Assembly: GCF_001278075.1 (NCBI RefSeq)
Contig: NZ_CP011340.1
Span: forward strand, 744,001-808,000
Source of the DNA: Streptomyces pristinaespiralis
Lineage (GTDB): Bacteria > Actinomycetota > Actinomycetes > Streptomycetales > Streptomycetaceae
Reading direction: 5' to 3'
DNA: 64,000 bases
A program made the position numbers and the translations under genes. The notes under the pieces were generated by a model. That model saw only the letters and a list, made by a program, of their open reading frames with translations, made no database searches and was not told the origin of the DNA. This document shows, in pieces, positions 1 to 64,000 of this stretch (its first letter is position 1; the number at the start of each line of letters is the position of its first letter).

Positions 1-563
1 GGCGCCACGGACGTCACCGAGATCCCGTGGGGTGCCAGCGCGACGGCCATCGACTGTCCGAACGCGTGCAGCGCGGCCTTGCTCGCGCCGTACGCGGGGA
101 AGTCGGGCTCTCCCCGGAACGCCCCGCGGGAGCCGACGTTGACGATGCTGCCCGTCGCGCCCCGGTCGATGAGGTGCCGGGCGACGCCGTACGTCACGTT
201 CGCCGCGCCGAGCAGATTGACGTCGATCATGTGGTGCCAGGACCGCTGCCAGTCCTCGTAGGAGACGTCGGCCACGGAGTGCCGGTTCTCGGCGGACGGC
301 GCGACAGCGGCGTTGTTGACCAGTACGTCGACCCCGCCCAGCGCCGCCACGGCGTCGTCGACGATGCGCCGCGCCACGGCCGGATCGCCGATGTCGCCCG
401 CGAGGAGAGTGTGTCCGTGGCCGGGCAACCGCCGCAGTGTCTCCTCGGCGTCGTCGCGCCGGGCCGCGTAGTGGACCGCCACGGCGTCGCCCCGTTCCGC
501 GAACGCCACCGCGACCGCGCGTCCGATGCCTCGCGACGCTCCCGTGACCAGTACCCGCCTCAT
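1..563 (-). CDS. SDR-family oxidoreductase, 3' end cut by window edge
   Basis: NAD(P)-dependent short-chain dehydrogenase/reductase, cytoplasmic; substrate unknown. Reading the minus strand from the ATG at 563 gives MRRVLVTGASRGIG, the classical SDR cofactor fold (TGxxxGIG, residues about 7-14). The structural NNA motif (VDVLVNNAA) follows near residue 85, and the catalytic YxxxK (YGASK) near residue 160, preceded by the active-site Ser in VNVGS. About 187 codons are present and typical members have 240-260, so roughly the last 60 residues lie beyond position 1. The coding density is unbroken. No operon partner is visible: the neighbouring capA-like gene is divergent, 126 bp away. Confidence 0.9.
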   Translation of the reverse strand, partial: MRRVLVTGASRGIGRAVAVAFAERGDAVAVHYAARRDDAEETLRRLPGHGHTLLAGDIGDPAVARRIVDDAVAALGGVDVLVNNAAVAPSAENRHSVADVSYEDWQRSWHHMIDVNLLGAANVTYGVARHLIDRGATGSIVNVGSRGAFRGEPDFPAYGASKAALHAFGQSMAVALAPHGISVTSVA

Positions 564-689
564 CGGTTCTCCTTCTGCTTCGGCGTCCGCCCCGACGGTA
601 ACCGGTCCCTGCGCGACCGGTCGCGCTGTGGCGGCGCGACGCCCGGTGGCCCGGGACGGCACCGTGGCGGTGCGGACTACCGTGGAGTC

Positions 690-1802
690 ATGGGCAGTGG
701 CCTGGTCACCCTGTTCCTCAGCGGTGACGTGATGCTCGGCCGCGGCGTGGACCAGATCCTTCCGCACCCCGGCGATCCGGCCCTGGCCGAGCCGTACGTC
801 CGTGACGCGCGTTCTTACGTCGACATGGCGGAGGCGGTGAACGGACCCGTGCCCCGCCCTGTCCCGTTCACCTGGCCCTGGGGCGACGCGTTGCCGGTGC
901 TCGACGACGCCGGGCCGGACGTGCGGCTGGTGAATCTCGAGACCTCCGTGACGCGGAGCGACGACGCGGCCGCCGGCAAGGAGGTCCTCTACCGCATGAA
1001 CCCGGCGAACCTGCCCTGCCTGACGGCGGCCCGCCCCGATGTCTGCGTCCTCGCCAACAACCATGTCCTCGACTACGGCCGCCGGGGGCTGGAGGAGACA
1101 CTCGCGGCACTGGCGGACGCGGGCCTGCGCACAGCCGGCGCGGGGCGGGACCTGGCGGCCGCCCGGCGGTGCGTGAGCGTCCCGCTCCCCGGCGGCCGGC
1201 GGGTGCTCGTCGTCTCGCTCGGCGTGCCGTCCAGCGGCGTCCCGCCCGCGTGGGCGGCCACCGCACGGCGCAGCGGCGTCCACTTCGCGGCCGAGGAGTC
1301 GCCCGCCGTCGCGGCGGACGTGGCGGCGCGGCTGCGCGAGGTGAGACGGCCGGGCGACGTGACGGTCGTGTCCGTCCACATGGGCTCCAACTGGGGTTAC
1401 CACGTCCCCCGAGGCCAGGTCCGCTTCGCCCACGCGCTGATCGACGGCGGCGCGGACATCGTGCACGGGCACTCCTCCCACCATCCGCGGCCTGTCGAGG
1501 TGTACCGCGGCAAGCTCGTCCTTTACGGCTGCGGGGACCTGATCAACGACTACGAGGGCATCGGGGGCTACGAGCGGTACCGGGACGATCTGCGGCTGCT
1601 CCACGTCGCCTCGGTCGACCCCGCCAGCGGCGCTGTGCACGAGGTCCGGATCACTCCCCTCGAGGCCCGGCGGCTGCGGCTCACGCACGCGTCGGGCGCT
1701 GACTGCCGCGCCGTGCACGACGTGCTGGGCCGGATCAGCCACGGCATGGGCGTCCGCATGGACGCCGAGCGGGACGGCTCGGTCACGGCCCGGCCGGCCT
1801 GA
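690..1802 (+). CDS. CapA family (poly-gamma-glutamate/capsule biosynthesis-type) metallophosphatase-like protein
   Basis: A 370-residue protein of the PGA_cap/CapA family, which has a calcineurin-like two-metal hydrolase fold. CapA proteins are linked to poly-gamma-glutamate export or anchoring, but many Streptomyces members have no known role. Visible family signatures: FLSGDVMLGRG at the N-terminus (first metal Asp), the VNLETSVT block, LANNHVLDYG (Asn-His metal pair), VHMGSNWGY, and HGHSSHHPRPVEVYRGKLVLYGCGD near the C-terminus (split here: His-Gly-His-Ser, then the GDLIND block). The ATG at 690 is chosen because the family motif begins about ten residues later; the frame is open far upstream but that part has no conserved content. 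No signal peptide is evident. Confidence 0.85.
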   Translation: MGSGLVTLFLSGDVMLGRGVDQILPHPGDPALAEPYVRDARSYVDMAEAVNGPVPRPVPFTWPWGDALPVLDDAGPDVRLVNLETSVTRSDDAAAGKEVLYRMNPANLPCLTAARPDVCVLANNHVLDYGRRGLEETLAALADAGLRTAGAGRDLAAARRCVSVPLPGGRRVLVVSLGVPSSGVPPAWAATARRSGVHFAAEESPAVAADVAARLREVRRPGDVTVVSVHMGSNWGYHVPRGQVRFAHALIDGGADIVHGHSSHHPRPVEVYRGKLVLYGCGDLINDYEGIGGYERYRDDLRLLHVASVDPASGAVHEVRITPLEARRLRLTHASGADCRAVHDVLGRISHGMGVRMDAERDGSVTARPA

Positions 1803-2306
1803 CCCGGGGCTTCCCACCGCCGCAGCGGCCCGGTACGGCGATCACCGGGTCCCGGCGGACGGACGGACTGCCACGTCCGAACGGAATCCTGCTCAACCGA
1901 TCGGACGACCCTGCCGTCAGCCGTCCCGCGCACCGGGTCGGGCCGGTCCGCCGACGATCACGGGCGGCCGCGGGCGGAGACTGGAGGCACGGCGTACGGC
2001 GCACAGCGCACACGTGCGTCGTACGGCACCGCGCGGCGTGCCCCCGACGACGGAACGCGACCTCCCCGACGACATCGGCCCCGCGTCGGTCGGCCCGCTG
2101 CCACTTCATGGAGGAGATCCGTCGTGACCGAGCAGTCACCGCCCACGGCCGGCCCCGCCCTGCCCGCCGCCGCCCACCGCGGCGGCGAGGCCGACGTACA
2201 CGCGGTCCCGGCGGCGGACGCCGAGGGCCTCACCGTCGGGTCCCACGCCGGGCCTCCCGGAGTCCGCGCGATCGCTGCCGTGTCGCGGGGCAGGGAAGCG
2301 GGCACC
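1803..2306. other. Non-coding gap or N-terminal extension of the next gene
   Basis: Between the capA-like stop and the preferred start of the lipoprotein gene I see no conserved ORF. A strong ribosome binding site (GGAGGAG, 2110-2116) sits 7 bases before a GTG at 2124 that is in frame with the lipoprotein gene. Translation could therefore begin there and add 61 residues in front of the lipoprotein signal. The rest (1803-2100) is GC-rich with no recognisable element. Confidence 0.4.
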
Positions 2307-3476
2307 ATGGCCGGCGGCAAGGTGAAGCGGCGCACGACGGTCTCGGCGCTGGTCGCCCTGGCCGCCACGGCGGCGCTCGCCGGGTGTGACGCGTCCGGTG
2401 GCGGCCCGGCCGCCTCCGCGCCCCGGTCCTCCGCTCCGTCCTCCCCCGCCGCTCCGGGCACGCCGGAAGGCTCGTCCGGCACGCCACGTACGCCCGAAGG
2501 CGCCCTGCTGGTCAGCGACTTCGGAGCGGACACCGTGACCTTCGTCGACCCGTCACGGCCGGGTGAGCAGGCCCGGCTGGGTTCGGTGGAGGTGGGCACG
2601 GCACCTTACGGGATCGCGCTCGGCGAGGACGGCACGGCGTGGGTGGCGACGGCGGAGGGCGTGGCCGCCGTGGACACCGGGGCCAGGAAGCGCACCGCCC
2701 TGATCCCGTACGCGACGGACAGCGGCCCGGTGACCACCGGCGAGTACCGGGGCGGCGGCATGGGGATAGCGCTCTCCCCGGACGGCGAGCGCGTCTACGT
2801 CGGCGTCAACGTCCCCGGCGGCAACGGCGTGTTGGAGGTGATCGACACCGGGCGGCGCGAGGTGGTGGCGACCGTCCCGGTCGGTCGCCGGCCCTTCGAC
2901 GTCGACGTCTCCCGCGACGGCCGCCAGGTCTACGCGACCGGCCATGATTCCTTCGACGTCACCGTCGTCGACACCGACGACCGGGACAGCCGGCGGATCG
3001 AAGTGGCCCCGTACGGCACCGAGGGCGGCCTCGGTTCCTGGCTCAAGCCGCACTACACCGCCGTACGCCCCTCCGACGGCGCCCTCCTGCTTCCTTTCGA
3101 GGGCGAGCGTCTCGCGGTGGTCGACCCGGACACCGGCAAGGTCCGTGTCGAGCGGATGACCGCCGACACCCACCAGCACGGGGCCGCGGTGGCCGAGGAC
3201 GGCACCCTGTACGTGGTGGGCACCGGCCCCATCGACCCGTCGGAGCACAACGGCCCGTCCCTGACCGTGCGTACGCCGGGCGGCAGGGAGAGCGTGATCC
3301 CGCTGGACGGCCCGCACGAGGACGTCGCCGTGTCGGCCGACGGCCGCACCGCTTACGTCTCCGGTGGTTTCACGCGCGACGGTTACTGGAACGGCCTCAG
3401 CGTCGTGGACACCGCCACGGGGGACGTGACGCGTCTGCCGGTCGGCGTACGGCCCCTGGGAATCGTGGTGTTGTAG
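2307..3476 (+). CDS. YncE-like beta-propeller lipoprotein
   Basis: Predicted membrane-anchored lipoprotein, 389 residues from the ATG at 2307. The N-terminus has a basic segment (KVKRR), a hydrophobic stretch and lipobox LAGC, giving lipidated Cys27. A Ser/Ala/Pro-rich linker follows, then repeated blades of a seven-bladed propeller: LVSDFGADTVTFVD, SVEVGTAPYGIAL, ALSPDGERVYVGVN, VPVGRRPFDVDVSRDGRQVY, VSADGRTAYVSGG and a closing VGVRPLGIVVL. These V-G-x-x-P-x-G/D and SPDG repeats are typical of YncE/cytochrome cd1-like surface propellers; ligand unknown. An upstream GTG (2124) with a much better ribosome site would add 61 non-conserved residues. Choosing the internal ATG keeps a normal signal peptide. 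Confidence 0.82.
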   Translation: MAGGKVKRRTTVSALVALAATAALAGCDASGGGPAASAPRSSAPSSPAAPGTPEGSSGTPRTPEGALLVSDFGADTVTFVDPSRPGEQARLGSVEVGTAPYGIALGEDGTAWVATAEGVAAVDTGARKRTALIPYATDSGPVTTGEYRGGGMGIALSPDGERVYVGVNVPGGNGVLEVIDTGRREVVATVPVGRRPFDVDVSRDGRQVYATGHDSFDVTVVDTDDRDSRRIEVAPYGTEGGLGSWLKPHYTAVRPSDGALLLPFEGERLAVVDPDTGKVRVERMTADTHQHGAAVAEDGTLYVVGTGPIDPSEHNGPSLTVRTPGGRESVIPLDGPHEDVAVSADGRTAYVSGGFTRDGYWNGLSVVDTATGDVTRLPVGVRPLGIVVL

Positions 3477-3542
3477 GCGACGACGCCGGGACGGACCCGA
3501 TGCGCGGCACCGTGCGACAGTGGCCACGGATGCACCGCACGG

Positions 3543-3621
3543 CGCACCGCTCGCTCAGGCCGGGCCGGCCCCGCGCGGCGGACCGCACCGCTCGCTCAGA
3601 CGGCCCTGCCCCGCGCCGCGA
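3543..3621. repeat. Imperfect 41-bp tandem duplication spanning the permease 3' end
   Basis: CGCACCGCTCGCTCAG occurs at 3543-3558 and again at 3584-3599, a 41-bp period, followed in both copies by a related GC-rich stretch. The second copy contains the permease stop codon (TCA at 3596-3598 on the plus strand). The first carries the same stop-like triplet 41 bases beyond. It looks like the last codons plus stop have been duplicated downstream. Confidence 0.6.
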
Positions 3622-5059
3622 GCACGTTGTCGGAGGTGCGCATCATGAGCGCGTAGACACACGCGGCGACGGTCATGCCGACCGGCAGGGCGAGGTCCAC
3701 TCCGCCCAGGGCCCGCGCCACGGGCCCGGTGTAGAGCGTGTTCACGCTCAGAGCCGCCGCGAGGACGCCGGCCCCGAGGGCGACGGCGCCCGCCGGGTTG
3801 ACGCCGGCGGTGTACCAGAAGGGGCTGCCGGTGGTCTCGTCCATGAGTGCGGGCCCGTCGTAGCGGTTGCGGCGTATCAGGATGTCGGTGGCGTAGACGG
3901 CCATGGCGGGACCGAGGAGGACGACGGTCAGCTGGAGGACGTTGCTGACGGTGTCGAGGAAGCTGGAGACGAGGAGCCCGTACAGCGTGAGCGAGACGGC
4001 GGCGACGCCGTCGACGAGCACGCTGCGGGAGCGGCGGATGCGGATGCCGACGGCCTGGAGGGCGAGGCCGGCGCTGTATGCGGTCAGGGCGTTGATGGCG
4101 ATCGTGCCGACGATCAGGGCGAGCAGGAAGACCGGGTGGAACCAGCCGGGAAGGATCGTCTCGAGTCCGGTCTGAGGGTCGGTCATGTCGACAGCGGTCG
4201 CCGCGAAGGCGCCGAGTGAGCAGACGAAGACGCTCGGCACGAAGCCGCCCAGAGCGGTCCAGCCGATGATCGCCTTCGCCGATGTCGTGCGGGGCAGGTA
4301 GCGGGAGAAGTCGGCGCTGGTGGTGTAGGACAGCGGGCCGGAGCCGACGAGGGTCACGCCGGCGACGAGCACCGCCCACAGGTCGACGCCGGTCAGCGGC
4401 TCGGCCGGCGTGTAGCCGAAATCGGTGTGCCGGACGACGGCCACGGCGACGACGGCGAAGGCGGCGGTGAGTGCCAGCGTGATCGGGAGGTACAGCTTCA
4501 TGATCATGCCGTGGCCGTAGACGCCGATGGCCAGGGTGAGGGCGGCGACGAGCACCACGACGGTGACCTTGACACCGGTGTCGGCCGTGATCCCGGTCTT
4601 CTCCACGAGGGCGAAGGCGGCGGTCGCGGCGGCGGCCAGGTTGAGGGCGAAGTAGCAGACGGAGATCATCCAGCCGACGATCGCATTGTTCACGCGGTTG
4701 CCCCGGATCCCGTACATCGCCCGTGTGACCACCTCGCTGGGCGCGCCCGCCGCGGGGCCGGAGACGGAGAGCAGCCCGGTCAGCACCCAGAACAGGTTGC
4801 CCACGACGATCACGGCGAGGGACTGCCACAGGCTCAGGCCCATGAGGACCAGGGCGCCACCGATGACCAGGCTCAGGTAGTTGACGTTCGCCGCCGCCCA
4901 GACGGAGAAGAGCTGCCGTGGCCGGCCGTGGCGCTCGTGGTCGGGGATGTGGTCGATGCCGTGTGCCTCGATGCGTGCCGCCCGGTCCCCGGGGGGCCGC
5001 GGGGCCGCATCGGGTGTGGCGTTCGCGCCGGGACGCGGGTCGGGAATCGTGGACGCCAT
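3596..5059 (-). CDS. NCS1-family permease (cytosine/purine/hydantoin-type)
   Basis: Inner-membrane transporter of 487 residues in the nucleobase:cation symporter-1 family, which moves purines, cytosine, allantoin or hydantoins with a cation. After a hydrophilic N-terminus of about 50 residues come roughly 12 hydrophobic segments. The family's early conserved region is visible (SVWAAANVNYLSLVIGGAL; NLFWVLTGLLSVSGPAAGAP), as is a mid-protein GPLSYTTSADFSRYLP block typical of CodB-like members. The ATG at 5059 is chosen because GGAGG lies 5 bases before it; an in-frame TTG at 5083 is possible. It is divergent from a TetR gene that precedes an amidohydrolase, which suggests uptake of a cyclic amide or nucleobase for hydrolysis. 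Exact substrate unresolved. Confidence 0.88.
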   Translation of the reverse strand: MASTIPDPRPGANATPDAAPRPPGDRAARIEAHGIDHIPDHERHGRPRQLFSVWAAANVNYLSLVIGGALVLMGLSLWQSLAVIVVGNLFWVLTGLLSVSGPAAGAPSEVVTRAMYGIRGNRVNNAIVGWMISVCYFALNLAAAATAAFALVEKTGITADTGVKVTVVVLVAALTLAIGVYGHGMIMKLYLPITLALTAAFAVVAVAVVRHTDFGYTPAEPLTGVDLWAVLVAGVTLVGSGPLSYTTSADFSRYLPRTTSAKAIIGWTALGGFVPSVFVCSLGAFAATAVDMTDPQTGLETILPGWFHPVFLLALIVGTIAINALTAYSAGLALQAVGIRIRRSRSVLVDGVAAVSLTLYGLLVSSFLDTVSNVLQLTVVLLGPAMAVYATDILIRRNRYDGPALMDETTGSPFWYTAGVNPAGAVALGAGVLAAALSVNTLYTGPVARALGGVDLALPVGMTVAACVYALMMRTSDNVLAARGRAV

Positions 5060-5093
5060 GGGCCCCTCCGGGTGCTGGTTCAACCACCTGCTT

Positions 5094-5110
5094 GTTTGTT
5101 GGTCGCAAAC
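5094..5110. promoter_or_regulatory. Probable TetR operator in permease/TetR divergent promoter
   Basis: GTTTG-7-CAAAC forms a perfect 17-bp inverted repeat in the 68-bp gap between the divergent permease and TetR starts. The surroundings are the most AT-rich in this part of the window. Position and symmetry fit an autoregulatory TetR site; no binding data. Confidence 0.5.
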
Positions 5111-5127
5111 TCAATAGCATCGATTCC

Positions 5128-5778
5128 ATGTCGTCAAGCGCTCAACACAAGCGAATCCGCAAGTCTCCGGCCGCCAGACGTGCGGAAATCGTTGCGGCGG
5201 CCTCGATGGTCGCTCTGACCGAAGGGCTGGAGTGCATCACGCTCCGGCGGATCGCGGAGGAGCTCGACGTCCGCCCGGGACTGATCAGTCACTACTTCCC
5301 CGCGGTGGAGGACCTGGTGGCCGAGGCCTACGGCAGCGCCGCCGGTTCCGAACTCGACGGCCTCCTGCCGGCCGACCGGGCCGGCGCCACGCCGACCCAG
5401 CACCTGGCGCGGTTCTTCGGCCGGGCGACAGGACCGGGGTTCGACGACATCAGCCGGCTCTGGCTCAACGCCCGGCACCTCAGCCGCTACCGGCCCGCCC
5501 TGCGCGACCGTGTCGCGGTGCAGGAGGCCGCTTGGCGCGACCGGCTCGGCGGCCTCATCCGTGACGGGGTGGAGCAGGGCGAGTTCCGCACCGACGAGCC
5601 AGAAGTGACGGCCATTCAGATCCTCGTCGTCATCGACGGCCTCGGCGTCCACGCCAACAGCGCCGCCGGGGGCAACGGCGGCCGTCCACCTGCCGTCCTG
5701 CGCATGGCCGTCACCACCGCCGAACGCGAACTCGGCCTGCCCGCCGGAACGTTGACCGCTTCCGCCACCGCGAACTGA
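5128..5778 (+). CDS. TetR/AcrR-family transcriptional regulator
   Basis: A 216-residue one-component repressor. The N-terminal helix-turn-helix is clear: RRAEIVAAASMVALTEGLE, then TLRRIAEELDVRPGLISHYF, ending in the conserved HYF recognition-helix tail at about residues 20-65. The helical C-terminal ligand domain has no assignable specificity. The ATG at 5128 is the start that puts the HTH at the usual distance from the N-terminus. It is divergent from the permease and 20 bp upstream of the amidohydrolase on the same strand, so it probably controls both through the 17-bp palindrome at 5094. Confidence 0.88.
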   Translation: MSSSAQHKRIRKSPAARRAEIVAAASMVALTEGLECITLRRIAEELDVRPGLISHYFPAVEDLVAEAYGSAAGSELDGLLPADRAGATPTQHLARFFGRATGPGFDDISRLWLNARHLSRYRPALRDRVAVQEAAWRDRLGGLIRDGVEQGEFRTDEPEVTAIQILVVIDGLGVHANSAAGGNGGRPPAVLRMAVTTAERELGLPAGTLTASATAN

Positions 5779-5798
5779 CCGTTTCCAAGGAGCCCCCT

Positions 5799-7424
5799 GT
5801 GCGCACCTCGCTCGTCCTCCTCTCGGCCCGTCTCCTCGACCCGGTCTCCGGCTCGTTCCTGTCCGGGACCGCTCTCGCCGCGTCCGGAGGCCGGATAACC
5901 GCCATCGGCGACGACCGGGAGATCCGCGCGCTCGCCGACCCCTCGACGACGGTGATCGACCTGAAGGGCGCCGTACTGACCCCCGGCCTCGTCGACGGGC
6001 ACCTGCACCCCGTCTCCGGCGCCGAACTCACCCACGGCCTCGACCTGTCGGGCTGCGCCGACCTCGAGGCCGTGCGCCGGGCGCTGGCCCACGAGGCGGC
6101 GAGCCTCGCGCCCGGGGCGTGGCTGCACGGCTGGGGCCTCGACCCCAACGTCTTCGCCGACCGGCCCGTCTCGACCGCTCCTTTCGACGCCGTACTCGAA
6201 GGCGTTCCCGCCCTCCTCCTCCTCTTCGACGCCCACTCCATGCTCGCCAGCCGGCGGGCGCTCGAGCTCGCCGGCGTCGACGGACCGCGCACCTTCGACC
6301 AGGCCTCGGCCGAGGTCGTCTGCGACGAGGCGGGCCGGCCCACCGGTCTCCTGCTGGAGGACGCCGCCTGCGAACTCGTCGAGCGCGCCGCCCCGCAGCC
6401 CACCCGGGCGGAACGCCGGGCCCGGCTCGCCGCCGCCCTGCGGGCCATGGCCGCCACCGGGCTCACCGGCGGCCACGCCATGGACGCGAACGGCGACAGC
6501 CTGGAGCTCTACGCCGACCTCGACGCCGCCGGAGAACTCCCGCTGCGGCTACGGGTCGCGCCCTGGTGCCAGCCCGGCATCGACGCCGACGGGCTGCAGG
6601 CGCTCATCGAACAGCAGGGCACCGGCGGCACGCTGTGGCGGACCGAGGGCGTGAAGCTCTTCATGGACGGCACCATCGACAACGGCACCGCCTGGCTGGA
6701 GCGCCCCGACTGCCACGGCGAGTCCACCCACGCCTTCTGGCCCGACCCGGCGGAGTACACCCGTGTCATCGGCCGGCTCCACCGGGCCGGGGTGCCCACC
6801 GCCACCCACGCCATCGGCGACGCGGCCGTCCGGCACGCCCTCGACTCCGTCGAGAAGGCGCAGGCGGAGGGCGGGCGCGAGGTGCGGCACCGGATCGAAC
6901 ACATCGAGACCGTGCCCGACGACACGCTGCGCCGCTTCGCCGCACTCGGCGTCGCGGCCTCCATGCAGCCCACCCATTGCTGCGACTTCACCCGGGCCGA
7001 CCACACCGACAACTGGTCGCGCCGCCTCGGCGAGGAACGCGCCTCGCGCGCCTGGCGCTGCCGCGACCTGTGGGACTCCGGCGCCACCGTCGTGCTCGGC
7101 TCCGACTGGCCCATCGCCCCCTACCCTCCGCTGGGTGTCATGGCGGGCGCCCGACACCGCCGGCCCGGCCGGGACCTCACCCAGCCGCCGCACGGCCCTC
7201 AGCAGGCGCTCACCCCGCTCGAGGCACTCCAGGGAATGACCGTCAACGCGGCCTGGGCCGCGGGCGCGACGCGGGAGGCCGGCCGGCTCGCCGTCGGTCA
7301 CCGCGCCGACCTCACGGCCTTCGCCGCCGACCCGCTCACCACGGCCGCCACCGACCTGCCGGACGTGCCTGTGCTGCTCACCGTCCTCGACGGCCGTCCC
7401 ACGCACCGCGACCCGAGCGTGTGA
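5799..7424 (+). CDS. YtcJ-type amidohydrolase (amidohydrolase_3)
   Basis: A 541-residue metal-dependent hydrolase of the amidohydrolase superfamily, likely cleaving a cyclic amide, N-formyl or related C-N bond. Metal-ligand signatures appear in order: DGHLHP (HxH, after strand 1), the KLFMDGTIDNGTAW block with the family Lys/Asp, ATHAIGDAAV (His), RHRIEHIE (His) and GSDWPIAPYPP (metal Asp). The N-terminal and C-terminal strands of the small beta sandwich (GRITAIGDD; GHRADLTAFAADP) are also present. The GTG start at 5799 has AAGGAG 7 bases upstream. It lies 20 bp after the TetR gene, so they are probably cotranscribed, and opposite the NCS1 permease, implying an uptake-and-hydrolysis pathway. 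Confidence 0.88.
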   Translation: MRTSLVLLSARLLDPVSGSFLSGTALAASGGRITAIGDDREIRALADPSTTVIDLKGAVLTPGLVDGHLHPVSGAELTHGLDLSGCADLEAVRRALAHEAASLAPGAWLHGWGLDPNVFADRPVSTAPFDAVLEGVPALLLLFDAHSMLASRRALELAGVDGPRTFDQASAEVVCDEAGRPTGLLLEDAACELVERAAPQPTRAERRARLAAALRAMAATGLTGGHAMDANGDSLELYADLDAAGELPLRLRVAPWCQPGIDADGLQALIEQQGTGGTLWRTEGVKLFMDGTIDNGTAWLERPDCHGESTHAFWPDPAEYTRVIGRLHRAGVPTATHAIGDAAVRHALDSVEKAQAEGGREVRHRIEHIETVPDDTLRRFAALGVAASMQPTHCCDFTRADHTDNWSRRLGEERASRAWRCRDLWDSGATVVLGSDWPIAPYPPLGVMAGARHRRPGRDLTQPPHGPQQALTPLEALQGMTVNAAWAAGATREAGRLAVGHRADLTAFAADPLTTAATDLPDVPVLLTVLDGRPTHRDPSV

Positions 7425-7432
7425 CACGTCCG

Positions 7433-7471
7433 GCGCCCCGGCCGCTGCGGAGCTGCGCGGCGGCCGGGCGC
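7433..7471. terminator. GC-rich hairpin between convergent genes
   Basis: GCGCCCCGGCCGC (7433-7445) pairs with GCGGCCGGGCGC (7460-7471) with one bulged C. It lies just after the amidohydrolase stop and before the stop of the convergent gene. There is no T-run, as is usual in actinomycetes. Confidence 0.45.
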
Positions 7472-7483
7472 ATCCGGCATCGG

Positions 7484-7891
7484 CTACCGGCGTCCTTCCG
7501 GGCGGACACCCCACGCCGGGTCAGCGGCGGCCCTCGCGAGTTCGGCGTCGTACCGGTCGGCCTCGAAGTGGAACGGCGAAGGCGCCACCTCCCGGTACGG
7601 AACCTCCCATCCGGACCACTCCACGAGGCCCCCGAGCCGCTGCACGCACACCGACAGGAAGCCGCAACAGCCGCCCGTGCAGTCGGGTTCACCCAGAACC
7701 ACCCGCCGGCTCCGGCCCGTCGCGTGCAAGGCGCCGTCCCGCCCGGCGGCCAACGCCTCCTGCAGGAACGGCCCTCGGCCACCGACCCCGACAAGTGGTG
7801 TCACCACGTCCTCGCCGTCGACCCACAACTGCAGTTGCGCGGCCCACCGAGGGCCGGGCGGCATCACAGCGACCTCGAGGCGATTGAACAT
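7484..7891 (-). CDS. Hypothetical protein, 135 aa
   Basis: Unrecognised cytoplasmic protein. The sequence reads MFNRLEVAVMPPGPRWAAQL, then a VDGEDVVTP segment. A cysteine cluster (CTGGCCGF) falls near residues 71-78, followed by VEWSGWEVPYREVAPSPFHF. Trp-rich strands of this kind recur in small Streptomyces proteins of unknown function, and the CxxxCC group could bind a metal or simply be structural. The ATG at 7891 is preceded by a GGGTGGCGG stretch. It lies downstream of the SMI1/KNR4-like gene on the same strand (71 bp gap), so the two may be cotranscribed. Function unknown. Confidence 0.7.
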   Translation of the reverse strand: MFNRLEVAVMPPGPRWAAQLQLWVDGEDVVTPLVGVGGRGPFLQEALAAGRDGALHATGRSRRVVLGEPDCTGGCCGFLSVCVQRLGGLVEWSGWEVPYREVAPSPFHFEADRYDAELARAAADPAWGVRPEGRR

Positions 7892-7962
7892 CCCGCCACC
7901 CTACGAGGTGTCCGGCCGGGGTTCCGCACGAAAGAGCCCGCAGCCCTCGGTCCCCGCCCGGC

Positions 7963-8556
7963 TCAGGCGGAAGGAGACCGGGGGGAGCGGCCCCAGCCCG
8001 GCGGCAGCAGGTCCCAGGAATCGTGGCGAAGCCACTCGCCGAAGGTCACCGGACGGGCGCCGCCCGCATGGTCGAGGGACAGCGGGACGATCAGGTCGCA
8101 GGTGGCTCTGCCGTCCCACCACACCGTGCCGGCGAGGGGCCCGGTGACCGCCAGCAGCGTACAGAAGCCGCAGCCGTGCTCCTGCAGGACCACGGCTCCG
8201 GCGGTCCTGCGGTCCTCGAAGTCCTCACACTCCCAGTCCCATGCCTGCCAGGCGTCCGCGTGCGCCTGTTCGTCGGTGAAGTCCTCCGGCCGAGGCTCGC
8301 GCGCGGCCAACTCGGCGTCGGCTCCCACGTACGAGTCGGGGTGCGGGAAGGGCAGGGTCAGCAGCTCCGCCGGCGTCGAACGGTCGGAGTCCCAGTCCCA
8401 GCCCCGCTCCTTCCGACAGGGCCCCAGAACCCGCTTGGCGGGGTTCGCCTCCATCAGAAGCGCGCGGTACGCAGCTGGGAACGAGACGCCGAGCTCGTTC
8501 TCGGCCATGGTCAGCTCGACCTCGGTCAACGGCGGGCGTTCGGGCAGGCGCTCCAT
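7963..8556 (-). CDS. SMI1/KNR4 (SUKH)-family protein
   Basis: A 197-residue protein resembling the SMI1/KNR4 or SUKH fold. The hallmark is the N-terminal LTEVELTMAENELGVSFPAAYRALLMEANP, i.e. helix then a hydrophobic 'LGV-x-FP-x-x-Y' turn (residues about 11-35). SUKH proteins often act as immunity proteins for polymorphic toxins, but solitary chromosomal members are common and no toxin is next door here. The acidic Trp-rich middle (QAWDWECEDFED) and GTVWWDGRATCDLIVPLS are typical of the family's later strands. The ATG at 8556 is chosen because the conserved fold begins there; the ORF continues upstream without conserved content. Confidence 0.72.
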   Translation of the reverse strand: MERLPERPPLTEVELTMAENELGVSFPAAYRALLMEANPAKRVLGPCRKERGWDWDSDRSTPAELLTLPFPHPDSYVGADAELAAREPRPEDFTDEQAHADAWQAWDWECEDFEDRRTAGAVVLQEHGCGFCTLLAVTGPLAGTVWWDGRATCDLIVPLSLDHAGGARPVTFGEWLRHDSWDLLPPGWGRSPRSPSA

Positions 8557-8733
8557 GGCTCCGAGCCTAAATCCGATCCGTTGGGGTGCTCGACGGGGGT
8601 CGATGGCACGGCCCGACTGCCGGACCCGGGCGTCCTGGACCGGATCCGGACGATGCCCATCGCCCGGTCGTCGGTGCTCGTCGCCTCCCACCGACCGCGA
8701 GCGGCGAGCACCACCGACGTTCGGGATCACCGC

Positions 8734-9255
8734 CTACGGCACGCCCGTGGAGGAGCCGTCTCCTGGCTCGACGAGGAGGGGATAGCGGCGGAACCGGTCG
8801 TCGGCCTCGGCAGCCGGTCCCATCCGCCAACTGCGCAGCACTGCGGCGGACGGCGCGAACAGCGACTCCGGCACGGCCTCCGGCGGGAACCACTCCCACC
8901 GCACGATCTTGTCCGGCTCCCGCACCCGCGGCGCGCCGGCCGGCCGCGTGACGAGCGCGGCGGCCGTCACTCGCGTGAGTCCTCGCTCCCCGTCCACCAG
9001 CACCGCCCCGATCCGTACGGCCGCAGGCTCCACCCGCAGACCCGTCTCCTCCGCCAACTCCCGTGCCGCGGCCTGCTCGAACCCCTCGCCGGGGTCGACC
9101 TTGCCGCCGGGCAGCTCCCATCGTCCGTCGTGAGCGAGTCCGAGCAGTACCCGCCGTCCGCCCTCGTCCAGGACGACGACACCGACCCCGGTCAGGCTGC
9201 TGGGGGTGGGGAACGCCCGCTCAGGACGTTCGGCGGCCCGGTTGTCGTCGTCCAC
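8734..9255 (-). CDS. Nudix hydrolase
   Basis: A 173-residue Nudix-family pyrophosphohydrolase acting on a nucleoside diphosphate linked to some moiety X. The Nudix box GX5EX7REUXEEXGU is complete at residues about 51-73 (GKVDPGE, then REL, then EETGL), supplying the Mg2+-binding glutamates. The preceding strand GRWELPGG is also canonical. The GTG at 9255 is chosen over the long upstream extension because AGGAG lies 5 bases before it and the fold begins about 20 residues later. The domain fills the protein and specificity cannot be read from sequence. The gene appears monocistronic. Confidence 0.9.
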   Translation of the reverse strand: MDDDNRAAERPERAFPTPSSLTGVGVVVLDEGGRRVLLGLAHDGRWELPGGKVDPGEGFEQAAARELAEETGLRVEPAAVRIGAVLVDGERGLTRVTAAALVTRPAGAPRVREPDKIVRWEWFPPEAVPESLFAPSAAVLRSWRMGPAAEADDRFRRYPLLVEPGDGSSTGVP

Positions 9256-9443
9256 GGGGACTCCTGGTGTCGCGTCACCCGGGCGAGCGCGCCCGGCACC
9301 GTGCCGCACATCCTCGCACCCCGGTCGACAGGTGGCGGTGCGGCGGCGGAAGAGGCACGAGGACTGTGCAGCGACGCCTGATGCGCATGGCATCGGATGG
9401 TCTGGTTGTGACGCGTGTTCCTTGGGCATGGTTTTAGCAACAA

Positions 9444-9458
9444 CCTTGCACAACAAGG
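9444..9458. promoter_or_regulatory. Small inverted repeat upstream of M23 peptidase
   Basis: CCTTG-5-CAAGG lies in an AT-richer patch about 80 bp before the secreted peptidase start, flanked by TTGCA repeats. It could be an operator or part of a 5' leader stem. Weak evidence. Confidence 0.25.
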
Positions 9459-9533
9459 GAGTTGCAGCACGACGCACAGCGGTGCCCGCACGCGCACGCC
9501 CCAGAATCCCGATCGGTTCCAGGACGGAGACGC

Positions 9534-10091
9534 ATGGTGAAGAGAACGAGAACGGTGCTGCGCAAGGCGGCCGCGGTGGCGAGCGCGGTACTCGCCGTCC
9601 CGGCCGTCGCACTGGCGGCGGCGCCACCCGCCGCCGCGGTCGACTACTACTACGAACTGCCGTACCCGGCAGGCGAGTCGTACAGGGTGACCCAGGGTCC
9701 GGAAGGTACGTTCTCGCACACCGGCCCGTACAACGAGTACGCCTGGGACTTCGGACTCCCCGAGAACTACGAGGTGTCGGCGGCGCAGGCGGGCACCGTG
9801 CTGGTATCGGACTGGTCGCCGTACTGGCAGAACGGCATCGAGGTGATCATCCGACACTCGAACGGCCGCTGCACCCACTACGCCCACCTGAACCGCGCGA
9901 TCTACAACACCGGTGACTGGGTGCCTCAGGGCCGCATCATCGGCTGGTCCGGGAACACCGGCGCCTCCACGGCACCGCACCTGCACTTCCAGGTGATCGA
10001 CTGCAACACCCGCGTGGGCATCCCCGCCACGCTTCAGGGCTGGACGCCGAACACCGGCTCCTGGCCGGTCAGCGTGAACACCCGCGCCTGA
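9534..10091 (+). CDS. Secreted M23-family (LytM-like) metallopeptidase
   Basis: A 185-residue exported zinc endopeptidase of the peptidoglycan-hydrolase type. It has a Sec signal peptide: VKRTRTVLRK, a hydrophobic alanine-rich core and AAAV near residue 37. The mature part is essentially one M23 domain: SHTGPYNEYAWDFGLP provides the first His/Asp zinc ligands, HSNGRCTHYAHLN the next, and APHLHFQV is the diagnostic HxH. Single-domain members remodel cell-wall cross-links outside the cell. The ATG at 9534 is preceded by a GGACGGAG ribosome site and is the start giving a normal signal peptide. A strong terminator follows 51 bp after the stop, so the gene is probably monocistronic. Confidence 0.9.
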   Translation: MVKRTRTVLRKAAAVASAVLAVPAVALAAAPPAAAVDYYYELPYPAGESYRVTQGPEGTFSHTGPYNEYAWDFGLPENYEVSAAQAGTVLVSDWSPYWQNGIEVIIRHSNGRCTHYAHLNRAIYNTGDWVPQGRIIGWSGNTGASTAPHLHFQVIDCNTRVGIPATLQGWTPNTGSWPVSVNTRA

Positions 10092-10142
10092 GGACTCCCC
10101 TCCCGCAGTGACTCTCACGGCTCCTCCGGCATCGCCGGACGG

Positions 10143-10190
10143 CACGGCCGGACCCGCCGCGGCCACAGCTCCACGGCGGGTCCGGCCGTG
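10143..10190. terminator. Perfect 17-bp hairpin terminator
   Basis: CACGGCCGGACCCGCCG (10143-10159) pairs perfectly with CGGCGGGTCCGGCCGTG (10174-10190) around a 14-nt loop, 51 bp after the M23 peptidase stop. There is no T-tract. Confidence 0.8.
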
Positions 10191-10231
10191 TGCACGACGT
10201 CCCGCGCGCGTCTGAACGGGGTTGCCCTGAA

Positions 10232-10828
10232 ATGGACATCGCGACGACGTGGACACCACGCTCGGGTGATAATCCCGCCGTGGACAACGACCATGTGGTG
10301 CCCCTGCCGGGCAGCACGCACCGGCCCGGCGCCCTGCCGGAGGCACACTTGCCGCCGCCCTGGCCCCAGTGGCAGGACGAGTACCCCGTCACGGCGCCCG
10401 GCGGGCACCCGTACGTGCTCGCCGCGCTGCGGACGACCGTCCTGGGCAACCGGCACCGGCAGCAGCAACGCCTGGTCGAGAACGACGATCTGCGGGCCAG
10501 GCTCGGGCCCCTGTTCAGCACCGTGCCGGTCAGCCACTCGCTGCTCCAGGAACCGCACGGCGGCCAGCACTGCCGCTTCAGTTCCGACGGCCCCCGGCTC
10601 TGGCAGGACGACGACCCCGACCGCTGGCCGAACACCCTCTACCGGCAGTTCGAGCAACAGGACGGCCCACGGCGGGGGCTCGGCGAAGTGACGGTGACCC
10701 TGCGCCTCCTGTCGAGGCACGGTCTCACCCTGGAGGTCTCCCGCACCGTCAGCGAGTGCAACGTACGGGCGGACGCGCGGATCCTGCTGGCCCAGCTCCC
10801 CCGCCAGCTCACCGACGCCCGGCCCTGA
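10232..10828 (+). CDS. Hypothetical protein, 198 aa
   Basis: Unrecognised protein. From the ATG at 10232 it has a charged, unstructured-looking N-terminus, a Pro/Trp segment (PPPWPQWQDEYPVTAPGG), and an Arg/Gln helix (LGNRHRQQQRLVENDDLRARLG). A C-terminal alpha/beta-looking part follows (VTVTLRLLSRHGLTLEVSR; ADARILLAQLPRQL). No signal peptide or membrane segment is seen. An in-frame GTG at 10280 is an alternative start; neither has a convincing ribosome site. The 3' end is unusual: the last two codons and stop form the first unit of a 42-bp tandem array. Confidence 0.6.
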   Translation: MDIATTWTPRSGDNPAVDNDHVVPLPGSTHRPGALPEAHLPPPWPQWQDEYPVTAPGGHPYVLAALRTTVLGNRHRQQQRLVENDDLRARLGPLFSTVPVSHSLLQEPHGGQHCRFSSDGPRLWQDDDPDRWPNTLYRQFEQQDGPRRGLGEVTVTLRLLSRHGLTLEVSRTVSECNVRADARILLAQLPRQLTDARP

Positions 10829-10985
10829 CCGCCCCGGACGCCGTAGTCGGTCCCGAGTGGCCGGCCCTGACCGCCGCGGACGCCGTAGTCGGTTCCGAGT
10901 GACCGGCCCTGACCGCCCCGGACACCACGACCGGTCCCGCCTCGCCGGCCCACGACGCCGACTCCCGGCCTGACCGCCGCGGACT
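10819..10985 (+). repeat. 42-bp tandem repeats running over a stop codon
   Basis: Three head-to-tail units of 42 bp (10819-10860, 10861-10902, 10903-10944) share CCGGCCCTGACCGCC at the start and, in the first two, GACGCCGTAGTCGGT in the middle. A fourth partial copy begins near 10965. The first unit overlaps the end of the hypothetical gene, so each unit repeats its terminal codons and TGA. Being 42 bp (14 codons) the array would stay in frame. The rest of this gap (10986-11231) holds only degenerate GC-rich sequence with no gene. Confidence 0.8.
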
Positions 10986-11231
10986 CCAGGATCGGTCGTC
11001 GAATCCCCGGCCCTCGACGCCGGCATCCGGCCCGACCCGCCGGTCCGGGACGCCGGGACGGCCCGACCCGCCGGCGCGGATGTCGCGATCCGCCCTCGCC
11101 GGGCGCACTCGACCCGACGGTCCGGGCCGGCCGGCCCGTGCACACTCCATAGGCGCCGGCCGCGGCAGCGCATGCAGCGGCGCTGCCCACGTCGGCGCAA
11201 CGGCTCCCAGATTGCCGCGAACGCGGCACTG

Positions 11232-12089
11232 TCACTCGTGCGCGACCACCGCGACCGGCGCCCCGCAGTGGTGCATCGCGGCGTGCGCGACGTGGCCGAT
11301 GTGCGGGACCAGGGGCGCGCGGCGGATGTGCCGGCCGACCACCACCAGGCCCGCGTCGGCGGCCTCGTCGATGAGCGCTCGCGCACCGGCGCCCATCACG
11401 GGCCGTTCCACCACCGCCACCGACGGGTGCTCCTGCCGCCAGGGCAGCAGTGCCTCGCCGAGGGCCTTCGCCGCCTCGCGGCCGGCCTCTGCCCGGGCCT
11501 CGCCGGAGTGGGCGAACACCAGAGGCACCTTCCAGCCGTGCACGGCACGCAGAACGCATCGACGCCGGGCCGCCTCCTCGAACGCGAAGGCGAGGACCGG
11601 GCCGGTGGGCCGGTGGAGGTCCACCCCGACGACGACCTCCGTGTCCGGGCCGTGCCCGTGCTCGCTGCCGTCGGCCCGTACGACGACGACCGGTGTCGTC
11701 GTGGCGGCGACGGTCGCCAGACCCACCGAGCCCATGAGAGCGCCCATCACGGTCCCCAGGCCCCGTGAGCCGAGTACCAGCAGTTCAGCGTCGGCGGCCT
11801 CGACGGCCAGCGCGCCGGCGGGACGCCCCGACATGCGGCGTCCGGAGATCCGGAGCCCGGGGTGGGCGCGCCGCACCTCGTCCACCGCGTCCGCCAGCAG
11901 CCCGTCCGCCCAGTCGCGGTGGTCGTCACGGGTCACCGTCGGCATGGCCACGGCCGCCGGCAGCGGCCACTCCTCCACGTGGACCAGAAGCAGGTCCGCG
12001 CCGCGAAGCACGGCCTCCCGGGCCGCCCAGTGCGCCGCCGCGAGACTCTCGGGCGAGTTGTCCAGACCGACGGTCACGTGCCCGGTCAT
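11232..12089 (-). CDS. Universal stress protein, tandem UspA domains
   Basis: A 285-residue cytoplasmic stress protein with two UspA-like Rossmann domains (about 1-140 and 145-285). Domain 1 begins VTVGLDNSPESLAAAHWAAREA and ends with the ATP-binding signature GSRGLGTVMGALMGSVG (G-2x-G-9x-G-S). Domain 2 begins VVVGVDLHRPTGPVLAFAFEEA but its corresponding loop (VGRHIRRAPLVPHIGHVA) is degenerate, so probably only one domain binds nucleotide well. Tandem Usp proteins in actinomycetes are linked to hypoxia and stationary-phase survival. GGAGG sits 7 bases before the ATG. Divergent from the S66 peptidase gene. Confidence 0.92.
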   Translation of the reverse strand: MTGHVTVGLDNSPESLAAAHWAAREAVLRGADLLLVHVEEWPLPAAVAMPTVTRDDHRDWADGLLADAVDEVRRAHPGLRISGRRMSGRPAGALAVEAADAELLVLGSRGLGTVMGALMGSVGLATVAATTTPVVVVRADGSEHGHGPDTEVVVGVDLHRPTGPVLAFAFEEAARRRCVLRAVHGWKVPLVFAHSGEARAEAGREAAKALGEALLPWRQEHPSVAVVERPVMGAGARALIDEAADAGLVVVGRHIRRAPLVPHIGHVAHAAMHHCGAPVAVVAHE

Positions 12090-12397
12090 GGTGCTTCCTC
12101 CTTCGGATCGCTGCCTGCGGCCACCTTCCAGCCTCCCGCTCCGGCGCGCTCGACGGCGCCGGACGGTGACCCCACCACCATGGGCCCGGTCACCGTCGAT
12201 CCGGTGCCCGACGCGCCACCGGTCGTGCCGCTCCCGTCGGCGTGCCGTTCCACGAAGGGGTGCCCGTCCCTGCCGGGTTCCCGTCCCCGGGCGTTTCCGT
12301 CCCCCGGCGTTTCCGTCACCGGCGCCGACGCCGATCGCGCGGGGCGCCTCGAGGAAATCGGTTCGGCTCCGGGTCCGCCCGGTCCTACGATCGCTGG
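12090..12397. other. Divergent intergenic region (Usp / S66 peptidase)
   Basis: No gene is seen in this 308-bp gap. It contains a short direct repeat: GGCGTTTCCGTC at 12290-12301 and 12306-12317 (16-bp period), within a run of related CCCGTCCC motifs. Presumably it holds both promoters, but I cannot place them confidently. Confidence 0.4.
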
Positions 12398-13441
12398 ATG
12401 ACGGCTCCCCTTCACCCCGCCAAGCCCCGCCCCGGAGATCCGATCGCGGTGTTGTCCCCTTCCTCCGGTCTGCCCGGACTCTTCCCGCTGCCCTACGAGT
12501 TGGGACTGCGCAGGCTCCAGGACGACTTCGGGCTGAAGCCGGTGGAGTACCCGACGACCCGGAAGATGGGCGCGACGCCCGAGGAGAGGGCCGCCGACAT
12601 CCACGCGGCCTTCGCGGACCCCGACATCAAGGCGGTCATCGCGAGCATCGGAGGCGACGACCAGATCACCGTCCTCCCCCACCTCGACGAAGATCTCCTC
12701 CGCGCCAACCCGAAGCCCTTCTTCGGCTACAGCGACAACACCAACCTGCTGCTGTTCCTGCGGAACCTGGGCATCGTCGGTTACCACGGCGGTTCGGTGA
12801 TGGCCGAGCTGGGACGGCCCGGCGCGATGCACCCGCTGACGGCGGACTCGCTCCGGGCGGCGCTGTTCACGTCGGGCGAGTACGAACTCGCTGCCGCGAG
12901 CGCGTACAGCGAAGTCGACCGGCCCTGGGACGACCCGCGCACCTTCGCCACCGAACCCGAGACGGAGCCGTCCGAAGGCTGGTTCTGGCACAACGGCGAC
13001 CAGGTGGTCGAAGGAGCCGGATGGGGCGGCAATCTGGAGATCCTGGGCTGGCTGCTGATGGCCGACCGCGTGGTGCGGCCGGTCGACTCCTACGCCGGCA
13101 ACGTGCTCTTCCTCGAGACCTCGGAGGAGATGCCGCGCGCCCAGGACGTCTTCTGGATCCTGCGGAGCATGGGCGAGCGAGGACTGCTGCGGCAGTTCCC
13201 CGCGCTGCTGATGGGCAGGGCGAAGAGCTGGTACTTCGAGAGCCCGCTCGAACCGGAGGCCAGGGCCCGCTACCGCCGGCAGCAGCGCGAGGTCGTCCTA
13301 CGGGCCCTCGACCGGTACGCCCCCGACACCATGGCGGTGTTCGACGTCGATCTCGGCCACACCGACCCGCAACTCGTCGTCCCCGTCGGAGGACGGATCC
13401 GGGTGGACGGCCCGGCGCGCCGCATCCACGTCACCTACTGA
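12398..13441 (+). CDS. S66-family peptidase (LD-carboxypeptidase/MccF-like)
   Basis: A 347-residue serine peptidase of family S66, cytoplasmic. Relatives either trim tetrapeptides from recycled murein (LdcA) or cleave microcin C-type toxic aminoacyl-nucleotides (MccF). Visible features: GDPIAVLSPSSG at the N-terminus, IASIGGDDQITVLPHLD, the nucleophile elbow FFGYSDNTNLLLF (Ser), VGYHGGSVMAELG, GAGWGGNLEILGWLL and the C-terminal catalytic-His region DVDLGHTDPQLVVPVGG. The long insertion around FATEPETEPSEGWFWHNG resembles MccF-like members more than short LdcA. The ATG at 12398 starts right at the conserved fold. No signal peptide is seen. No biosynthetic genes for a peptide-nucleotide lie nearby. 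Confidence 0.85.
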   Translation: MTAPLHPAKPRPGDPIAVLSPSSGLPGLFPLPYELGLRRLQDDFGLKPVEYPTTRKMGATPEERAADIHAAFADPDIKAVIASIGGDDQITVLPHLDEDLLRANPKPFFGYSDNTNLLLFLRNLGIVGYHGGSVMAELGRPGAMHPLTADSLRAALFTSGEYELAAASAYSEVDRPWDDPRTFATEPETEPSEGWFWHNGDQVVEGAGWGGNLEILGWLLMADRVVRPVDSYAGNVLFLETSEEMPRAQDVFWILRSMGERGLLRQFPALLMGRAKSWYFESPLEPEARARYRRQQREVVLRALDRYAPDTMAVFDVDLGHTDPQLVVPVGGRIRVDGPARRIHVTY

Positions 13442-13502
13442 GCCGTCGCCCCGCCCTTCGACGAGGGCCGTCACGGCGTGAGCGCCGCGGCCTGGCGGTC
13501 GG

Positions 13503-13536
13503 CGCGCGGCGCCGGCGAGGTCGCCGGCGCCGCGCG
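13503..13536. terminator. Bidirectional 16-bp hairpin terminator
   Basis: CGCGCGGCGCCGGCGA (13503-13518) and TCGCCGGCGCCGCGCG (13521-13536) pair perfectly over a GG loop. It lies between the convergent S66 peptidase (stop at 13441) and RNase HI gene (stop at 13566), so it can serve both. Confidence 0.75.
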
Positions 13537-13565
13537 GCGCGGGGTGGGCACGGGTCGGCGGAGGT

Positions 13566-14255
13566 TCAGCCACCGTCCGTGGCGCAGGCCGGGTGGCCCC
13601 AGCCGTCGGTGTTCTTCGCGATCGTCTCGCCCTTGGCGTAGGGGCGACCACAGCGGCACCGGCCGGGGAACTTCGCCGCGACCGAACCTCGGGAGGTGCC
13701 CGAAGCCTGGGAGCGCCGGTCCGCGGGCCGCCGGCCGCGCCCCGCCGTCGCGGGCCGTGACACGGGCTCGGGCGGCGGCAGGACGGAGCCCGCGGCCGAG
13801 CCGGCGGGCTCCTGCGAGCGCGCGGTGTGGCTGGCGGCGGCGTCGGCGGCCGCGTTCAGCACGTCTCCGTCGACCTGATGTGCCGGGGTGTACACGAAGG
13901 TGACGTCCCGGCCGGTCAGCAGTGTGTCTATGGCGACCACCAGGTCCCGGTTGGCCACCGGTGTGCCGGCGGCCGTCTTCCAGCCCTTGCGGCGCCAGCC
14001 CGGCAGCCAGGTCGTGACCGCCTTCATCGCGTACTGCGAGTCCATGCGCACCTCGAGCGGAACGACCGGGTCGGTCGCCTGGAGCAGTTCGCGCAGCGCG
14101 GTCAGCTCTGCCACGTTGTTCGTCGCCCTGCCCAGCGGGCCCGCCTCCCAGGTCGCCACCTGCCCGTCCGTACCGGCTACGACCCATGCCCAGGCCGCCG
14201 GCCCGGGATTACCCTTCGACGCCCCGTCACACGCGGCGATGATCCGTTCCACCAT
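13566..14255 (-). CDS. Ribonuclease HI with C-terminal Cys-containing extension
   Basis: Cytoplasmic endonuclease cutting the RNA strand of RNA-DNA hybrids. The RNase HI fold occupies residues 1-145 with all catalytic acids: Asp10 (CDGASKGNPG), Glu50 (NNVAELTAL), Asp72 (RMDSQYAM) and Asp138 (NAAADAAA), plus the loop His near 126 (PAHQVDGD). A Ser/Pro/Arg-rich linker (about 146-195) leads to a tail with CRCG (Cys200, Cys202), His221 and Cys224 (WGHPACA), which looks like a small zinc site. Bacterial RNase HI is usually about 155 residues; this has 229. The ATG at 14255 is chosen because it begins the conserved fold. Confidence 0.9.
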   Translation of the reverse strand: MVERIIAACDGASKGNPGPAAWAWVVAGTDGQVATWEAGPLGRATNNVAELTALRELLQATDPVVPLEVRMDSQYAMKAVTTWLPGWRRKGWKTAAGTPVANRDLVVAIDTLLTGRDVTFVYTPAHQVDGDVLNAAADAAASHTARSQEPAGSAAGSVLPPPEPVSRPATAGRGRRPADRRSQASGTSRGSVAAKFPGRCRCGRPYAKGETIAKNTDGWGHPACATDGG

Positions 14256-14525
14256 GCACCTGATGCTGCCACGCCGCGCACACCGCACCCGCACGGCCCG
14301 GGCATCCAGGGGTGCGGCGGGTTGCTCCGCGGGGCCGGGCGGGCCGGGCACGACAGGCGGGCCGGGTGACGGCTCTGCGCGGACGGGGGGCTCGGCGAGG
14401 GCGGCGTCCAACGGCACGCCGCCCCCGGCCGGGCGGACGGACTCGGCTGCGACGCGGAAATGCTTTCACACCCTCCGCCGCACAATTGCCGTTTCTTCAC
14501 AGACCTGAACGGTCCGTGAATTCCC

Positions 14526-14888
14526 TCAGAGGCGTCGCAGCCGTGAGGCGATACCGTGGCCGATCAGCAGGTAGATCACCGCGGGAAGGCCGTAATTGAG
14601 GAGAACGCGGAGGCCTTCCGTGTCCATCGTGAAAATATCCTGTGACCACCATGCCAGCAGGTCCGCCGTACCGTGCACGAACTCGACGAAGATGTTGGAC
14701 CGGTTCGCCTCGAGCAGGTGGAGGAGGACCCACAGGCCGAGGAACACCGCGGCGACGTCGGCGACCGTGTGCGTGATCAGGGCCGCCCGGCGCGCGCCGG
14801 ACCCGTCTCCGCCGTGCGCGGAACGGTGACCTGTGCCCTGGTAGGGGTCGTACTGCCGCTGGTCCGGCAGGGGTTCGGTATTGCTCAC
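14526..14888 (-). CDS. Small membrane protein, 120 aa
   Basis: Unrecognised membrane protein. After about 45 polar residues (DQRQYDPYQGTGHRSAHGG) come two hydrophobic helices: VADVAAVFLGLWVLLHLLEA (about 58-78) and LLNYGLPAVIYLLIGHGIA (about 97-116). Between them lies VEFVHGTADLLAWWSQDIF. This layout matches a family of conserved two-helix Streptomyces proteins of unknown function. The GTG at 14888 is used because it follows a GGGA site at proper spacing; the frame is open for 20 more codons upstream. The neighbouring RNase HI gene lies 270 bp away on the same strand. Confidence 0.68.
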   Translation of the reverse strand: MSNTEPLPDQRQYDPYQGTGHRSAHGGDGSGARRAALITHTVADVAAVFLGLWVLLHLLEANRSNIFVEFVHGTADLLAWWSQDIFTMDTEGLRVLLNYGLPAVIYLLIGHGIASRLRRL

Positions 14889-15261
14889 TGGATTCCCAAT
14901 CTGGCGCGTGGACCGCCTCGTCGGCACGGAAACGCGGTCAGCGCGCACAGGGAAATACCACTGAGGGAAATCCCGGCCTCGACCGCATGAGGATCGCTCT
15001 TTTTGCGCCCCTGCCGGGAACTGCGCCGCGCACAGAGGAAGCGTTACACGGAGATGGAATCCGGTCCGTTTTCACCGGCTACGCCAATTCCTGCCGCACG
15101 GGTACCGATCGGCCCGGATCGTCGCCCTCGCAACAGGGCGGCGGAAGGCTCCCCGGCCGCCGGCTCCCCCGGCGAGCCGCATGGCGCGACGAGCCGCATG
15201 GCGCGGTGAACCGCTCCGCCATCACCTCCGGCACGGCGCACCCCCCGGCGACCAGACGCTA
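14889..15261. other. Intergenic, no gene seen
   Basis: I see no conserved ORF in this 373-bp gap between the small membrane protein (minus) and the Zur box. It contains GCCGCATGGCGC repeated once near 15177-15203. It probably includes the promoter of the minus-strand membrane-protein gene. Confidence 0.4.
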
Positions 15262-15280
15262 ACGGTAATCATTTTCATGT
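15262..15280 (+). promoter_or_regulatory. Zur box upstream of rpmF paralogue
   Basis: GGTAATCATTTTCAT (15264-15278) matches, on the opposite strand, the actinomycete Zur consensus TGAAAATGATTTTCA, with a near-perfect right half and a weaker left half. It sits 37 bp before the L32 start in an AT-rich island, next to TAGCCT (15280-15285), a plausible -10. Zn-bound Zur would block RNA polymerase here. Confidence 0.8.
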
Positions 15281-15316
15281 AGCCTGGGGCCGTTCCTTCA
15301 CCGACCTGGAGTTCTC

Positions 15317-15487
15317 ATGGCTGTCCCGAAGCGGAAGATGTCCCGCAGCAACACCCGCCACCGCCGCGCGCAGTGGAAGGCGACCACGCCCCAACTGGTG
15401 CCGATCACGGTGGACGGCGCGTCGTATCTCGTACCTCAGCGGCTGGCCAAGGCGTACGAGCGTGGCCTGCTGCGGCCCGAGGGCTGA
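15317..15487 (+). CDS. rpmF: 50S ribosomal protein L32, cysteine-free (zinc-independent) paralogue
   Basis: A 56-residue ribosomal protein: begins [20 protein letters not shown], the invariant L32 N-terminus, followed by [19 protein letters not shown] and ending RGLLRPEG. Standard L32 carries four zinc-binding cysteines; this protein has none, so it is the zinc-free version made under zinc starvation to replace the zinc-containing form and spare zinc. The Zur box 37 bp upstream fits that role directly. Start: ATG at 15317 with GGAG 7 bases upstream. No other Zur-type ribosomal paralogue lies beside it. The standard copy must be elsewhere in the genome. Confidence 0.93.
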
Positions 15488-15607
15488 CGCGGCGGTGGAC
15501 GGCGCTCCCGAACGAGAGCACCGCTCCCCCGCGCCGGCAGGCGCATAGGGACCCGGGCCGGGCGGTGGTCGCAGCCACGGCGCCGCCCGGCCCGCCACCG
15601 CCCCCGC

Positions 15608-15643
15608 GCGGACAGACACCAGCGGACAGACACCAGCGGACAG
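15608..15643. repeat. 14-bp tandem repeat
   Basis: GCGGACAGACACCA is repeated 2.6 times (15608-15621, 15622-15635, 15636-15643) in the gap between rpmF and the stop of the kinase-phosphatase gene. No function assigned. Confidence 0.6.
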
Positions 15644-15684
15644 CCCGAGCGGTGCGGCGGCAGCGACGGCAGTCCGGTCCGGCC

Positions 15685-16599
15685 CTAGAAGTTGCCGTAG
15701 TTGACCTGCCATGTGGGCAGGCCCATGCGGCGCCAGACGGCGACGACCCGGTCGCGGTCGTCGAGGGAGACGCGTACGGCGAAGCGGTGGCGGACATGGC
15801 GGTCGAAGAGCTCCGCCTTCACGACGTCGTCACGCCGGCCGTCGTCGGCCGCGCGCATCCACAGTTCGTCGTAAGGAACTTCGTGGCGGCGTAGCCACGC
15901 CTCCGTCCGCTCCCGGTGTTCCTCACCGCGCCCGGAGAGCAGGACGATCACATCCCCGTCCGCCCGCCGGAACGACCACAGCGCGCTCCGCACCGACACG
16001 TTGAGCAGATCCTCCCCGCAGCGGGTGAAGTCGTAGGGGCTGCGGTCGCCCCTGATGGCGAGTGTGCCGTCGATGTCGCACATCACCGCCGCAGGCAGCG
16101 CCGGGTCGGCGACGTACGGTTCGACCGGGGGCTCGTCGTTCAGCCAGTCCTCGGTGAGCCGCCAGCCGCTCCTCCTGGCCTTGGCGTGCTTGTCCGCGAG
16201 AATCCGGATGATCTCCTCGCCGACCTGCCGCTCCCGTTCGGCGTCCCGCCGTACGCACTCGTCGACCGGTACGCCGGTGAAGTCGTGCACCTTGAACTCG
16301 GCCTGGCCGGCCACCGCCGACTTCAGCCGCTTGGGGATGTGCGGAGTCAGGTGCGTGTTGTCCACGACGACGTCGAACCCGTCCTCGACGGCCGCCCGCA
16401 CCGCGGCGTCCTGGATCGCCAGCACGGTCTGCTCGTGCGCGTGCGAACGGCCCTGCGCGGCCGCCGGGATGTCGAGCATGACCCGCAGGTCGTCCAGGTT
16501 CACCCGCCGGATCCGGCCCGCCGACTCCGCCTGAAGCGTGCGGGCCGCGGTGGTCTTCCCCGAGGCGGGCAGCCCCGTCATCACGTGTACCACGGGCAC
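15685..16599 (-). CDS. Polynucleotide 5'-kinase/3'-phosphatase, T4 Pnkp-like (RNA end healing)
   Basis: A 304-residue two-domain enzyme that should convert 5'-OH and 3'-(cyclic)phosphate RNA ends to ligatable 5'-phosphate/3'-OH. Kinase domain (about 1-150): P-loop GLPASGKTT at 9-17, LDD at 35-37, VVVDNTH near 78-83. Phosphatase domain (about 170-304): the HAD motif DIDGT (Asp175, Asp177), LLSGR at 220-224, MRAADDGRRDDVVK near 248-261 and SLDDRDRV at 279-285. Kinase-then-phosphatase order is that of phage T4 Pnkp. The GTG at 16599 has AGGAG 8 bases upstream, lying inside the end of the RNA ligase gene whose stop is 2 bases before it, so translation is coupled. The partner ligase makes a role in RNA repair very likely. 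Confidence 0.88.
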   Translation of the reverse strand: MPVVHVMTGLPASGKTTAARTLQAESAGRIRRVNLDDLRVMLDIPAAAQGRSHAHEQTVLAIQDAAVRAAVEDGFDVVVDNTHLTPHIPKRLKSAVAGQAEFKVHDFTGVPVDECVRRDAERERQVGEEIIRILADKHAKARRSGWRLTEDWLNDEPPVEPYVADPALPAAVMCDIDGTLAIRGDRSPYDFTRCGEDLLNVSVRSALWSFRRADGDVIVLLSGRGEEHRERTEAWLRRHEVPYDELWMRAADDGRRDDVVKAELFDRHVRHRFAVRVSLDDRDRVVAVWRRMGLPTWQVNYGNF

Positions 16600-16601
16600 G
16601 G

Positions 16602-17810
16602 TCAGTTCTCCTCGTCGGTCTGGAACGGGTCGGCCGTCGCGGGCCGGACGGAACGGTACGTCAGGAGTTCGGTCGGACGCCCGTCCAGCCGCAGGAACAT
16701 GGCGGAACGGACGGTGGAGTCGGGCAGCGACTTCACCGCGCGGGCGAAGGCGCCCCGGTCGGCGGCGAGCGGGGCGAGGGAACGGTACGCCTCGTCGATC
16801 GCGCGCTCTCGGTCGGCCACGTCCTTGTCGATCCGGGTGATCACCTCGCGCACCCACGCGTCGAACTCGTCGGGCACCTGCTCCAGCAGCGCGTCGAGCG
16901 GCTTCCCTTCGGACGCCGCGAGGTCCGCCACTTCACAACCCAGCGCCTGCGCCACCCGCTTGACGGGCAGGCCGGCGAAACGCTGGATGCCGTGGCTCCG
17001 CCAGATGTCCCGCTCGGTGACGCCGGTGAGCACCTTGTGGAGCCGTACGTACTCGGACAGTTTGGCCTTCGCCCGCACGCCGGAGGCGAAGCGCAGGACG
17101 AAGCCCTCCGCGTCGGTGCCCGTGGCGGTCCGGCCGCCGGGCAGCCGGTTGCCCTCGGCAAGGGCGAGCAGTTCGGCCAGCGGCATGGCGGGCCAGACGG
17201 TGACGACCGAGCCGATGCCCCGCCAGTCCGCCCCGGCCTCGGCCAGAGCGATCTCCGCGCCGTCCTTGGCGAAGGCGGCGAGGAGCACCAGGTCCCGGCG
17301 GTCGCCGTAGTCGACGACGATGCGGTTCTGCGGGTAGAGGATCTCGGCGAGGTAGGTCACCCCGGGTGTCAGCGCGGAGGTGTCACTGTCGTCCAGCAGC
17401 CGCTGGGCCCACACCGCCTGGGTGCTGATGAAGGAGCCCTTGGACGCCACACGCCACCGGCCGGCGTAGTGGAACACCACCGCGAGGCTGCCGTCGACCT
17501 TGTCGTAGACCTCGAACGGCTCGTCCGGGAGGGCGGGCGCGTACGGCTGACCCGCCCGGTGCTCGCCGACGTTGAAGAACTTCGGCAGCGGAAGGGCGAC
17601 GATCTCGCCGGTGGCGTCATCGACGACCAGGCCGCGGCAGCGCATGGTGACCCGGTTCCACACGCGCTCGTACTGACACGTCCTCGTGTACGTGTAGAGG
17701 GACAGCGGCAGTTCGGGGTGGCGCTTGCGGGTGACGTGCCCTGCCGCGAGAGCCGCCGCCAACTCGTCGGGCGGCAGCAGCTCGTGGAGGGTCGCGTACG
17801 CCTGGCTCAT
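16602..17810 (-). CDS. RNA ligase, T4 Rnl1-like
   Basis: A 402-residue ATP-dependent RNA ligase (T4 RnlA is 374). Nucleotidyltransferase motifs: motif I YDKVDGSL with adenylated Lys104; the ASKGSF block at 122-127 (motif Ia); YLAEILYPQNRIV (motif III, Glu156); EGFVLR at 235-240 (motif IV); and KAKLSEY from about 248 (motif V). The SPQNRIV-like string and the Rnl1-type C-terminal domain separate it from Rnl2 and DNA ligases. ATG 17810 has GGAGG 5 bases upstream; an in-frame start 11 codons earlier lacks this. First gene of a two-gene operon with the Pnkp-like enzyme, together able to heal and seal broken RNA. Partners suggest tRNA or other structured RNA as substrate. Confidence 0.9.
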   Translation of the reverse strand: MSQAYATLHELLPPDELAAALAAGHVTRKRHPELPLSLYTYTRTCQYERVWNRVTMRCRGLVVDDATGEIVALPLPKFFNVGEHRAGQPYAPALPDEPFEVYDKVDGSLAVVFHYAGRWRVASKGSFISTQAVWAQRLLDDSDTSALTPGVTYLAEILYPQNRIVVDYGDRRDLVLLAAFAKDGAEIALAEAGADWRGIGSVVTVWPAMPLAELLALAEGNRLPGGRTATGTDAEGFVLRFASGVRAKAKLSEYVRLHKVLTGVTERDIWRSHGIQRFAGLPVKRVAQALGCEVADLAASEGKPLDALLEQVPDEFDAWVREVITRIDKDVADRERAIDEAYRSLAPLAADRGAFARAVKSLPDSTVRSAMFLRLDGRPTELLTYRSVRPATADPFQTDEEN

Positions 17811-17934
17811 GTGGTCCTCCCGTTCGTGAACCGTGATTGTCACGCGCGGGAGGCTGTGCCGCGTACCGAATTACCTGCGAAGACGGGTGCCGGCGCGGCT
17901 GGGTCCCCGGATCGCCGCGTTGCCGGCGGCCGGG

Positions 17935-18753
17935 TCAGCGTGGTCCGGAGAGGAGCCCGTCGAGCTCCGGGAAGGCGATGCCGTCGGCGAGGGAGTCGTA
18001 GCCGCCGCTGTCGAGGAGTTCCCGCGCGGCGCGGCGGGCGGCGGCGTACGCGGCCTGCGCCACGCCCGAGCCGAGGCTGACCCGGGCCACGCCGAGGTCG
18101 CCGAGCTCGGCGACCTTCGGTGCGCCCGGTCCGGCCATGACGTTCAGTGGTACGGAGATGTCCCCGGCGAGCGCCGCGATCGTGGCGGTGTCGGTGACCC
18201 CGGGGACGAAGATGCCGTCCGCGCCGGCGTCGACGTACCGGCGGGCCCGGTCGAGCGTTTCCGCGAGCCGGGTGTCAGGGTCGCCGAGACCGAAGAGGTA
18301 GGTGTCGACACGGGCGTTGAGGAAAAGGTCCGCGCCTGCCCGGTCGGCGGCCTGCCTGGCGGCGGCGAGCCGTGCCGCGAGCTCGCCGGGCGGCCGCGAG
18401 CCGTCCTCGATGTTGACGCCGACGGCGCCCGCGGCGAGCACGCCGGTGACGGTCTCCGCGACGTCGGCCGCGTCCTGCCCGTAGCCGCCCTCGATGTCGG
18501 CGGTGACGGGGACCGCGACGGCGGCGGCGATGCGGGAGACCAGTTCCAGCGCCCGCTCGCGGGTGAGGGCGTCACCGTCCGGTGAACCCAGCGACCAGGC
18601 GACGCCGGCGCTGGTCGTGGCGATCGCGGGGGCGCCCGCGGCCTCGATGACGCGGGCGCTCGCGACGTCCCAGGCGTTGGGCAGCGCCAGGGGTCGCGAC
18701 GAGGTGTGCAGGGAGCGGAAGTGGCGGGCCTGGTCCGGCCGGGTGGTGAACAT
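17935..18753 (-). CDS. Isocitrate lyase/PEP mutase superfamily protein
   Basis: A 272-residue TIM-barrel enzyme of the PEP mutase/methylisocitrate lyase superfamily, acting on alpha-keto or 2,3-diacid C-C or P-C bonds. Visible: LPNAWDVASARVIEAAGAPAIATTSAG at the N-terminus, VPVTADIEGGYG (metal/substrate Asp-Glu pair), VGVNIEDG, LNARVDTYLFG and GADGIFVPGV. The KKCGH loop of true isocitrate lyases is absent, as in the broad 'oxaloacetate decarboxylase-like' group to which most short actinobacterial members belong. Precise reaction unknown. The ATG at 18753 is chosen from the start of homology; no strong ribosome site is seen. Not obviously part of the RNA repair operon (124 bp gap). Confidence 0.85.
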   Translation of the reverse strand: MFTTRPDQARHFRSLHTSSRPLALPNAWDVASARVIEAAGAPAIATTSAGVAWSLGSPDGDALTRERALELVSRIAAAVAVPVTADIEGGYGQDAADVAETVTGVLAAGAVGVNIEDGSRPPGELAARLAAARQAADRAGADLFLNARVDTYLFGLGDPDTRLAETLDRARRYVDAGADGIFVPGVTDTATIAALAGDISVPLNVMAGPGAPKVAELGDLGVARVSLGSGVAQAAYAAARRAARELLDSGGYDSLADGIAFPELDGLLSGPR

Positions 18754-18820
18754 GCGGGCAGTCAAACACCGTCTGCTCGCCGCTGTCCGGCAGGAATCCG
18801 ACATCGGCGTCGGACGGGAG

Positions 18821-19309
18821 TCACAGGACATCGGCCGGCGGGATGTGGCCCTGCTCCCCGATCGCCTCCCAGCGGACGACCCGGCCGCAGCGTCGGCAGC
18901 GATGGAGCAGAACATCGTTCCTGAACGCCGAGGCCCGCCGGATCGCCTTTATTTCCTTGAGCCGGGTGTGGGCGCACCGGGTGCCGGCCGCTTCGGCTTC
19001 AGCACGGTATCCGTAGGACCACCACGAGGCGTCCGGTCCGGAGTTGGACCGTTTTCCCGACTCCTGGTCGCGTGCGGGCGACCACCACCGCAGCAGGCCG
19101 CCCAGGCCGACCCACAGGGACCATTCGTCACCGCAGACCGGGCAGCACCAGCCCTTCCCGTATTCGTACCTGCCCAGCGAGTGGCCCCAGCCGCGCCGCT
19201 GCCGGTACTCGGACAGCCCGGCATACCGCTCACGCCAAGGATGCAGGCTGTAAGCCCTGGGCCGACCGTAGTTCTGACACGTGTGCCCCAACATGCGCCT
19301 GGCGCTCAT
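18821..19309 (-). CDS. Hypothetical protein with two Cys pairs (putative zinc ribbon)
   Basis: A 162-residue unrecognised protein. Two cysteine pairs are visible: CCPVCG near residue 54 and CRRCG near residue 140, with a third Cys/His group (CAHTRLKEIKAIRR) between, suggesting metal binding. It is rich in Trp, Tyr and Arg (RRGWGHSLGRYEYGKGW; WWSYGYRAEAEAAG). The ATG at 19309 overlaps the stop of the upstream small membrane-protein gene as ATGA, a classic coupled arrangement, which is why I use it instead of the much longer open frame. The region is somewhat less GC-rich than its neighbours, consistent with an accessory gene. Function unknown. Confidence 0.6.
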   Translation of the reverse strand: MSARRMLGHTCQNYGRPRAYSLHPWRERYAGLSEYRQRRGWGHSLGRYEYGKGWCCPVCGDEWSLWVGLGGLLRWWSPARDQESGKRSNSGPDASWWSYGYRAEAEAAGTRCAHTRLKEIKAIRRASAFRNDVLLHRCRRCGRVVRWEAIGEQGHIPPADVL

Positions 19310-19527
19310 GCTCCCCAACTCCATGAGAGACACCAGCCGATCGGGGGTCGGTCGGAGCGGATACGGCCCGAGCCGCCCCATGCGACCAACGCCGGCGGTG
19401 TGACGAGGTACAGCGTTTTGAAGAACCAGAACGGCGGCCCTGTCCAGCCGCGCGCAAGCTTCCGCACCCCCCAGGGAACAGCGAGGAATGCCATGACTCC
19501 CTGGAGAACCCACAACGACAGATGCAT
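19306..19527 (-). CDS. Small membrane protein, 73 aa
   Basis: Two hydrophobic segments are seen: LSLWVLQGVMAFLAVPWGVRKLA at residues about 3-25 (whose beginning resembles DoxX-like proteins) and FWFFKTLYLVTPPALVAWGG at about 33-52. It is far shorter than a full DoxX protein (usually about 120), so it may be a remnant or a distinct small protein. The ATG at 19527 has GAGGAA about 11 bases upstream. Its TGA overlaps the next start (ATGA), arguing that the pair is translated together. Function unknown. Confidence 0.5.
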   Translation of the reverse strand: MHLSLWVLQGVMAFLAVPWGVRKLARGWTGPPFWFFKTLYLVTPPALVAWGGSGRIRSDRPPIGWCLSWSWGA

Positions 19528-19596
19528 GGTTGCTCGATTCCTCGACCTGGATCCCTTGTAAACACGGCCGGTCGGCGCACGGGGTCCATGGTGAGG

Positions 19597-19803
19597 TCAT
19601 GCGCCTGCCGTGGCCGTTTTGTCGTCACGATGTGCCCCCGCCTTGCCCGGATCGCCCGGAGGTCGAGTACGACGGGTTCGGCAAGGGCGTCGATGTGAGC
19701 CTGGTCCGTGAGCCACTTCCTGGCTCCGCCTGACCGCCGGGACGGCGGCCGACAGCCGGGCGACATCGCTCATCGCGGTCCACGCGCGGTGCGCGACGTT
19801 CAT
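19597..19803 (-). pseudogene. Possible coding remnant, frame broken
   Basis: On the minus strand, one frame reads MNVAHRAWTAMSDVARL and continues about 20 residues. It then appears to carry on in a second frame as KWLTDQAHIDALAEPVVLDL followed by RAIRARRGHIVTTKRPRQ. The two halves look protein-like only when joined across a frameshift near 19725. I do not recognise a family, and this may be chance. Confidence 0.2.
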
Positions 19804-20333
19804 GGTCCGTAGGCGAGATCCGTGCCGCCGCCGGCCTTGATCAGCCAGGACAGCGAACCGCTGCCGAACGGCCAGCCGGTGGTGGCCACCTGAACCCAGC
19901 CGCCTCCCGATTCATCGGCTCCTGCGTGCCACCACCACCAGCTGCGATCGGCACCGGCCCCTTCCTCGGTCGGGTCGAAGCAGTGCAGCCAATCCGACAG
20001 CGTCCACGGCCCCTCGCCGGCGGCCGCCCTCTGCTTCGGCGTCATCGCCTGCCACTGCCTCAGCCATGCCTCGGCATCGAAGGGCTCGCCGGGCTCCGGC
20101 TCCATGGGCTCGGGTGCGCACCGCTGTACGAACCACGCCGGCAGCAGTCGCGGCCACAGCTCGAACGCGGGCCAGTCGTCTGTCCGCTCGACCACGCGCG
20201 TCAGCACCGTACGTGCATCGGCGATGACCTGGGCGGGATCCCCGGCGGTGAACCGGACCCGTACGAGAAATGGCCGCTCCTGGCCGTCCTCGGCCCGCGG
20301 TCCGGACCGGAGACGCCGTAGCTCGTCCTCCAT
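19800..20333 (-). CDS. Hypothetical protein, 177 aa
   Basis: Unrecognised acidic cytoplasmic protein. It starts MEDELRRLRSGPRAED and has VRVRFTAGDPAQVIADARTVL. A Trp-rich middle follows (FELWPRLLPAWFV; EAWLRQWQAMTPKQRAAAG; WTLSDWLHCFDP). The C-terminus contains SWWWWHAG and GWVQVATTGWPFGSGSLSWLIKAAG-like strands. The late strand-turn pattern and the W-rich segment resemble small immunity-like or SUKH-like proteins, but this is only an impression. The ATG at 20333 is used; an in-frame GTG nine codons upstream is possible. No operon partner. Confidence 0.62.
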   Translation of the reverse strand: MEDELRRLRSGPRAEDGQERPFLVRVRFTAGDPAQVIADARTVLTRVVERTDDWPAFELWPRLLPAWFVQRCAPEPMEPEPGEPFDAEAWLRQWQAMTPKQRAAAGEGPWTLSDWLHCFDPTEEGAGADRSWWWWHAGADESGGGWVQVATTGWPFGSGSLSWLIKAGGGTDLAYGP

Positions 20334-20599
20334 GATCTTCACAGCGCAGAAGTGCACCACACCTGTCGATCATGCGAGCGGCCGGCTCCGGCTCGGTCGC
20401 GAAGACGGTTCCTTCTCCGGTCCCGCGGCCCGGCCGACGGTCCGGGTCGCGGCCGTTCCTTCGTGCGGGGCAGGTGGCTGGTGATCGTAACGAGGAAAGA
20501 GGACGAATCCGGTAGCAGGCTCGTTGCTCCACAGCGCGGCCGATGAGTTTGCGGCTCCCGGCCGGTCCAAGCTGTGACACCCCAGGAAAGGACACCGCC

Positions 20600-21205
20600 A
20601 TGTCGGAGCTTCTCGTCGACTTCATCACCTCCCTCGACGGCTACGCATCGGGAGAGGGATGGCCCGGGTTCTGGGGCCTCGAGGGCCCGGAGTACCTCGC
20701 GTGGCTCGGCAAGCAGCCCGAGGCCACCTACCTGATGGGAGCGAACACCTACCGCCTGATGTCGGGCTTCGCCGCAGGCGAGGTCCCGAAGGGCCAGGAC
20801 GATTTCAGGCCCGAGGAAGAGGCGTCCGTCGACGAGCTCACACAAGCGTCCAAGGTGGTGTTCTCCTCCTCACTCGAGGAGCCACTGACGTGGGCCAACT
20901 CCACGCTCGTCCGCGACGACGCCGTCGAGGCGGTCCGCGCCATGAAGTCGACCGGCTCGGGGCTCCTCAGCACGATCGGCAGCCTCAGCCTGTGCCGGTC
21001 CCTGCTTCGAGCCGGACTCGTCGACCGCTTCCGGGTCGTGATGTTCCCGGTGATCACCGGGGCCACGGGCGAAGAACGTATCTACGACGGCTATCCGGAC
21101 GTTGCCCTCGAGATGATCGAACACCGCACCTTCGACGGCCGCATCCAGCTGGTCGAGTACAAGCCCCGCGTGCTCGAGCACCCGCCGCTCGCCGTTCCTG
21201 CGTGA
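20600..21205 (+). CDS. Dihydrofolate reductase-family protein (RibD C-terminal domain type)
   Basis: A 201-residue reductase of the DHFR/RibD-C superfamily, which uses NADPH on pteridine- or pyrimidine-like substrates; stand-alone members are common in actinomycetes and mostly uncharacterised. Signatures: VDFITSLDGYASGEGWPGFWG at the N-terminus, TYLMGANTYRLMSGF (cofactor-fold helix), KVVFSSSLEEPLTWANSTLV, GSGLLSTIGSLSLCRSLLRAGLVDRFRVVMFPVITG (the typical 'G-S-x-L-x-x-x-L-l-x-x-g-L-v-D-e' block) and a closing strand with VEYKPR. The ATG at 20600 is preceded by AGGAAAGGA. Monocistronic. Confidence 0.87.
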   Translation: MSELLVDFITSLDGYASGEGWPGFWGLEGPEYLAWLGKQPEATYLMGANTYRLMSGFAAGEVPKGQDDFRPEEEASVDELTQASKVVFSSSLEEPLTWANSTLVRDDAVEAVRAMKSTGSGLLSTIGSLSLCRSLLRAGLVDRFRVVMFPVITGATGEERIYDGYPDVALEMIEHRTFDGRIQLVEYKPRVLEHPPLAVPA

Positions 21206-21438
21206 CGTCGCCCCGTCCGCCGGTCCGGACGGCCGCCAGGCCGGCGCCGGCGGGCGCGGAGCAAGACCTCATAGGGGCGAACCGCCCACGTCAGGCGGCC
21301 CGGTCCAGGGGCGCGTGCTCCTGGGGGTGGGGATCGGTTCAAGGGGACTGCTCCCTTCCCGGCGAGGGCCTTGGGGCGATGCGGGTGGTGTCCCGCGTCG
21401 ACGGGCGGCCTCGAGGTGGACCTCCAGCACCCCGCACT

Positions 21439-22065
21439 TCAGCCGAGTCCGGCCTCCACCACCGCCAGAGCCGTGCGCAGGGTCGCCGCGAGATCGGCCC
21501 GGGCGGCCGCCGGGCCGGCGCTCGGCCCGGCCGTTCGGTAGGCGTGGTGCTCGACGGCCGCGCGCAGGGCGGCGTTGAGCATGGCGGCCCAGATGGCCGG
21601 TCGTACGTCATCGGCGGGCAGGCCGGCCCGTTCGGCGAGGGCGCTCGCGAAGGCGGGTTCGGCCTCGTCGTGGGTCTGCAGCCAGACCGCCCGCAGGCCC
21701 GGTTCGGTGCGCGTGAGCCGGAGGAGGGCGCCGACGTCCGGGCCGGGCAGGACCGCTTCGGTGGTCCAGAGGTGGTCGAAGGCTTCCTGGAGGGGCCGAC
21801 CGGGGCGCCACTGCCGCAGGGTGGTGGCGATCGTCTCGATGCCGGTCGAGAACAACGGCCGTACGCAGCTCTCCTTGGTGGGGAAGTAGCGCCAGACGGT
21901 TCGCGCCGAGACGCCGACCGCCTGCCCGATCTGCTCACCCGTGGTCGCGGCGACGCCCTGGGCGATGAACAGGTCCACCGCGGCCCGAGCGATCTCCATC
22001 CGGATGGCGGCCTTGCGTTCCTCGGTCAGCGGTGGCCGCCCCGTCCGTCCGCCGGCTTGGGTCAT
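21439..22065 (-). CDS. TetR-family transcriptional regulator
   Basis: A 208-residue repressor. The N-terminus contains RTGRPPLTEERKAAIRMEIARAAVDLF and the HTH EQIGQAVGVSARTVWRYFPTKE at about residues 38-60. The C-terminal all-helical domain carries TTLRQWRPGRPLQEAFDHLW and ARADLAATLRTALAVVEAGL, with no known ligand. The ATG at 22065 is chosen because the RPP/HTH spacing is typical; the frame is open 45 codons upstream with no conserved content. It is divergent from an SDR gene with a palindromic site in the gap, so it probably represses that gene and itself. Confidence 0.88.
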   Translation of the reverse strand: MTQAGGRTGRPPLTEERKAAIRMEIARAAVDLFIAQGVAATTGEQIGQAVGVSARTVWRYFPTKESCVRPLFSTGIETIATTLRQWRPGRPLQEAFDHLWTTEAVLPGPDVGALLRLTRTEPGLRAVWLQTHDEAEPAFASALAERAGLPADDVRPAIWAAMLNAALRAAVEHHAYRTAGPSAGPAAARADLAATLRTALAVVEAGLG

Positions 22066-22114
22066 GTGCGCCTCCGATGCAGTGATCAATGCCCTGTGCA
22101 TTCTCCACCCCGAC

Positions 22115-22137
22115 TTAATGTCACTCAGCGACATAAA
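22115..22137. promoter_or_regulatory. Probable TetR operator between TetR and SDR genes
   Basis: TTAATGTCACTCAGCGACATAAA is an imperfect dyad centred on 22126, given here in arms: TAATGTC (22116-22122) against GACATAA (22130-22136), with TGTCACT/AGCGACA matching 6 of 7. It is AT-rich, lies in the divergent gap, and is well placed to overlap both promoters. Confidence 0.6.
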
Positions 22138-22202
22138 GAGGTAGGGTGCTGGCGCGGTGCGACACGGGTCCATCGCGTCGACACTTCCTGGACGGAGCAC
22201 TC

Positions 22203-22964
22203 ATGACCCGCGATCTCGACGGACGCAGCGTGATCGTCACCGGAGCGGGCTCGGGCATAGGACGCGCGGCCGCGCTCGCCTTCGCCGCGCAGGGCGACCG
22301 CGTCGTCGTGGCGGACCTCGACGCGGAAAGGGCCGACGCGGTCGTCGAGCTGATCGGGCAGGCGGGCGGCACCGCGGTGGCCGTCACAGGGGACCTGAGC
22401 GAGCAGGCCGTCGTGGACCGGGTGACGGCCACGGCGGTGGAGCGCTTCGGCGGTGTGGACGTCCTGGTGAACAACGCCGGGATCATGGACAGCATGTCGG
22501 CAGTGGGCGACGTGAGCGACGCCGAGTGGGAGCGCGTCATCCGGGTCAACCTCACCGCGCCCTTCCTGCTCACCCGTGCCGTACTGCCGCACATGCTGAC
22601 CGCGGGCAGCGGCGCGATCGTCAACACCGCCTCCGAGGCCTCCCTGCGCGGCAGCGCGGCGGGGGCCGCTTACACGGCCTCCAAGCACGGCGTGGTGGGC
22701 CTGACGAAGTCGCTGGCGGTGATGTACCGCAAGAACGGCATCCGCGCCAACGCCATCTGCCCCGGCGGCACCGCGACCGCCATCGCGGTGGAGGCCGACC
22801 GGACCGCGCACGGTCCCGCGGCGATCGCCCCGCACTTCGTCAACCTCGGCCGCCTGTCGCAGCCGGAGGAGCAGGCGGCGGTGATCCTCTTCCTCGCCTC
22901 GGAGGCCGCGAGCAACATCAACGGCGCGATCCTCCCCGTCGACGACGGCTGGTCCGCGGTCTGA
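22203..22964 (+). CDS. SDR-family oxidoreductase
   Basis: A 253-residue classical short-chain dehydrogenase. It has cofactor motif VTGAGSGIG (about 13-21), an Asp after strand 2 (VVVADLD) favouring NAD(H), NNAG at about 93-96, catalytic Ser in NTASEAS, and YTASK (Tyr-x-x-x-Lys) near 158-162. The C-terminal PGGTAT and ILPVDDGWSAV are standard for 3-oxoacyl-ACP reductase-like or alcohol-type SDRs; substrate unknown. GGAG sits 8 bases upstream of the ATG at 22203. It faces a TetR gene across a palindromic operator, suggesting inducible detoxification or catabolism. Confidence 0.9.
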   Translation: MTRDLDGRSVIVTGAGSGIGRAAALAFAAQGDRVVVADLDAERADAVVELIGQAGGTAVAVTGDLSEQAVVDRVTATAVERFGGVDVLVNNAGIMDSMSAVGDVSDAEWERVIRVNLTAPFLLTRAVLPHMLTAGSGAIVNTASEASLRGSAAGAAYTASKHGVVGLTKSLAVMYRKNGIRANAICPGGTATAIAVEADRTAHGPAAIAPHFVNLGRLSQPEEQAAVILFLASEAASNINGAILPVDDGWSAV

Positions 22965-23130
22965 CAGGCGCCGACCACGCCCAACGAACCGCCCCGCCCG
23001 CCTCGGAGTGAGCGAGCGCGGCCCTTCCGTTCCGCCACCCGTGCCGTGTCCGGCGGAGACGTGCTCGTCGAGCGCGGCTCACCCAGCGACGGCGCCGACG
23101 CCGGCCACAGGCGGCAGACACCACGGCGAC

Positions 23131-23164
23131 GGGGCGGCGCCCTGCCGAGGACGGCCGCCGCCCC
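23131..23164. terminator. GC-rich hairpin between SDR and monooxygenase
   Basis: GGGGCGGCG (23131-23139) pairs with CGCCGCCCC (23156-23164) around 16 nt. It lies between the convergent SDR and monooxygenase stops. The rest of the gap (22965-23178) holds nothing recognised. Confidence 0.45.
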
Positions 23165-23178
23165 GCAACCTCCGCCCG

Positions 23179-24987
23179 CTACCGCACAGTTGGCGTCCTG
23201 GCCCGGAGGACGTCGTCCATGGACTCCTCGCGCCAGCGCTTCAGCAGGCCGTGGAAGGCGAACGCGCCGTGGGGATAGGCGATCGGCCCGTTCGCCCGGC
23301 CACGCCCCTCACCGTTGTAATACCCGGGCGTGCATTCGGCATGGAACCACTCGTGGTCGGGGGCGTCTTCGGCCAGAACGGCGAGCCAGGCGTCCTCCGC
23401 CTCCCGGGACGGTTCGATGACGGCGCCCTTGGCCTCGGCGGCCGCGACGAGTGCCGCGGCGTGCACGGCGTGCTCGTCGAGCACGTGGGTGTAGTTGACG
23501 CTGCTGGCGCTCTGCACGGCTCCCAGTCGGATCAGGTTGGGAAAGCCGTTGCCGGTGAAGCCGTGCAGACTCCGCGGCCCTCGCCGCCCCCACGCGTGCA
23601 GCAGCTGGACGCCGCCCCGGCCGTGGACGGGGAGTTTGCCGGAGTGGACGCCGGAGACTCCGACGGAGAACCCGGTGGCGAAGATCAGGCAGTCGAGTTC
23701 GTACTCGGTGCCGCCGACCACGACGCCCCGCTCGGTCATCCGCTCGATGCCGTGACTGTCCGCGGTGTCGACCAGGGTGACGTTGTCGCGGTTGAAGGCC
23801 TGCAGGTACGTGTCGGAGAAGGTGGGGCGCTTACAGGCGTACCGGTACCAGGGTTTGAGCTTCTCCGCCGTGTCCGCATCGGCGACGACCTGCTCGACGC
23901 GGGCGCGGATCTCGTTCATCTTCGTGGCGTCGGCGACCTCGTAGGCCGCTTCGAAGGCCGTTCGGTCGCCCTGGCGGCAGAAGCTCGGGAGCAGCTTCTC
24001 CAGGAGGCCGGCCGACGAGGTCCACCGGTCCGCCACCAGGTCCTCCCCGGCGGCCTCGCCGGAGGTGATGCGCAGGAAGTTGTCGCGGCGCTCGCGTGCC
24101 CAGCCGTCGCGGTCGGCGCCGACGTCCTCGGCGGTGGTACGGCGGTTGGCGCGCACGTCCACCGTGGAAGGGGTGCGCTGGAAGACGTAGAGGTGTCCGG
24201 CGTCCTCGGCCAGTTTCGGGACGACCTGGACGCCGGTGGCACCCGTCCCTACGACGCCCACGCTCTTGTCCGCGAGGCCGGTGAGGCCGCCGTCCGCGGT
24301 ACCGCCGGTGTAGGCGTAGTCCCAGCGTGAGGTGTGGAAGGTGTGGCCGCGGAAGTTCTCGATGCCGGGTATGCCGGGGAGTTTCAGCTCGGACATGGTG
24401 CCGGTGGCGGTGATGACGTAGGTGGCCAGGAACCTGTCACCGCGGTCGGTCGCAACGGTCCACGCCTGTGCGGTCTCGTCCCAGGCCAGGGAGGTGACCG
24501 ATGTGGAGAACAGGGCGTCCGCATAGAGGTCGTACTTCTCCGCGATCCGTACCGCGTGCCGGCGGATCTCCTCTCCGGGGGCGTACTTCCACTCCGGCAC
24601 GTAGCCGGTCTCGTCGAGCATCGGCAGGTACACGTGCGCCTCGATGTCGCAGTGGATGCCCGGGTACCGGTTCCAGTACCAGGTTCCTCCGAAGTCACCG
24701 CCCCTGTCGATGACGCGGATGCGCTCGACGCCCTGTTGACGGAGCCGTGCGCCCGCGAGGATGCCGCCGAAACCGCCGCCGACGACGGCGACGTCCACCG
24801 TGTCCCGCAGCGGCTCACGCTCCGCCGTCTCCGCCGTGTACGGATCGGCGGCGTAGCAGCCGAACTCGGCGTCGGCGGCGAGGTACTGGCGGGTGCCGTC
24901 GGGCCGCACGCGCCGCTCCCGTTCAAGGGCGTAGCGCCGCCGCAACTCGGCGAGCGTCTCGGTGGACACCGCTGGGGAGTTCGTCAT
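23179..24987 (-). CDS. Flavin-containing (Baeyer-Villiger-type) monooxygenase
   Basis: A 602-residue FAD/NADPH monooxygenase that inserts oxygen next to a carbonyl to give esters or lactones. FAD-binding Rossmann motif VVGGGFGG at about 68-75; GGTWYWNRYPG at 100-110, typical of class B flavoproteins; the Baeyer-Villiger fingerprint FRGHTFHTSRWD starting at Phe212 and including Trp222; second dinucleotide motif GVVGTGATG at 244-252; and late IFATGF. An N-terminal extension of about 60 residues precedes FAD binding, as in cyclopentadecanone/phenylacetone-type enzymes. The ATG at 24987 is chosen by homology length, with GAGG upstream. Divergent from a lactonase-like lipoprotein, an obvious next step for its product. 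Confidence 0.9.
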   Translation of the reverse strand: MTNSPAVSTETLAELRRRYALERERRVRPDGTRQYLAADAEFGCYAADPYTAETAEREPLRDTVDVAVVGGGFGGILAGARLRQQGVERIRVIDRGGDFGGTWYWNRYPGIHCDIEAHVYLPMLDETGYVPEWKYAPGEEIRRHAVRIAEKYDLYADALFSTSVTSLAWDETAQAWTVATDRGDRFLATYVITATGTMSELKLPGIPGIENFRGHTFHTSRWDYAYTGGTADGGLTGLADKSVGVVGTGATGVQVVPKLAEDAGHLYVFQRTPSTVDVRANRRTTAEDVGADRDGWARERRDNFLRITSGEAAGEDLVADRWTSSAGLLEKLLPSFCRQGDRTAFEAAYEVADATKMNEIRARVEQVVADADTAEKLKPWYRYACKRPTFSDTYLQAFNRDNVTLVDTADSHGIERMTERGVVVGGTEYELDCLIFATGFSVGVSGVHSGKLPVHGRGGVQLLHAWGRRGPRSLHGFTGNGFPNLIRLGAVQSASSVNYTHVLDEHAVHAAALVAAAEAKGAVIEPSREAEDAWLAVLAEDAPDHEWFHAECTPGYYNGEGRGRANGPIAYPHGAFAFHGLLKRWREESMDDVLRARTPTVR

Positions 24988-25089
24988 GTGGGGGGACCTC
25001 GATCCTTCCGGTTCACTGCCAGGAAGCCGCTGCCAGTAACTGACCGTAGAAACAGGGGACTTGAGCAGGCATGCACTACCGTAGCAAGT

Positions 25090-25109
25090 ACCGGACAGTG
25101 TTGTCCGGT
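25090..25109. promoter_or_regulatory. Perfect 20-bp palindromic operator, monooxygenase/lactonase divergent promoter
   Basis: ACCGGACA-GTGT-TGTCCGGT: eight-base arms match perfectly, centred at 25099.5, between the divergent starts at 24987 and 25157. It is well suited to a TetR dimer pair; the TetR gene at 26296-26889 is the nearest candidate. Lies 47 bp upstream of the lactonase-like start. Confidence 0.65.
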
Positions 25110-25156
25110 TGCGGCGGAGCAGCTTCCGTACACCTCGGCCAGGAAGAGTGACCCCC

Positions 25157-26185
25157 ATGCAACGACTCCCGATCCGATCCCTCGCAGGGCTCACCGCGAT
25201 CGGCCTGCTGACCCTCACCCTCACCGGGTGCGGTACCCGAGCAGGCGCCGCCGCGCACGAAGCGGCTTCCACCGGCGCGGACACGACCGTCCGCGCCCAG
25301 AAGGTCATGCGGCTCACGAAGGTGCACCAGGCGACCGGAATGACCCTGCTGGAGGGTCCTGTCTTCGACAGGGACGGAAACCTGCTCGTCGTCGATGTCA
25401 CCGCACCCCCCGGCGAGCCGAAGGTCCTGCGCGTCGACGTCAGGAAGAAGACGTCGCGCCAGGTCCACACCGACGCCCGCGGCGCCTACACCTCGGCCCA
25501 GTTCAGCCCCTACGACGGGCGCATCTACCTGACCGACTTCTCCCACGGCGACATCGTCAGTCTGGCCCCGGACGGCAGCGACCCGCAGACCTTCTTCTCC
25601 GGAGAGGTCGACGGAGCCCGGATGAACGCCGACGACCTCGCCTTCGACCGGGATGGCGATCTGTACATCAGCGACTCACGCGGCATGTCCGAGGGTGAGG
25701 CGAAGGGGCGCGTGGTGCGGATCGACCGTGACGGGAAGAACGCCACCGTCCTGGCGGACGGGCTGGCGGCACCGAACGGAATCTCGTTCGCCGCGGATTA
25801 CCGCGGACTGTGGGTCAGCGAGCTCACGCAGAACCGCGTCTCCTACCTGCTCCTCGACGGCAACGGCGGGGTCGCTTCCCGGCACACCGCGATCCGGGTC
25901 GACGGCGGTGTCGCGCAGACGGACTCGATCGCCGTGGACGCGGACGGCAACCTCTACCAGGCACTCCACGGCCGGCCCGCGATGGTGGTGTACGACCGGA
26001 ACGGCGAGCGCCTGGCGACCGTCGAGATTCCTGCCCGCGCCGCCGAGGGGCTCGAATCCGCGACCAACGTGGCCATCACGCCCGGAGGGACCAAGGCCTA
26101 CATGACCGTCAGCGGACCCGCCGGAGGCTACCTGTACACCTTCGACGCGCTGGCGGAAGGCATCAGGCAGTCCAACGGCGGCTGA
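25157..26185 (+). CDS. SMP-30/gluconolactonase-like lipoprotein
   Basis: A 342-residue lipoprotein with a six-bladed beta-propeller of the SMP-30/gluconolactonase/LRE family, metal-dependent lactone hydrolases. Lipobox LTGC gives Cys25 after RLPIRSLAGLTAIGLLTL. The family's divalent-metal ligands fit LEGPVFDRDGNLLVVDV (Glu), LAAPNGISFAAD (Asn) and TDSIAVDADGNLYQAL (Asp), with DDLAFDRDGDLYISDSRG a further Asp-rich blade. Externally anchored, so it would act on lactones outside the membrane. The ATG at 25157 has AGGAAGAG upstream. It is divergent from the Baeyer-Villiger-type oxygenase across a perfect palindrome, suggesting ketone to lactone to hydroxy acid. Confidence 0.85.
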   Translation: MQRLPIRSLAGLTAIGLLTLTLTGCGTRAGAAAHEAASTGADTTVRAQKVMRLTKVHQATGMTLLEGPVFDRDGNLLVVDVTAPPGEPKVLRVDVRKKTSRQVHTDARGAYTSAQFSPYDGRIYLTDFSHGDIVSLAPDGSDPQTFFSGEVDGARMNADDLAFDRDGDLYISDSRGMSEGEAKGRVVRIDRDGKNATVLADGLAAPNGISFAADYRGLWVSELTQNRVSYLLLDGNGGVASRHTAIRVDGGVAQTDSIAVDADGNLYQALHGRPAMVVYDRNGERLATVEIPARAAEGLESATNVAITPGGTKAYMTVSGPAGGYLYTFDALAEGIRQSNGG

Positions 26186-26192
26186 CCACGCC

Positions 26193-26305
26193 TTCACCCG
26201 CCGGACCTCACGTCGGACGTCACCCAGGACTTCACTCGCCGGACGTCCCGTCGGACGTCACCCAGGACTTCACTCGCCGGACGTCACCTCGGACTTCACC
26301 CGTCG
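26193..26305. repeat. 38-bp tandem repeats at the TetR 3' end
   Basis: Units beginning TTCAC(C/T)CGCCGG start at 26193, 26231 and 26269 (38-bp period) and share TCGGACGTCACCCAGGAC. A fourth copy of the leading string (TTCACCCGTCG, 26295) is the actual end of the TetR gene, including its stop. The array lies entirely between the two convergent stops. Confidence 0.8.
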
Positions 26306-26889
26306 TAGGAGCGCACCGGTCCCACCTCGACACCGAGCAGCCGCCATGCGGCCCGTGCCCGGTGTTCCCGCTCCTCGCGGGTGTGGCCGGTGACGGCACC
26401 GGAAACCATGGCGACAGCGATCATGAGGTCGTCGTTCACCGAAGCGAGCCGATGGCCGTCCGGCAGGAGTCTCCGCAGGGCGCGCTCGACCCGCTCGGAC
26501 AGCGCGGAAGCGTAGGAGGGGACGCCGGAGCGGCCGGCCGCCCCGTCCGCGTGCAGGATGCCGATGAAGGCTGCCGACTCCGTCAGGTGCCAGGTGAGCA
26601 CACCGAGGACCTGGGCCATGTCCGCGTCCCGCGCTGCCGCCGCCTGCTCGACCTGCCGGACGTTCTCGTCCAGGATGGCGGTCGCCACGGCGGCCCGGTC
26701 GGGAAAGTGCCGGTACAGAACGCCCTGGCCCACTCCGGCCCGACGCGCGATCGCGGAGAGCGGCGCCTCGAGGCCGCACTCCGCGTAGATCTCGCGGGCG
26801 GCAGCGACGAGAGCGGCCCGGTTGCGGGCGGCAGCCTTGCGCCCGTCGTTGGCGGGCCGCCGCTCGTCGGACATGGGTTGCTGCGTCAC
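26296..26889 (-). CDS. TetR-family transcriptional regulator
   Basis: A 197-residue repressor. The DNA-binding domain reads NRAALVAAAREIYAECGLE then LSAIARRAGVGQGVLYRHFPDR, ending in the standard YRHF at about residue 63. The C-terminal domain (AAARDADMAQVLGVLTWHLTESAAF, and later DDLMIAVAMVSGAVTG) is helical with no known ligand. The GTG at 26889 or the ATG at 26874 may be used; neither has a clear ribosome site. It is convergent with the lactonase-like gene and is the only regulator near the oxygenase/lactonase pair, so it may bind the 20-bp palindrome at 25090. Confidence 0.87.
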   Translation of the reverse strand: MTQQPMSDERRPANDGRKAAARNRAALVAAAREIYAECGLEAPLSAIARRAGVGQGVLYRHFPDRAAVATAILDENVRQVEQAAAARDADMAQVLGVLTWHLTESAAFIGILHADGAAGRSGVPSYASALSERVERALRRLLPDGHRLASVNDDLMIAVAMVSGAVTGHTREEREHRARAAWRLLGVEVGPVRSYDG

Positions 26890-27032
26890 GCCGAGAGACT
26901 ACCGGGCCGCTGGCGGGCCCCTCGACGGGCTCGGCGTCGGCCGGAGGTTCGCTCGTGACCGCGGTGGGCCGAGCTCGCAGCCGCCCTGCGGCGGGCCGAC
27001 CGACGATGAGGACTCGGCGGATACCTCGGCCG

Positions 27033-29132
27033 TCACGCGCCCGGCAGCGCCTGCTCCGCCCAGATCGTCTTGCCCGTCGGGCTGTACCGGGTGCCCCAGC
27101 ACTCGGTGAGACTCGCGACGAGCAGCAGTCCCCGGCCGCCCTCGTCGAACATGCGGGCGCGGCGCAGATGGGGAGCGGTGCTGCTGCCGTCGGACACCTC
27201 GCAGATCAGGGAGGTGTCGCGGATGAGGCGCAGCCGGATCGGGGCGCCGCCGTAGCGGATGGCGTTGGTGACGAGTTCGCTGACGATCACTTCCGTGGTG
27301 AACACGGCGTCGTCCAGGCCCCATCGCTCCAGCTGTCGGGCGACGTTCTTGCGCGCCCGCGAGACGATGGACGCTTCCGCGGGCAGGTCCCAGGACACAT
27401 GGTGATCCGCGTCGAGGCGGACCACGCGGGCGAGAAGAAGCGCGATGTCGTCGCCCGGCCGCTCGGGCAGCAGGGCCGCCATCACGGCGTCGCAGGTGGC
27501 CTCCAGCGACCGGGCGGGACGGGCGAGCGTCTCGCGCAGCGCGACGAGCGCGGCGTCGATGTCCCGCCCCGGGGTCTCGATCAGGCCGTCGGTGTACAGC
27601 GCGAGGATGCTGCGCTCCGGCAGGTCGAACTCCGCCGCCTCGAAGGGCAGTCCGCCCACTCCGAGCGGCGGACCGCCCGGCAGCGGGAGCTGGGCGGCGC
27701 TGCCGTCGGGACGGACGAGCACCGGCTCCGGGTGACCCGCCCGGGCCATGGTGCACCGGCCGGAGACGGGGTCGTACACGGCGTACAGACAGGTCGCGCC
27801 GGCGACGGAGGAGCCGCCCGCGGGGTCCAGCGACTCCTCCCGGTCCAGTTTCAGCACCAGGTCGTCGAGCTGGGTGAGCAGTTCGTCGGGTGCGAGGTCC
27901 ACGTCGGCGAGCGTGCGCACGGCGGTACGCAGCCGGCCCATGGTCGCCGACGCCTGCACGCCGTGCCCGACGACGTCGCCGACCACCAGGGCGACCCGGG
28001 CGCCCGACAGGGCGATGACCTCGAACCAGTCACCGCCGATGCCGGCGCCCGTCATGTTGGGCACATAGCGGGAGGCGACCTCGACCGCCTGCTGCCTGGC
28101 CGACCTCCGGGGCAGCAGACTGCGCTGCAGCGCGAGGGCGGTGGCGTGTTCACGGGTGTAGCGGCGGGCGTTGTCCACGGCCACGGCGGCCCGTGCGGCG
28201 AGTTCCCCGGCGAGCAGCAGATCGTCGTCGTCGAAGGGTTCGGGCGTGCGGTGCCGGGAGAACACGGCGATTCCCAGGGTGATGCGGCGCGCGGTGAGCG
28301 GAGCAACCATGGAGGAGTGGATGCCGTGTTCGCGGATGCTGCGCACCCGGTCGGGCTCGGCCGGCTCCCACAGCCGCAGCGAGTCCTCGTCGACGGTGAA
28401 GCGAACGGCTTCGCCCCGGAGGAGCACCTGCCCCAGCGCCGATTCCCTGGCGAAGGTGTGCCGCGCGCCGACGGGCATCACCGACTCCGGACAGCCCGCC
28501 AGGACCGAGTGCTGGGCGGCCCGGTGGAACACGATGGTGGTTCCGGGCTCCAGGGTGCCGGGTTCGTCGCCGACGAGCACGGGGGCGAGGAGGTCCACGG
28601 TGACGAAGTCGGCGAAGGTCTCCGTGGCCAGCTCGGCCAGTTCCTCTGCCGTGCGTCCGACGTCCAGCGTGCTGCCGATGCGCAGGCTGGCCTCGTTGAG
28701 GACGGTCATGCGTTCGCGGGCGCGGTACAGCTCGGTGGTGTCGAGGGTCACCACCGTGCAGCCGTGCACATGACCGGAGCCGTCCTTGACCGGGCTGATG
28801 ACCGCCGTCCATACGCTCTCGGGACCGGGGTCGGGGCGGATGAGGGTTTCGTAGGTGCGACTCTCGCCGCTCGCGATCACCTGTTCGACCACGGCTTCGA
28901 GGTTCTCCGTGCCCCTGATCAGCACCCCCGGTTCCACCTCCCCCGGCCGCAGACCGACGAGCTGCTCCAAGGGCTTGGCCACCGACCGCAGGGTGGCCTG
29001 GTTGGCGGACACGAGCCGGGCAGGCCGGTCGAAGAAGACCACGGGGACGGGTAACTGCTCGAGGATCCACCACGGCAGGTCGTCGGGACCGTCCCCGCCG
29101 GGGCCCGGCCGGCCGCTCGTGTCTTCGTCCAT
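27033..29132 (-). CDS. PAS-GAF-SpoIIE phosphatase fused to RsbW-like kinase domain
   Basis: A 699-residue regulator joining both enzymes of a partner-switch module. Order: PAS (about 15-140, WILEQLPVPVVFFDRPARLVSANQ), GAF (about 150-310, LRIGSTLDVGRTAEEL), PP2C/SpoIIE (about 330-560: ASRYVPNMTGAGIGGDWFEV, VVGDVVGHGVQASATMG, YTDGLIETPGRD, PGDDIALLLARV) and a C-terminal GHKL ATPase (about 565-699: VIVSELVTNAIRYGG for the N box, DEGGRGLLLVASL for the G box). The phosphatase dephosphorylates anti-sigma-factor antagonists, the ATPase phosphorylates them. Start ATG 29132 has GAGGG upstream; the frame is open 78 codons further but without conserved content. Transcribed away from the next phosphatase gene. 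Confidence 0.9.
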   Translation of the reverse strand: MDEDTSGRPGPGGDGPDDLPWWILEQLPVPVVFFDRPARLVSANQATLRSVAKPLEQLVGLRPGEVEPGVLIRGTENLEAVVEQVIASGESRTYETLIRPDPGPESVWTAVISPVKDGSGHVHGCTVVTLDTTELYRARERMTVLNEASLRIGSTLDVGRTAEELAELATETFADFVTVDLLAPVLVGDEPGTLEPGTTIVFHRAAQHSVLAGCPESVMPVGARHTFARESALGQVLLRGEAVRFTVDEDSLRLWEPAEPDRVRSIREHGIHSSMVAPLTARRITLGIAVFSRHRTPEPFDDDDLLLAGELAARAAVAVDNARRYTREHATALALQRSLLPRRSARQQAVEVASRYVPNMTGAGIGGDWFEVIALSGARVALVVGDVVGHGVQASATMGRLRTAVRTLADVDLAPDELLTQLDDLVLKLDREESLDPAGGSSVAGATCLYAVYDPVSGRCTMARAGHPEPVLVRPDGSAAQLPLPGGPPLGVGGLPFEAAEFDLPERSILALYTDGLIETPGRDIDAALVALRETLARPARSLEATCDAVMAALLPERPGDDIALLLARVVRLDADHHVSWDLPAEASIVSRARKNVARQLERWGLDDAVFTTEVIVSELVTNAIRYGGAPIRLRLIRDTSLICEVSDGSSTAPHLRRARMFDEGGRGLLLVASLTECWGTRYSPTGKTIWAEQALPGA

Positions 29133-29676
29133 GGGGACCCTCACTCGCGCTTCGCCGTGCCACCGCCCCACGGGCCGGCGCCGGCTTTTCTCCAGCATGC
29201 TCCCCGGCTCAACCGCCCGCCATGGCGCTGCCGCGGCCCGCCCGGCAAGAGTTCGCGAAGGCCGTACGCCACCCCCGCGGACTCGCCGCCGATGGTCACC
29301 GGCCGGCCGCGCTCGGGCAACGGCGGGGTGGACGCACGGGCGGTGAACGGATCCGGAGGTCGACACGTCGGCAGGCGGCGAGGACCATGGTCACCGAGGC
29401 CCGTCGACGGCGACGGGCGCCATTTTCAAAGCGGCCTCGGGTCCACCCCGTCCCCCTGGCCGAGGGATCCGTGGCGCACACCTTCGGACCGGCCGTCCTC
29501 TCCGGGCCGGCGGGTCCGGATGTACACCCTTGTCAGGGCGAATCAGTCGAATCCGGTTCAAGATCTGCGGCCTGCGGACCTGTGCGCGTCACATCCGCAC
29601 GTCGGGGCATGTGGAGGGATGGCAAGGACGGACGCCGGACGGCAGGATGAGGCCTTCGGCCAGGAGAGGCAACCAC
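29133..29676. other. Long divergent gap, no gene seen
   Basis: A 544-bp gap between the two divergent SpoIIE phosphatase genes. Scattered ORFs here lack protein character. An AT-richer patch near 29535-29575 (GAATCAGTCGAATCCGG) is a candidate promoter zone for the rightward gene. No palindromic operator stands out. Confidence 0.4.
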
Positions 29677-31401
29677 ATGACGGACCCCGGGACGGTGGAA
29701 ATGGTCGGCGAGCGGTTTCCGGACAAGGCCCTGGAAGCGCTGACCGGGGCCTTGGGGACCATGCGCACCGGCGCCTACCTGACGGACGAGGAGGGGTGCA
29801 TCATCAGCGTCAACGCCGCGGCGGAACAGCTCCTGGACCGTGCCGCGGCACAGCTCGTCGGTCATGACGCGCACGACATGCTGCACCGCAACCGCCACGG
29901 AGAGCCCATCGCGAGGGCCCGGTGCCCGGTGCGGCGGGCCATGTTCGCCGGATCGGCGGCACATGGGGACAACGAGTGGGTCGAACGCGGCGACGGCTCG
30001 ATCCTGCCGGTGTCGTGGCTGGTCACGCCCTGCGACACCGATGACGGGACCACGGCCACCCTCGTGATCTTCCATCCCCGCGATGCCCCGAGTGCGCCCG
30101 CCGAGCTCCCCGACCGACCCTCCGCGTCGCTCTCGGAGCTCGAGCGGCTGGCCCTGCTGGCCGAGACCACCACGACCCTGACCTCCACGCTGGACGTCGA
30201 CGAGGCGCTGCGAAGACTCGTGAACCTGGTGCTGCCCCGCCTCGCGGACTGGGCCGTCATCGACCTGATCACCGAGCGCGACGAGGTGTGGCGCCGTGCC
30301 GTCGTGCATGCGGAGAACGGGGCACTGGTGCACATGGAGGAACTCCAGGGGCCGATGCCGCCGGTACCGGAGGGCTCCCCGATGCCTCTGTCCCGGGCCC
30401 TGCGCGGCGTCTCGTCGGCGCTGGCCGGGCCGGAGACCTACCAGGGCCCGCCGGACTCGGGCATCGCGGTGGAACAGCGTCGCCTGTTCCAGGCGACCGG
30501 CATGCACTCGGCGGCCATCGCCCCCATCCGCGGCGTACGGGAGATCCTGGGAGCCATCACCCTGGGGCGCTCCGAGCAGCCGGAGCGGTTCACCGCGGCG
30601 GACATCGCTCTGCTCGAGGACATCGCGCGCCGAGCCGGTCTGGCACTGGCCAACGCCCGCCTCTACCAGCGGCAGCGCAAGGTCGCGGAGACCATGCAAC
30701 GCCATCTGCTGCCCCAGCTGCCGAGCGTGCCGGGACTGGAGATGACCGCCCGCTACGTGCCCGCGCCCAACGCCTCGCAGGTCGGCGGCGACTGGTACGA
30801 CGCCTTCTCCCTGAGCGACGGCGCCACGGCCCTGGCCATCGGCGACGTCGTCGGCCACGACCTGGACGCCGCCGCCGGTATGGCACAGCTGCGCAACATG
30901 CTCCGTGCCTACGCCTGGGCGCACCACGAACCGCCGAGCAAGATCGTCGAGTGGCTCGACCACGCCTCCCTGCACATCGCAGAGGCCTCCATGGCCACCC
31001 TGGTCTTCGCCCGGCTGACGGGGGCCGACGACGGGGGGATCGAGATGGCCTGGACCAACGCCGGTCACCCGCCGCCGCTGCTGGTGTCCCACGACGGCGT
31101 GGCCCGCTTCCTCACCGACGGCCACGGCGTCCTCCTGGGGATCGAGGCGCACCAGGCCCCGAAGGGCCGCACCGACGCGACCGTGGCGCTGCCGCCCGGA
31201 TCGACCCTCGTGCTGTACACCGACGGCCTGATCGAAGCCGCGGGCCATTCACTCGACGAGGGCCTGGAGCGGCTCCGCCGGAACGCCGCGTCCCTGGCGC
31301 ACCGCCCTCTGGAGCCTTTCACCGACCACCTGCTCGAACGGTCCCGCCCGCCGAAGAACGAGGACGACGTCGCGCTCCTCGCCGTACGGATCCCGCGCTG
31401 A
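29677..31401 (+). CDS. PAS-GAF-SpoIIE (PP2C) phosphatase
   Basis: A 574-residue sensor phosphatase. N-terminal PAS (about 15-130: MRTGAYLTDEEGCIISVNAAAEQLLDRA, split as typical PAS strands), GAF (about 160-330: STLDVDEALRRLVNLVLPRLADWAVIDL), then SpoIIE/PP2C (about 340-574): YVPAPNASQVGGDWYDAFSL, AIGDVVGHDLDAAAGMAQLRNML, WTNAGHPPPLLV, LYTDGLIEAAG and NEDDVALLAVRIP with the conserved metal-binding Asp residues (GDWYD, GDVVGHD, TDG, DD). It should dephosphorylate an anti-sigma antagonist. The ATG at 29677 has AGGAGAGG upstream. The last codons are repeated twice beyond the stop. Confidence 0.9.
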   Translation: MTDPGTVEMVGERFPDKALEALTGALGTMRTGAYLTDEEGCIISVNAAAEQLLDRAAAQLVGHDAHDMLHRNRHGEPIARARCPVRRAMFAGSAAHGDNEWVERGDGSILPVSWLVTPCDTDDGTTATLVIFHPRDAPSAPAELPDRPSASLSELERLALLAETTTTLTSTLDVDEALRRLVNLVLPRLADWAVIDLITERDEVWRRAVVHAENGALVHMEELQGPMPPVPEGSPMPLSRALRGVSSALAGPETYQGPPDSGIAVEQRRLFQATGMHSAAIAPIRGVREILGAITLGRSEQPERFTAADIALLEDIARRAGLALANARLYQRQRKVAETMQRHLLPQLPSVPGLEMTARYVPAPNASQVGGDWYDAFSLSDGATALAIGDVVGHDLDAAAGMAQLRNMLRAYAWAHHEPPSKIVEWLDHASLHIAEASMATLVFARLTGADDGGIEMAWTNAGHPPPLLVSHDGVARFLTDGHGVLLGIEAHQAPKGRTDATVALPPGSTLVLYTDGLIEAAGHSLDEGLERLRRNAASLAHRPLEPFTDHLLERSRPPKNEDDVALLAVRIPR

Positions 31402-31443
31402 GCCGTACGCATCCGGCGCCGGCCGTACGGGTCCCCGCTCCGG
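31381..31443 (+). repeat. About 21-bp tandem repeat starting in the last codons
   Basis: GCCGTACGGATCCCGCGCTGA (31381-31401, the last six codons plus stop) is followed by GCCGTACGCATCCGGCGCCG (31402-31421) and GCCGTACGGGTCCCCGCTCC (31422-31441). The GCCGTACG core is identical in all three. Confidence 0.7.
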
Positions 31444-31553
31444 ACCCGACCCGTGCGGCCGGTCGCCGGCACTCGCGCGGAACCCGGACACGGCGGCCCG
31501 GGGCCCGATGTCACGGCGTCCGGCGGGCAGCGGCCGCACCGGCTCGGGCGAGG

Positions 31554-31594
31554 CGGGAAGGCGCGCCGCCGCAGGCACACGGCGCGCCTTCCCG
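31554..31594. terminator. Bidirectional 15-bp hairpin terminator
   Basis: CGGGAAGGCGCGCCG (31554-31568) pairs perfectly with CGGCGCGCCTTCCCG (31580-31594) over an 11-nt loop, between the convergent phosphatase and lipoprotein genes. Confidence 0.75.
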
Positions 31595-31599
31595 GCGTT

Positions 31600-32307
31600 T
31601 CACGGTGTGTACGGGGCGTCGCTGTGGTGGAGCTCGGCCATGACGGGGCCCGCCACCCGGTATACGGCGGTCCGCCTGATCGTCACCACGGCAGCCGGGT
31701 CGGCGTCACCGCGGGTCAGGTAGACGACGGTGGCCTGCTTCGGGGGCGCCGTGGAGATGTCGACGGACTGCACGGGCGTCCGGTCCCCGAGCGAGGCGGC
31801 GGCGGCCGGGACCGGCGTGCCTCCGTCGTTGCGCCAGGTGACCAGGGCGTAGAACCTGCCCGTGCCCTCCGTCGTCACCTTGACGGGCGCCACGGCGTCG
31901 GGGGCCGTGTCACCGGTCATGTCGCCGATGTCGCACTGCGGCTGGAGCTCGATCACGATGCCGTCGCCCTCCCACCGTCCGTCGGTGAACGAGATGGATC
32001 CCGCGGGGGCGTCCGGCAGCCGCAGTTCGGAGTTCTGCAGTTCCGCGTTGCGGAGCTGGTCGCACGTCAGCGCGGCGGCCGGCTTGTCCGAGGAGTTCGG
32101 CGAGGGCTTGGCGGATTCCTTTCCGCCGTCGTCACCGCCACCGCCACCGGGTGACTGGGAGGACCTGCCCCGGTCGGGCGACTTGGCCCCCGGGCCTTTG
32201 CCGTTGCCGCTGCCGTCCGTGTCCTGGCACCCCACTGCCAAGGACGCCAGGACGAGCGCGGCGATCACCCACGTTCCCCGTCTTGTCCGGCCTCTGGTTC
32301 CGTTCAC
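31600..32307 (-). CDS. Lipoprotein of unknown function, 235 aa
   Basis: Predicted secreted lipoprotein. N-terminus NGTRGRTRRGTWVIAALVLA leads to lipobox AVGC (Cys27), then about 60 residues of Gly/Ser/Asp/Lys-rich linker (GGGGGDDGGKESAKPSPNSS). A compact domain follows, with ALTCDQLRNAELQNSELRLP, ELQPQCDIGDMTG (Cys pair likely disulfide-bonded outside the cell), YALVTWRNDGG and ATVVYLTRGDADPAAVVTIRR. The family is not recognised; the domain has beta-rich character. The GTG at 32307 has GGGGGGA upstream. Ends against a strong terminator; appears monocistronic. Confidence 0.75.
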   Translation of the reverse strand: MNGTRGRTRRGTWVIAALVLASLAVGCQDTDGSGNGKGPGAKSPDRGRSSQSPGGGGGDDGGKESAKPSPNSSDKPAAALTCDQLRNAELQNSELRLPDAPAGSISFTDGRWEGDGIVIELQPQCDIGDMTGDTAPDAVAPVKVTTEGTGRFYALVTWRNDGGTPVPAAAASLGDRTPVQSVDISTAPPKQATVVYLTRGDADPAAVVTIRRTAVYRVAGPVMAELHHSDAPYTP

Positions 32308-32516
32308 CGCAGGTCCCCCCTTTGTTCCGCACACCGGACCGCAGGCGCGGCCGGGCACGGTCGGAGACGCGGCTGATTTGCCGCCGGTTGCGGATGTCCC
32401 GCGACGGCTACGGCGCCGGACGCCCGACGGCCTCACGCCCGGCCCGTCGGCCCTCGGCCGGAGGGCGTCCGGCCGAGGGCCGACGCCGAGGCACGGTCCC
32501 CGCGGGAACGCCCGTT

Positions 32517-32924
32517 TCAGTCGAGGACCGCGGTGGCTTCGACCTCGACCAGGTGGTCCGGGACGGACAGCGCCGCCACGCCCAGCAGCGTGGCCGGGGG
32601 TACCGGCGTGACCCCCAGTTTCTTCGCCGCCCGGGCGATCCCCTCCAGGAGCAGGGGCATCTTGTCGGGGGTCCAGTCGACGACGTGGACGTTCAGTTTC
32701 GCCACGTCGTCGAAGGAGCCTCCGGCCGCGGCCAGGGCGGTACCGACGTTGAGGTAGCACTGCTCGACCTGGGCGGCGAGGTCGCCTTCGCCGACCGTCA
32801 CCCCGTCGGCGTCCCAGGCGACCTGTCCGGCGACGAAGACCAGCTTCGACCCGGTCGCGACCGACACCTGCCGGTAGGCATCGATCTCCGGCAGTCCGCC
32901 GGGGTTCACCAGTGTGATGGCCAT
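32517..32924 (-). CDS. RidA-family protein (Rid/YjgF/YER057c/UK114)
   Basis: A 135-residue member of the RidA superfamily, which hydrolyses reactive enamine/imine intermediates or plays related roles in catabolic pathways. Signatures: YRQVSVATGSKLVFVAGQVAWDADG (the trimer-interface strand-turn), LNVGTALAAAGGSFDDVAKLNVHVVDWTPDK (the conserved Asn-x-x-x-x-L helix), and PPATLLGVAALSVPDHLVEVEATAVL (P-x-x-T-x-x-x-V-x-x-L, then E-x-x-x-V). The catalytic Arg of true RidA sits in a motif R-x-x-x-x-v at the dimer face; here the equivalent position reads PATLLGV without Arg, so it may belong to a Rid1-7 subgroup without imine-hydrolase activity. Divergent from an HxlR regulator. Confidence 0.85.
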   Translation of the reverse strand: MAITLVNPGGLPEIDAYRQVSVATGSKLVFVAGQVAWDADGVTVGEGDLAAQVEQCYLNVGTALAAAGGSFDDVAKLNVHVVDWTPDKMPLLLEGIARAAKKLGVTPVPPATLLGVAALSVPDHLVEVEATAVLD

Positions 32925-32997
32925 GCTGCCCGCCTCCTCGTCACAAGAACCCGCAAGGGTCCCGCTTCCATCGGACCAAGGCTCCCTCGGTCTCTTG

Positions 32998-33014
32998 TGG
33001 TTACTCAGGAACCA
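32998..33014. promoter_or_regulatory. Probable HxlR operator
   Basis: TGGTT-7-AACCA perfect inverted repeat lies in the RidA/HxlR divergent gap. A second short one, CACTT-TC-AAGTG, is at 33045-33056, 14 bp before the HxlR start. Confidence 0.45.
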
Positions 33015-33069
33015 TAGGAGAGTGAGCGCTGACCTGGAAGAAGGCACTTTCAAGTGACTGGGGAACCAC

Positions 33070-33450
33070 ATGGTGACCAAGCAGTTCAAGGGCTCACCCG
33101 AGGATGCGGACCTGACGCGCGCCGACTCCTTGGCGCGGGAGATCTTCTCGGACGTCGCCAACAAGTGGGCGTTCCTGATCATCGAAGCCCTCGGTGACCG
33201 CACCCTGCGCTTCAGCGAGTTGCGGAACGAGATCGAGGGCATCAGCCACAAGATGCTCACCCAGAACCTGCGCATGATGGAGCGCAACGGTCTGGTCGAG
33301 CGGGACGTGCACCCCACGGTGCCGCCACGCGTCGAGTACACCCTCACCGAACCGGGCCGGGCCCTGCGAGCGGTCGTCGACGGCATGTGCGGCTGGACCC
33401 GGCAGTACATCGGTCACCTCGAGGCCTCCCGCCGCCGCTTCGACACCTGA
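33070..33450 (+). CDS. HxlR-family winged-helix regulator
   Basis: A 126-residue MarR-like HxlR regulator. Diagnostic strings: VANKWAFLIIEALGDRTLRFSEL (helix 1-2), SHKMLTQNLRMMERNGLVERDVHP (recognition helix and wing) and VEYTLTEPGRAL. HxlR proteins usually sense reactive carbonyls, disulfide stress or small catabolites. The ATG at 33070 immediately starts the conserved region. Divergent from ridA-like gene with palindromes between them, a frequent arrangement (regulator plus its target). Confidence 0.9.
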   Translation: MVTKQFKGSPEDADLTRADSLAREIFSDVANKWAFLIIEALGDRTLRFSELRNEIEGISHKMLTQNLRMMERNGLVERDVHPTVPPRVEYTLTEPGRALRAVVDGMCGWTRQYIGHLEASRRRFDT

Positions 33451-33633
33451 TGGGGCCCACCGGCCCGGAGCCGGCCCGATCCGACCGCCGTCAGCGCCCA
33501 CGCGGGCAGTGCCTTCAGGGCCGCACGCCCGGCGCGACCCACCGCCGGACGGCCCCGCCCCGTACGCAGGCGGAAGTGCCGCCCCCTCCCGTTCGGCGTA
33601 ACGTCCCGTAATAGGCGACGCTGGAGGTGCCTC

Positions 33634-35757
33634 GTGACCAGCACGGGTGATCCGGCCGTGGACATCGGCGCGGTGGATGCCGCGCTCACGGAGACGGTGC
33701 GGCGCACCGGTGCCGCGATCGGTGCCCTCTATCTGCTCTCGCCGGACGAACAGGTGCTGCATCTCGAGGCGTTGTACGGTGCGCCGGCCGAGTTCGCCGC
33801 CCCGTGGACGAGAGTGCCGGTGGCCGCTCCGGCCCCGGTGGCGGACGCGATCCGCCAGGACCGCCTGGTCTGGGTGGGCACCCACGAGGAGATGGCCGGC
33901 TCCTATCCCCGCACGGCGGTCGCACTCCCCTACCCGCTCGCGCTGGCCGCCGCACCCGTCACCGGCATCCGGCGGTGGGGCTCGCTCCTGCTGCTGTGGC
34001 CGGCCACCCGCCCGCCCCGGATGACCCGCCGGGAACGGAGCCACATCACTTCGGCCTGCCGGAATCTGGCCCGGCTCCTCGAAGAGGCCGCCGAAGCCGG
34101 GAGCCCGGTGCACGGCAGGGGGCCCCGCATACTGCCCGTCACCGCCGGCCGGCCGGTCGCGACACCGGCGCTGGCCGCCGCCGACTTCGCCGAGCGCCTG
34201 CCGGGTGGATCCTGCTCGCTGGACCTCGAGGGGCGGATCACCTTCCTGAGCTCGGGGGCCGCCGAACTGCTGGGCGGCGACGCCGGTCAACTGCTCGGCA
34301 CGCTGCCGTGGCAGTCGCTGCCCTGGCTCGACGACCCCTCGTACGAGGACCGCTACCGTGCCGCGGTGATCAGCCGCGAGCCTGTCGCCTTCACCGCGTG
34401 CCGCCCACCGGACCGATGGCTGGACTTCCACCTCTTCCCCGACGCGAGCGGCATCAGCGTGCGCATCCTTCCCTCCGACGAGGAGGCACCGGCCTCCCTG
34501 AGGCCGACGCCGTCCCTGCACACCGCCTCACCGGCCCGTGCCGGTCAGCTGTACCAGCTGGTGCATCTGGCAGCCGCCCTGACGGAGGTCGTGGGTGTGC
34601 AGGACGTCGTCGACCTCATCGCCGACCAGATCATGCCGGCCTTCGGGGCCCAGGGCCTCGTCCTGTCCGCGGCCGACGCCGGGCGGCTGCGGATCACCGG
34701 GCACCGCGGCTATCCGTCGCGGGTCGTCGAACGCCTCGACGGCCTGCCCCTGGACACCTCGTTCACGCCCGCGGGGCGGACCCTGACCACCGGCACCCCC
34801 TCGTTCTTCTCCGACCCGGAGGAGATGCGGCGGATCTACCCGGAGGCCCCCATGATCAGCGGCAAACAGGCCTGGGCCTTCCTCCCGCTGATCATTTCCG
34901 GCCGGCCCGTCGGCTGCTGCGTCCTGTCGTACGACCACCCGCACGCGTTCACGGCCGAGGAGCGCGCCGTTCTCACCTCGCTCGCCGGCCTCGTCGCGCA
35001 GGCCCTCGACCGCGCCCGCCTGTACGACACCAAGCACCAGCTCGCCCACGGCCTTCAGCAGTCCCTGCTGCCCCACAACCTTCCCCGGGTCGAGGGTCTG
35101 CGGGTCGCGGCCCGCTATCTGCCCGCCACCCGGGGCATGGACATCGGCGGCGACTTCTACGACCTGCTCGTCCTCGGAGACACCGCGGCGGCGGCCGTGA
35201 TCGGCGACGTCCAGGGACACAATGTCGCCGCCGCCGCCCTGATGGGGCAGGTCCGCACCGGCGTCCACGCCCACGCCACCCTCGGCACCGCTCCCGACCA
35301 GGTGCTTTTCCGGACCAACCGGCTCCTCATCGACCTCGACCCCGGGCTGTTCACCAGCTGTCTCTACGCCCACCTCGACCTCGCCGGCGGACGCCTGTGT
35401 GTCGCCACCGCCGGCCATCCCCCGCCGCTGCTGCGCCTGCCGGGCCGGCGCACCGTCCCCCTCGACGTCTCTCCCGGGCCGCTCCTCGGCGTCGACCCCG
35501 ACGCCACCTATCCCCTCACCGAGATCCCCCTCACCCCGGGTCTGATGCTGGCCCTTTACACCGACGGCCTCGTGGAGTCCCCGGGCGTCGACCTCGACGA
35601 CTCCGTCGAGCGACTCGCGCGCTGTCTCGACCGCGCCGACGACCGGGATCTGGACCTGGTCATCGACACCCTGCTCAAGGAGGTACGACCCACCGGGCAG
35701 AACGCGGACGACATCGCGCTCCTCCTCCTGCAGGCGGGCGCCCATCAGAGCCGATGA
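33634..35757 (+). CDS. GAF-PAS-GAF-SpoIIE (PP2C) phosphatase
   Basis: A 707-residue sensor phosphatase. N-terminal GAF (about 1-155: VDAALTETVRRTGAAIGALYLL), PAS (about 175-290: GSCSLDLEGRITFLSSGAAELLGG), second GAF (about 300-465: LAAALTEVVGVQDVVDLIADQIMPAFGAQGLVLSA) and SpoIIE/PP2C (about 475-707: LRVAARYLPATRGMDIGGDFYDLL, VIGDVQGHNVAAAALMGQVR, VATAGHPPPLLRL, LYTDGLVESPGVD, NADDIALLLLQAG). The conserved metal-binding acids are intact. GTG at 33634 has GGAGG 6 bases upstream. Probably relieves an anti-sigma factor in answer to ligands of the GAF/PAS domains; no sigma or antagonist gene is linked. Confidence 0.9.
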   Translation: MTSTGDPAVDIGAVDAALTETVRRTGAAIGALYLLSPDEQVLHLEALYGAPAEFAAPWTRVPVAAPAPVADAIRQDRLVWVGTHEEMAGSYPRTAVALPYPLALAAAPVTGIRRWGSLLLLWPATRPPRMTRRERSHITSACRNLARLLEEAAEAGSPVHGRGPRILPVTAGRPVATPALAAADFAERLPGGSCSLDLEGRITFLSSGAAELLGGDAGQLLGTLPWQSLPWLDDPSYEDRYRAAVISREPVAFTACRPPDRWLDFHLFPDASGISVRILPSDEEAPASLRPTPSLHTASPARAGQLYQLVHLAAALTEVVGVQDVVDLIADQIMPAFGAQGLVLSAADAGRLRITGHRGYPSRVVERLDGLPLDTSFTPAGRTLTTGTPSFFSDPEEMRRIYPEAPMISGKQAWAFLPLIISGRPVGCCVLSYDHPHAFTAEERAVLTSLAGLVAQALDRARLYDTKHQLAHGLQQSLLPHNLPRVEGLRVAARYLPATRGMDIGGDFYDLLVLGDTAAAAVIGDVQGHNVAAAALMGQVRTGVHAHATLGTAPDQVLFRTNRLLIDLDPGLFTSCLYAHLDLAGGRLCVATAGHPPPLLRLPGRRTVPLDVSPGPLLGVDPDATYPLTEIPLTPGLMLALYTDGLVESPGVDLDDSVERLARCLDRADDRDLDLVIDTLLKEVRPTGQNADDIALLLLQAGAHQSR

Positions 35758-35903
35758 CCGCGGCCGGTTGACGCCGCGCGTCCGGCGGGGGCGGTCGTGA
35801 CCGCCTGACGTGCATGGACGCGGAAGGATCGAACCGTACGCCCCGTGAGTGATACCGCGCACAGGCCGGCGAGGACCGTAACGGTGCGTGTTAGCGTCCG
35901 CGC

Positions 35904-37274
35904 GTGACAATTCCGGCCATGAACACCTGGACCTCGGCTGCCGCCACGGCCGACCCCGACGGGGGCGACGTGCCTGGTCCGGAAGCCGCAGCGCCGCCGG
36001 CGCGGGCCGGGGATGCCCGGGCGCCGGGCGACGGCCTCGACCTGTTCGGCGAGGAGTTCGTACGCGACCCCTACCCGTGGCTGGACCTCCTGCGCGCCGA
36101 GGCGCCCGTGCACCACGACGAGGCGACGGGGCTGTGGCTGGTCAGCCGTCACCAGGACATACGGCGGGTGCTGTCCGACCCGTCCGTCTTCCTGCCCGAC
36201 AACGCCCAGCACGCGGTCGCGCCGCTACCGGTCGCCGTGCTGCGGACGCTCGCGAAGGCCCGCTTCTCCCTCCCGCCCGCGCTGGCCAACAACGGCACCG
36301 GCAGCCACGCCGGGCTGCGCCGCCTGGTCAACCGGTTCTTCAACGCCCGGCGGGTGGCGGCCGCCGTCCCCGTGATCGAGCGCTGTGCCGAGGAGTTGCT
36401 GGACGCGGCGCGGGCCGGGATCGACGCCGACGGCCGCGCAGACCTGTTCGCCTCCTACGCGCAGGTCCTGCCGTGCCGGGTGCTCATGGAACTGCTCGGC
36501 GTCCGGGGCGTCACGCCGGACACGCTGATCCGCTGGAGCGACGCGTCGCTGGAGCTGTTCTGGGGCAGGCCCGCCGCGGAACGGCAGCTGGAACTGGCCG
36601 GCCTGGTCGGCGAGTTCCACCGATGGCTGACCGACACCGTACGCGGTGCCGCGTCATCGCCCGGCGTCTCGCCGGATTCCTTCGTCGGAGCGCTGGCCCG
36701 CCACCGTCTGCCCGACGGGGAACCGCTGGACACGGCGACCGCGGTCAGCGCGTGCTTCTTCATCTTCATCGCCGGACAGTCCACCACCGGCCAGCTGATC
36801 GCCACCGTGCTGCGCCGGGCACTTTGCGAACCGGGGCTCTGGCCGCGGCTCGTGCCGGAAGCCGGCCTGGCCGAGGACTGGGTGGAGGAGGTGCTGCGGC
36901 GCGAGCCGCCGGTGACCACCTGGCGCCGGGTCACCGCACGACCGGTGGAACTGGCGGGCACCCGGCTCCCGGCGGGCGCGCAACTGCTGCTCATGCTGAT
37001 GGGCAGCGGGTCCGACCCGGCCGTGTTCGCGGACCCGGAGCGGATGTGCCCGCATCGGGCGAACGTCCGTCACCACCTGGCGTTCGGCGCCGGGCGCCAC
37101 CGCTGCCCGGGCGCCTCCCTGGCCCGCACGGAGGCGGCGATCGCACTGCGGGCGGTGGCACGCCGGCTGCCTCAGATCCGGCTCGCGCCGGAAGGGGCAC
37201 GACCGCAGATGCTCGGCCTGTTGTCCTTCCGGGCGCCCCTCGACGTCATGGTGGAGCGGCAGCCTGGTTGTTGA
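35904..37274 (+). CDS. Cytochrome P450 with unusual I-helix
   Basis: A 456-residue soluble bacterial P450 monooxygenase. Heme-ligand loop FGAGRHRCPGASLAR with proximal Cys401; ExxR as Glu329-Arg332 (EEVLRRE); I-helix FIFIAGQSTTGQ with Ala290-Gly291-Gln292-Ser293-Thr294. The acid normally before the conserved Thr (AG-x-D/E-T) is Ser here, an unusual replacement that could alter proton delivery. The N-terminus (about 40 residues) is Ala/Pro-rich and loosely defined: GTG 35904 or ATG 35919 may be used, with no clear ribosome site, so the mRNA may be nearly leaderless. Substrate unknown; no ferredoxin or biosynthetic gene adjoins. Confidence 0.87.
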   Translation: MTIPAMNTWTSAAATADPDGGDVPGPEAAAPPARAGDARAPGDGLDLFGEEFVRDPYPWLDLLRAEAPVHHDEATGLWLVSRHQDIRRVLSDPSVFLPDNAQHAVAPLPVAVLRTLAKARFSLPPALANNGTGSHAGLRRLVNRFFNARRVAAAVPVIERCAEELLDAARAGIDADGRADLFASYAQVLPCRVLMELLGVRGVTPDTLIRWSDASLELFWGRPAAERQLELAGLVGEFHRWLTDTVRGAASSPGVSPDSFVGALARHRLPDGEPLDTATAVSACFFIFIAGQSTTGQLIATVLRRALCEPGLWPRLVPEAGLAEDWVEEVLRREPPVTTWRRVTARPVELAGTRLPAGAQLLLMLMGSGSDPAVFADPERMCPHRANVRHHLAFGAGRHRCPGASLARTEAAIALRAVARRLPQIRLAPEGARPQMLGLLSFRAPLDVMVERQPGC

Positions 37275-37366
37275 CGCCCCCGGCCGACGGCCGACGGCCG
37301 GCGACCGCGCATCGACCGCAGCGGCGAACTCCCGCGCCCACAGGGCGCTTCCGGACCGCACGCGGC

Positions 37367-37407
37367 GCCCGCGCGCGCCACCGCCCCACACGGTGGCGCG
37401 CGCGGGC
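37367..37407. terminator. Bidirectional 17-bp hairpin terminator
   Basis: GCCCGCGCGCGCCACCG (37367-37383) pairs perfectly with CGGTGGCGCGCGCGGGC (37391-37407) over a 7-nt loop, between the convergent P450 and Fur-family genes. Confidence 0.8.
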
Positions 37408-37462
37408 TGTTCATGGGGAGCCCGCGGACGCGGCCCGGATCGCGTCCCCGGAAGGCCCGGGG

Positions 37463-37873
37463 TCAGGTGCAGGAGGGGCACACGCCGCGGTAGGTGACCT
37501 CGACCTCGGACACCGTGAAGCCGAACCGCTCCTGCGCCGGAAGATCCGCCAGCGGATCGCCGGTCGGATGGACGTCGCGGATGACGCCGCAGCGGGAGCA
37601 GACCAAGTGCTGGTGCGGGCGGTGGGCGTTGGGGTCGTACCGCTTGGCGCGCCCGTCGGTGGAGACCTCGAGGACCTCACCGAGCGAGACCAGTTCGCCC
37701 AGCGTGTTGTACACGGTCGCCCGGGAGATCTCGGGCAGCCGCTGAGCCGCGCGGGCGTGGACCTCGTCGGCGGTGAGATGGATGTGGTCGCCGTCGAGGA
37801 CCTCCGCGACCACACGCCGCTGGGAGGTCACCCGCCAGCCGCGCCCTCGCAGCCGTTCCAGCAGGTCACTCAT
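37463..37873 (-). CDS. Fur-family regulator (peroxide-sensor-like, CatR/FurA type)
   Basis: A 136-residue ferric-uptake-regulator family protein. Winged helix: GWRVTSQRRVVAEVLDGDHIHLTADEVHARA, then EISRATVYNTLGELVSLGE (recognition helix near residues 50-68). The dimerisation domain carries HRPHQHLVCSRCG and a terminal CPSC, giving two CxxC pairs of the structural zinc site. The HxHLxC box supplies regulatory metal ligands. It is divergent from the catalase-peroxidase gene, a pairing known for Streptomyces Fur-type repressors of catalase genes, so Fe/Mn-dependent peroxide sensing is the likely role. The ATG at 37873 starts MSDLLERLR. Confidence 0.88.
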   Translation of the reverse strand: MSDLLERLRGRGWRVTSQRRVVAEVLDGDHIHLTADEVHARAAQRLPEISRATVYNTLGELVSLGEVLEVSTDGRAKRYDPNAHRPHQHLVCSRCGVIRDVHPTGDPLADLPAQERFGFTVSEVEVTYRGVCPSCT

Positions 37874-37902
37874 ATCGGTTCACCTATTCAGGCTTGGTGG
37901 GA

Positions 37903-37922
37903 TACCGGCAGTTTACCGGCAG
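37903..37922. promoter_or_regulatory. Direct repeat upstream of Fur-family gene
   Basis: TACCGGCAG occurs twice, at 37903-37911 and 37914-37922, an 11-bp period (one helical turn), 30 bp before the Fur-family start. Candidate regulator site; not a match to a Fur box I can name. Confidence 0.35.
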
Positions 37923-37961
37923 GTGTCCGGAACCCGATGGGATATGAAACGCGCGAACTTC

Positions 37962-37989
37962 TTGACCTGGACAGCGTCCATCGTAGGAT
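37962..37989 (+). promoter_or_regulatory. Probable katG promoter
   Basis: TTGACC (37962-37967), 16-bp spacer, TAGGAT (37984-37989) is a good housekeeping-type promoter facing katG. Transcription would begin near 37996, leaving a leader of about 380 nt. Confidence 0.55.
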
Positions 37990-38045
37990 CGGTTCCGGCA
38001 TCAGCCAAGGGAGCCGGCACCTCCAGTACGGCAGGAGACTGAGAC

Positions 38046-38096
38046 ATGACGGGACCACCGCCGAGCAGCCGCACGGTGCTGTCGGACCGCGGCTGA
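38046..38096 (+). CDS. Possible 16-codon leader ORF upstream of katG
   Basis: ATG at 38046 has AGGAG 8 bases upstream and opens a 16-codon frame (MTGPPPSSRTVLSDRG) ending in TGA at 38096. It lies inside the predicted katG leader, 280 nt before the katG start. The strong ribosome site argues it may be translated, with the PPP run a known cause of ribosome stalling. Not recognised; could be chance. Confidence 0.35.
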   Translation: MTGPPPSSRTVLSDRG

Positions 38097-40601
<2,505 letters not shown>

Positions 40602-40646
40602 GTCGATCTCCGCGATCTGACGTGATCATCACGGACTGATCGGTGA

Positions 40647-40681
40647 TGTACGGGCCCGGCCGGTGTCGGCGGGCCCGTACA
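40647..40681 (+). terminator. katG terminator hairpin
   Basis: TGTACGGGCCCG (40647-40658) pairs with CGGGCCCGTACA (40670-40681); the inner GCCG/CGGC can extend the stem past one bulged G, leaving a GTGT loop. It starts 46 bp after the katG stop. Confidence 0.75.
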
Positions 40682-40845
40682 TCCACGGCACGAACGGCCT
40701 GCCCCTCCCCCGACCCGGACGCCACCGGCGCCTCCGGTGCGCCGAGCGGCACGCCACAGCGCACCGCTGCGTCCGCGCCCCCGTCCACGACACCCGGGCG
40801 CCGCGACCCGGCGTCGGGGCGGACCAGGGTCACACAAGGACCGGG

Positions 40846-42003
40846 TCACGCACGGACCGGGTCGGGGAAGGACCTGTCGCCGAAGAGGACCCGTCCCGCG
40901 GCGGCCCGGCCGAGCGGCGTACGCAGCAGGGTGAACGCCGCGGCGGCCGCGGCCGGGGTGCGTACGTGGGCCAGTCCCCTGCGCAGCATGAGCCGGCCAC
41001 GGAAGTGGGGGCGCAGAGCCGATCCGTCGTAGTTGCTCATCACGTCCGGCCTCCCGGCCCGCAGCGCGTCGTCGAGGACCTCGGCCGCGAACTCCGCCTG
41101 CCGGAGACAGGGATCCAGGCCGCCGGCGGTGAGGGGGGAGACCGCGCCCGCCGCGTCCCCCACAAGAAGCCCGTCGGGGCAGCTGATCCGTCGCAGCAGG
41201 CCACCGACAGGGATCAGGCCTCCGCGCCGCTCCACCGCCTCCGGACGCTCGACTCCTGCCAGCCCGGGCGCTGATGCGCCGAACCGCTCCACGGCCCGGC
41301 GCAGACCCTCCGGATAGCGGTCCGCATAGCCCGCGACGCCGACATGGGCGTGCCGGCCGTCGTTGACCACCCAGGCCAGGTAGCCGGGGGCGAGCGAGGG
41401 GTCGAGCACGCAGTGGAAGGTCGGTGGCTCGTCGCTGCCGGGCACTTCGAAAACCTCCTCGGCGCCCACCAGCAGGTGCTGGTTGCGGTCGAGGCCGAGG
41501 TCGCGGGCGACCCTCGAGCGTGCTCCGTCTGCGCCGACGACGAACCGTGCGCGGACCGCCGTCGGGCCGTCACGGCCGACCAGGTGGAAGGTGTCGCCCT
41601 GCCGGCCGGCGTAACGCGTGCCGAGCGCTATCCGGACGCCGGCGGCGGCGGCGGAGACGGCCGACGTTTCGTAGAGCGGCGCCATGTCGCCGACCCGGTA
41701 CTCGTCGCGGCCACTGGTCAGGCTGACCGGGCGGCGGAGGTTCGGCGGGTAGAGCACCACACGCCGGATCGGCGGCCCGAGGCAGTCCGGGGGCAGGGGA
41801 AAGTCGTCGAGCGTCTTCCGCACGAAGATTCCCGTGGTGCGGATCGCGCCGGCGAGACCGGCTCGACGCTCGGCCAGGAGCACGTCGTGGCCCTGGCGGG
41901 CGAGGAGCGTGGCGGTGTGCAGCCCGGCCAGCCCGGCCCCGACCACCAGTACGTCGGCACTGTCCGTGGCCCGGAGGCGGTGGGAGAAGTCGGCTGTCGT
42001 CAT
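40846..42003 (-). CDS. FAD-dependent oxidoreductase (geranylgeranyl reductase/PHBH-like)
   Basis: A 385-residue flavoprotein of the group A monooxygenase/geranylgeranyl reductase fold. FAD Rossmann motif DVLVVGAGLAGLHTATLLARQG (GxGxxG at about 21-26), the DG/GADGARSRVARDLG segment with the conserved Asp-Gly, and GLLVGDAAGAVSPLTAGGLDPCLRQAE, the GD motif plus PxxxxG that contacts FAD ribityl. The last 60 residues are helical (SNYDGSALRPHFRGRLMLRRG). Substrate unknown; halogenase Trp motif not seen. ATG 42003 has AGGAG 7 bases upstream. Its own promoter, with a palindrome, lies at 42190. Confidence 0.83.
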   Translation of the reverse strand: MTTADFSHRLRATDSADVLVVGAGLAGLHTATLLARQGHDVLLAERRAGLAGAIRTTGIFVRKTLDDFPLPPDCLGPPIRRVVLYPPNLRRPVSLTSGRDEYRVGDMAPLYETSAVSAAAAGVRIALGTRYAGRQGDTFHLVGRDGPTAVRARFVVGADGARSRVARDLGLDRNQHLLVGAEEVFEVPGSDEPPTFHCVLDPSLAPGYLAWVVNDGRHAHVGVAGYADRYPEGLRRAVERFGASAPGLAGVERPEAVERRGGLIPVGGLLRRISCPDGLLVGDAAGAVSPLTAGGLDPCLRQAEFAAEVLDDALRAGRPDVMSNYDGSALRPHFRGRLMLRRGLAHVRTPAAAAAAFTLLRTPLGRAAAGRVLFGDRSFPDPVRA

Positions 42004-42189
42004 GCTCTGCTCCTGGAGGGTCCGTCTCATCAGTTCGCATCGATTCGCCCCGGTCCGATCGGCTCGCATCGGTCCGCGGAAGGCGCGCGGCCGGCAGTGC
42101 GAGGACGGCCCCGCCCCCGAGGCGCGCAGCGCAAAGCGCAGGCACCGGCCGGCGTTCGCACCGCCACCCGCAGATCGAATCGCGATGGA

Positions 42190-42218
42190 AATCTATCGAC
42201 TTTCGATAGACGCGGCAA
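42190..42218 (-). promoter_or_regulatory. Promoter with embedded palindrome, upstream of FAD oxidoreductase
   Basis: Minus strand: TTGCCG (42218-42213), 17-bp spacer, TAGATT (42195-42190), a good -35/-10. TCTATCGA-CTT-TCGATAGA (42192-42210, plus strand) is a perfect inverted repeat covering the spacer and -10. A repressor bound here would block the promoter. It directs transcription to the gene starting at 42003, with a leader of about 180 nt. The rest of this 396-bp gap contains no recognised gene. Confidence 0.65.
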
Positions 42219-42399
42219 GCCCGGACCGCCGCGGGGCGGGATGTGTGCACAGAAGTGCGACGCAGCACTTCACAGGCCGTTCCCCCGACCGCGCCGCCAA
42301 GGACAGGCCGAGCAGCGGCGTCGCCCGCAGCGACGTGACACGCCTGAAGACGTCGTCATGCAGCGGGGACCGCCGCGAGCGAACGGGAGAACGCCGGCG

Positions 42400-43131
42400 C
42401 TACCGGGCGGTCTGCGATTCCTTCCGCAGCCGGGCCACGGCCTCCCGGATCGCCGGCAACCGCTCGTAGAGCACCTCGCCGGGGCAGTCCGTGCGGAAGG
42501 TGTCGCGATGCCCCGAGATGACGTGGAGTTCGGCCGCCTCGCCCTTCTTGTACGTGCTCTCGTCGTTCGTCGAGACGAGCCGGACCGTGCCGCGGGGGTC
42601 GGCCCCCGGCCGGAGCTTCCAGGCGGCGACCTTCACGATCCCCGCCTCGAGCGCGGGCGGGACCGTCGTGCCGGGGCCGAAGGTGCCGAGCGCCGCGATG
42701 CCGATGGTGTCGCCGTTGAAGCCCTTGGTGTGCGCGCCCTGTACGGGTCGTCCGACGCCGCCGGCGCGGCCCTCGTAGATGGTTCCGCAGCGGTCCACCA
42801 CGAAGTTGTAGCCGATGTCGTCCCAGCCGTCGCTCTCGACGTGGTCCCGCTGCATCTCGCGCAGCATGCGCGGGGCGTCGGCGCAGTCGTAGCCGTTCAG
42901 ATGACCGGTGTGATGGACGAACACCGCGCTCACCGCACCCGTGTAGGTCGCCCGCTCCCTGACCATCCCCTCGTTCGCCCGCCACGCCTTCCGGCTGACG
43001 ATCGAGGGCTGCGGGACCACCGGACCGACGACGACGGGCTCGGGCCGGACGGGCCGTGACGGGGCGTCCCGCATCACCAGCAGGGCCAGCACCACGACCC
43101 CGCTACCCAGGACGATCCGACGGGACCACAT
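42400..43131 (-). CDS. PGRP-type N-acetylmuramoyl-L-alanine amidase, exported
   Basis: A 243-residue zinc amidase that cleaves the MurNAc-L-Ala bond of peptidoglycan. The N-terminus is an uncleaved or Sec signal (SRRIVLGSGVVVLALLVM, residues 3-20) so the enzyme is secreted or membrane-tethered. The PGRP/amidase_2 domain (about 42-235) shows VFVHHTGHLNGYDC (zinc His73), DGWDDIGYNFVVDRCGTIYEGRAGG, GIAALGTF, and SGHRDTFRTDCPG (His208 and Cys216 zinc ligands). The bare domain without SPxT or LysM modules is typical of Streptomyces. The ATG at 43131 has GGGTGGA upstream. Confidence 0.9.
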   Translation of the reverse strand: MWSRRIVLGSGVVVLALLVMRDAPSRPVRPEPVVVGPVVPQPSIVSRKAWRANEGMVRERATYTGAVSAVFVHHTGHLNGYDCADAPRMLREMQRDHVESDGWDDIGYNFVVDRCGTIYEGRAGGVGRPVQGAHTKGFNGDTIGIAALGTFGPGTTVPPALEAGIVKVAAWKLRPGADPRGTVRLVSTNDESTYKKGEAAELHVISGHRDTFRTDCPGEVLYERLPAIREAVARLRKESQTAR

Positions 43132-43218
43132 GGATCCACCCTGCGCCCCGGCCACCCGCTCCCACAGGTGAGCAAGCCATTCGGGTGACCCCGGCACCGG
43201 GGAGCGTCCGGAGCGAAG

Positions 43219-43257
43219 GCCCGCCGGCACCGACCGGACAGGTCGGTGCCGGCGGGC
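43219..43257 (-). terminator. Perfect 17-bp hairpin terminator of phoX-like gene
   Basis: GCCCGCCGGCACCGACC (43219-43235) pairs perfectly with GGTCGGTGCCGGCGGGC (43241-43257) over GGACA, starting 6 bp beyond the phosphatase stop on the minus strand. Confidence 0.85.
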
Positions 43258-43263
43258 GACGGG

Positions 43264-44622
43264 TCAGAGCGCGCCCTGGGTCCAGGGACCGGTGATCGCG
43301 AACGTCACGCCCGGGGTCTGGATGTTCACGAACAGCCAGTTTCCGTTCTTCGGTTCGAACACCGAGCCGGCCCACTCCGAGCCCGTGTGGTCGGCCGCCG
43401 GGACGTTCTTGCCCGCGGTCCCGCCGCGGAGGTCCACGTTGTTGGCGGCGAAGCGGAAGATCTCACCGTCCGTGGTCAGTCCGTGGACGTACTCGGTGCC
43501 GCCGCCGTCCTCGCAGAGCACCAGACCGCCGCGAGGGCTGACGCACATGTTGTCCGGCGCGTTGAGGACCTCGGAGCCCGGTGACGCGAAGAGCACCCTG
43601 AACTCGTCGGTGGCCGGGTCGAGTTCGAACACCTGGCCCTGGCGGGCGGGACCACCGTCGGTCGTGATGACGTAGATGCGGTCGTTGCCGTACCACGCGC
43701 CCTCGAGGCGGCTGAACACCGCGGCCCCGTTCGCCTGCGCCTGGTGACGCACCGTGTCCAGAACCGGGTCGACGTCGTCCACGGGCACCCAGGAGACGGT
43801 GCCGTACGCCTTCTCGCCGTCCGACCGGGTGTCGTACGTCGCCGTTCCGATGCGCAGGGCCTCGAGCCGGCCGCCCTTGGACAGGTCGCCCGGCACGGCG
43901 GGGACGAAGCGGTACAGCGACGCGTCGCCCCGGTCCTCGGTCTCGTAGACGTGCCCGGTCGCCGGGTCGACGGCGACGGCCTCGTGGTTGAACCGGCCCA
44001 TGGCCCTGTAGGGCTCGGGGTTGCCCTTGCCCTCCGAGGCCACTTCGAAGATGTAGCCGTGCCGCTTGCCGGCCGTCGTGGAGAAGGTCTCCTCGCAGGT
44101 GAGCCAGGTGTTCCACGGGGTGGGCCCGCCGGCGCAGTTGCGGAGCGTGCCGCCGAGGCTGCCGTAGGACTCCAGCCACCGGCCGGCGTCCGGGTCGAAG
44201 ACCATGGTGGTGGTCCCGCCGCCGGCCTCCGGGTTGTAGGCCGGGGCGGTGAAGGCCGGCCCGGCGCCGCGCTCGTGGTTGCGGACGAGGTGGACCTTGT
44301 CGCCGTGGCGGAAGGCCGCCATGCCGTCGTGCGCGCCGGGTGTGCGCACGCCGTCGTCCATGAGGTCGTTGGTCCAGCCGTACGAGATGTACTCGAACCC
44401 CCGCGGCAGCTGCAGCAGTTCCAGGCCGGTCGCCTGGTCCTTGACCGGGCGCAGCGGACCGTACCCGGCGTCGGACCCGAGCTTGACCGGCGCGGCTGCC
44501 GCCGTCCGCGCGGCAAGCGCCTGGAAGGGAAGGGAAGCCGCCGCGGCGACGGCTGCCCCGCGCAGGAGGGTGCGTCGTTCGAAACCGGGACCGGTCGGTC
44601 TTCCTGCGGACGTGCCTGTCAT
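43264..44622 (-). CDS. PhoX-family (DUF839) alkaline phosphatase, Tat-exported
   Basis: A 452-residue secreted phosphatase of the PhoX/DUF839 family, monomeric Ca/Fe-dependent enzymes that release phosphate from phosphoesters. N-terminal twin-arginine signal FERRTLLRGAAVAAAASLP (RR at about 16-17) means folded export. Family blocks: LPRGFEYISYGW, HDGMAAF, KVHLVRNHERGAG, STWLTCEET-like NTWLTCEETFST, GRFNHEAVAVDPATGHVYETEDRGDASLYRFVP, NAPDNMCVSPRGGLVLCEDGGG and a final GSEWAGSVFEPKNGNWLFVNIQTPG. ATG 44622 has GAGGA 6 bases upstream. PHO box repeats upstream indicate activation by PhoP under phosphate limitation. Confidence 0.9.
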   Translation of the reverse strand: MTGTSAGRPTGPGFERRTLLRGAAVAAAASLPFQALAARTAAAAPVKLGSDAGYGPLRPVKDQATGLELLQLPRGFEYISYGWTNDLMDDGVRTPGAHDGMAAFRHGDKVHLVRNHERGAGPAFTAPAYNPEAGGGTTTMVFDPDAGRWLESYGSLGGTLRNCAGGPTPWNTWLTCEETFSTTAGKRHGYIFEVASEGKGNPEPYRAMGRFNHEAVAVDPATGHVYETEDRGDASLYRFVPAVPGDLSKGGRLEALRIGTATYDTRSDGEKAYGTVSWVPVDDVDPVLDTVRHQAQANGAAVFSRLEGAWYGNDRIYVITTDGGPARQGQVFELDPATDEFRVLFASPGSEVLNAPDNMCVSPRGGLVLCEDGGGTEYVHGLTTDGEIFRFAANNVDLRGGTAGKNVPAADHTGSEWAGSVFEPKNGNWLFVNIQTPGVTFAITGPWTQGAL

Positions 44623-44664
44623 GGGAGTCCTCTCGATGCAGCGATCCGGGGAGCGGCACCGGTC

Positions 44665-44720
44665 ACCCTAGGAGCGCACGCCGCGCTTTTTCCCGAACGG
44701 GAAGTGAGCGTTGGGAGAAC
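44665..44720 (-). promoter_or_regulatory. PHO box (three direct-repeat units) and -10 of phoX-like gene
   Basis: Minus strand: three adjacent 11-mers, GTTCTCCCAAC (44720-44710), GCTCACTTCCC (44709-44699) and GTTCGGGAAAA (44698-44688), fit the 11-nt GTTCACC-type direct-repeat units bound by Streptomyces PhoP. TAGGGT (44670-44665) follows as a likely -10. The phosphatase start is about 43 bp further. Confidence 0.7.
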
Positions 44721-44785
44721 CGTTCCTTCCGCCGCCGGGGCTGCCTCCGGGGTGCGCTGTCGGGACTCCCGTCAAGGTCGGCCCG

Positions 44786-45160
44786 TCAGCACTCGCCCCG
44801 CCACTTCACCGTCCCGATCGTGGCGTAGATGATGTTCGCCTTGTACTGCCCGGGACCGGGGTTGTAGTGCAGGCAGATATGGCGGACCGAGGTCGTGTAG
44901 CCGTAGCTCAGGTCGATGTGATCGGCCCCGGGGAAGACGTAACCGTTGTTGAACACGGAACCGACGCTGTGGATCTCGCCGGACCAGTCACCGGCGGTCT
45001 TCATCAGCAGTGTTCCGCGCTGGTCCGGCTCGGAGTAGGCGCAGAAGTATCCCTTCGGGCAGCCGGGCGGGTCGGGTTCGGCGTGGGCCGCCGGAGCGGT
45101 GATCATCACACCTGCGAGGGCGCCGGCTCCGGCCAGTGTGCCCAGAACGTGCTTACGCAC
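44786..45160 (-). CDS. Peptidase inhibitor family I36-like secreted protein
   Basis: A 124-residue exported protein: Sec signal RKHVLGTLAGAGALAGVMITAPAAHA cleaves near residue 27. The mature part has GCPKGYFCAYSEPDQRG, GSVFNNGYVFPGADHIDLSYGY and CLHYNPGPG, ending KWRGEC, a Cys-rich beta-gamma-crystallin-like fold of Streptomyces metalloproteinase-inhibitor family I36 (SMPI). It likely protects the producer's secreted proteins or inhibits external metallopeptidases. GTG 45160 is used; an upstream GTG (45184) lacks a ribosome site. Lies downstream of the serine hydrolase on the same strand. Confidence 0.78.
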   Translation of the reverse strand: MRKHVLGTLAGAGALAGVMITAPAAHAEPDPPGCPKGYFCAYSEPDQRGTLLMKTAGDWSGEIHSVGSVFNNGYVFPGADHIDLSYGYTTSVRHICLHYNPGPGQYKANIIYATIGTVKWRGEC

Positions 45161-45197
45161 AGTGGTTGCCTCTCTTGTCGTCACGAATGCTGCGGTG

Positions 45198-45234
45198 GTC
45201 GTGTGTGGTGTCGTGTGTGGTGGTCGTGTGTGGT
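45198..45234. repeat. GT-rich 12-13 bp tandem repeat
   Basis: GTCGTGTGTGGT three times (45198-45209, 45210-45221, 45223-45234) between the I36 start and the serine hydrolase stop. Unusual low-complexity element for this GC-rich genome. It would fall in the 5' leader of the I36 gene. Confidence 0.7.
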
Positions 45235-45236
45235 GG

Positions 45237-46430
45237 TCAGCAAAGGGGCACGCCGGGCAGCTTGTTGTCCGGTGAGCTCATGTAGATGTTGGTGACGTAG
45301 CCGTCGTACAGGGGCAGGTACGCCCACCAGTCGTTCGTGTAGGGCGGCACGGTGACCTGCTGGCCCTGTTTCTGGCAGCCGACGAGCACTTCCACCCCGG
45401 CGGGCAGCTTGGTGAGCGGTGTCGTCGTGGTGCTCGCGCCGGCACGGACCTGCACCTGTGCGCCCCAGGTGCCGAACCACGCACCGGCCCGGGGCGTGGC
45501 GCCGGGCACGTTCAGCGAACGAACGAGCCGGTCGGTGGCCGTGTACGCGGCGCCGAAGGAGGTGTCCTGCGGGTGCAGGGTGAAGACGGCCACGATCGAA
45601 CGGTCGTCGGCTCCGAGGGTGCCGGTGGTGTGGAGTGCCGGTCGCGAGAGGTCGACGTCGGCCATCCGGCCGGCCGTCTTGGTCCCGGTCGCCGGGGTTG
45701 CGGTCACGGACGGGGCCGCGGACGCGGTCGTCGTCGCGGTCGTGTTGGTGCAGTCGCTCTTGGGACCGAACCCGGACCAGCCCTGCTTCACCGCCCACGG
45801 CCGCTCGAACGACGCGGGGATGCCGAAGCGTTGGTCGAAGCCGTCCGTGCCGCACCGGGTCGAGGCACGGAGGTTGCCCATGACGATGTCGCGAAGCGTG
45901 GCGGGGGCGCGCTCCAGGATCCAGCGGTACGTCTGCACGGTGTCGGCCGCGGACAGGGCCGTGTATCCCCAGTGCAGGGGGTAGCCGGCGGGCGGGCCTG
46001 CCGTGTCGACCAGTCCCAGACGCGAGGACATGCGGTCGATGATGGAGGAGCCACCGTTCAGCGACCAGTAGTGGCGGGCGGCGTCGTCGTTGCTGGCCCG
46101 CAGCATCGAATCGAGCCGCGCCCGGTCGTCCGCCGGCAGGCTGTAGGCGGGGCCCCGGTTCCACAGGTGGTCGAGCGCGATGAGCACCTTGACCACCGAG
46201 GCGGCACGGAACGGGGTGTGGGCGTTGTGCTGTTCGGTGAAGGAGCCGGTGAGGCGGTCGTAGACGGCGATGCCCGCGCTCACGCCGGGCGGGATCTCGG
46301 CCGTGGCCGCCCGCGGGGCGGCCTGCGGGGTCGCGGCGTGCGCGGGTGCCGCTGCCACGGCGAGCAGCGCCGCCGCGAGGACGAACCGTCCCACGGCGCG
46401 AGCGAGCCTGCCGCGCATTGTCGTGTGCAT
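45237..46430 (-). CDS. Class A beta-lactamase-like serine hydrolase, exported
   Basis: A 397-residue secreted protein. Sec signal RLARAVGRFVLAAALLAVAAAPAHA to about residue 32; then the penicillin-recognising fold (about 45-290): ASVVKVLIAL gives Ser78-x-x-Lys81, ASNDDAARHYW is the SxN-type motif, and VKQGWSGFG replaces the KTG. The degenerate third motif argues against true beta-lactamase activity; it may be a D,D-peptidase relative or carbohydrate/peptide esterase. The C-terminal part (about 320-397) is SH3-like with WFGTWGAQVQVRAGASTTTTP, ending in a Cys pair. ATG 46430 has AGGAG 7 bases upstream. Confidence 0.82.
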   Translation of the reverse strand: MHTTMRGRLARAVGRFVLAAALLAVAAAPAHAATPQAAPRAATAEIPPGVSAGIAVYDRLTGSFTEQHNAHTPFRAASVVKVLIALDHLWNRGPAYSLPADDRARLDSMLRASNDDAARHYWSLNGGSSIIDRMSSRLGLVDTAGPPAGYPLHWGYTALSAADTVQTYRWILERAPATLRDIVMGNLRASTRCGTDGFDQRFGIPASFERPWAVKQGWSGFGPKSDCTNTTATTTASAAPSVTATPATGTKTAGRMADVDLSRPALHTTGTLGADDRSIVAVFTLHPQDTSFGAAYTATDRLVRSLNVPGATPRAGAWFGTWGAQVQVRAGASTTTTPLTKLPAGVEVLVGCQKQGQQVTVPPYTNDWWAYLPLYDGYVTNIYMSSPDNKLPGVPLC

Positions 46431-46479
46431 CAAGGATCTCCTGGTCGTTGGCGGGCAGGCCGCGCCGGTGCGGCCGGTG

Positions 46480-46974
46480 TCAGCAGTTGCGGATGGACCA
46501 GACGGGCGTCCAGTCCTGGGTACCGACCTGGGGAGGGGTGAAGGCACGGCGCACGTCGCCTCCCTGCCCGTAGAAGTAGGAGGTGACCCCGCCGGTCTGC
46601 TTGTTCAGGTAGTAGCCGTTGCCGTGCCAGTCGGACAGCCAGTACCTGTTGCAGTGGTAGAGGAAGAAAATCTTCCACTTGGACACCGTGGGATCCCAGA
46701 CCTCGACGCAGAGATTCCCGGGGGCGCAGTCGAAGAGTTCGCCGTCCGCCCGGTGAATGAAGTGGGCGGCGGGCGACACCGTCGGGGAGACCGCGGCCTC
46801 GGCCCGGGCCGACCGCGTCCCGCCGTCGTGCGGGGCCGGCGGCGCGATCCGGACATCGCCGCTCACGCCGTTGCCCGAGGCGGTCGCCGCCTGGGCCGAT
46901 CCAGTGGAGACAACGGCCATCAGTGTCCAGGCGAGGACACCGACGATGCCGAGGAAGGAGCGCTTGGAGCGCAT
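46480..46974 (-). CDS. Secreted protein of unknown function, 164 aa
   Basis: Signal peptide SKRSFLGIVGVLAWTLMAVVSTGSAQA, cleaved near residue 29. After a Pro/Ala-rich linker, the mature domain has four cysteines (FDCAPGNLC, YHCNRYW and the C-terminal RNC), and is rich in aromatic residues (VEVWDPTVSKWKIFFLY; GNGYYLNKQTGGVTSYFYGQGG). This resembles small Streptomyces secreted beta-rich proteins near I36 inhibitors but I cannot name a family. GGAGG 8 bases before the ATG at 46974. Same strand and 49 bp upstream of the serine hydrolase; may be cotranscribed with it. Confidence 0.75.
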   Translation of the reverse strand: MRSKRSFLGIVGVLAWTLMAVVSTGSAQAATASGNGVSGDVRIAPPAPHDGGTRSARAEAAVSPTVSPAAHFIHRADGELFDCAPGNLCVEVWDPTVSKWKIFFLYHCNRYWLSDWHGNGYYLNKQTGGVTSYFYGQGGDVRRAFTPPQVGTQDWTPVWSIRNC

Positions 46975-47341
46975 GGAACGAACCTCCTGTCAGGCGACGC
47001 CGCAGCGGCGCCGACCCGTGTCGCCGTCTGTCGGGGCTTCACGGCAGCCGTCGCGCCGTCGCACCTACCGGACGCGGAACACCGGCGCCGTCCGCGCGGC
47101 GCCCTGACCCGCGGTGGTGATGCTTCCTGATCCGTCTCCGCCGGGAGAAGGCCTTTCGGTCCTGACCGAAGCGCCTGGAACGCGGCCTCCCGGCGTGGTC
47201 CTCTGTGTGAACGCGAAGCTCGGCCCGAGAACGAGTCGGCCCAACGGGCATGCGCGATACCGGCGGGTGCACGGGTGCCGTAGCGCCGGCAGGGAGTTGC
47301 GAGGCACTGCCCACCAAGCGCTCACTTCTCGGACGGCCCGC
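46975..47341. other. Intergenic gap with one dyad, otherwise empty
   Basis: No gene is seen between the LysR stop and the secreted-protein start. The only structure is the dyad at 47155-47170 (listed separately). The remainder is GC-rich without features. Confidence 0.35.
47155..47170. promoter_or_regulatory. Perfect dyad upstream of secreted-protein operon
   Basis: TTCGGTC-CT-GACCGAA is a perfect inverted repeat; flanking AGGC/GCCT extends it to about 28 bp with mismatches. It lies about 180 bp upstream of the secreted-protein start and 170 bp past the LysR stop, so it could be an operator or the LysR terminator. Confidence 0.4.
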
Positions 47342-48292
47342 TCAGGAGGACGTCGCACCTTCCCGGCCCGGCGCGGCCATGACGGCGGCCGCGGCCTCCC
47401 GCATGGCCTGTACGCCTGGTCGGAGGCGGCGCTGGGCCGGCCAGCCGAGGGCCGACACGGAAGGGGACAGGTCCACCACGTCGACGTAGCGCACCCCGGG
47501 GCGGGGGAAGAAGTCCCGCGCCGCCGCCGGCAGGAAGCACATTCCCTCGCCCCGGGCCACGGACAGGAGCAGCCCTTCCATGTCGGAGACGACAGGGCCG
47601 TAGCGCACGCGGGTGCCGTCCGGCCGGGGGTCCACCGCCCAGAAGTCCCACCACACGCGGGGTACTTCCGGGGGGACGTCCACGAAGACCCGGTCGGAGA
47701 GGTCGGCGAGGCGGATCCCGGACCGGTCCGCGAGCGGGTCGCCGGCCGCCAGACAGGCGACCCGGGGTTCGACGGCCAGTTCCAGCAGCTCGATGTCCGG
47801 CGGCACCGGGGGCCGGAGGAAGGCCACGTCGATGTCGCCGGAGAGCAACTGCGCCAGGTGCTCGCTGAAGTTGAGACTGCGTACCTCGACGGTGATCCCG
47901 GGGTGGAGGACGCCGAGCCGCTCGAGGATCGCGCTGGTGTAGGGCATCGCCGCCTCCGCGCCGATGGTGCCGACCACCACGTGCCCGGTGAGCGTGCGGG
48001 CCCACTGGCCGGCGCGGACGCGTAACAGGCCCATCGCCTCCACCGTGGCGCGCGCCTCCACCGTCAGCGCGCTGCCCGCGTCGGTGAGACGGACCGTGCG
48101 GCTGTCCCTCGCGAACAGGGGCACGCCCAGCCGCCTCTCCAGATCCTGGATCTGGCGGCTCAGCGCCGACTGGGTCATGAACAGCCGCGCCGCCGCCCTG
48201 CCGAAGTGCAACTCCTCGCTCAGCGCCAGAAAAAGACGCAGTTGATGGACGCTCGGCTCCGCTGATCCCCCCGACTCGGGCACGGCAGACAT
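47342..48292 (-). CDS. LysR-family transcriptional regulator
   Basis: A 316-residue LysR-type regulator. N-terminal HTH: HQLRLFLALSEELHFGRAAARLFMTQSALSRQIQDLERRLGVPLFARDSRTVRLTDAGSAL (long version abbreviated: LRLFLALSEELHFGRAA; QSALSRQIQDLE; VPLFARDSR). The type I/II effector-binding domain follows, with GHVVVGTIGAEAAMPYTS and ARGEGMCFLPAAARDF. The effector is unknown. No target gene is divergent from it: the upstream side is an 870-bp gap without genes, which is unusual for this class. The ATG at 48292 begins MSAVPESGG. Confidence 0.9.
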   Translation of the reverse strand: MSAVPESGGSAEPSVHQLRLFLALSEELHFGRAAARLFMTQSALSRQIQDLERRLGVPLFARDSRTVRLTDAGSALTVEARATVEAMGLLRVRAGQWARTLTGHVVVGTIGAEAAMPYTSAILERLGVLHPGITVEVRSLNFSEHLAQLLSGDIDVAFLRPPVPPDIELLELAVEPRVACLAAGDPLADRSGIRLADLSDRVFVDVPPEVPRVWWDFWAVDPRPDGTRVRYGPVVSDMEGLLLSVARGEGMCFLPAAARDFFPRPGVRYVDVVDLSPSVSALGWPAQRRLRPGVQAMREAAAAVMAAPGREGATSS

Positions 48293-49163
48293 CCTCCACC
48301 TGCGGCCATAGCGGCCTCTGCATCGATCACGCGCATTTTCTCATCGCTGCCTCCCTGGCAGACGTGATCGCGCCGTGTGACGCTGTGCGTGCCGCTCCGC
48401 CGACCGGGCTGACCACCGGACCGCGCGGGGGCGGCCGTGCAGGCGGAACGACGCGGAACCAGGGGGAAGAGTGAAGCAGGACGCGCCTGATCTCTGCCGT
48501 GGGCCGTGTGCTGCCCGCCGCCTCTCTGCCGTACGACCGCCTCTTCGTCACCGCAGCCGCGTACGTGACCGTAACGGCCGTGACGACGGGCGGCCCTGAC
48601 GGGCGGTCCTGACGCCGCCGAGGCCGTACGGGCGCGGGGCGTGAGGGCGCCGGGTGTACGGGTGCCGGGCGCAGAGGCGCCGGACCGTCGCCCCGCACAC
48701 CGGCCCCGGGCCGCCTGCGAGGCAGGTGCGATCGCCGGAACCGGAGACGACACCCCGCCACGGTGACGGCTCGGCCGGTACCCGACCGCACCGCCGCCCC
48801 ATCCGCGCTCCGGACTCCCGCGCTGCCGGCTGCCGGACTCCCGGCCTCCGTCCGTTCCTGGGTCCTCGGCCGGTGCCGAGGCCCGGCGGAAAAGCCCGGC
48901 GGCTGGCTCCGGCGGCTGGCTCCGGCGCCGAGGCCGGGGGCCTTCCACCGGCCCGGAGCAGGCGCCCCGGGCCCTGACACGCACGAGGCGGTGACGGCGA
49001 CCGGCCACGGCGGGCCGGGGCGGGCACGTCACGTAGCGGTCCGCCGGGCCCGCTCTCCGACCGGGACGCGGACCACGTCCCGCCGCGGCCGGACCGCGAT
49101 GTGCGGTCGCGGAAAGAAGTGACCGGAAAACGTGTCCAGTACGAACGACACGCAGGGGAAGAC
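48293..49163. other. Long gap without recognised gene
   Basis: 871 bp of very GC-rich sequence. Open frames exist on both strands, but all are Arg/Pro/Ala-rich with no protein character. There are local repeats: GGCGGCTGGCTCC twice near 48898-48924, and GCCG(G/T)GTGTACGGGTGCCGG-like motifs near 48630-48670. It may contain the LysR promoter, decayed coding sequence, or a small RNA; I cannot tell which. Confidence 0.4.
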
Positions 49164-50180
49164 ATGGTGCTGCGCATTCATCTCACGGCCAGGGACCTGG
49201 CCCGCGTCCATCTCGCCAGGGAACCGGACCCGGTCTGGGAGACCCTGCTCGGCCTGCACCAGCTGACGACACCACGGCGCGGCCTGCCCGTCTTCGCCCC
49301 CTGGCGGCGCAGCGCCCGCGCCAGGCTTGCGGAGGAACACCTCGCGGGCCCGGTCAGGATGCTCTCCACCCTGGCCCCCGCCTCTGCCGGCTACTGGCCC
49401 GACTTCCTCACTCCCGATGCCTCGGCCGACGGCCTGGGAGCAGCGATCGAGGCATTGCACGCCACCCCCGGACAGCAGGTGCGCCAGGAGATGCACCGAC
49501 TGGCCGACAGCTATCCGCTCCCCCAATGGGCCCGCGCTCTGGCCGGCGGCGAACGGCACCGGATGGAGGAGGTCGCGACGGCGTTCCGGCTCGTGCACCG
49601 CGCGGTCATCGCCCCCGGCTGGACGGGGGCGGCCATGACCACCGAGGCCGACCGGGCCATGCGGACACGCGTCCTGCGCGACCGCGGCGTCCACGGACTG
49701 CTGGACTCCTTCCGCCCCCTGATGGACTGGCGGCCGCCCGTACTGCACGTGCGTTATCCGGAGGACCGTGACCTGCACCTGGGCGGACGAGGCCTGCGGC
49801 TGATCCCCTCCCACTTCTGCTGGCACACGCCCATCGCCCTGGCCGACCCCGCCCTGCCCCAGGTCCTCGCCTACCCCGTGGCCCATCCCCCGTCCTGGGC
49901 CCCGGCGGTCACCCGCGACCGTCACCCCAAGGCTCTGGCCGCTCTGCTGGGCCGTACCCGCGCCCGCGTGCTGGCGGCCCTCGACACCACCGCGACCACC
50001 GGGGAGCTCGCCCAACGCCTGAAGATCTCCGCTTCCTCGGCGAGCGAACACATCACGGCCCTGCGAGAGGCCAACCTCGCGCACAGCCAACGGGCCCGCG
50101 CCCAGGTGATCCACACCCTCACCCCGTTGGGCACCGCGCTCCTCCACGGCGAACTCCCGCCCCACCCGGTGACCGACTGA
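49164..50180 (+). CDS. ArsR-like HTH regulator, 338 aa
   Basis: A DNA-binding protein with an unknown N-terminal helical domain of about 240 residues (RIHLTARDLARVHLAREPDPVWETLLGLHQL) and a C-terminal ArsR-type winged helix: KALAALLGRTRARVLAALDTTATTGELAQRLKISASSASEHITALREANL (about 260-315, split as ArsR HTH). It belongs to a large group of Streptomyces 'ArsR/SmtB-like' proteins with a long N-terminal region and no metal-binding Cys motif. ATG 49164 is chosen from the family start and GGGGAA upstream. Effector unknown. No operon partner. Confidence 0.83.
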   Translation: MVLRIHLTARDLARVHLAREPDPVWETLLGLHQLTTPRRGLPVFAPWRRSARARLAEEHLAGPVRMLSTLAPASAGYWPDFLTPDASADGLGAAIEALHATPGQQVRQEMHRLADSYPLPQWARALAGGERHRMEEVATAFRLVHRAVIAPGWTGAAMTTEADRAMRTRVLRDRGVHGLLDSFRPLMDWRPPVLHVRYPEDRDLHLGGRGLRLIPSHFCWHTPIALADPALPQVLAYPVAHPPSWAPAVTRDRHPKALAALLGRTRARVLAALDTTATTGELAQRLKISASSASEHITALREANLAHSQRARAQVIHTLTPLGTALLHGELPPHPVTD

Positions 50181-50215
50181 GGCCGCGGGCCGCCACGGCG
50201 CCGGAGCGCGGGCCG

Positions 50216-51349
50216 TCAGCGGCGTACGACGAGCACCGCCGCGATGTCGTCGTCGAAACCACGGCCGCTGTGACGGACGAGGTCCTCACGCAGGAGCGTG
50301 GTCATGCGGTCCGCGGGTTCACCGATCCAGGCCCGCATCCGCTCCTCGAGCGGGTAGAAGGTCCCCGTGTCGTCACGGGTCTCGCTCACGCCGTCCGTGA
50401 ACATCAACAGCCGGTCCCCCGGCTCGAAGGGCAGTTGCTGGACGTCGAAGTCAGCGTCCCCGAGCCCGAACAGGTCCCCCTGCCGCCCGAAGAGATTGAC
50501 GGGGGGCGACGGAGAGGGCAGGTCCGCCGTCTCCAGGACACCCTGATGCTGGACGATCGGTGCCGGATGGCCGCAGCTGACGAGCCGGACGACCGGTTCG
50601 TCGTCGGGGATCTCGGCGAGCAGTACGGTCGCGAACCGGCTGGCCACGTCCGAGTCCTGCGTCCGCTCCACATAGCGGGCCATGCTGAATTCCAGCCGCT
50701 CGGCCACAGCGGGGAGGTCCGGGGCCGTATAGGCGGACTCGCGGAACGAGCCGAGGAGGATGGATGCCGTCTCCAGCGCGCCGAGGCCCTTTCCCTGGAC
50801 GTCACCCAGCATGATCCGTACCGCGCCGCGTGCTTCGAGCGCCTTGTAGAAGTCCCCGCCGACATGCGCTCCCGCGGCCGACGCCTCGTAGAGAAGGTGG
50901 AGGTCGACGGAGCCCAGGTGTGACGGCATCGGCCGTTGCAGGGCGGACTGCGCGGCTTCGGCCACGGAGTGCATCTGGCGGAGCTCCAGCTCACGGTTCT
51001 GCCGGAGACGGCTCGACCAGACGGCGGCAACCGTCACGGCCAGGAGCACCGTCTCGTTGATCAGCACGCCGGGGACGTCCTCAGCCCGCCGCGCGGCCAG
51101 GCCGGCGGAGGTCGCCATGGACAGCAGCCCCACGCCCGCGGTGACACGGCTCCCCCAGGTCACGGCCGCCAGTGCCGGTGCCGCGAAGAGCACACGGTCG
51201 AAGGGTTCACGGTCGGAAGTGAGCGAATCGGCCACGACGGAGAGTGCGATCACCAGGAACGGGAGAAGGCGGCCGATGAGGTATCCGGCATCCGCCTTCC
51301 ACGACAGTTCGTCCAGGACAGTGCTGTGTTCACGCATCTGTTCATGCAT
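50216..51349 (-). CDS. Membrane SpoIIE (PP2C) phosphatase
   Basis: A 377-residue integral-membrane phosphatase. N-terminal hydrophobic segments: LIGRLLPFLVIALSVVADSL (about 24-43), FAAPALAAVTWGSRVTAG (about 55-72) and LINETVLLAVTVAAVWSS (about 97-114), a MASE1-like or RsbP-free sensor. The cytoplasmic PP2C/SpoIIE domain (about 145-377) shows LYEASAAGAHVGGDFYKAL, IMLGDVQGKGLGALETASILLG, VSCGHPAPIVQHQG, LMFTDGVSETRDDTG and GFDDDIAAVLVVRR, with the metal-binding acids present. This family is common in Streptomyces and dephosphorylates sigma-factor antagonists. ATG at 51349; ATG 51337 is also possible. Confidence 0.9.
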   Translation of the reverse strand: MHEQMREHSTVLDELSWKADAGYLIGRLLPFLVIALSVVADSLTSDREPFDRVLFAAPALAAVTWGSRVTAGVGLLSMATSAGLAARRAEDVPGVLINETVLLAVTVAAVWSSRLRQNRELELRQMHSVAEAAQSALQRPMPSHLGSVDLHLLYEASAAGAHVGGDFYKALEARGAVRIMLGDVQGKGLGALETASILLGSFRESAYTAPDLPAVAERLEFSMARYVERTQDSDVASRFATVLLAEIPDDEPVVRLVSCGHPAPIVQHQGVLETADLPSPSPPVNLFGRQGDLFGLGDADFDVQQLPFEPGDRLLMFTDGVSETRDDTGTFYPLEERMRAWIGEPADRMTTLLREDLVRHSGRGFDDDIAAVLVVRR

Positions 51350-51537
51350 GGACCGTTCGGCGCGGAAAGCATCTGGGACTACGCCGTTCGAGGGCGGGCG
51401 GCACTACCATGTCACCCGTTCCAGCGGTCGCGACGAGCGGCCGACCGCTCCTGCGGGTGATTGTCGTCCCGGCTGCGGGAGCCCACCACGACGAGCCGGC
51501 CCGCCCCAGCAGCCCACCGCCGCCCCATAAAGGGATG

Positions 51538-51559
51538 AAACCTGACATAACCAAGGTTT
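51538..51559. promoter_or_regulatory. Inverted repeat in divergent gap
   Basis: AAACCT-10-AGGTTT is a perfect 6-bp-arm dyad in an AT-rich patch (GACATAACCA centre), between the SpoIIE phosphatase (start 51349, minus) and the 400-aa unknown (start 51641). Candidate regulator site for the unknown gene. Confidence 0.4.
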
Positions 51560-51640
51560 TGGCACGCGACCCTCCTGTGTCTCCCGTCTGCCGTCCGGCC
51601 CATACTGGAGCTGCCCGCGACCCCCTGACAGAACGACTCC

Positions 51641-52843
51641 ATGCCGAAGACCAGTACCTCCTCGACCACCGCCCCCGACACGACGTGGCTGGGGCACGGG
51701 CGCCACCTCGGACCGACGCCCGAGCAGGACGTCCGGCGCAACCTCATCGCGCTCAAGGCCGCCGGGGTCATCGACGACTTCCTCGACCTCGCCCCCGCCG
51801 ACGCGTCCGTCGCCTCCGATGCCTTCGCAACCGGTGGGGGCGGCCTGCCCCACGCACCCGGCGCCGACGAGAGCGCCGCCGAGCCGGACCCCTCCGCACG
51901 CCGCCTCTTCGAGGCCCGCTGGCGCGTGGACGGCGATGTGACCGTGCGCGCCCAGCTGACGTGCTTCGACTCCCACGGCAGGCAACGTGACGGCGAGGCG
52001 GTCGGCTGGGTGCTGGCCGCCAAGGCGGAACGAACCTGGGACCAGCGGTGGCCCTCCCCCGCCGCGATGTTCTGGCCCGACAGCGGCCGCGTCGACTGGG
52101 ACCACGACACCGTCCCCGGCCTGCGGCTGCGGACCACCAATCGACTGCCGGACGACGACAAGGAGATCCGCCGCCTCCTCAAGGACTGCAGCCGCGTCAG
52201 CTGGAACATTCACGTCGTCGTCCATGAGGCGATGACCCCCGACGCGCGCGGCCGCCGGCCGCTGACGCCCTTTCTGCCGTCGAGCCTGCACCACCGGGTG
52301 GTCGAGCACCGGGCCTCGCCGGAACAGTTCCGACTCGTCAATTGGGCGATGAGGGACCTGCACGTACGGGTACCCCGGGGCGGGGCGGTGGTCCTGCCCT
52401 CGGCATCGGCGGGCCAGGAGTACGACGCGGAACGATTCTCCGTCCGCAGTGTCTTCCTGGACGGCTCGGAGCCGACGGAACTCGTCGAGAAGGTCACCGC
52501 CTTCGCCGAACTGCCGAGGACCTTGACCGCCGACGCGGAGCAGGCGCTCGACAGCCTGCGCCGCCGGTGGCATCTGCTCACCATGGAGGAGGAGTTGGCC
52601 CACACCCGCCGGCTCGTCACCAAGTACGCGGAGGCACTCGAGGCCATGACCAGGTCCCGGGACCTGTACCGGGAGGCAGCCGAACTCGCGCAGGCCGCGC
52701 TGGCCGAGGTGACCGGATCGGGCGGCGTGCCGCGTCCCGCCTCGGAGGACGCGGCCGCCAAAGCGGCGGGCTCCCCGCGCAACACCTTGATCAAGGCTCT
52801 GGGGCGCTTCAAGGACACGTCGAGGCAGCACCCCCAGAAGTAG
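51641..52843 (+). CDS. Hypothetical protein, 400 aa, coiled-coil C-terminus
   Basis: Unrecognised cytoplasmic protein. N-terminal part (1-250) contains TWLGHGRHLGPTPEQDVRRNLIALKAAGVIDDFLDL and ARRLFEARWRVDGDVTVRAQLTCFDSHG. The middle has VSWNIHVVVHEAMTPDARG and FLPSSLHHRVVEHRASPEQFRLVNWAM. The C-terminal third is a long charged helix (AELPRTLTADAEQALDSLRRRWHLLTMEEELAHTRRLVTKYAEALEAM), then LAEVTGSGG and a basic tail, typical of a coiled coil. No signal peptide or TM. Family not identified; possibly Streptomyces-specific. ATG at 51641 without a strong ribosome site. Confidence 0.7.
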   Translation: MPKTSTSSTTAPDTTWLGHGRHLGPTPEQDVRRNLIALKAAGVIDDFLDLAPADASVASDAFATGGGGLPHAPGADESAAEPDPSARRLFEARWRVDGDVTVRAQLTCFDSHGRQRDGEAVGWVLAAKAERTWDQRWPSPAAMFWPDSGRVDWDHDTVPGLRLRTTNRLPDDDKEIRRLLKDCSRVSWNIHVVVHEAMTPDARGRRPLTPFLPSSLHHRVVEHRASPEQFRLVNWAMRDLHVRVPRGGAVVLPSASAGQEYDAERFSVRSVFLDGSEPTELVEKVTAFAELPRTLTADAEQALDSLRRRWHLLTMEEELAHTRRLVTKYAEALEAMTRSRDLYREAAELAQAALAEVTGSGGVPRPASEDAAAKAAGSPRNTLIKALGRFKDTSRQHPQK

Positions 52844-53127
52844 CGGCCCGCCCCCGTCCGGCTCCGCACTTCCGGCCTCCTGCTCGGGCGGCAGGAGGCC
52901 GGACGGCCACGCCTGCCGTTCCGTCCTTGCGTCCGACGTCCCTCCGTGGGAACAGTGCCCTCGGGCCGGCGCGCATCAGGCGCAACACCGGGGCGGCACC
53001 GTGCCCACCCGCGCCGCCTCGTTCCGCCGCCGCGCCGCCGGCCTGGTCGATCATCCAGTACCTCTGCGGAGCCGAAGCTAGTCTTGGTGCGCCGTAGTGA
53101 TGTTCACCGGGGAGGGAGCCGACAGCG

Positions 53128-54903
53128 GTGCAGCCTCTGCAAGGACAGGACCCTGACCGCATCGCGGGTTACCGGCTCCTCGGGAGACTGGGCGAAGGCG
53201 GCATGGGCGTGGTCTACCTGGCCCGCTCCCCGCGTGGCCGGACGGTGGCTGTGAAGACCATCCGCGCCGAACTCGCGGCAACACCGGACTTTCGGCTCCG
53301 GTTCGCCAAGGAGACCGCCCTCGCCCGGCAGGTCGGCGGGGAGTGGACGGCAGCCGTGCTGGACGCCGACCCCGACGCGGAACTCCCCTGGGTCGCCACC
53401 GCGTACGTTGCCGGGCCGACCCTGCACCAGCTGGTGGCCGAGCAGCACGGGCCGCTGCCCGAGCACTCGGTACGCCGTCTGGCCTCCGGCCTGTGCCAGG
53501 CCCTCGGCCACATCCACGCCGCCGGGCTCGTCCACCGGGACCTGAAACCGTCGAACGTCATGGTCACCATCGAGGGGCCCAAGGTGATCGACTTCGGGAT
53601 CGCCCGCGCCCTGGGCTCCTCCCCGACCGAGGGCCTGACGTCCACCGGAGTGGTGGTCGGCTCACCCGGCTTCATGTCGCCCGAACAGATCCGGGGCGAG
53701 CGACTGACCGGGGCGAGCGACATCTTCTCCCTGGGCACGGTGCTGGCCTTCGCCGCTTCCGGCAGGCTGCCGTTCGACGCGGCCGAGGGCCGGTTGCATG
53801 CCCTGATGTACCGAGTGGTGCACGAACCGCCGGACCTCACCGGCGTACCCGGTCCGCTACTGGGACTGATCAAAGAGTGTTTGGCCAAGGACCCGGCCGA
53901 CCGGCCGACCCTGAGCGAGTTGCGGGACAGGGAAGAGACGCAATACCGCTCGCCGACACCGTGGCTGCCGCCGGCGGTCCTGGCCCGGCTGGGCCAGGAA
54001 GCGGTGCGGCTTCTCGACCAGGAGGATCCGCGCACCCGGGTGGCCCCCGGCGCTCAGGCGGATGCCGAGGCGATGGCCGAAGCCCCGACCATCCGGGGAA
54101 GGCCGCCCACGGCCCCGCTCACCGAGCCCTCCGCCGACCCCGTGGTCCGCGCCGATGCCGGTCAGGCACGTGTGCCCAGGCCGCGACTTGCCGAAGAGCG
54201 CCGCCGCGCCGGCGGCCACCAGGACCCGGCCGACGGATACCGGACCGCTGTCTACTGGCTCCTTGCGCTCGTCGCCCTGACCTCCGCGCTCACCGCCGTC
54301 CATCTGCTCGTCATCACCTCCGGCCACCTGTACGACGACCCTCTCCCGCACGCGGACGACCTCTTTTCGGCGATGTTCTTCGTGGATGAATGGAGCCACC
54401 GGGTCACTCACCTCTTGTGGAACGCCCAGCTCCTTTTCGGGGCGGCCCTGTCGGTGTGCTGGCTCGTGTGGTTCGCCCGTGTACGCGCCACCGCCGAGGA
54501 GTTCACGCCCGGACGGCTTCGGTACCGCCCCTCCATGGCAGTCGTCGGCTGGCTTCTCCCCATCGCGAATCTCTTCCTCCCCAAGCAGATCGCCGACGAC
54601 GTCTGGCACGCGTCCAGCCCCGGTCACAGCCCCGCACCAGCCCGTGCACTGAACGCCTGGTGGGCGCTGTGGCTGCCCACCTTCCTGCTCTGGCCGCTCT
54701 TTTGGACCCCATGGACAGAGCTGCTCAGGGAGCGGACCGAATTCTCCGACGACGGGAATCTGACCCGCCTCTACGCGTACGAGTTCCTGCCGGGAGCGTG
54801 GATCAACCTCGTCCTGCACGTGCTCGTTGTGCCGACAGCAGTCGCCGCCGCACTCTTCGTCCGCCGGCTGACCGCCATGCAGGCCGCCGAACTCGACAAC
54901 TGA
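53128..54903 (+). CDS. Ser/Thr protein kinase with C-terminal DUF4328 membrane domain
   Basis: A 591-residue Hanks-type kinase fused to a membrane domain. Kinase (about 10-275): GEGGMG glycine loop (22-27), Lys43 (VAVK), HRDLKPSN with catalytic Asp138, DFG at 155-157, SPEQ at about 184 and LGTVL/FAASGRLPF. A disordered linker (about 280-370) is rich in Pro/Ala/Arg. The C-terminal half (about 375-591) has TM segments YWLLALVALTSALTAVHLLVI, LLFGAALSVCWLVWF, and the DUF4328 core SMAVVGWLLPIANLFLPKQIADDVWHAS. PASTA or sensor domains are absent. GTG 53128 follows a GGAGGGAG ribosome site. Confidence 0.9.
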   Translation: MQPLQGQDPDRIAGYRLLGRLGEGGMGVVYLARSPRGRTVAVKTIRAELAATPDFRLRFAKETALARQVGGEWTAAVLDADPDAELPWVATAYVAGPTLHQLVAEQHGPLPEHSVRRLASGLCQALGHIHAAGLVHRDLKPSNVMVTIEGPKVIDFGIARALGSSPTEGLTSTGVVVGSPGFMSPEQIRGERLTGASDIFSLGTVLAFAASGRLPFDAAEGRLHALMYRVVHEPPDLTGVPGPLLGLIKECLAKDPADRPTLSELRDREETQYRSPTPWLPPAVLARLGQEAVRLLDQEDPRTRVAPGAQADAEAMAEAPTIRGRPPTAPLTEPSADPVVRADAGQARVPRPRLAEERRRAGGHQDPADGYRTAVYWLLALVALTSALTAVHLLVITSGHLYDDPLPHADDLFSAMFFVDEWSHRVTHLLWNAQLLFGAALSVCWLVWFARVRATAEEFTPGRLRYRPSMAVVGWLLPIANLFLPKQIADDVWHASSPGHSPAPARALNAWWALWLPTFLLWPLFWTPWTELLRERTEFSDDGNLTRLYAYEFLPGAWINLVLHVLVVPTAVAAALFVRRLTAMQAAELDN

Positions 54904-55122
54904 CACGCTTCGGCCTGGCTGGCCTGGCCGGCCCGTTGGCCGTTCTCGACGGCCCTGCCGACCCGCCCAGCCGCACGACCCCTCCGGGTCACATCACATG
55001 CGGCACGGTCGTCGTCGACCGCGACCGGCAACCCGGGGCGCAGGTCCGGCTGGACCTGCGGTTGCCACCCGGTTCTCGCATGGCAGGACGCCGATCACCT
55101 CGCGGAACGCGCGGTTCGGACC

Positions 55123-55524
55123 CTAGATTTCGATCACTGCTCTCGGGTCCGCCCAGATTGAGCGGAGTTCGGCGATGTCGTTCAGCGGAGAGTGCTTCAT
55201 GACCTCGACGATCCCGGCGACGCAAGCCTGCACGGTCTCCGGGTCGCGGTCCTCGATCGCCCTGTCGAGTCGAGCGAGGAAGCCTCGGTGCAGTTCGCGA
55301 CGCTCGCCGAAAACCCGGTCCAGGTAGTCCTGGAGTCCCTGGCTCGCGGCGTTGATTCTGGCGACCTCCTTGTCCCGGTCCGCGGCGATCCGGGCGCGTT
55401 CCGTCATGCTGGCGTCAATACCTTTGGCGACGTCGATGATCGCCATGAGGTACTGGGCGGCATCCGCGGTGGTGGCCACACGGCCGACCGTTTCGACGAC
55501 GGTACGCACACGGGCGTCAGACAT
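55123..55524 (-). CDS. Helical protein coupled to glycine-rich membrane protein, 133 aa
   Basis: Unrecognised, entirely helical small protein: ARVRTVVETVGRVATTADAAQYLMAIIDVAKG, then a charged region TERARIAADRDKEVARINAASQGLQDYLDRVFGERRELH (coiled-coil like), and VQACVAGIVEVMKHSPLND. Its ATG (55524) overlaps the preceding gene's end by 8 bases (ATGTCTGA), so it is translationally coupled to it. No signal peptide. It likely forms a complex with the upstream product; role unknown. Confidence 0.7.
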   Translation of the reverse strand: MSDARVRTVVETVGRVATTADAAQYLMAIIDVAKGIDASMTERARIAADRDKEVARINAASQGLQDYLDRVFGERRELHRGFLARLDRAIEDRDPETVQACVAGIVEVMKHSPLNDIAELRSIWADPRAVIEI

Positions 55525-56515
55525 TGGTGGACTCCGGGTTGTAGTCGCGGTACTTGACCACGAGGGATTCGCCGCTCGGGTCGAGCGTCAGATCTGGATT
55601 CATCACAGGTGCTTCGGCGAGTTCCACGACGCCCTTCACCAGCTGAAGCGCCGTATGGAGCCGATGTGCATGGTCATCGCTGCCGAGGTCGAACCCGCCC
55701 GGCGCGCGCTCAGTCTCTTCCAGGCGGTCGAGCGCGTCACCGGCCCGCCGAACCATTCCGGCCAGCACGGCCATCAACTCGGTGATCCGGCTGTCCACGC
55801 CTTGAAGGAGCACCGAGCTCCGGTGGAAAGTGGCGACTGCCTTCTTGACATCCGCGTCGAACTTCGCGACAGCCTTGTCCTCGTCGGCCTTCTGCTTGAT
55901 CAACGACCCGACGGTCAACGCGACCGCCGGTACCGCCGTGATGATGCCGAGCCGACGAACGCCTGCTGCGACGCCTCCGCCTCCAGCGGCCTTCGTGCCG
56001 CCTCCGATGACCGCCAGGGTCGCATTTCTCTTCGCTGCACCGGTCAGCGTGTTGATCGCAGTACCGGTGGACGCCGTGGCGACCTTCGCGACAGTTGCAT
56101 AGGCGGCACCACTCAGTCCGATTCCGGCGGCTGCCGACGCGATGCCCCTCATCGCGGTCGCGGTCCCGCTGGGGCCGGAGACCTCGGGCGGCGTATCGAC
56201 TTCACGATGCGCCGGCGCCTCTCCGCCTTCGATGACTTGGCGTCCACGCGTCCGTAGCTGCCGCTCGTTGCGTTCAGCGAAGGCCCGCATTCGAGGTGTC
56301 ACGACATCGAGAGCGGACCGTTGCCGAATTCCCAGGCATCTCAACTGCGCGATGGTGGAGTCGGCGACGCCTCGGTGCTTCGCGTGCTCGGCATCGTGGT
56401 GAGCCCGGAGGTCTGCGATCTTCTTCTTCGCCCGTTCCGTGATGACCTTCTTCCCCATCGCGCCGACGACCGACGTGCCGGCGGCGACGGCCACGGGGAT
56501 CACCGGGAACTGCAT
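55517..56515 (-). CDS. Glycine-rich membrane-active protein of unknown function, 332 aa
   Basis: Unrecognised. N-terminal short hydrophobic stretch VIPVAVAAGTSVVGAM (about 4-20), basic helix KKVITERAKKKIADLRAHHDAEHAKHRG, then a central glycine/alanine-rich hydrophobic region (about 118-205: IASAAAGIGLSGAAYATVAK; LAVIGGGTKAAGGGGVAAG; LGIITAVPAVALTVGSLI) with glycine-zipper spacing. After it a long charged helix (QKADEDKAVAKFDADVKKAVATFHRS) and VDSRITELMAVLAGM. Helix-hydrophobic hairpin-helix architecture recalls apolipoprotein L/pore-forming or membrane-remodelling proteins. ATG 56515 has GGAGG upstream. Upstream neighbour is a GIY-YIG gene. Base composition is less GC-rich than surroundings. 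Confidence 0.7.
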   Translation of the reverse strand: MQFPVIPVAVAAGTSVVGAMGKKVITERAKKKIADLRAHHDAEHAKHRGVADSTIAQLRCLGIRQRSALDVVTPRMRAFAERNERQLRTRGRQVIEGGEAPAHREVDTPPEVSGPSGTATAMRGIASAAAGIGLSGAAYATVAKVATASTGTAINTLTGAAKRNATLAVIGGGTKAAGGGGVAAGVRRLGIITAVPAVALTVGSLIKQKADEDKAVAKFDADVKKAVATFHRSSVLLQGVDSRITELMAVLAGMVRRAGDALDRLEETERAPGGFDLGSDDHAHRLHTALQLVKGVVELAEAPVMNPDLTLDPSGESLVVKYRDYNPESTNV

Positions 56516-56708
56516 TGTGGCCTCCGAGTGATGTACGCAGCGACGGGCTCCAGGTCGTTCACGGGCGCGCTGCCGTCTGAGTGATGGTCAAAAAGAAAGA
56601 GTGCACGTCTGGTTGGCCTCGTCCGGAATCCTGGCGGCGACTGCCGCCCCCTTGATCACGGCTTCCTTAGGGAAACCGCACCCGGCTCAGGCGCGACCGT
56701 AGATCCGG

Positions 56709-57356
56709 TCACGCCTCTCGCCAGGCCCTTGCCTCCTCTGCCATCGCTGCGCGAGCCGCCTTGACCCTGCGGTCACCCAGGCTTCCCATCTTGGCCAGGT
56801 TGAGAGGCGGCCGTAGCGCATCGAGCATGGCAGTCTCGACCTCATCGAGGACCACACCGTCAGGCCTCACCCACACCGAGAGCCGCAGCCTCGCGTGCAT
56901 CCATTCCGTCAGCCGCTCATCACCGCTGCTCTCCAGAGAGTAGTTGGCGCTGCCGTCGGGCCGGGCGGGGTTGCGGGGCACCGCTCGTAGTCCAAGTGGT
57001 TCCCGCAGGAGCGCCGCCAGCGTCCGTCGCAGGGTGGAGGAGCCGGTCCTGCCCGTGGCGAAGTGTGTACGCAGGTCGCGCCCTACCAAGCTGCGCTCTG
57101 CCTTTCCCACGTAGAGGGGACGGTCAGCCGCGCCTACTGCGAGGGCTTCGACCGCCGACAGGTCACCATGGACGGCGTAGAGGCCCGCCTCGTTCGGCAC
57201 CACCTCAAGGGCTTCCCTCGCGGTGTGCCGCGGGCCATCGGCCAAGGCGGCGAGAGCGGCACACACCATGGCTTCGTCCACGGCTACAAGCTTAGGGCTC
57301 GGGTACGACAGATCAACCGCTCCGAGCCGCGCGATCAAGCGGTGTACCCCTTGCAA
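56709..57356 (-). CDS. GIY-YIG-domain protein (putative nuclease)
   Basis: A 215-residue protein with a GIY-YIG fold near the middle. GLYAVHG and PLYVGKAE (the GIY and YIG strands) are separated by about 22 residues; LVGRDLRTHF supplies the conserved Arg, VRPDGVVLDEVETAMLDALRPPLNLAKM the catalytic Glu and following Asn. The N-terminus contains VDEAMVCAALAALADGPRHTAREALE, a helical domain. GIY-YIG nucleases act in repair, homing or defence. Start uncertain: the TTG at 57356, GTG at 57281 or ATG 57269. Same strand as, and upstream of, the glycine-rich pair (193 bp gap). Confidence 0.78.
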   Translation of the reverse strand: MQGVHRLIARLGAVDLSYPSPKLVAVDEAMVCAALAALADGPRHTAREALEVVPNEAGLYAVHGDLSAVEALAVGAADRPLYVGKAERSLVGRDLRTHFATGRTGSSTLRRTLAALLREPLGLRAVPRNPARPDGSANYSLESSGDERLTEWMHARLRLSVWVRPDGVVLDEVETAMLDALRPPLNLAKMGSLGDRRVKAARAAMAEEARAWREA

Positions 57357-57579
57357 TCACACCGTGGAGCTCACGCCGCGGGCAGCAGGCCGCGGACGCG
57401 GTTCAGTGCCCACGCGTCGGCGGCACAGACATGCTCTGCCAGGAGGCCGACGCGCGGGGCGAGCGTGTCGGCAGGCTCGCGGCACGGGCGGAGGCGAAAA
57501 CGGGCCGGGCCGCTCCGGGAGGAACACTGTCCTCCGTCCATCTCCTCTCCCATACTGGGCCGATGGCAGGCGGCGGGAC

Positions 57580-58791
57580 ATGAACACGGAGACCGGGCCA
57601 CCGGCGCCCGCTCCTCGGCGCCGTGAACTGGACGTGCTGCGCGCCCTGATCGTGCTCGGCCTGGTCTTCTTCCATGCCGCCCTCGTCTTCGCCCCGGACG
57701 ACGACTTCTACGTCAAGAACGCTGAGACGGCCGGCGCCGTCACGGTGCTGGCGGGGTTCGGCGTGGTGTGGGCGATGCCCATGCTGTTCCTCGTCGCCGG
57801 CCTCGGCACCCGGCATTCGATCCGCCGCCGTGGCCCCCGCAGCTTCGCCCGTGAACGTCTGCTGCGCCTGGGTGTCCCCCTGGTCTTCGCGTCGCTCGCC
57901 CTCAATCCCCTCCCGCAGTGGCTGCGACTTCGGGCGGCGGACCCGGGGTACGACGAGTCGTACTGGCGTTTCTGGCCCCGCTTCCTCAACGTCCGCCTGG
58001 ATCCCGGGGACTTCCCCTTCATACTCGACGGCCGCTACTTCGAGACCGGCCACCTGTGGTTCGTCGTGCTCCTCCTCGCCTTCTGTCTGCTCCTCGTACC
58101 GGTCGCGGGGGTGGTCGCGGCCGCCGGCGAGCGCGCGGTGGCGGCGATGACACGCAGGTCCGGGCTCCTCCTGCTGCCTGCGGTGCCGTCGGCCCTGATC
58201 AACACACTGCTGGGCATGGAGGAGGACTTCGCGGGCTGGAACCGCTGGGCCTACCTGCTGTTCTTCCTCTGCGGCTACGCGCTGGCCGACGACGTCCGGA
58301 TCCGCGCCGCCCTGCGCCGCCGTGCCGTGCCGGTCGGCGTGCTCGGGCTCGCCCTGTTCGCCGCGTCCGCACCCGGGTTCGTGGCGGGGGACGACCCGTT
58401 CACCGCGTGGAGTCCGTTCGCGCTGGTCACCCGGGCCCTGTTCGGGGCTGCCGGGTGGTGCTGGGTGGTGGCGATCCTCGGGTGGCTGGACAGGCCCCGT
58501 GACCGCGGACCTTCCTCGGGCGGCGGTGGACGGGTGTGGGCGTATCTCACCGTCGCCGCACTGCCGTTGTACGTGTTGCACCAGCCCGTCGTGGTCGCCT
58601 TCGCTTACGCGGTCGTCGGACGGTCCGCGCCGATCCTGGTCAAGTACGCACTGATCGTGACCGGTTCACTGGCGGTGATCCTCCTCGTGTACGAGTACGC
58701 GGTGCGCAGGACGAGGCTGACGCGGTTCCTGTTCGGCATGCGCCCCGATCCGGAACCCGAGCCCGGCACAACCGCCGTCACCGCCCGGTGA
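57580..58791 (+). CDS. Acyltransferase 3-family membrane protein
   Basis: A 403-residue integral-membrane O-acyltransferase (acyltransferase_3/OafA-like) that usually transfers an acyl group from the cytoplasm to an extracytoplasmic sugar or peptide. N-terminus RRRELDVLRALIVLGLVFFHAAL contains the conserved 'R/D-x-x-R-x-x-x-x-x-x-V-x-x-x-H' region with catalytic-type His near residue 32. About 10 TM segments follow, including FGVVWAMPMLFLVAG and LYVLHQPVVVAFAYAVVG. The family's RxxR motif appears as RRGPRSFARERLLRLGVPLV. ATG 57580 is chosen by family start; substrate unknown. Monocistronic. Confidence 0.88.
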   Translation: MNTETGPPAPAPRRRELDVLRALIVLGLVFFHAALVFAPDDDFYVKNAETAGAVTVLAGFGVVWAMPMLFLVAGLGTRHSIRRRGPRSFARERLLRLGVPLVFASLALNPLPQWLRLRAADPGYDESYWRFWPRFLNVRLDPGDFPFILDGRYFETGHLWFVVLLLAFCLLLVPVAGVVAAAGERAVAAMTRRSGLLLLPAVPSALINTLLGMEEDFAGWNRWAYLLFFLCGYALADDVRIRAALRRRAVPVGVLGLALFAASAPGFVAGDDPFTAWSPFALVTRALFGAAGWCWVVAILGWLDRPRDRGPSSGGGGRVWAYLTVAALPLYVLHQPVVVAFAYAVVGRSAPILVKYALIVTGSLAVILLVYEYAVRRTRLTRFLFGMRPDPEPEPGTTAVTAR

Positions 58792-58821
58792 GTTCCACGG
58801 GCGCGGACCCGGAAGGGGCCG

Positions 58822-59916
58822 CTACAGCCAGCCGTTGCGGCGGAAGCCCCGGTGGATGACGAAGCAGGCCAGGGTGATGACGCCCAGCGTCAGGGGGTAC
58901 CCGTACACCCACCGCAGCTCGGGCATGTGCTCGAAGTTCATTCCGTACACGCCGCAGACCATGGTCGGTACGGCGACGATCGCCGCCCACGCCGTGATCT
59001 TGCGCATGTCCTCGTTCTGCGCCACGGTCACTTGCGCGAGGTGCGCCTGGAGGATCGAGTCGAGCAGGGCGTCATAGGCGCCGATCTGTTCGGTCACCCG
59101 CGCCTGGTGGTCGGCCACGTCCCGGAAGTACGCCCGTATGTCGGGATCGACCGGCGGCAGGGAGCGGGTCGCCAGCGCCTGCAGGGGGCGGTCCAACGGG
59201 GCGACGGCGCGCCTGAGTTCCAGGAGCTCCCGCTTGAGCTGATAGATCCGGCCCGCCTCGCTCCGGGCCCGGGCAGCGTGTTCGCTGAAGACCGCGGTCT
59301 CGACCTGGTCGATGTCGTCCTGCATCGCGTCGGCGACGGCGAGGAAGTCGTCGACCACGTGGTCGGCGATGGCGTGCAACACCGAGGACGGTCCCGTGGC
59401 CAACAGCTCCGGGTTCCGTTCCAGTCCCTCCCTGAGCGGTCCGAGGGATCCGTGACGGCCGTGCCGGATGGTGATCACGAACTGGTGCCCGGTGAAGACC
59501 ATGAGCTCGCCGGTGTCCACCACTTCACTGGTGGCGGTGAGTTCCTGGTGTTCGACGTAACGGCAGGTCTTGAAGACGGCGAAGAGCGTTTCGTCGTACG
59601 CCTCGAGTTTGGGCCGCTGGTGCGCGTGCACGGCGTCCTCGACCGCCAGTGGGTGAAGTTCGAACAGCTCGGCGATCCTGGCGAACTCCTCCGCCGACGG
59701 TTCGTGCAGACCCAGCCAGACGAAGCCCCGCCCGGACTTTTGGACCCGCTGCATGGCCTCGTCCACCGGGCAGGCCCCGGACTGCCGTACGCCGTCTTCG
59801 TAGACGACGCAGTTGACCACCGTGTTGCCCAGTGGGGAGCGGGACGGGTGGCTCAGGTCCACGGTCCTGCGTTTTGCGCCGCGCACCGCGCGGCGAATGT
59901 TACGGATCACCGGCAC
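58822..59916 (-). CDS. corA: CorA-family magnesium/cobalt transporter
   Basis: A 364-residue pentameric divalent-cation channel. The cytoplasmic N-domain (about 1-230) includes VWLGLHEPSAEEFARIAELFELHPLAVEDAVHAHQRPKLEAYDETLFAVFKT. A long stalk helix (DIDQVETAVFSEHAARARSEAGRIYQLKRELLELRRAV) leads to two TM helices: MRKITAWAAIVAVPTMVCGVYGMNF, carrying the signature YGMN, and YPLTLGVITLACFVIHRGF. GTG 59916 is chosen: AAGGAG lies 7 bases upstream. The ORF reaches 37 codons further upstream without conserved content. Confidence 0.93.
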   Translation of the reverse strand: MPVIRNIRRAVRGAKRRTVDLSHPSRSPLGNTVVNCVVYEDGVRQSGACPVDEAMQRVQKSGRGFVWLGLHEPSAEEFARIAELFELHPLAVEDAVHAHQRPKLEAYDETLFAVFKTCRYVEHQELTATSEVVDTGELMVFTGHQFVITIRHGRHGSLGPLREGLERNPELLATGPSSVLHAIADHVVDDFLAVADAMQDDIDQVETAVFSEHAARARSEAGRIYQLKRELLELRRAVAPLDRPLQALATRSLPPVDPDIRAYFRDVADHQARVTEQIGAYDALLDSILQAHLAQVTVAQNEDMRKITAWAAIVAVPTMVCGVYGMNFEHMPELRWVYGYPLTLGVITLACFVIHRGFRRNGWL

Positions 59917-60089
59917 GGCATGGCTCCTTCGAACGACCGGCGGCAAGTGTGCCACTGGCCGTGCGTCCCATGACGGTCGGGAGGGCCGGCACGGTTCCAG
60001 GCACCCGGCGCCCACCGCAGCCGCCACGCAGGCACCTGGGCACGCAGGCGATGAGGGGGGTCGTATCAGGAGGCAAGGCGGTGATCGTG

Positions 60090-60127
60090 CCTGTGGGGGC
60101 GCGGTGTCAGGCCCGCGCCCCCACAGG
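60090..60127 (-). terminator. 14-bp hairpin terminator of the Maa-TetR operon
   Basis: CCTGTGGGGGCGCG (60090-60103) pairs perfectly with CGCGCCCCCACAGG (60114-60127) over a 10-nt loop, 18 bp past the TetR stop on the minus strand. Confidence 0.8.
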
Positions 60128-60144
60128 CCGCTGTGTGGCCGCCT

Positions 60145-60690
60145 CTAGGCGGCGGTGGTGACGCGCCTCACCGCTTCGCGTGTGAGCGTGCGGTGGTGCG
60201 GTGCGACGTCGAGGGCCCGGTGGAGCGTGAGTCCTTCGATGAGTGCGTCGAGTTGGCGGGCGGTGTCGGGGTCGAAGTGCCGCTCGAGGAGATGACGGCT
60301 GCGGAGCATCCACGCCCGGGTCAGTTCCCGGTAGTCCGGGCGTCGCGCGGCCAGGGTGTAGAGCTCCTGGGTGAGGACCAGGTCGCGTTGCGGCCCCTCG
60401 GAGAGCGTGTGGATGAGGTCGGTGACGGCCTCACACGCCTGCTCGGGGCCGTCGACGCGACCCAGGTGCTGCTCGAAGAGGGCGACGATGTGGTCGGCGA
60501 AGCGGGTGAAGGCTTCGCGGAGCAGGTCGTCGATGCCGGTGAAGTGGTAGGTCATCGAGCCGAGGGGTACGCCCGCGCGGGCGGCGATCCTGCGATGGGA
60601 CACGCCTGCGATGCCCTCGTCGGCGATGTGGTCGAGGGTGGCGGCGAGGATCCGCTCACGCCGCTGCGGGTCGGTGTGTCCGGTGGCCAT
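60145..60690 (-). CDS. TetR-family transcriptional regulator
   Basis: A 181-residue repressor: RRERILAATLDHIADEGIAGVSHRRIAARAGVPLGSMTYHFTGID, with recognition helix ending TYHF at about residues 45-48. The C-terminal domain is helical with ELTRAWMLRSRHLLERHF. It is the second gene of an operon, 12 bp after the maltose acetyltransferase-like gene. Twin palindromes upstream of that gene are the likely autoregulatory operators. The ATG at 60690 begins MATGHTDPQ. Confidence 0.9.
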   Translation of the reverse strand: MATGHTDPQRRERILAATLDHIADEGIAGVSHRRIAARAGVPLGSMTYHFTGIDDLLREAFTRFADHIVALFEQHLGRVDGPEQACEAVTDLIHTLSEGPQRDLVLTQELYTLAARRPDYRELTRAWMLRSRHLLERHFDPDTARQLDALIEGLTLHRALDVAPHHRTLTREAVRRVTTAA

Positions 60691-60702
60691 GGGTGTCGTG
60701 TC

Positions 60703-61281
60703 TCAGATGTCGCGGATCGGCCGGGCGGGGTTGCCCACGGCGACGACGTCGGCGGGGATGTCCCTGGTGACCACGGAGCCGGCGCCGATGACGCTGTTGT
60801 CGCCGATGGTCACGCCGGGGCAGACGATGACGCCTCCGCCGAGCCAGACGTTGTTCCCGATGGTGATGGGCAGGGCGGCCTCCAGCTTGTCGCGTCGGGG
60901 CTGGGGCTCCACCGGGTGGGTGGGGGTGAGGAGTTGGACGTTCGGGCCGATCTGGCAGTCCTCGCCGATGGTGATCCGGGCGACGTCGAGGGCGGTCAGG
61001 TTGTAGTTGACGAAGGTGCGGGCCCCGATGGTGATGTTGCTGCCGTAGTCGACGTACAGCGGCGGGCGCACCTCGACGCCCTCGCCCACGGAGGCGAGCA
61101 GTTCCTCGAGGATCGGCCGGGCCTTCACCGGGTCCTCGAGGCAGGCGGCCTGGTAGCGGGCTGCGAGTCGCATGGCGTTCTGCACCCTGTGGGCGATCGC
61201 GGGGTCGTCGGCGATGTAGAGGTCGCCCGCGAGCATGCGTTCCAGGTTGGTGCGCGGATCGTCAGCAAAATACGTCGACAT
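60703..61281 (-). CDS. Maltose/galactoside O-acetyltransferase-like protein
   Basis: A 192-residue hexapeptide-repeat acetyltransferase (Maa/LacA/NodL family), trimeric, using acetyl-CoA on sugars. N-terminal helical Mac domain: RTNLERMLAGDLYIADDPAI. Left-handed beta-helix with IGARTFVNYNLTALDVARITIGEDCQIGPNVQLLTPTHP (catalytic His of the HP pair near residue 115), LPITIGNNVWLGGGVIVCPGVTIGDNSVIGAGSVVTRDIPADVVAVGNPAR. Possible start: ATG 61281, whose upstream operator leaves no room for a normal ribosome site; ATG at 61236 is an alternative. Confidence 0.9.
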   Translation of the reverse strand: MSTYFADDPRTNLERMLAGDLYIADDPAIAHRVQNAMRLAARYQAACLEDPVKARPILEELLASVGEGVEVRPPLYVDYGSNITIGARTFVNYNLTALDVARITIGEDCQIGPNVQLLTPTHPVEPQPRRDKLEAALPITIGNNVWLGGGVIVCPGVTIGDNSVIGAGSVVTRDIPADVVAVGNPARPIRDI

Positions 61282-61317
61282 GTGTACGACCGTACACTCC
61301 GGAAGGTACGTTCGTAC
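61282..61317 (-). promoter_or_regulatory. Twin palindromic operators of Maa-TetR operon
   Basis: GTGTACG-AC-CGTACAC (61282-61297) is a perfect palindrome touching the Maa ATG. GTACG-TT-CGTAC (61306-61317) is a second. Centres are 22 bp apart, two helical turns, suggesting cooperative TetR dimers. Confidence 0.7.
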
Positions 61318-61427
61318 ACTCCTCCTCCGACCTCAGCGGTCCCGGCACCGGCGCACCGGCTCGGCCGGGTGCAGCACCCCGTCCCGCCATGACAGGTCGA
61401 CCGCCGCGGCGCGGTCCGCGGCCCGGT

Positions 61428-61931
61428 TCACGTGTTCCCCCTGGCCAGGTCCCGGTCCGACTCTTCGAGGTCGCTCTCGCGGACCACGTGCATGGCGGCC
61501 TCCTCGGCGCCGGCCGCACCCGCGTCGATGCCCACGTCGGAGGCGAAGAGTTCCTTGTCGGTGTCCGGGTGGGCGCCCTCGTCCGGCGCGACGAGCCGTC
61601 CCGCCCGTTCGGTCCCCGCCTCGGGATCGATCGGTTCCCCTTCGCCGCCGGGCAGGTCGCCGATGCCGTCCGACTCGTCCTCTCCGGTGTCGGGCAGTTC
61701 TTGGGCCAGCCGCTGGTCGAGGGTCTCGCCGTCGTGCTGCTCCGCCGCGGTGGTCCCTGTCCTGTTCACCCCGAGCGGCCTCTCGGGCGGCGAATAGCCC
61801 TCGTCGAGGATGTCGTCGTAGCTCCGGTCGCCCACCGTGTTCTGGAGGTCCAGGGGTGCGGCGTCCTCTTGCTCCTCGTTGCTGCCCGTCGGCTGATAGA
61901 CATCGTCCGCCATGCTGCCCTCGGTCATCAT
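61428..61931 (-). CDS. DUF5709-family protein
   Basis: A 167-residue acidic, probably disordered cytoplasmic protein conserved in actinomycetes (DUF5709). Hallmark strings: MADDVYQPTGSNEEQEDAAPLDLQNTVGDRSYDDILDEGYSPPERPLG (split across the DUF5709 N-terminal box), ETLDQRLAQELPD, then DGIGDLPGGEGEPID and a C-terminal ELFASDVGIDAGAAGAEEAAMHVV. Function unknown; often seen near stress genes. The ATG at 61931 is chosen because GGAGG lies 5 bases upstream; ATG 61928 is adjacent. Confidence 0.85.
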   Translation of the reverse strand: MMTEGSMADDVYQPTGSNEEQEDAAPLDLQNTVGDRSYDDILDEGYSPPERPLGVNRTGTTAAEQHDGETLDQRLAQELPDTGEDESDGIGDLPGGEGEPIDPEAGTERAGRLVAPDEGAHPDTDKELFASDVGIDAGAAGAEEAAMHVVRESDLEESDRDLARGNT

Positions 61932-62058
61932 GAACGCCTCCGTTCTCCACTGGCGGCCCCGCTCCGTGCGGCGCATACCGCCCCGCCGGGGCCGGCCGTG
62001 CATCCCGACCGGATCGGTCTCTTCCTGTCTTCTGCGACCGCCCGGAGGCGCCGGGCGG

Positions 62059-62841
62059 TCACGGCTTCGGGCGGTCGGCCCGTCTCCCCGCCCTGGAGCC
62101 GGCGTAGGCGGCCTCCCTCAGCTTGCCGAGCCTGCCGGTCGGGTGCAGATGCGGCAGGCGGTTCAGATAGGGGTCGTACGAGACGGTGTCCTCGGCCGGA
62201 AGGTCGTGGGGCGGCCCCGTGGTGAGCGTGCCCAAGGCGCGCCACGCCTGCCCCGGCTGCGCCGCGCACAGGTGGAAGGTGACCGGGCCTGCCTGAAGCG
62301 TCCTGTGCAGACCTGCGAGGTCGCTGGGCGCGAAGGGTGAGGTCACCACCGGATGTGCGGCCAGAGTGCCCTCGCGGTCACCGATGCGGTACGGGAGCAG
62401 CGTGGAGTAGGGGCCGGCGAGTGCGTCGAGCCGGGGCCTGGGCAGATGCCTGGTCCGCGGTCCGCTGCCGCTGCTGGTCAGCAGCAGGTCCAGGGGGCGG
62501 TCGGGACCTCCGGCGTCGGCCACGCGCACGGCGAGACCCAGGGCGTCCGGCAGCCGTCCGGGCAGGCCCGCTGCGCGTGACCACCGCAGCCGCACCTGGT
62601 GGACGCCCGGGTCGTCGAGCCACGGCTCGCCCCAAGGGGGACCGGCCGGCTGTATCTCGAGGACGCCGTTGCAGCTGACCCCGAAGGGGTGCAGAGCGGG
62701 CGCGTGGCGCCGCCGCGCGATGCCCCGCGCCGCCCGCGCGGCGAGCCTGACGCCGACGGGCAGCTTCGTCCCCGCCCCGGACGTGTGACGGGTCGACGTA
62801 TGACGGGTCGGGATGCGACCGGTCGGGGTGTGACTGGTCAA
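62059..62841 (-). CDS. Unknown protein, possibly catalase-like fold, 260 aa
   Basis: Hypothetical. N-terminus is Thr/His/Arg-rich low complexity (RHTSTRHTSG). The domain proper begins RHAPALHPFGVSCNGVLEI. The strings GLPGRLPDALGLAVRVADAG, LDLLLTSSGSGPRTRHLP and the ending YDPYLNRLPHLHPTGRLGKLREAAYAGSR resemble parts of the catalase beta-barrel and the 'hrplG.inr.R..vY' tail of catalase-related proteins, without the heme Tyr. Streptomyces relatives are labelled 'phosphodiesterase' without proof. The TTG start at 62841 is supported by AAGGAG ten bases upstream. Function not established. Confidence 0.6.
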   Translation of the reverse strand: MTSHTPTGRIPTRHTSTRHTSGAGTKLPVGVRLAARAARGIARRRHAPALHPFGVSCNGVLEIQPAGPPWGEPWLDDPGVHQVRLRWSRAAGLPGRLPDALGLAVRVADAGGPDRPLDLLLTSSGSGPRTRHLPRPRLDALAGPYSTLLPYRIGDREGTLAAHPVVTSPFAPSDLAGLHRTLQAGPVTFHLCAAQPGQAWRALGTLTTGPPHDLPAEDTVSYDPYLNRLPHLHPTGRLGKLREAAYAGSRAGRRADRPKP

Positions 62842-63247
62842 CGGCGATCTGCTCCTTCCGCGAGGGGGCGCACACCGTCGCGAGTGCCCCCGCCGGGCGG
62901 CGCGAACCCTGTGCCGGCCCTCGTACCCGTGAGGCGGCCTCGGGCGCCGACGCGCCGTCTACGCCCCGAGGGCATTCACGCGGGGCTGCGCGCCGACGTC
63001 GGTATGACGGCCCCGGTCGCCGGGCGGCGTGGCGCTGCCCGGCGCCCGGGACCCGGACCGGCACGGGCAGCCGGCGCGTCGGCGACGGCTCCGGTGGTGC
63101 AGGCACAGACGGCCTTGTGCGGAGGGCCACCGCCGGCTCCCCGCGCGGGCAGGTGCCGGGCGGAGCGCCGACCCCGGTGGCTTCTCCAGGATCTGGTCGC
63201 CATCGCCCGGCTGCCCTGAGTCGGGTGCCCGATCGCTCAGACCGTGC
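62842..63247. other. Intergenic, no gene seen
   Basis: A 406-bp gap between ctaC and the catalase-like gene, both on the minus strand. It is GC-rich, with open frames but no protein character. Presumably includes the downstream gene's promoter. Confidence 0.35.
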
Positions 63248-64000
63248 TCACAGCTTGTTGGGCTCCGCGTTCCTGGCCGGGTCGGTCAGTTCGACGCCCG
63301 CCGGGATGAACCCGCTCTGCCCCTTCGCGGCCAGGCTCTTCAGGTGCTGCTGGTACCGCTCGGGGGAGACGATCTTGACGTTGAAGAGCATCCGGGCATG
63401 GTCGACACCGCAGAGCTCGGCGCACTTGCCCCGGTAGGTGCCCTCCCTGCTGGGCGTCACCTCGAAGGCGTTGACGTTGTGGCCGGGGAAGACGTCCTGC
63501 TTGAACAGGAAGGGCACGACCCAGAACGAGTGGATGACGTCCCGGGAGGAGAGGATGAAGCGGACCTTCTCCCCCTTGGGCAGCCACAGCGTCGGGCCGG
63601 GATTGCCGTTCTGCGGATTCCGTGTGCCGGGGACACCCGCGTCGTAGACACCCTCGGCCCCCGCAGGGAAGTCCTGACGGAACCGGTCAGGGTACGTACC
63701 CAGCAAGGGGTCCCCCAGGGCGTTGCCCGTGCCGGCATTGCCGTCGACGTTCTCGATGTAGTTGAAACCCCAGCTCCACTGGTAGCCCACCACACCGATG
63801 GTGTGCGCCGGCTTCTGGGAGAGCTCCAGGAGCTTCGACTCGTCCCGCGCCGTGAAGTAGAAGAACACCGACACGATGATGATCGGGACCACGGTGTACA
63901 ACGCCTCGATCGGCATGTTGTACCGGGTCTGCGGAGGGATGTCGACCTTCGTACGGCTGCGCCGGAAGCAGATGACGCTCCACACGATCAGCCCCCACAC
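63248..64000 (-). CDS. ctaC: Cytochrome c oxidase subunit II, N-terminus cut by window edge
   Basis: Copper-A subunit of the aa3 oxidase, anchored in the membrane, passing electrons from the bcc complex/cytochrome c to subunit I. The 251 codons present begin within the second TM region (WGLIVWSVICF; ALYTVVPIIIVSVFFYFTARD). The periplasmic cupredoxin domain carries VVGYQWSWGFNY (aromatic electron-entry), and the CuA ligands HSFWV (His), then CAELCGVDHARM (Cys, Glu, Cys, His, Met). An insertion around GNAGTGNALGDPLLGTYPD is typical of actinomycetes. The N-terminal signal/lipobox lies beyond 64000. Confidence 0.95.
   Translation of the reverse strand: MWGLIVWSVICFRRSRTKVDIPPQTRYNMPIEALYTVVPIIIVSVFFYFTARDESKLLELSQKPAHTIGVVGYQWSWGFNYIENVDGNAGTGNALGDPLLGTYPDRFRQDFPAGAEGVYDAGVPGTRNPQNGNPGPTLWLPKGEKVRFILSSRDVIHSFWVVPFLFKQDVFPGHNVNAFEVTPSREGTYRGKCAELCGVDHARMLFNVKIVSPERYQQHLKSLAAKGQSGFIPAGVELTDPARNAEPNKL

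Follow-up and report, generated by a model that had tools for sequence, protein, structure and literature searches.

A phage-type RNA ligase and kinase-phosphatase operon of Streptomyces chromosomes with a predicted host promoter in the WblC/WhiB7 layout

Two adjacent genes of Streptomyces pristinaespiralis, lying within the 64,000-nucleotide stretch of DNA analysed here (the window), encode an Rnl1-type RNA ligase and a T4-like kinase-phosphatase (Pnkp), and we consider them, with a probability of roughly 0.6, to be a phage-type RNA heal-and-seal module that has come under host control and is predicted to answer translation stress (Table 1). The ligase, charged with AMP on Lys104, would rejoin ends, most probably in cleaved tRNA, and the chromosomal operon would be switched on when translation stalls, be it through ribosome-targeting antibiotics, amino-acid shortage or the loss of tRNA by cleavage.

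Table 1. Genes and predicted promoter elements of the operon, numbered from the first nucleotide of the window
Feature	Position	Strand	Basis
Rnl1-type ligase, T4-like, ATP-dependent RNA ligase, 402 aa	16602..17810	-	Pfam RNA_lig_T4_1
Pnkp-like 5'-OH kinase and 3' HAD phosphatase, 304 aa, GTG start	15685..16599	-	Pfam, PDB, T4 Pnkp alignment
GACAAT, predicted as the -10 element of the promoter	17836..17841	-	Matching hexamer in 52/53 main chromosomal operons
TACGCG, predicted as the -35 region (spacer of 18 bp to the -10)	17860..17865	-	Column profile
AT-rich element TAATT, candidate WblC/WhiB7 AT-hook site, 3 bp upstream of the -35	17869..17873	-	At least 4/5 A/T in 52/53 operons

In Pfam the ligase matches PF09511 alone (E=1.2e-15; 58.4 bits against a curated cut-off of 28.3), and with 43.5 bits it falls below the cut-off of 242.25 for the T4 RnlA equivalog, NCBIfam TIGR02308; by these scores it is classed as a relative and not as a T4 RnlA equivalog. 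A phmmer search of the ligase against PDB sequences gave no match at 1e-3. Residues 1-256 make up the nucleotidyltransferase, followed at about 260-390 by a C-terminal part that is helical in the structural model; most structural matches span only residues 7-256, and 5tt6 extends to residue 391 at an rmsd of 21. The sequence-only reading had described intact Rnl1-type motifs with Lys104 and Glu156, and the alignment with T4 Rnl1 bears this out: Lys104 (in KVDGS) and Glu156 are aligned with their T4 counterparts, and R59, K77, E235, K248 and K250 are also held in common. We take some of these aligned residues to be essential in T4 Rnl1, and the motifs to which they are assigned are presumably I, Ia, III/IIIa, IV and V. 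Invariant in 57/57 rows from the genus and 20/20 from viruses and plasmids are Y41, R59, K77, K104, D106, G107, S108, E156, R163, E235, K248 and K250; the variable ones among the inspected positions are V105 and K124, the latter being the motif Ia lysine, which is replaced by arginine in 5 of the 57 genus rows.

Just 2 bases (16600-16601) separate the ligase stop codon from the start of Pnkp, in which, as had been noted from the window itself, a kinase is followed by a HAD phosphatase: Pfam places AAA_33 at residues 4-126 and HAD_PNKP at 169-304 (E=3.6e-48), in the T4 order, with weaker matches of the P-loop kinase part to Zeta_toxin, KTI12 and CPT, and phrog_505 covers residues 2-304. The N-terminal P-loop kinase and C-terminal DxDGT phosphatase that define the T4 Pnkp family are thus both present, with both motifs retained at 34% identity to T4 Pnkp, and the closest PDB match is Pnkp1 (4xrp, 7.4e-42), T4 Pnkp (1ltq, 1.6e-27) being matched as well. 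The P-loop residues, D175, D177, R186, R224, D280 and D281 are invariant (56/56 genus rows and 5/5 viral or plasmid rows), and D37 and D258 are variable among the positions inspected. Taken together, the two proteins resemble the Pnkp and Rnl1 repair pair of T4 (described in PMC4411300) in ligase type, motifs, kinase-phosphatase order and predicted chemistry; they differ in that the T4 genes are not adjacent, whereas those of the window form a chromosomal two-gene operon, ligase first, with a conserved host upstream element.

That the two genes form one unit, as the sequence-only reading had it, is supported across the genus. Of 295 Streptomyces genomes, 59 (about a fifth of the sample) carry the ligase, and since Pnkp adjoins it in 58 of these, the pairing is not a matter of chance. 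The gap between them, whose length depends on script-chosen start codons, is -1 to 5 nt in 47 genomes and 21 to 129 nt in a further 6; both genes are broken in two carriers (G119 and G223), and in three others (G042, G054 and G166) they are naturally fused into proteins of 761-783 aa, which offer single-chain heal-and-seal enzymes for study. The fungal tRNA ligase Trl1 ends in a cyclic phosphodiesterase, whereas the Streptomyces fusions end in a HAD phosphatase. Distances between ligases track those between their Pnkp partners (r=0.82 over 53 genomes; 0/2000 permutations), in alignments that leave aside G119, G223 and the split frame L032, and the operon is under purifying selection, with a median dN/dS of 0.30 for the ligase and 0.22 for Pnkp when the three fused genomes are omitted.

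Phylogenetically, the 53 main chromosomal copies form one clade (support 100/99 for the ligase and 99/98 for Pnkp), and because their nearest relatives outside it are found in viral contigs and on Streptomyces linear plasmids, the module appears to be of phage type. A second, divergent ligase-Pnkp pair is also present in the genus. Across 20 carriers, the distances measured for the Pnkp that belongs to the Pnkp-Hen1 operon follow those of the pair (r of 0.69 for the ligase and 0.79 for Pnkp, 0/2000 in each case; the row of G006 spans residues 6-96 only, and G248, one of 21 genomes given, has no row), and the pair would seem to be inherited mostly vertically, with exceptions such as G227. The same viral and plasmid kinship, and the two broken copies, which are possibly assembly errors, could be taken to mean that the genes are a phage or plasmid remnant without a present host role; we give this very little credence, as it sits badly with the purifying selection, with motifs that are intact in every intact copy, with a conserved upstream element that sets the main chromosomal copies apart and with the finding of no phage gene among the few annotated neighbours.

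A search of the phylum with a 10-row alignment matched 4 of 396 genomes, all Streptomyces, but it misses divergent relatives, since a scan of genome contigs found relatives in other actinobacteria too (among the best 80 of 365 relatives examined). In GC-rich loci some ORF cluster labels fall on spurious overlapping ORFs, and such labels were used only together with tblastn positions and Pfam scans. Several distant relatives share an operon with Hen1_N and PNKP_ligase, with RlaP or with RtcR/RtcB, a Rhizobium relative of the ligase adjoins rtcR and rtcB, and at some Flavobacterium loci an Rnl1-type ligase occurs together with Hen1, Rnl and Pnkp genes; this company speaks for the role in RNA repair that had been claimed for the pair. 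An archaeal Rnl is described as circularising C/D box RNAs (PMC9014305), and the pair might by analogy process or circularise RNA, or else heal DNA ends, rather than carry out repair; against this stand the likeness of the Rnl1 fold and T4-order Pnkp to the T4 tRNA-repair pair and the repair genes beside the distant relatives, and we hold it to be distinctly improbable.

Other bacterial systems offer partial parallels to the predicted repair pair. In the Capnocytophaga Pnkp1-Rnl-Hen1 system, whose Pnkp1 is the nearest PDB match of the window Pnkp, ligase and Pnkp are likewise separate genes of one operon with hen1 elsewhere (PMC4411300); its ligase is of the PNKP_ligase type, whereas that of the window is Rnl1-type and does not score as PNKP_ligase, and the hen1 of our genome adjoins its own 853-aa Pnkp. 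The latter two genes make up a bacterial Pnkp-Hen1 system, which resembles the window pair in heal-and-seal repair and in a similar upstream site but combines its single large Pnkp with a methyltransferase, which tags the site once repaired (PMC4411300) and is missing from the window pair. Regulated RNA repair is also known from RtcR-controlled RtcB operons (PMC7790460), where both the activator and the enzyme family differ.

T4 deploys its repair pair against the PrrC anticodon nuclease, and Streptomyces lives amid toxin producers. On this precedent the operon could be an antidote to one ribotoxin or anticodon nuclease, self-made or released by rivals. The parallel with PrrC that had been drawn from the sequence did not hold up in the genus: nucleases of the PrrC/RloC type, sought through AAA_13 (E<=1e-10 or above the family cut-off, with at most three candidates scored per genome among the matches listed), occur in 0/295 genomes, while positive controls were matched in E. 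coli and one Bacteroides, and PrrC/RloC was rejected as the partner nuclease. As for the accompanying claim that no toxin gene is adjacent, none was recognised in the minority of neighbouring ORFs that were annotated, the exception being an NPP1-family gene in three genomes. The survey of neighbours in other genomes (with L055, a HAD-only match in G186, left out of the table) found no nuclease toxin among these annotated ORFs and a setting that varies between clades, and PADLOC gave no match for the six proteins submitted. The RNase HI and NYN_YacP genes found beside some copies were dismissed as parts of the system, being found in 86/101 and 89/101 genomes of the genus, respectively, with neighbours changing by clade. 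An antidote to one toxin is accordingly unlikely, in our judgement. As a separate observation, a DEAD-helicase gene lies 3' of Pnkp in 4 of 39 genus loci examined, the window aside. The window contains no tRNA gene and no Rfam match above the gathering score, no linked nuclease was recognised there, and its sequence gives no indication of the RNA substrate. For S. coelicolor, tRNA halves have been reported during development (work cited in PMC4390854).

What is new here is an AT-rich element upstream of the main chromosomal operons, in the layout published for WblC/WhiB7 promoters, in which an AT-rich hexamer precedes the -35 by 3 bp and a further 16-19 bp lead to the -10 (PMC7157823). The operon family shows this spacing (3 bp, then 18 bp) in 52/53 cases, and the AT-rich element was found in 52/53 operons against 2/600 control upstream regions, figures to be read with the -10 hexamer pattern serving as the search anchor and drawn from those same, related genomes, and with controls that include genes inside operons and script-guessed starts. 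None of 17 upstream regions of viral or plasmid copies has the layout (the operon set omits G138, G023, G275, G283, G119 and G223, and the viral and plasmid set L082 and L090). Beyond its first T (41/52 operons by column profile) the -35 region is weakly conserved. The operons are thus predicted to have a conserved host promoter of WblC/WhiB7 layout, and because the upstream element is so laid out, we expect induction when translation stalls and favour translation stress, rather than one toxin or a phage, as the trigger.

A WblC-consensus score of at least 10 is reached by 25/53 operons against 32/600 controls; the window's own site (GTAATT, a poor -35 and GACAAT) scores 8/13, where the control mean is 8.1, and so its match to the consensus letters does not exceed that of the controls. 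WblC sites are degenerate. That score, the weak -35 and -10 elements that read GASAAT against the published TANNNT (PMC7157823) lend some weight to a housekeeping sigma factor working with another AT-binding activator, which would leave the repair role as it is. In favour of WblC, its published layout is matched by the 3 bp and 18 bp spacing and by a GAAAWY-like hexamer, and its strongest targets are described as carrying T less often where the -10 begins (PMC7157823), so that we see the other activator as a real contender that nonetheless falls well short of even odds. A hairpin that would hide the ribosome-binding site (CCTCCCG...CGGGAGG) was considered and rejected, as no consensus structure emerged when the alignment was folded (energy 0.0) and the upstream arm precedes the predicted transcription start. 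The CCTCCCG and CGGGAGG arms do match each other better than they match shuffled partners (on average at 6.08 and 5.87 of 7 positions, respectively; 0/2000; 52 operons).

The remaining repair genes of the genus bear on WblC control. Hen1 is present in 57/59 carriers and 268/295 genomes, and our genome has RtcB in addition to its pnkp-hen1; the pair would act alongside both, and given this co-occurrence it may be redundant. Upstream of wblC itself lies a 12-of-13 site, as does one upstream of the rtcB of this genome, and hen1 upstream regions score at least 10 in 16/21 genomes, with a -10-like hexamer starting exactly 13 nt before the start codon in 17/21; this set comprised the window genome and 20 chosen by hand (12 carriers and 8 non-carriers), and is not a random sample. 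The S. coelicolor WblC regulon takes in tRNA-processing enzymes and tRNAs, and the main text of the same study leaves rtcB, hen1 and the ligase unmentioned (PMC7157823). We tentatively suggest, at slightly less than an even chance, that the WblC/WhiB7 response of Streptomyces to translation-blocking drugs includes RNA repair as one of its branches, with rnl1-pnkp, pnkp-hen1 and rtcB sharing WblC-type promoters: cut tRNA could stall translation in the wblC leader, raise the alarm and so call up its own repair, and the phage-type pair would have been captured and then wired into this circuit.

Little is known of what bacterial RNA-repair enzymes act on in nature or of what calls them into action. 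If the proposal is true, a common promoter layout would place three separate Streptomyces repair systems under a single known stress regulator and would connect the repair of RNA with intrinsic tolerance of antibiotics that target the ribosome, giving a direct and cheap test of when and why these bacteria repair their RNA.

The T4 Rnl1-type RNA ligase is present (E<=1e-5) in 59 of the 295 genomes of the Streptomyces genus sample and is adjoined by the kinase-phosphatase Pnkp in 58 of these carriers, which confirms the two-gene pair observed in the sequence-only reading of the window. The genes are separated by -1 to 5 nt in 47 genomes and by 21 to 129 nt in six, while in three of the 58 pairs (G042, 779 aa; G054, 761; G166, 783) they are fused in a single ORF with the layout ligase, Ala/Pro-rich linker, kinase, phosphatase (loci L028 for G042, L029 and L049 for G054, L114 for G166), and in two (G119 and G223) both genes are broken. 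The ligase tree does not place the G166 fusion as sister to those of G042 and G054, so fusion may have occurred more than once. Across the intact rows the main catalytic residues are invariant, with a few other motif positions varying; the ligase has a median dN/dS of 0.30 and Pnkp one of 0.22 (1225/1225 pairs each), and the protein distances of the two are correlated (r=0.82). The enzyme families and their pairing are near certain.

In trees that are unrooted and have long branches, the 53 main chromosomal ligases form one clade (support 100/99), as do their Pnkps (99/98). Outside the main clade fall an IMG/VR contig carrying both genes (L077) and plasmid ligases of 50-55% identity from five Streptomyces plasmid records, of which the three fetched are all linear and show no Pnkp in the fetched stretch. 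The sole ligase lacking Pnkp among the 59, that of G138, lies among genes judged by eye to be phage genes and clusters (support 86/92) with 13 viral ligases of 59-66% identity, in whose records, possibly fragments, Pnkp was not found. Both genes, with their order kept, occur in three further viral contigs (L094, L096 and L098), although viral contigs are possibly prophages, and named Streptomyces and Arthrobacter phages carry more distant relatives (best 35% identity). Another viral contig, L097, encodes a Pnkp of 61% identity, and its fetched stretch yielded no ligase match. A second, divergent ligase-Pnkp pair, its genes overlapping by one base (L036 in G283, L037 in G275, L075 in G023), branches separately (support 100/100), which makes at least two acquisitions by the genus probable. 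We cautiously term the pair 'phage-type', 'phage-derived' being a step further that we infer.

Despite differing upstream genes, the 53 main chromosomal operons share a common element before the ligase, which, in columns anchored on a GASAAT-like hexamer, consists of A/T from -32 to -28, then three unconstrained base pairs and T at -24, with an 18-bp spacer between the -35 hexamer and the anchor. With the strict anchor, at least four of the five A/T positions are matched in 52/53 operons against 2/600 control upstream regions of other genes from the same loci, or 41/53 against 0/600 when T at -24 is added, and any NANNNT anchor gives 53/53 against 31/600 (41/53 against 6/600 with the T); these ratios overstate the case because the operons themselves supplied the anchor of the strict count, the genomes are related, and operon-internal genes and script-guessed starts are among the controls. 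Neither G138 nor any of the 17 viral or plasmid copies that were examined shows the layout, and two of the three divergent copies (G023 and G283) reach four of five A/T without the T. The window also holds an inverted repeat, one arm (CCTCCCG) lying upstream of the -10 and the other (CGGGAGG) at the ribosome-binding site; its arms match better than shuffled partners among the operons.

Positions of the features discussed
Feature	Record	Position	Strand	Basis
Window	8.53-Mb genome, single contig	744001-808000		
AT-rich element TAATT	window	17873-17869	-	conserved columns
Predicted -35 region	window	17865-17860	-	conserved columns
Predicted -10 GACAAT	window	17841-17836	-	GASAAT-like anchor
Inverted repeat	window	17811-17870		
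hen1 in-frame TAG (G000:C1)	L111	8795-8797	-	
NPP1 gene	L060	7476-8276		
NYN_YacP gene	L052	10634-10984		
Viral-contig Pnkp	L097	5001-5921		
Flavobacterium composite operon	L268	5221-11612		
Rhizobium phaseoli plasmid locus	L035	5923-12683		

A candidate activator is WblC (WhiB7), the regulator of the response to translation-blocking drugs, whose S. coelicolor promoter model (PMC7157823) reads GAAAWY, 3 bp, TKGMNN, 16-19 bp, TANNNT, with the start site 7-8 bp past the -10. Scored by these letters, the operons have a mean of 9.4 of 13 and the 600 controls one of 8.1, and 25/53 operons reach at least 10 against 32/600; 23 of those 25 best sites begin 63-67 nt ahead of the start codon. The window's own site scores 8 of 13, not above the control mean. 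In the window's genome, a 12-of-13 site precedes the gene for the AT-hook WblC (RGRPRK; 3.1-kb locus L210), and another precedes rtcB (GAAAAC-TGG-TTGCCG-19-CACAAT; the only genome examined for this gene), its -10-like hexamer lying 107 nt ahead of the assigned start. Upstream of hen1, a site scoring at least 10 is found in 16 of 21 genomes (L291-L310 and L111), and in 17 exactly 13 nt separate the beginning of the -10-like hexamer from the start codon; the site is missing at its usual place in the other four (G227, G207, G049 and G245). Sites of at least 11 occur in 11/21 real regions, one of them (G049) elsewhere, and in 0/210 trials with shuffled regions. Given the start-site distance of the WblC model, this 13-nt placement suggests a leaderless hen1 message from the predicted promoter. 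WblC control of the ligase-Pnkp operon is a specific, testable proposal to which we give somewhat less than even odds, roughly 0.4; the open-licence literature yielded no report on this Streptomyces pair, nor on RNA repair under WblC.

The genome of the window also encodes RtcB and a Pnkp-Hen1 operon whose Pnkp is 853 aa long, and Hen1 is found in 268/295 genus genomes and in 57/59 ligase carriers (exceptions G078 and G085), so the ligase-Pnkp pair is an accessory system and not a replacement. In the window's genome, codon 58 of hen1 is an in-frame TAG; among the matches listed no other hen1 place contains a stop, and Hen1 matches are split in two genomes (G162 and G223). This TAG could reflect either a genuine lesion or an error in sequencing. 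Genes up- and downstream of the pair vary by clade. RNase HI and NYN_YacP genes flank some copies, yet occur in most genomes searched; the latter lies directly downstream of Pnkp in one clade (L052 and other loci), where, when found, it is the genome's only match, whereas other species carry it at a different genomic site. A gene of the necrosis-inducing protein family NPP1 adjoins the pair in three genomes of a single clade (L060, L045 and L048).

A divergent ligase alignment, searched against GTDB genome contigs, gave 365 relatives, the best 80 of which come from Actinomycetota, Bacteroidota, Cyanobacteria and others; for 62 of these 80 the fetched stretch includes a Pnkp match, in some cases 2-4 kb off. 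Among the same best 80, a Hen1 cluster and a PNKP_ligase cluster each occur in 16 loci. One Flavobacterium locus (L268) is a composite operon with two ligase types, comprising the Rnl1-type ligase, a Hen1_N protein, a PNKP_ligase protein, Pnkp and TatD; other Flavobacterium loci are without the Hen1 and PNKP_ligase clusters. RlaP ('RNA repair pathway DNA polymerase beta family') is encoded between or after ligase and Pnkp at L224 and L235, and a divergent WYL-domain gene is found at L244. On a Rhizobium phaseoli plasmid (L035), a ligase relative (44% identity, 61% query coverage) adjoins genes annotated rtcR, RNA-binding protein and RtcB, with no Pnkp match in the fetched stretch. The nameable gene company of the wider-family ligases is often RNA repair, and RNA-repair operons of this kind are already known.

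By the T4 chemistry of end-healing and sealing, as described in PMC4411300 (section 3) and PMC3400036, a ribonuclease cut would leave 2',3'-cyclic phosphate and 5'-OH ends, both of which Pnkp would heal before the ligase sealed them. By this analogy, and because tRNA halves are reported during S. coelicolor development (cited in PMC4390854), tRNA would be the likeliest substrate. The RNA-repair interpretation of the sequence-only reading stands in part: its parallel with the T4 PrrC case is not supported in the genus, where AAA_13, the PrrC/RloC family, was found in 0/295 genomes with the E. coli control positive. Were WblC the activator of the conserved promoter, translation stress would be the trigger. 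A host-regulated repair role for the pair is likely.
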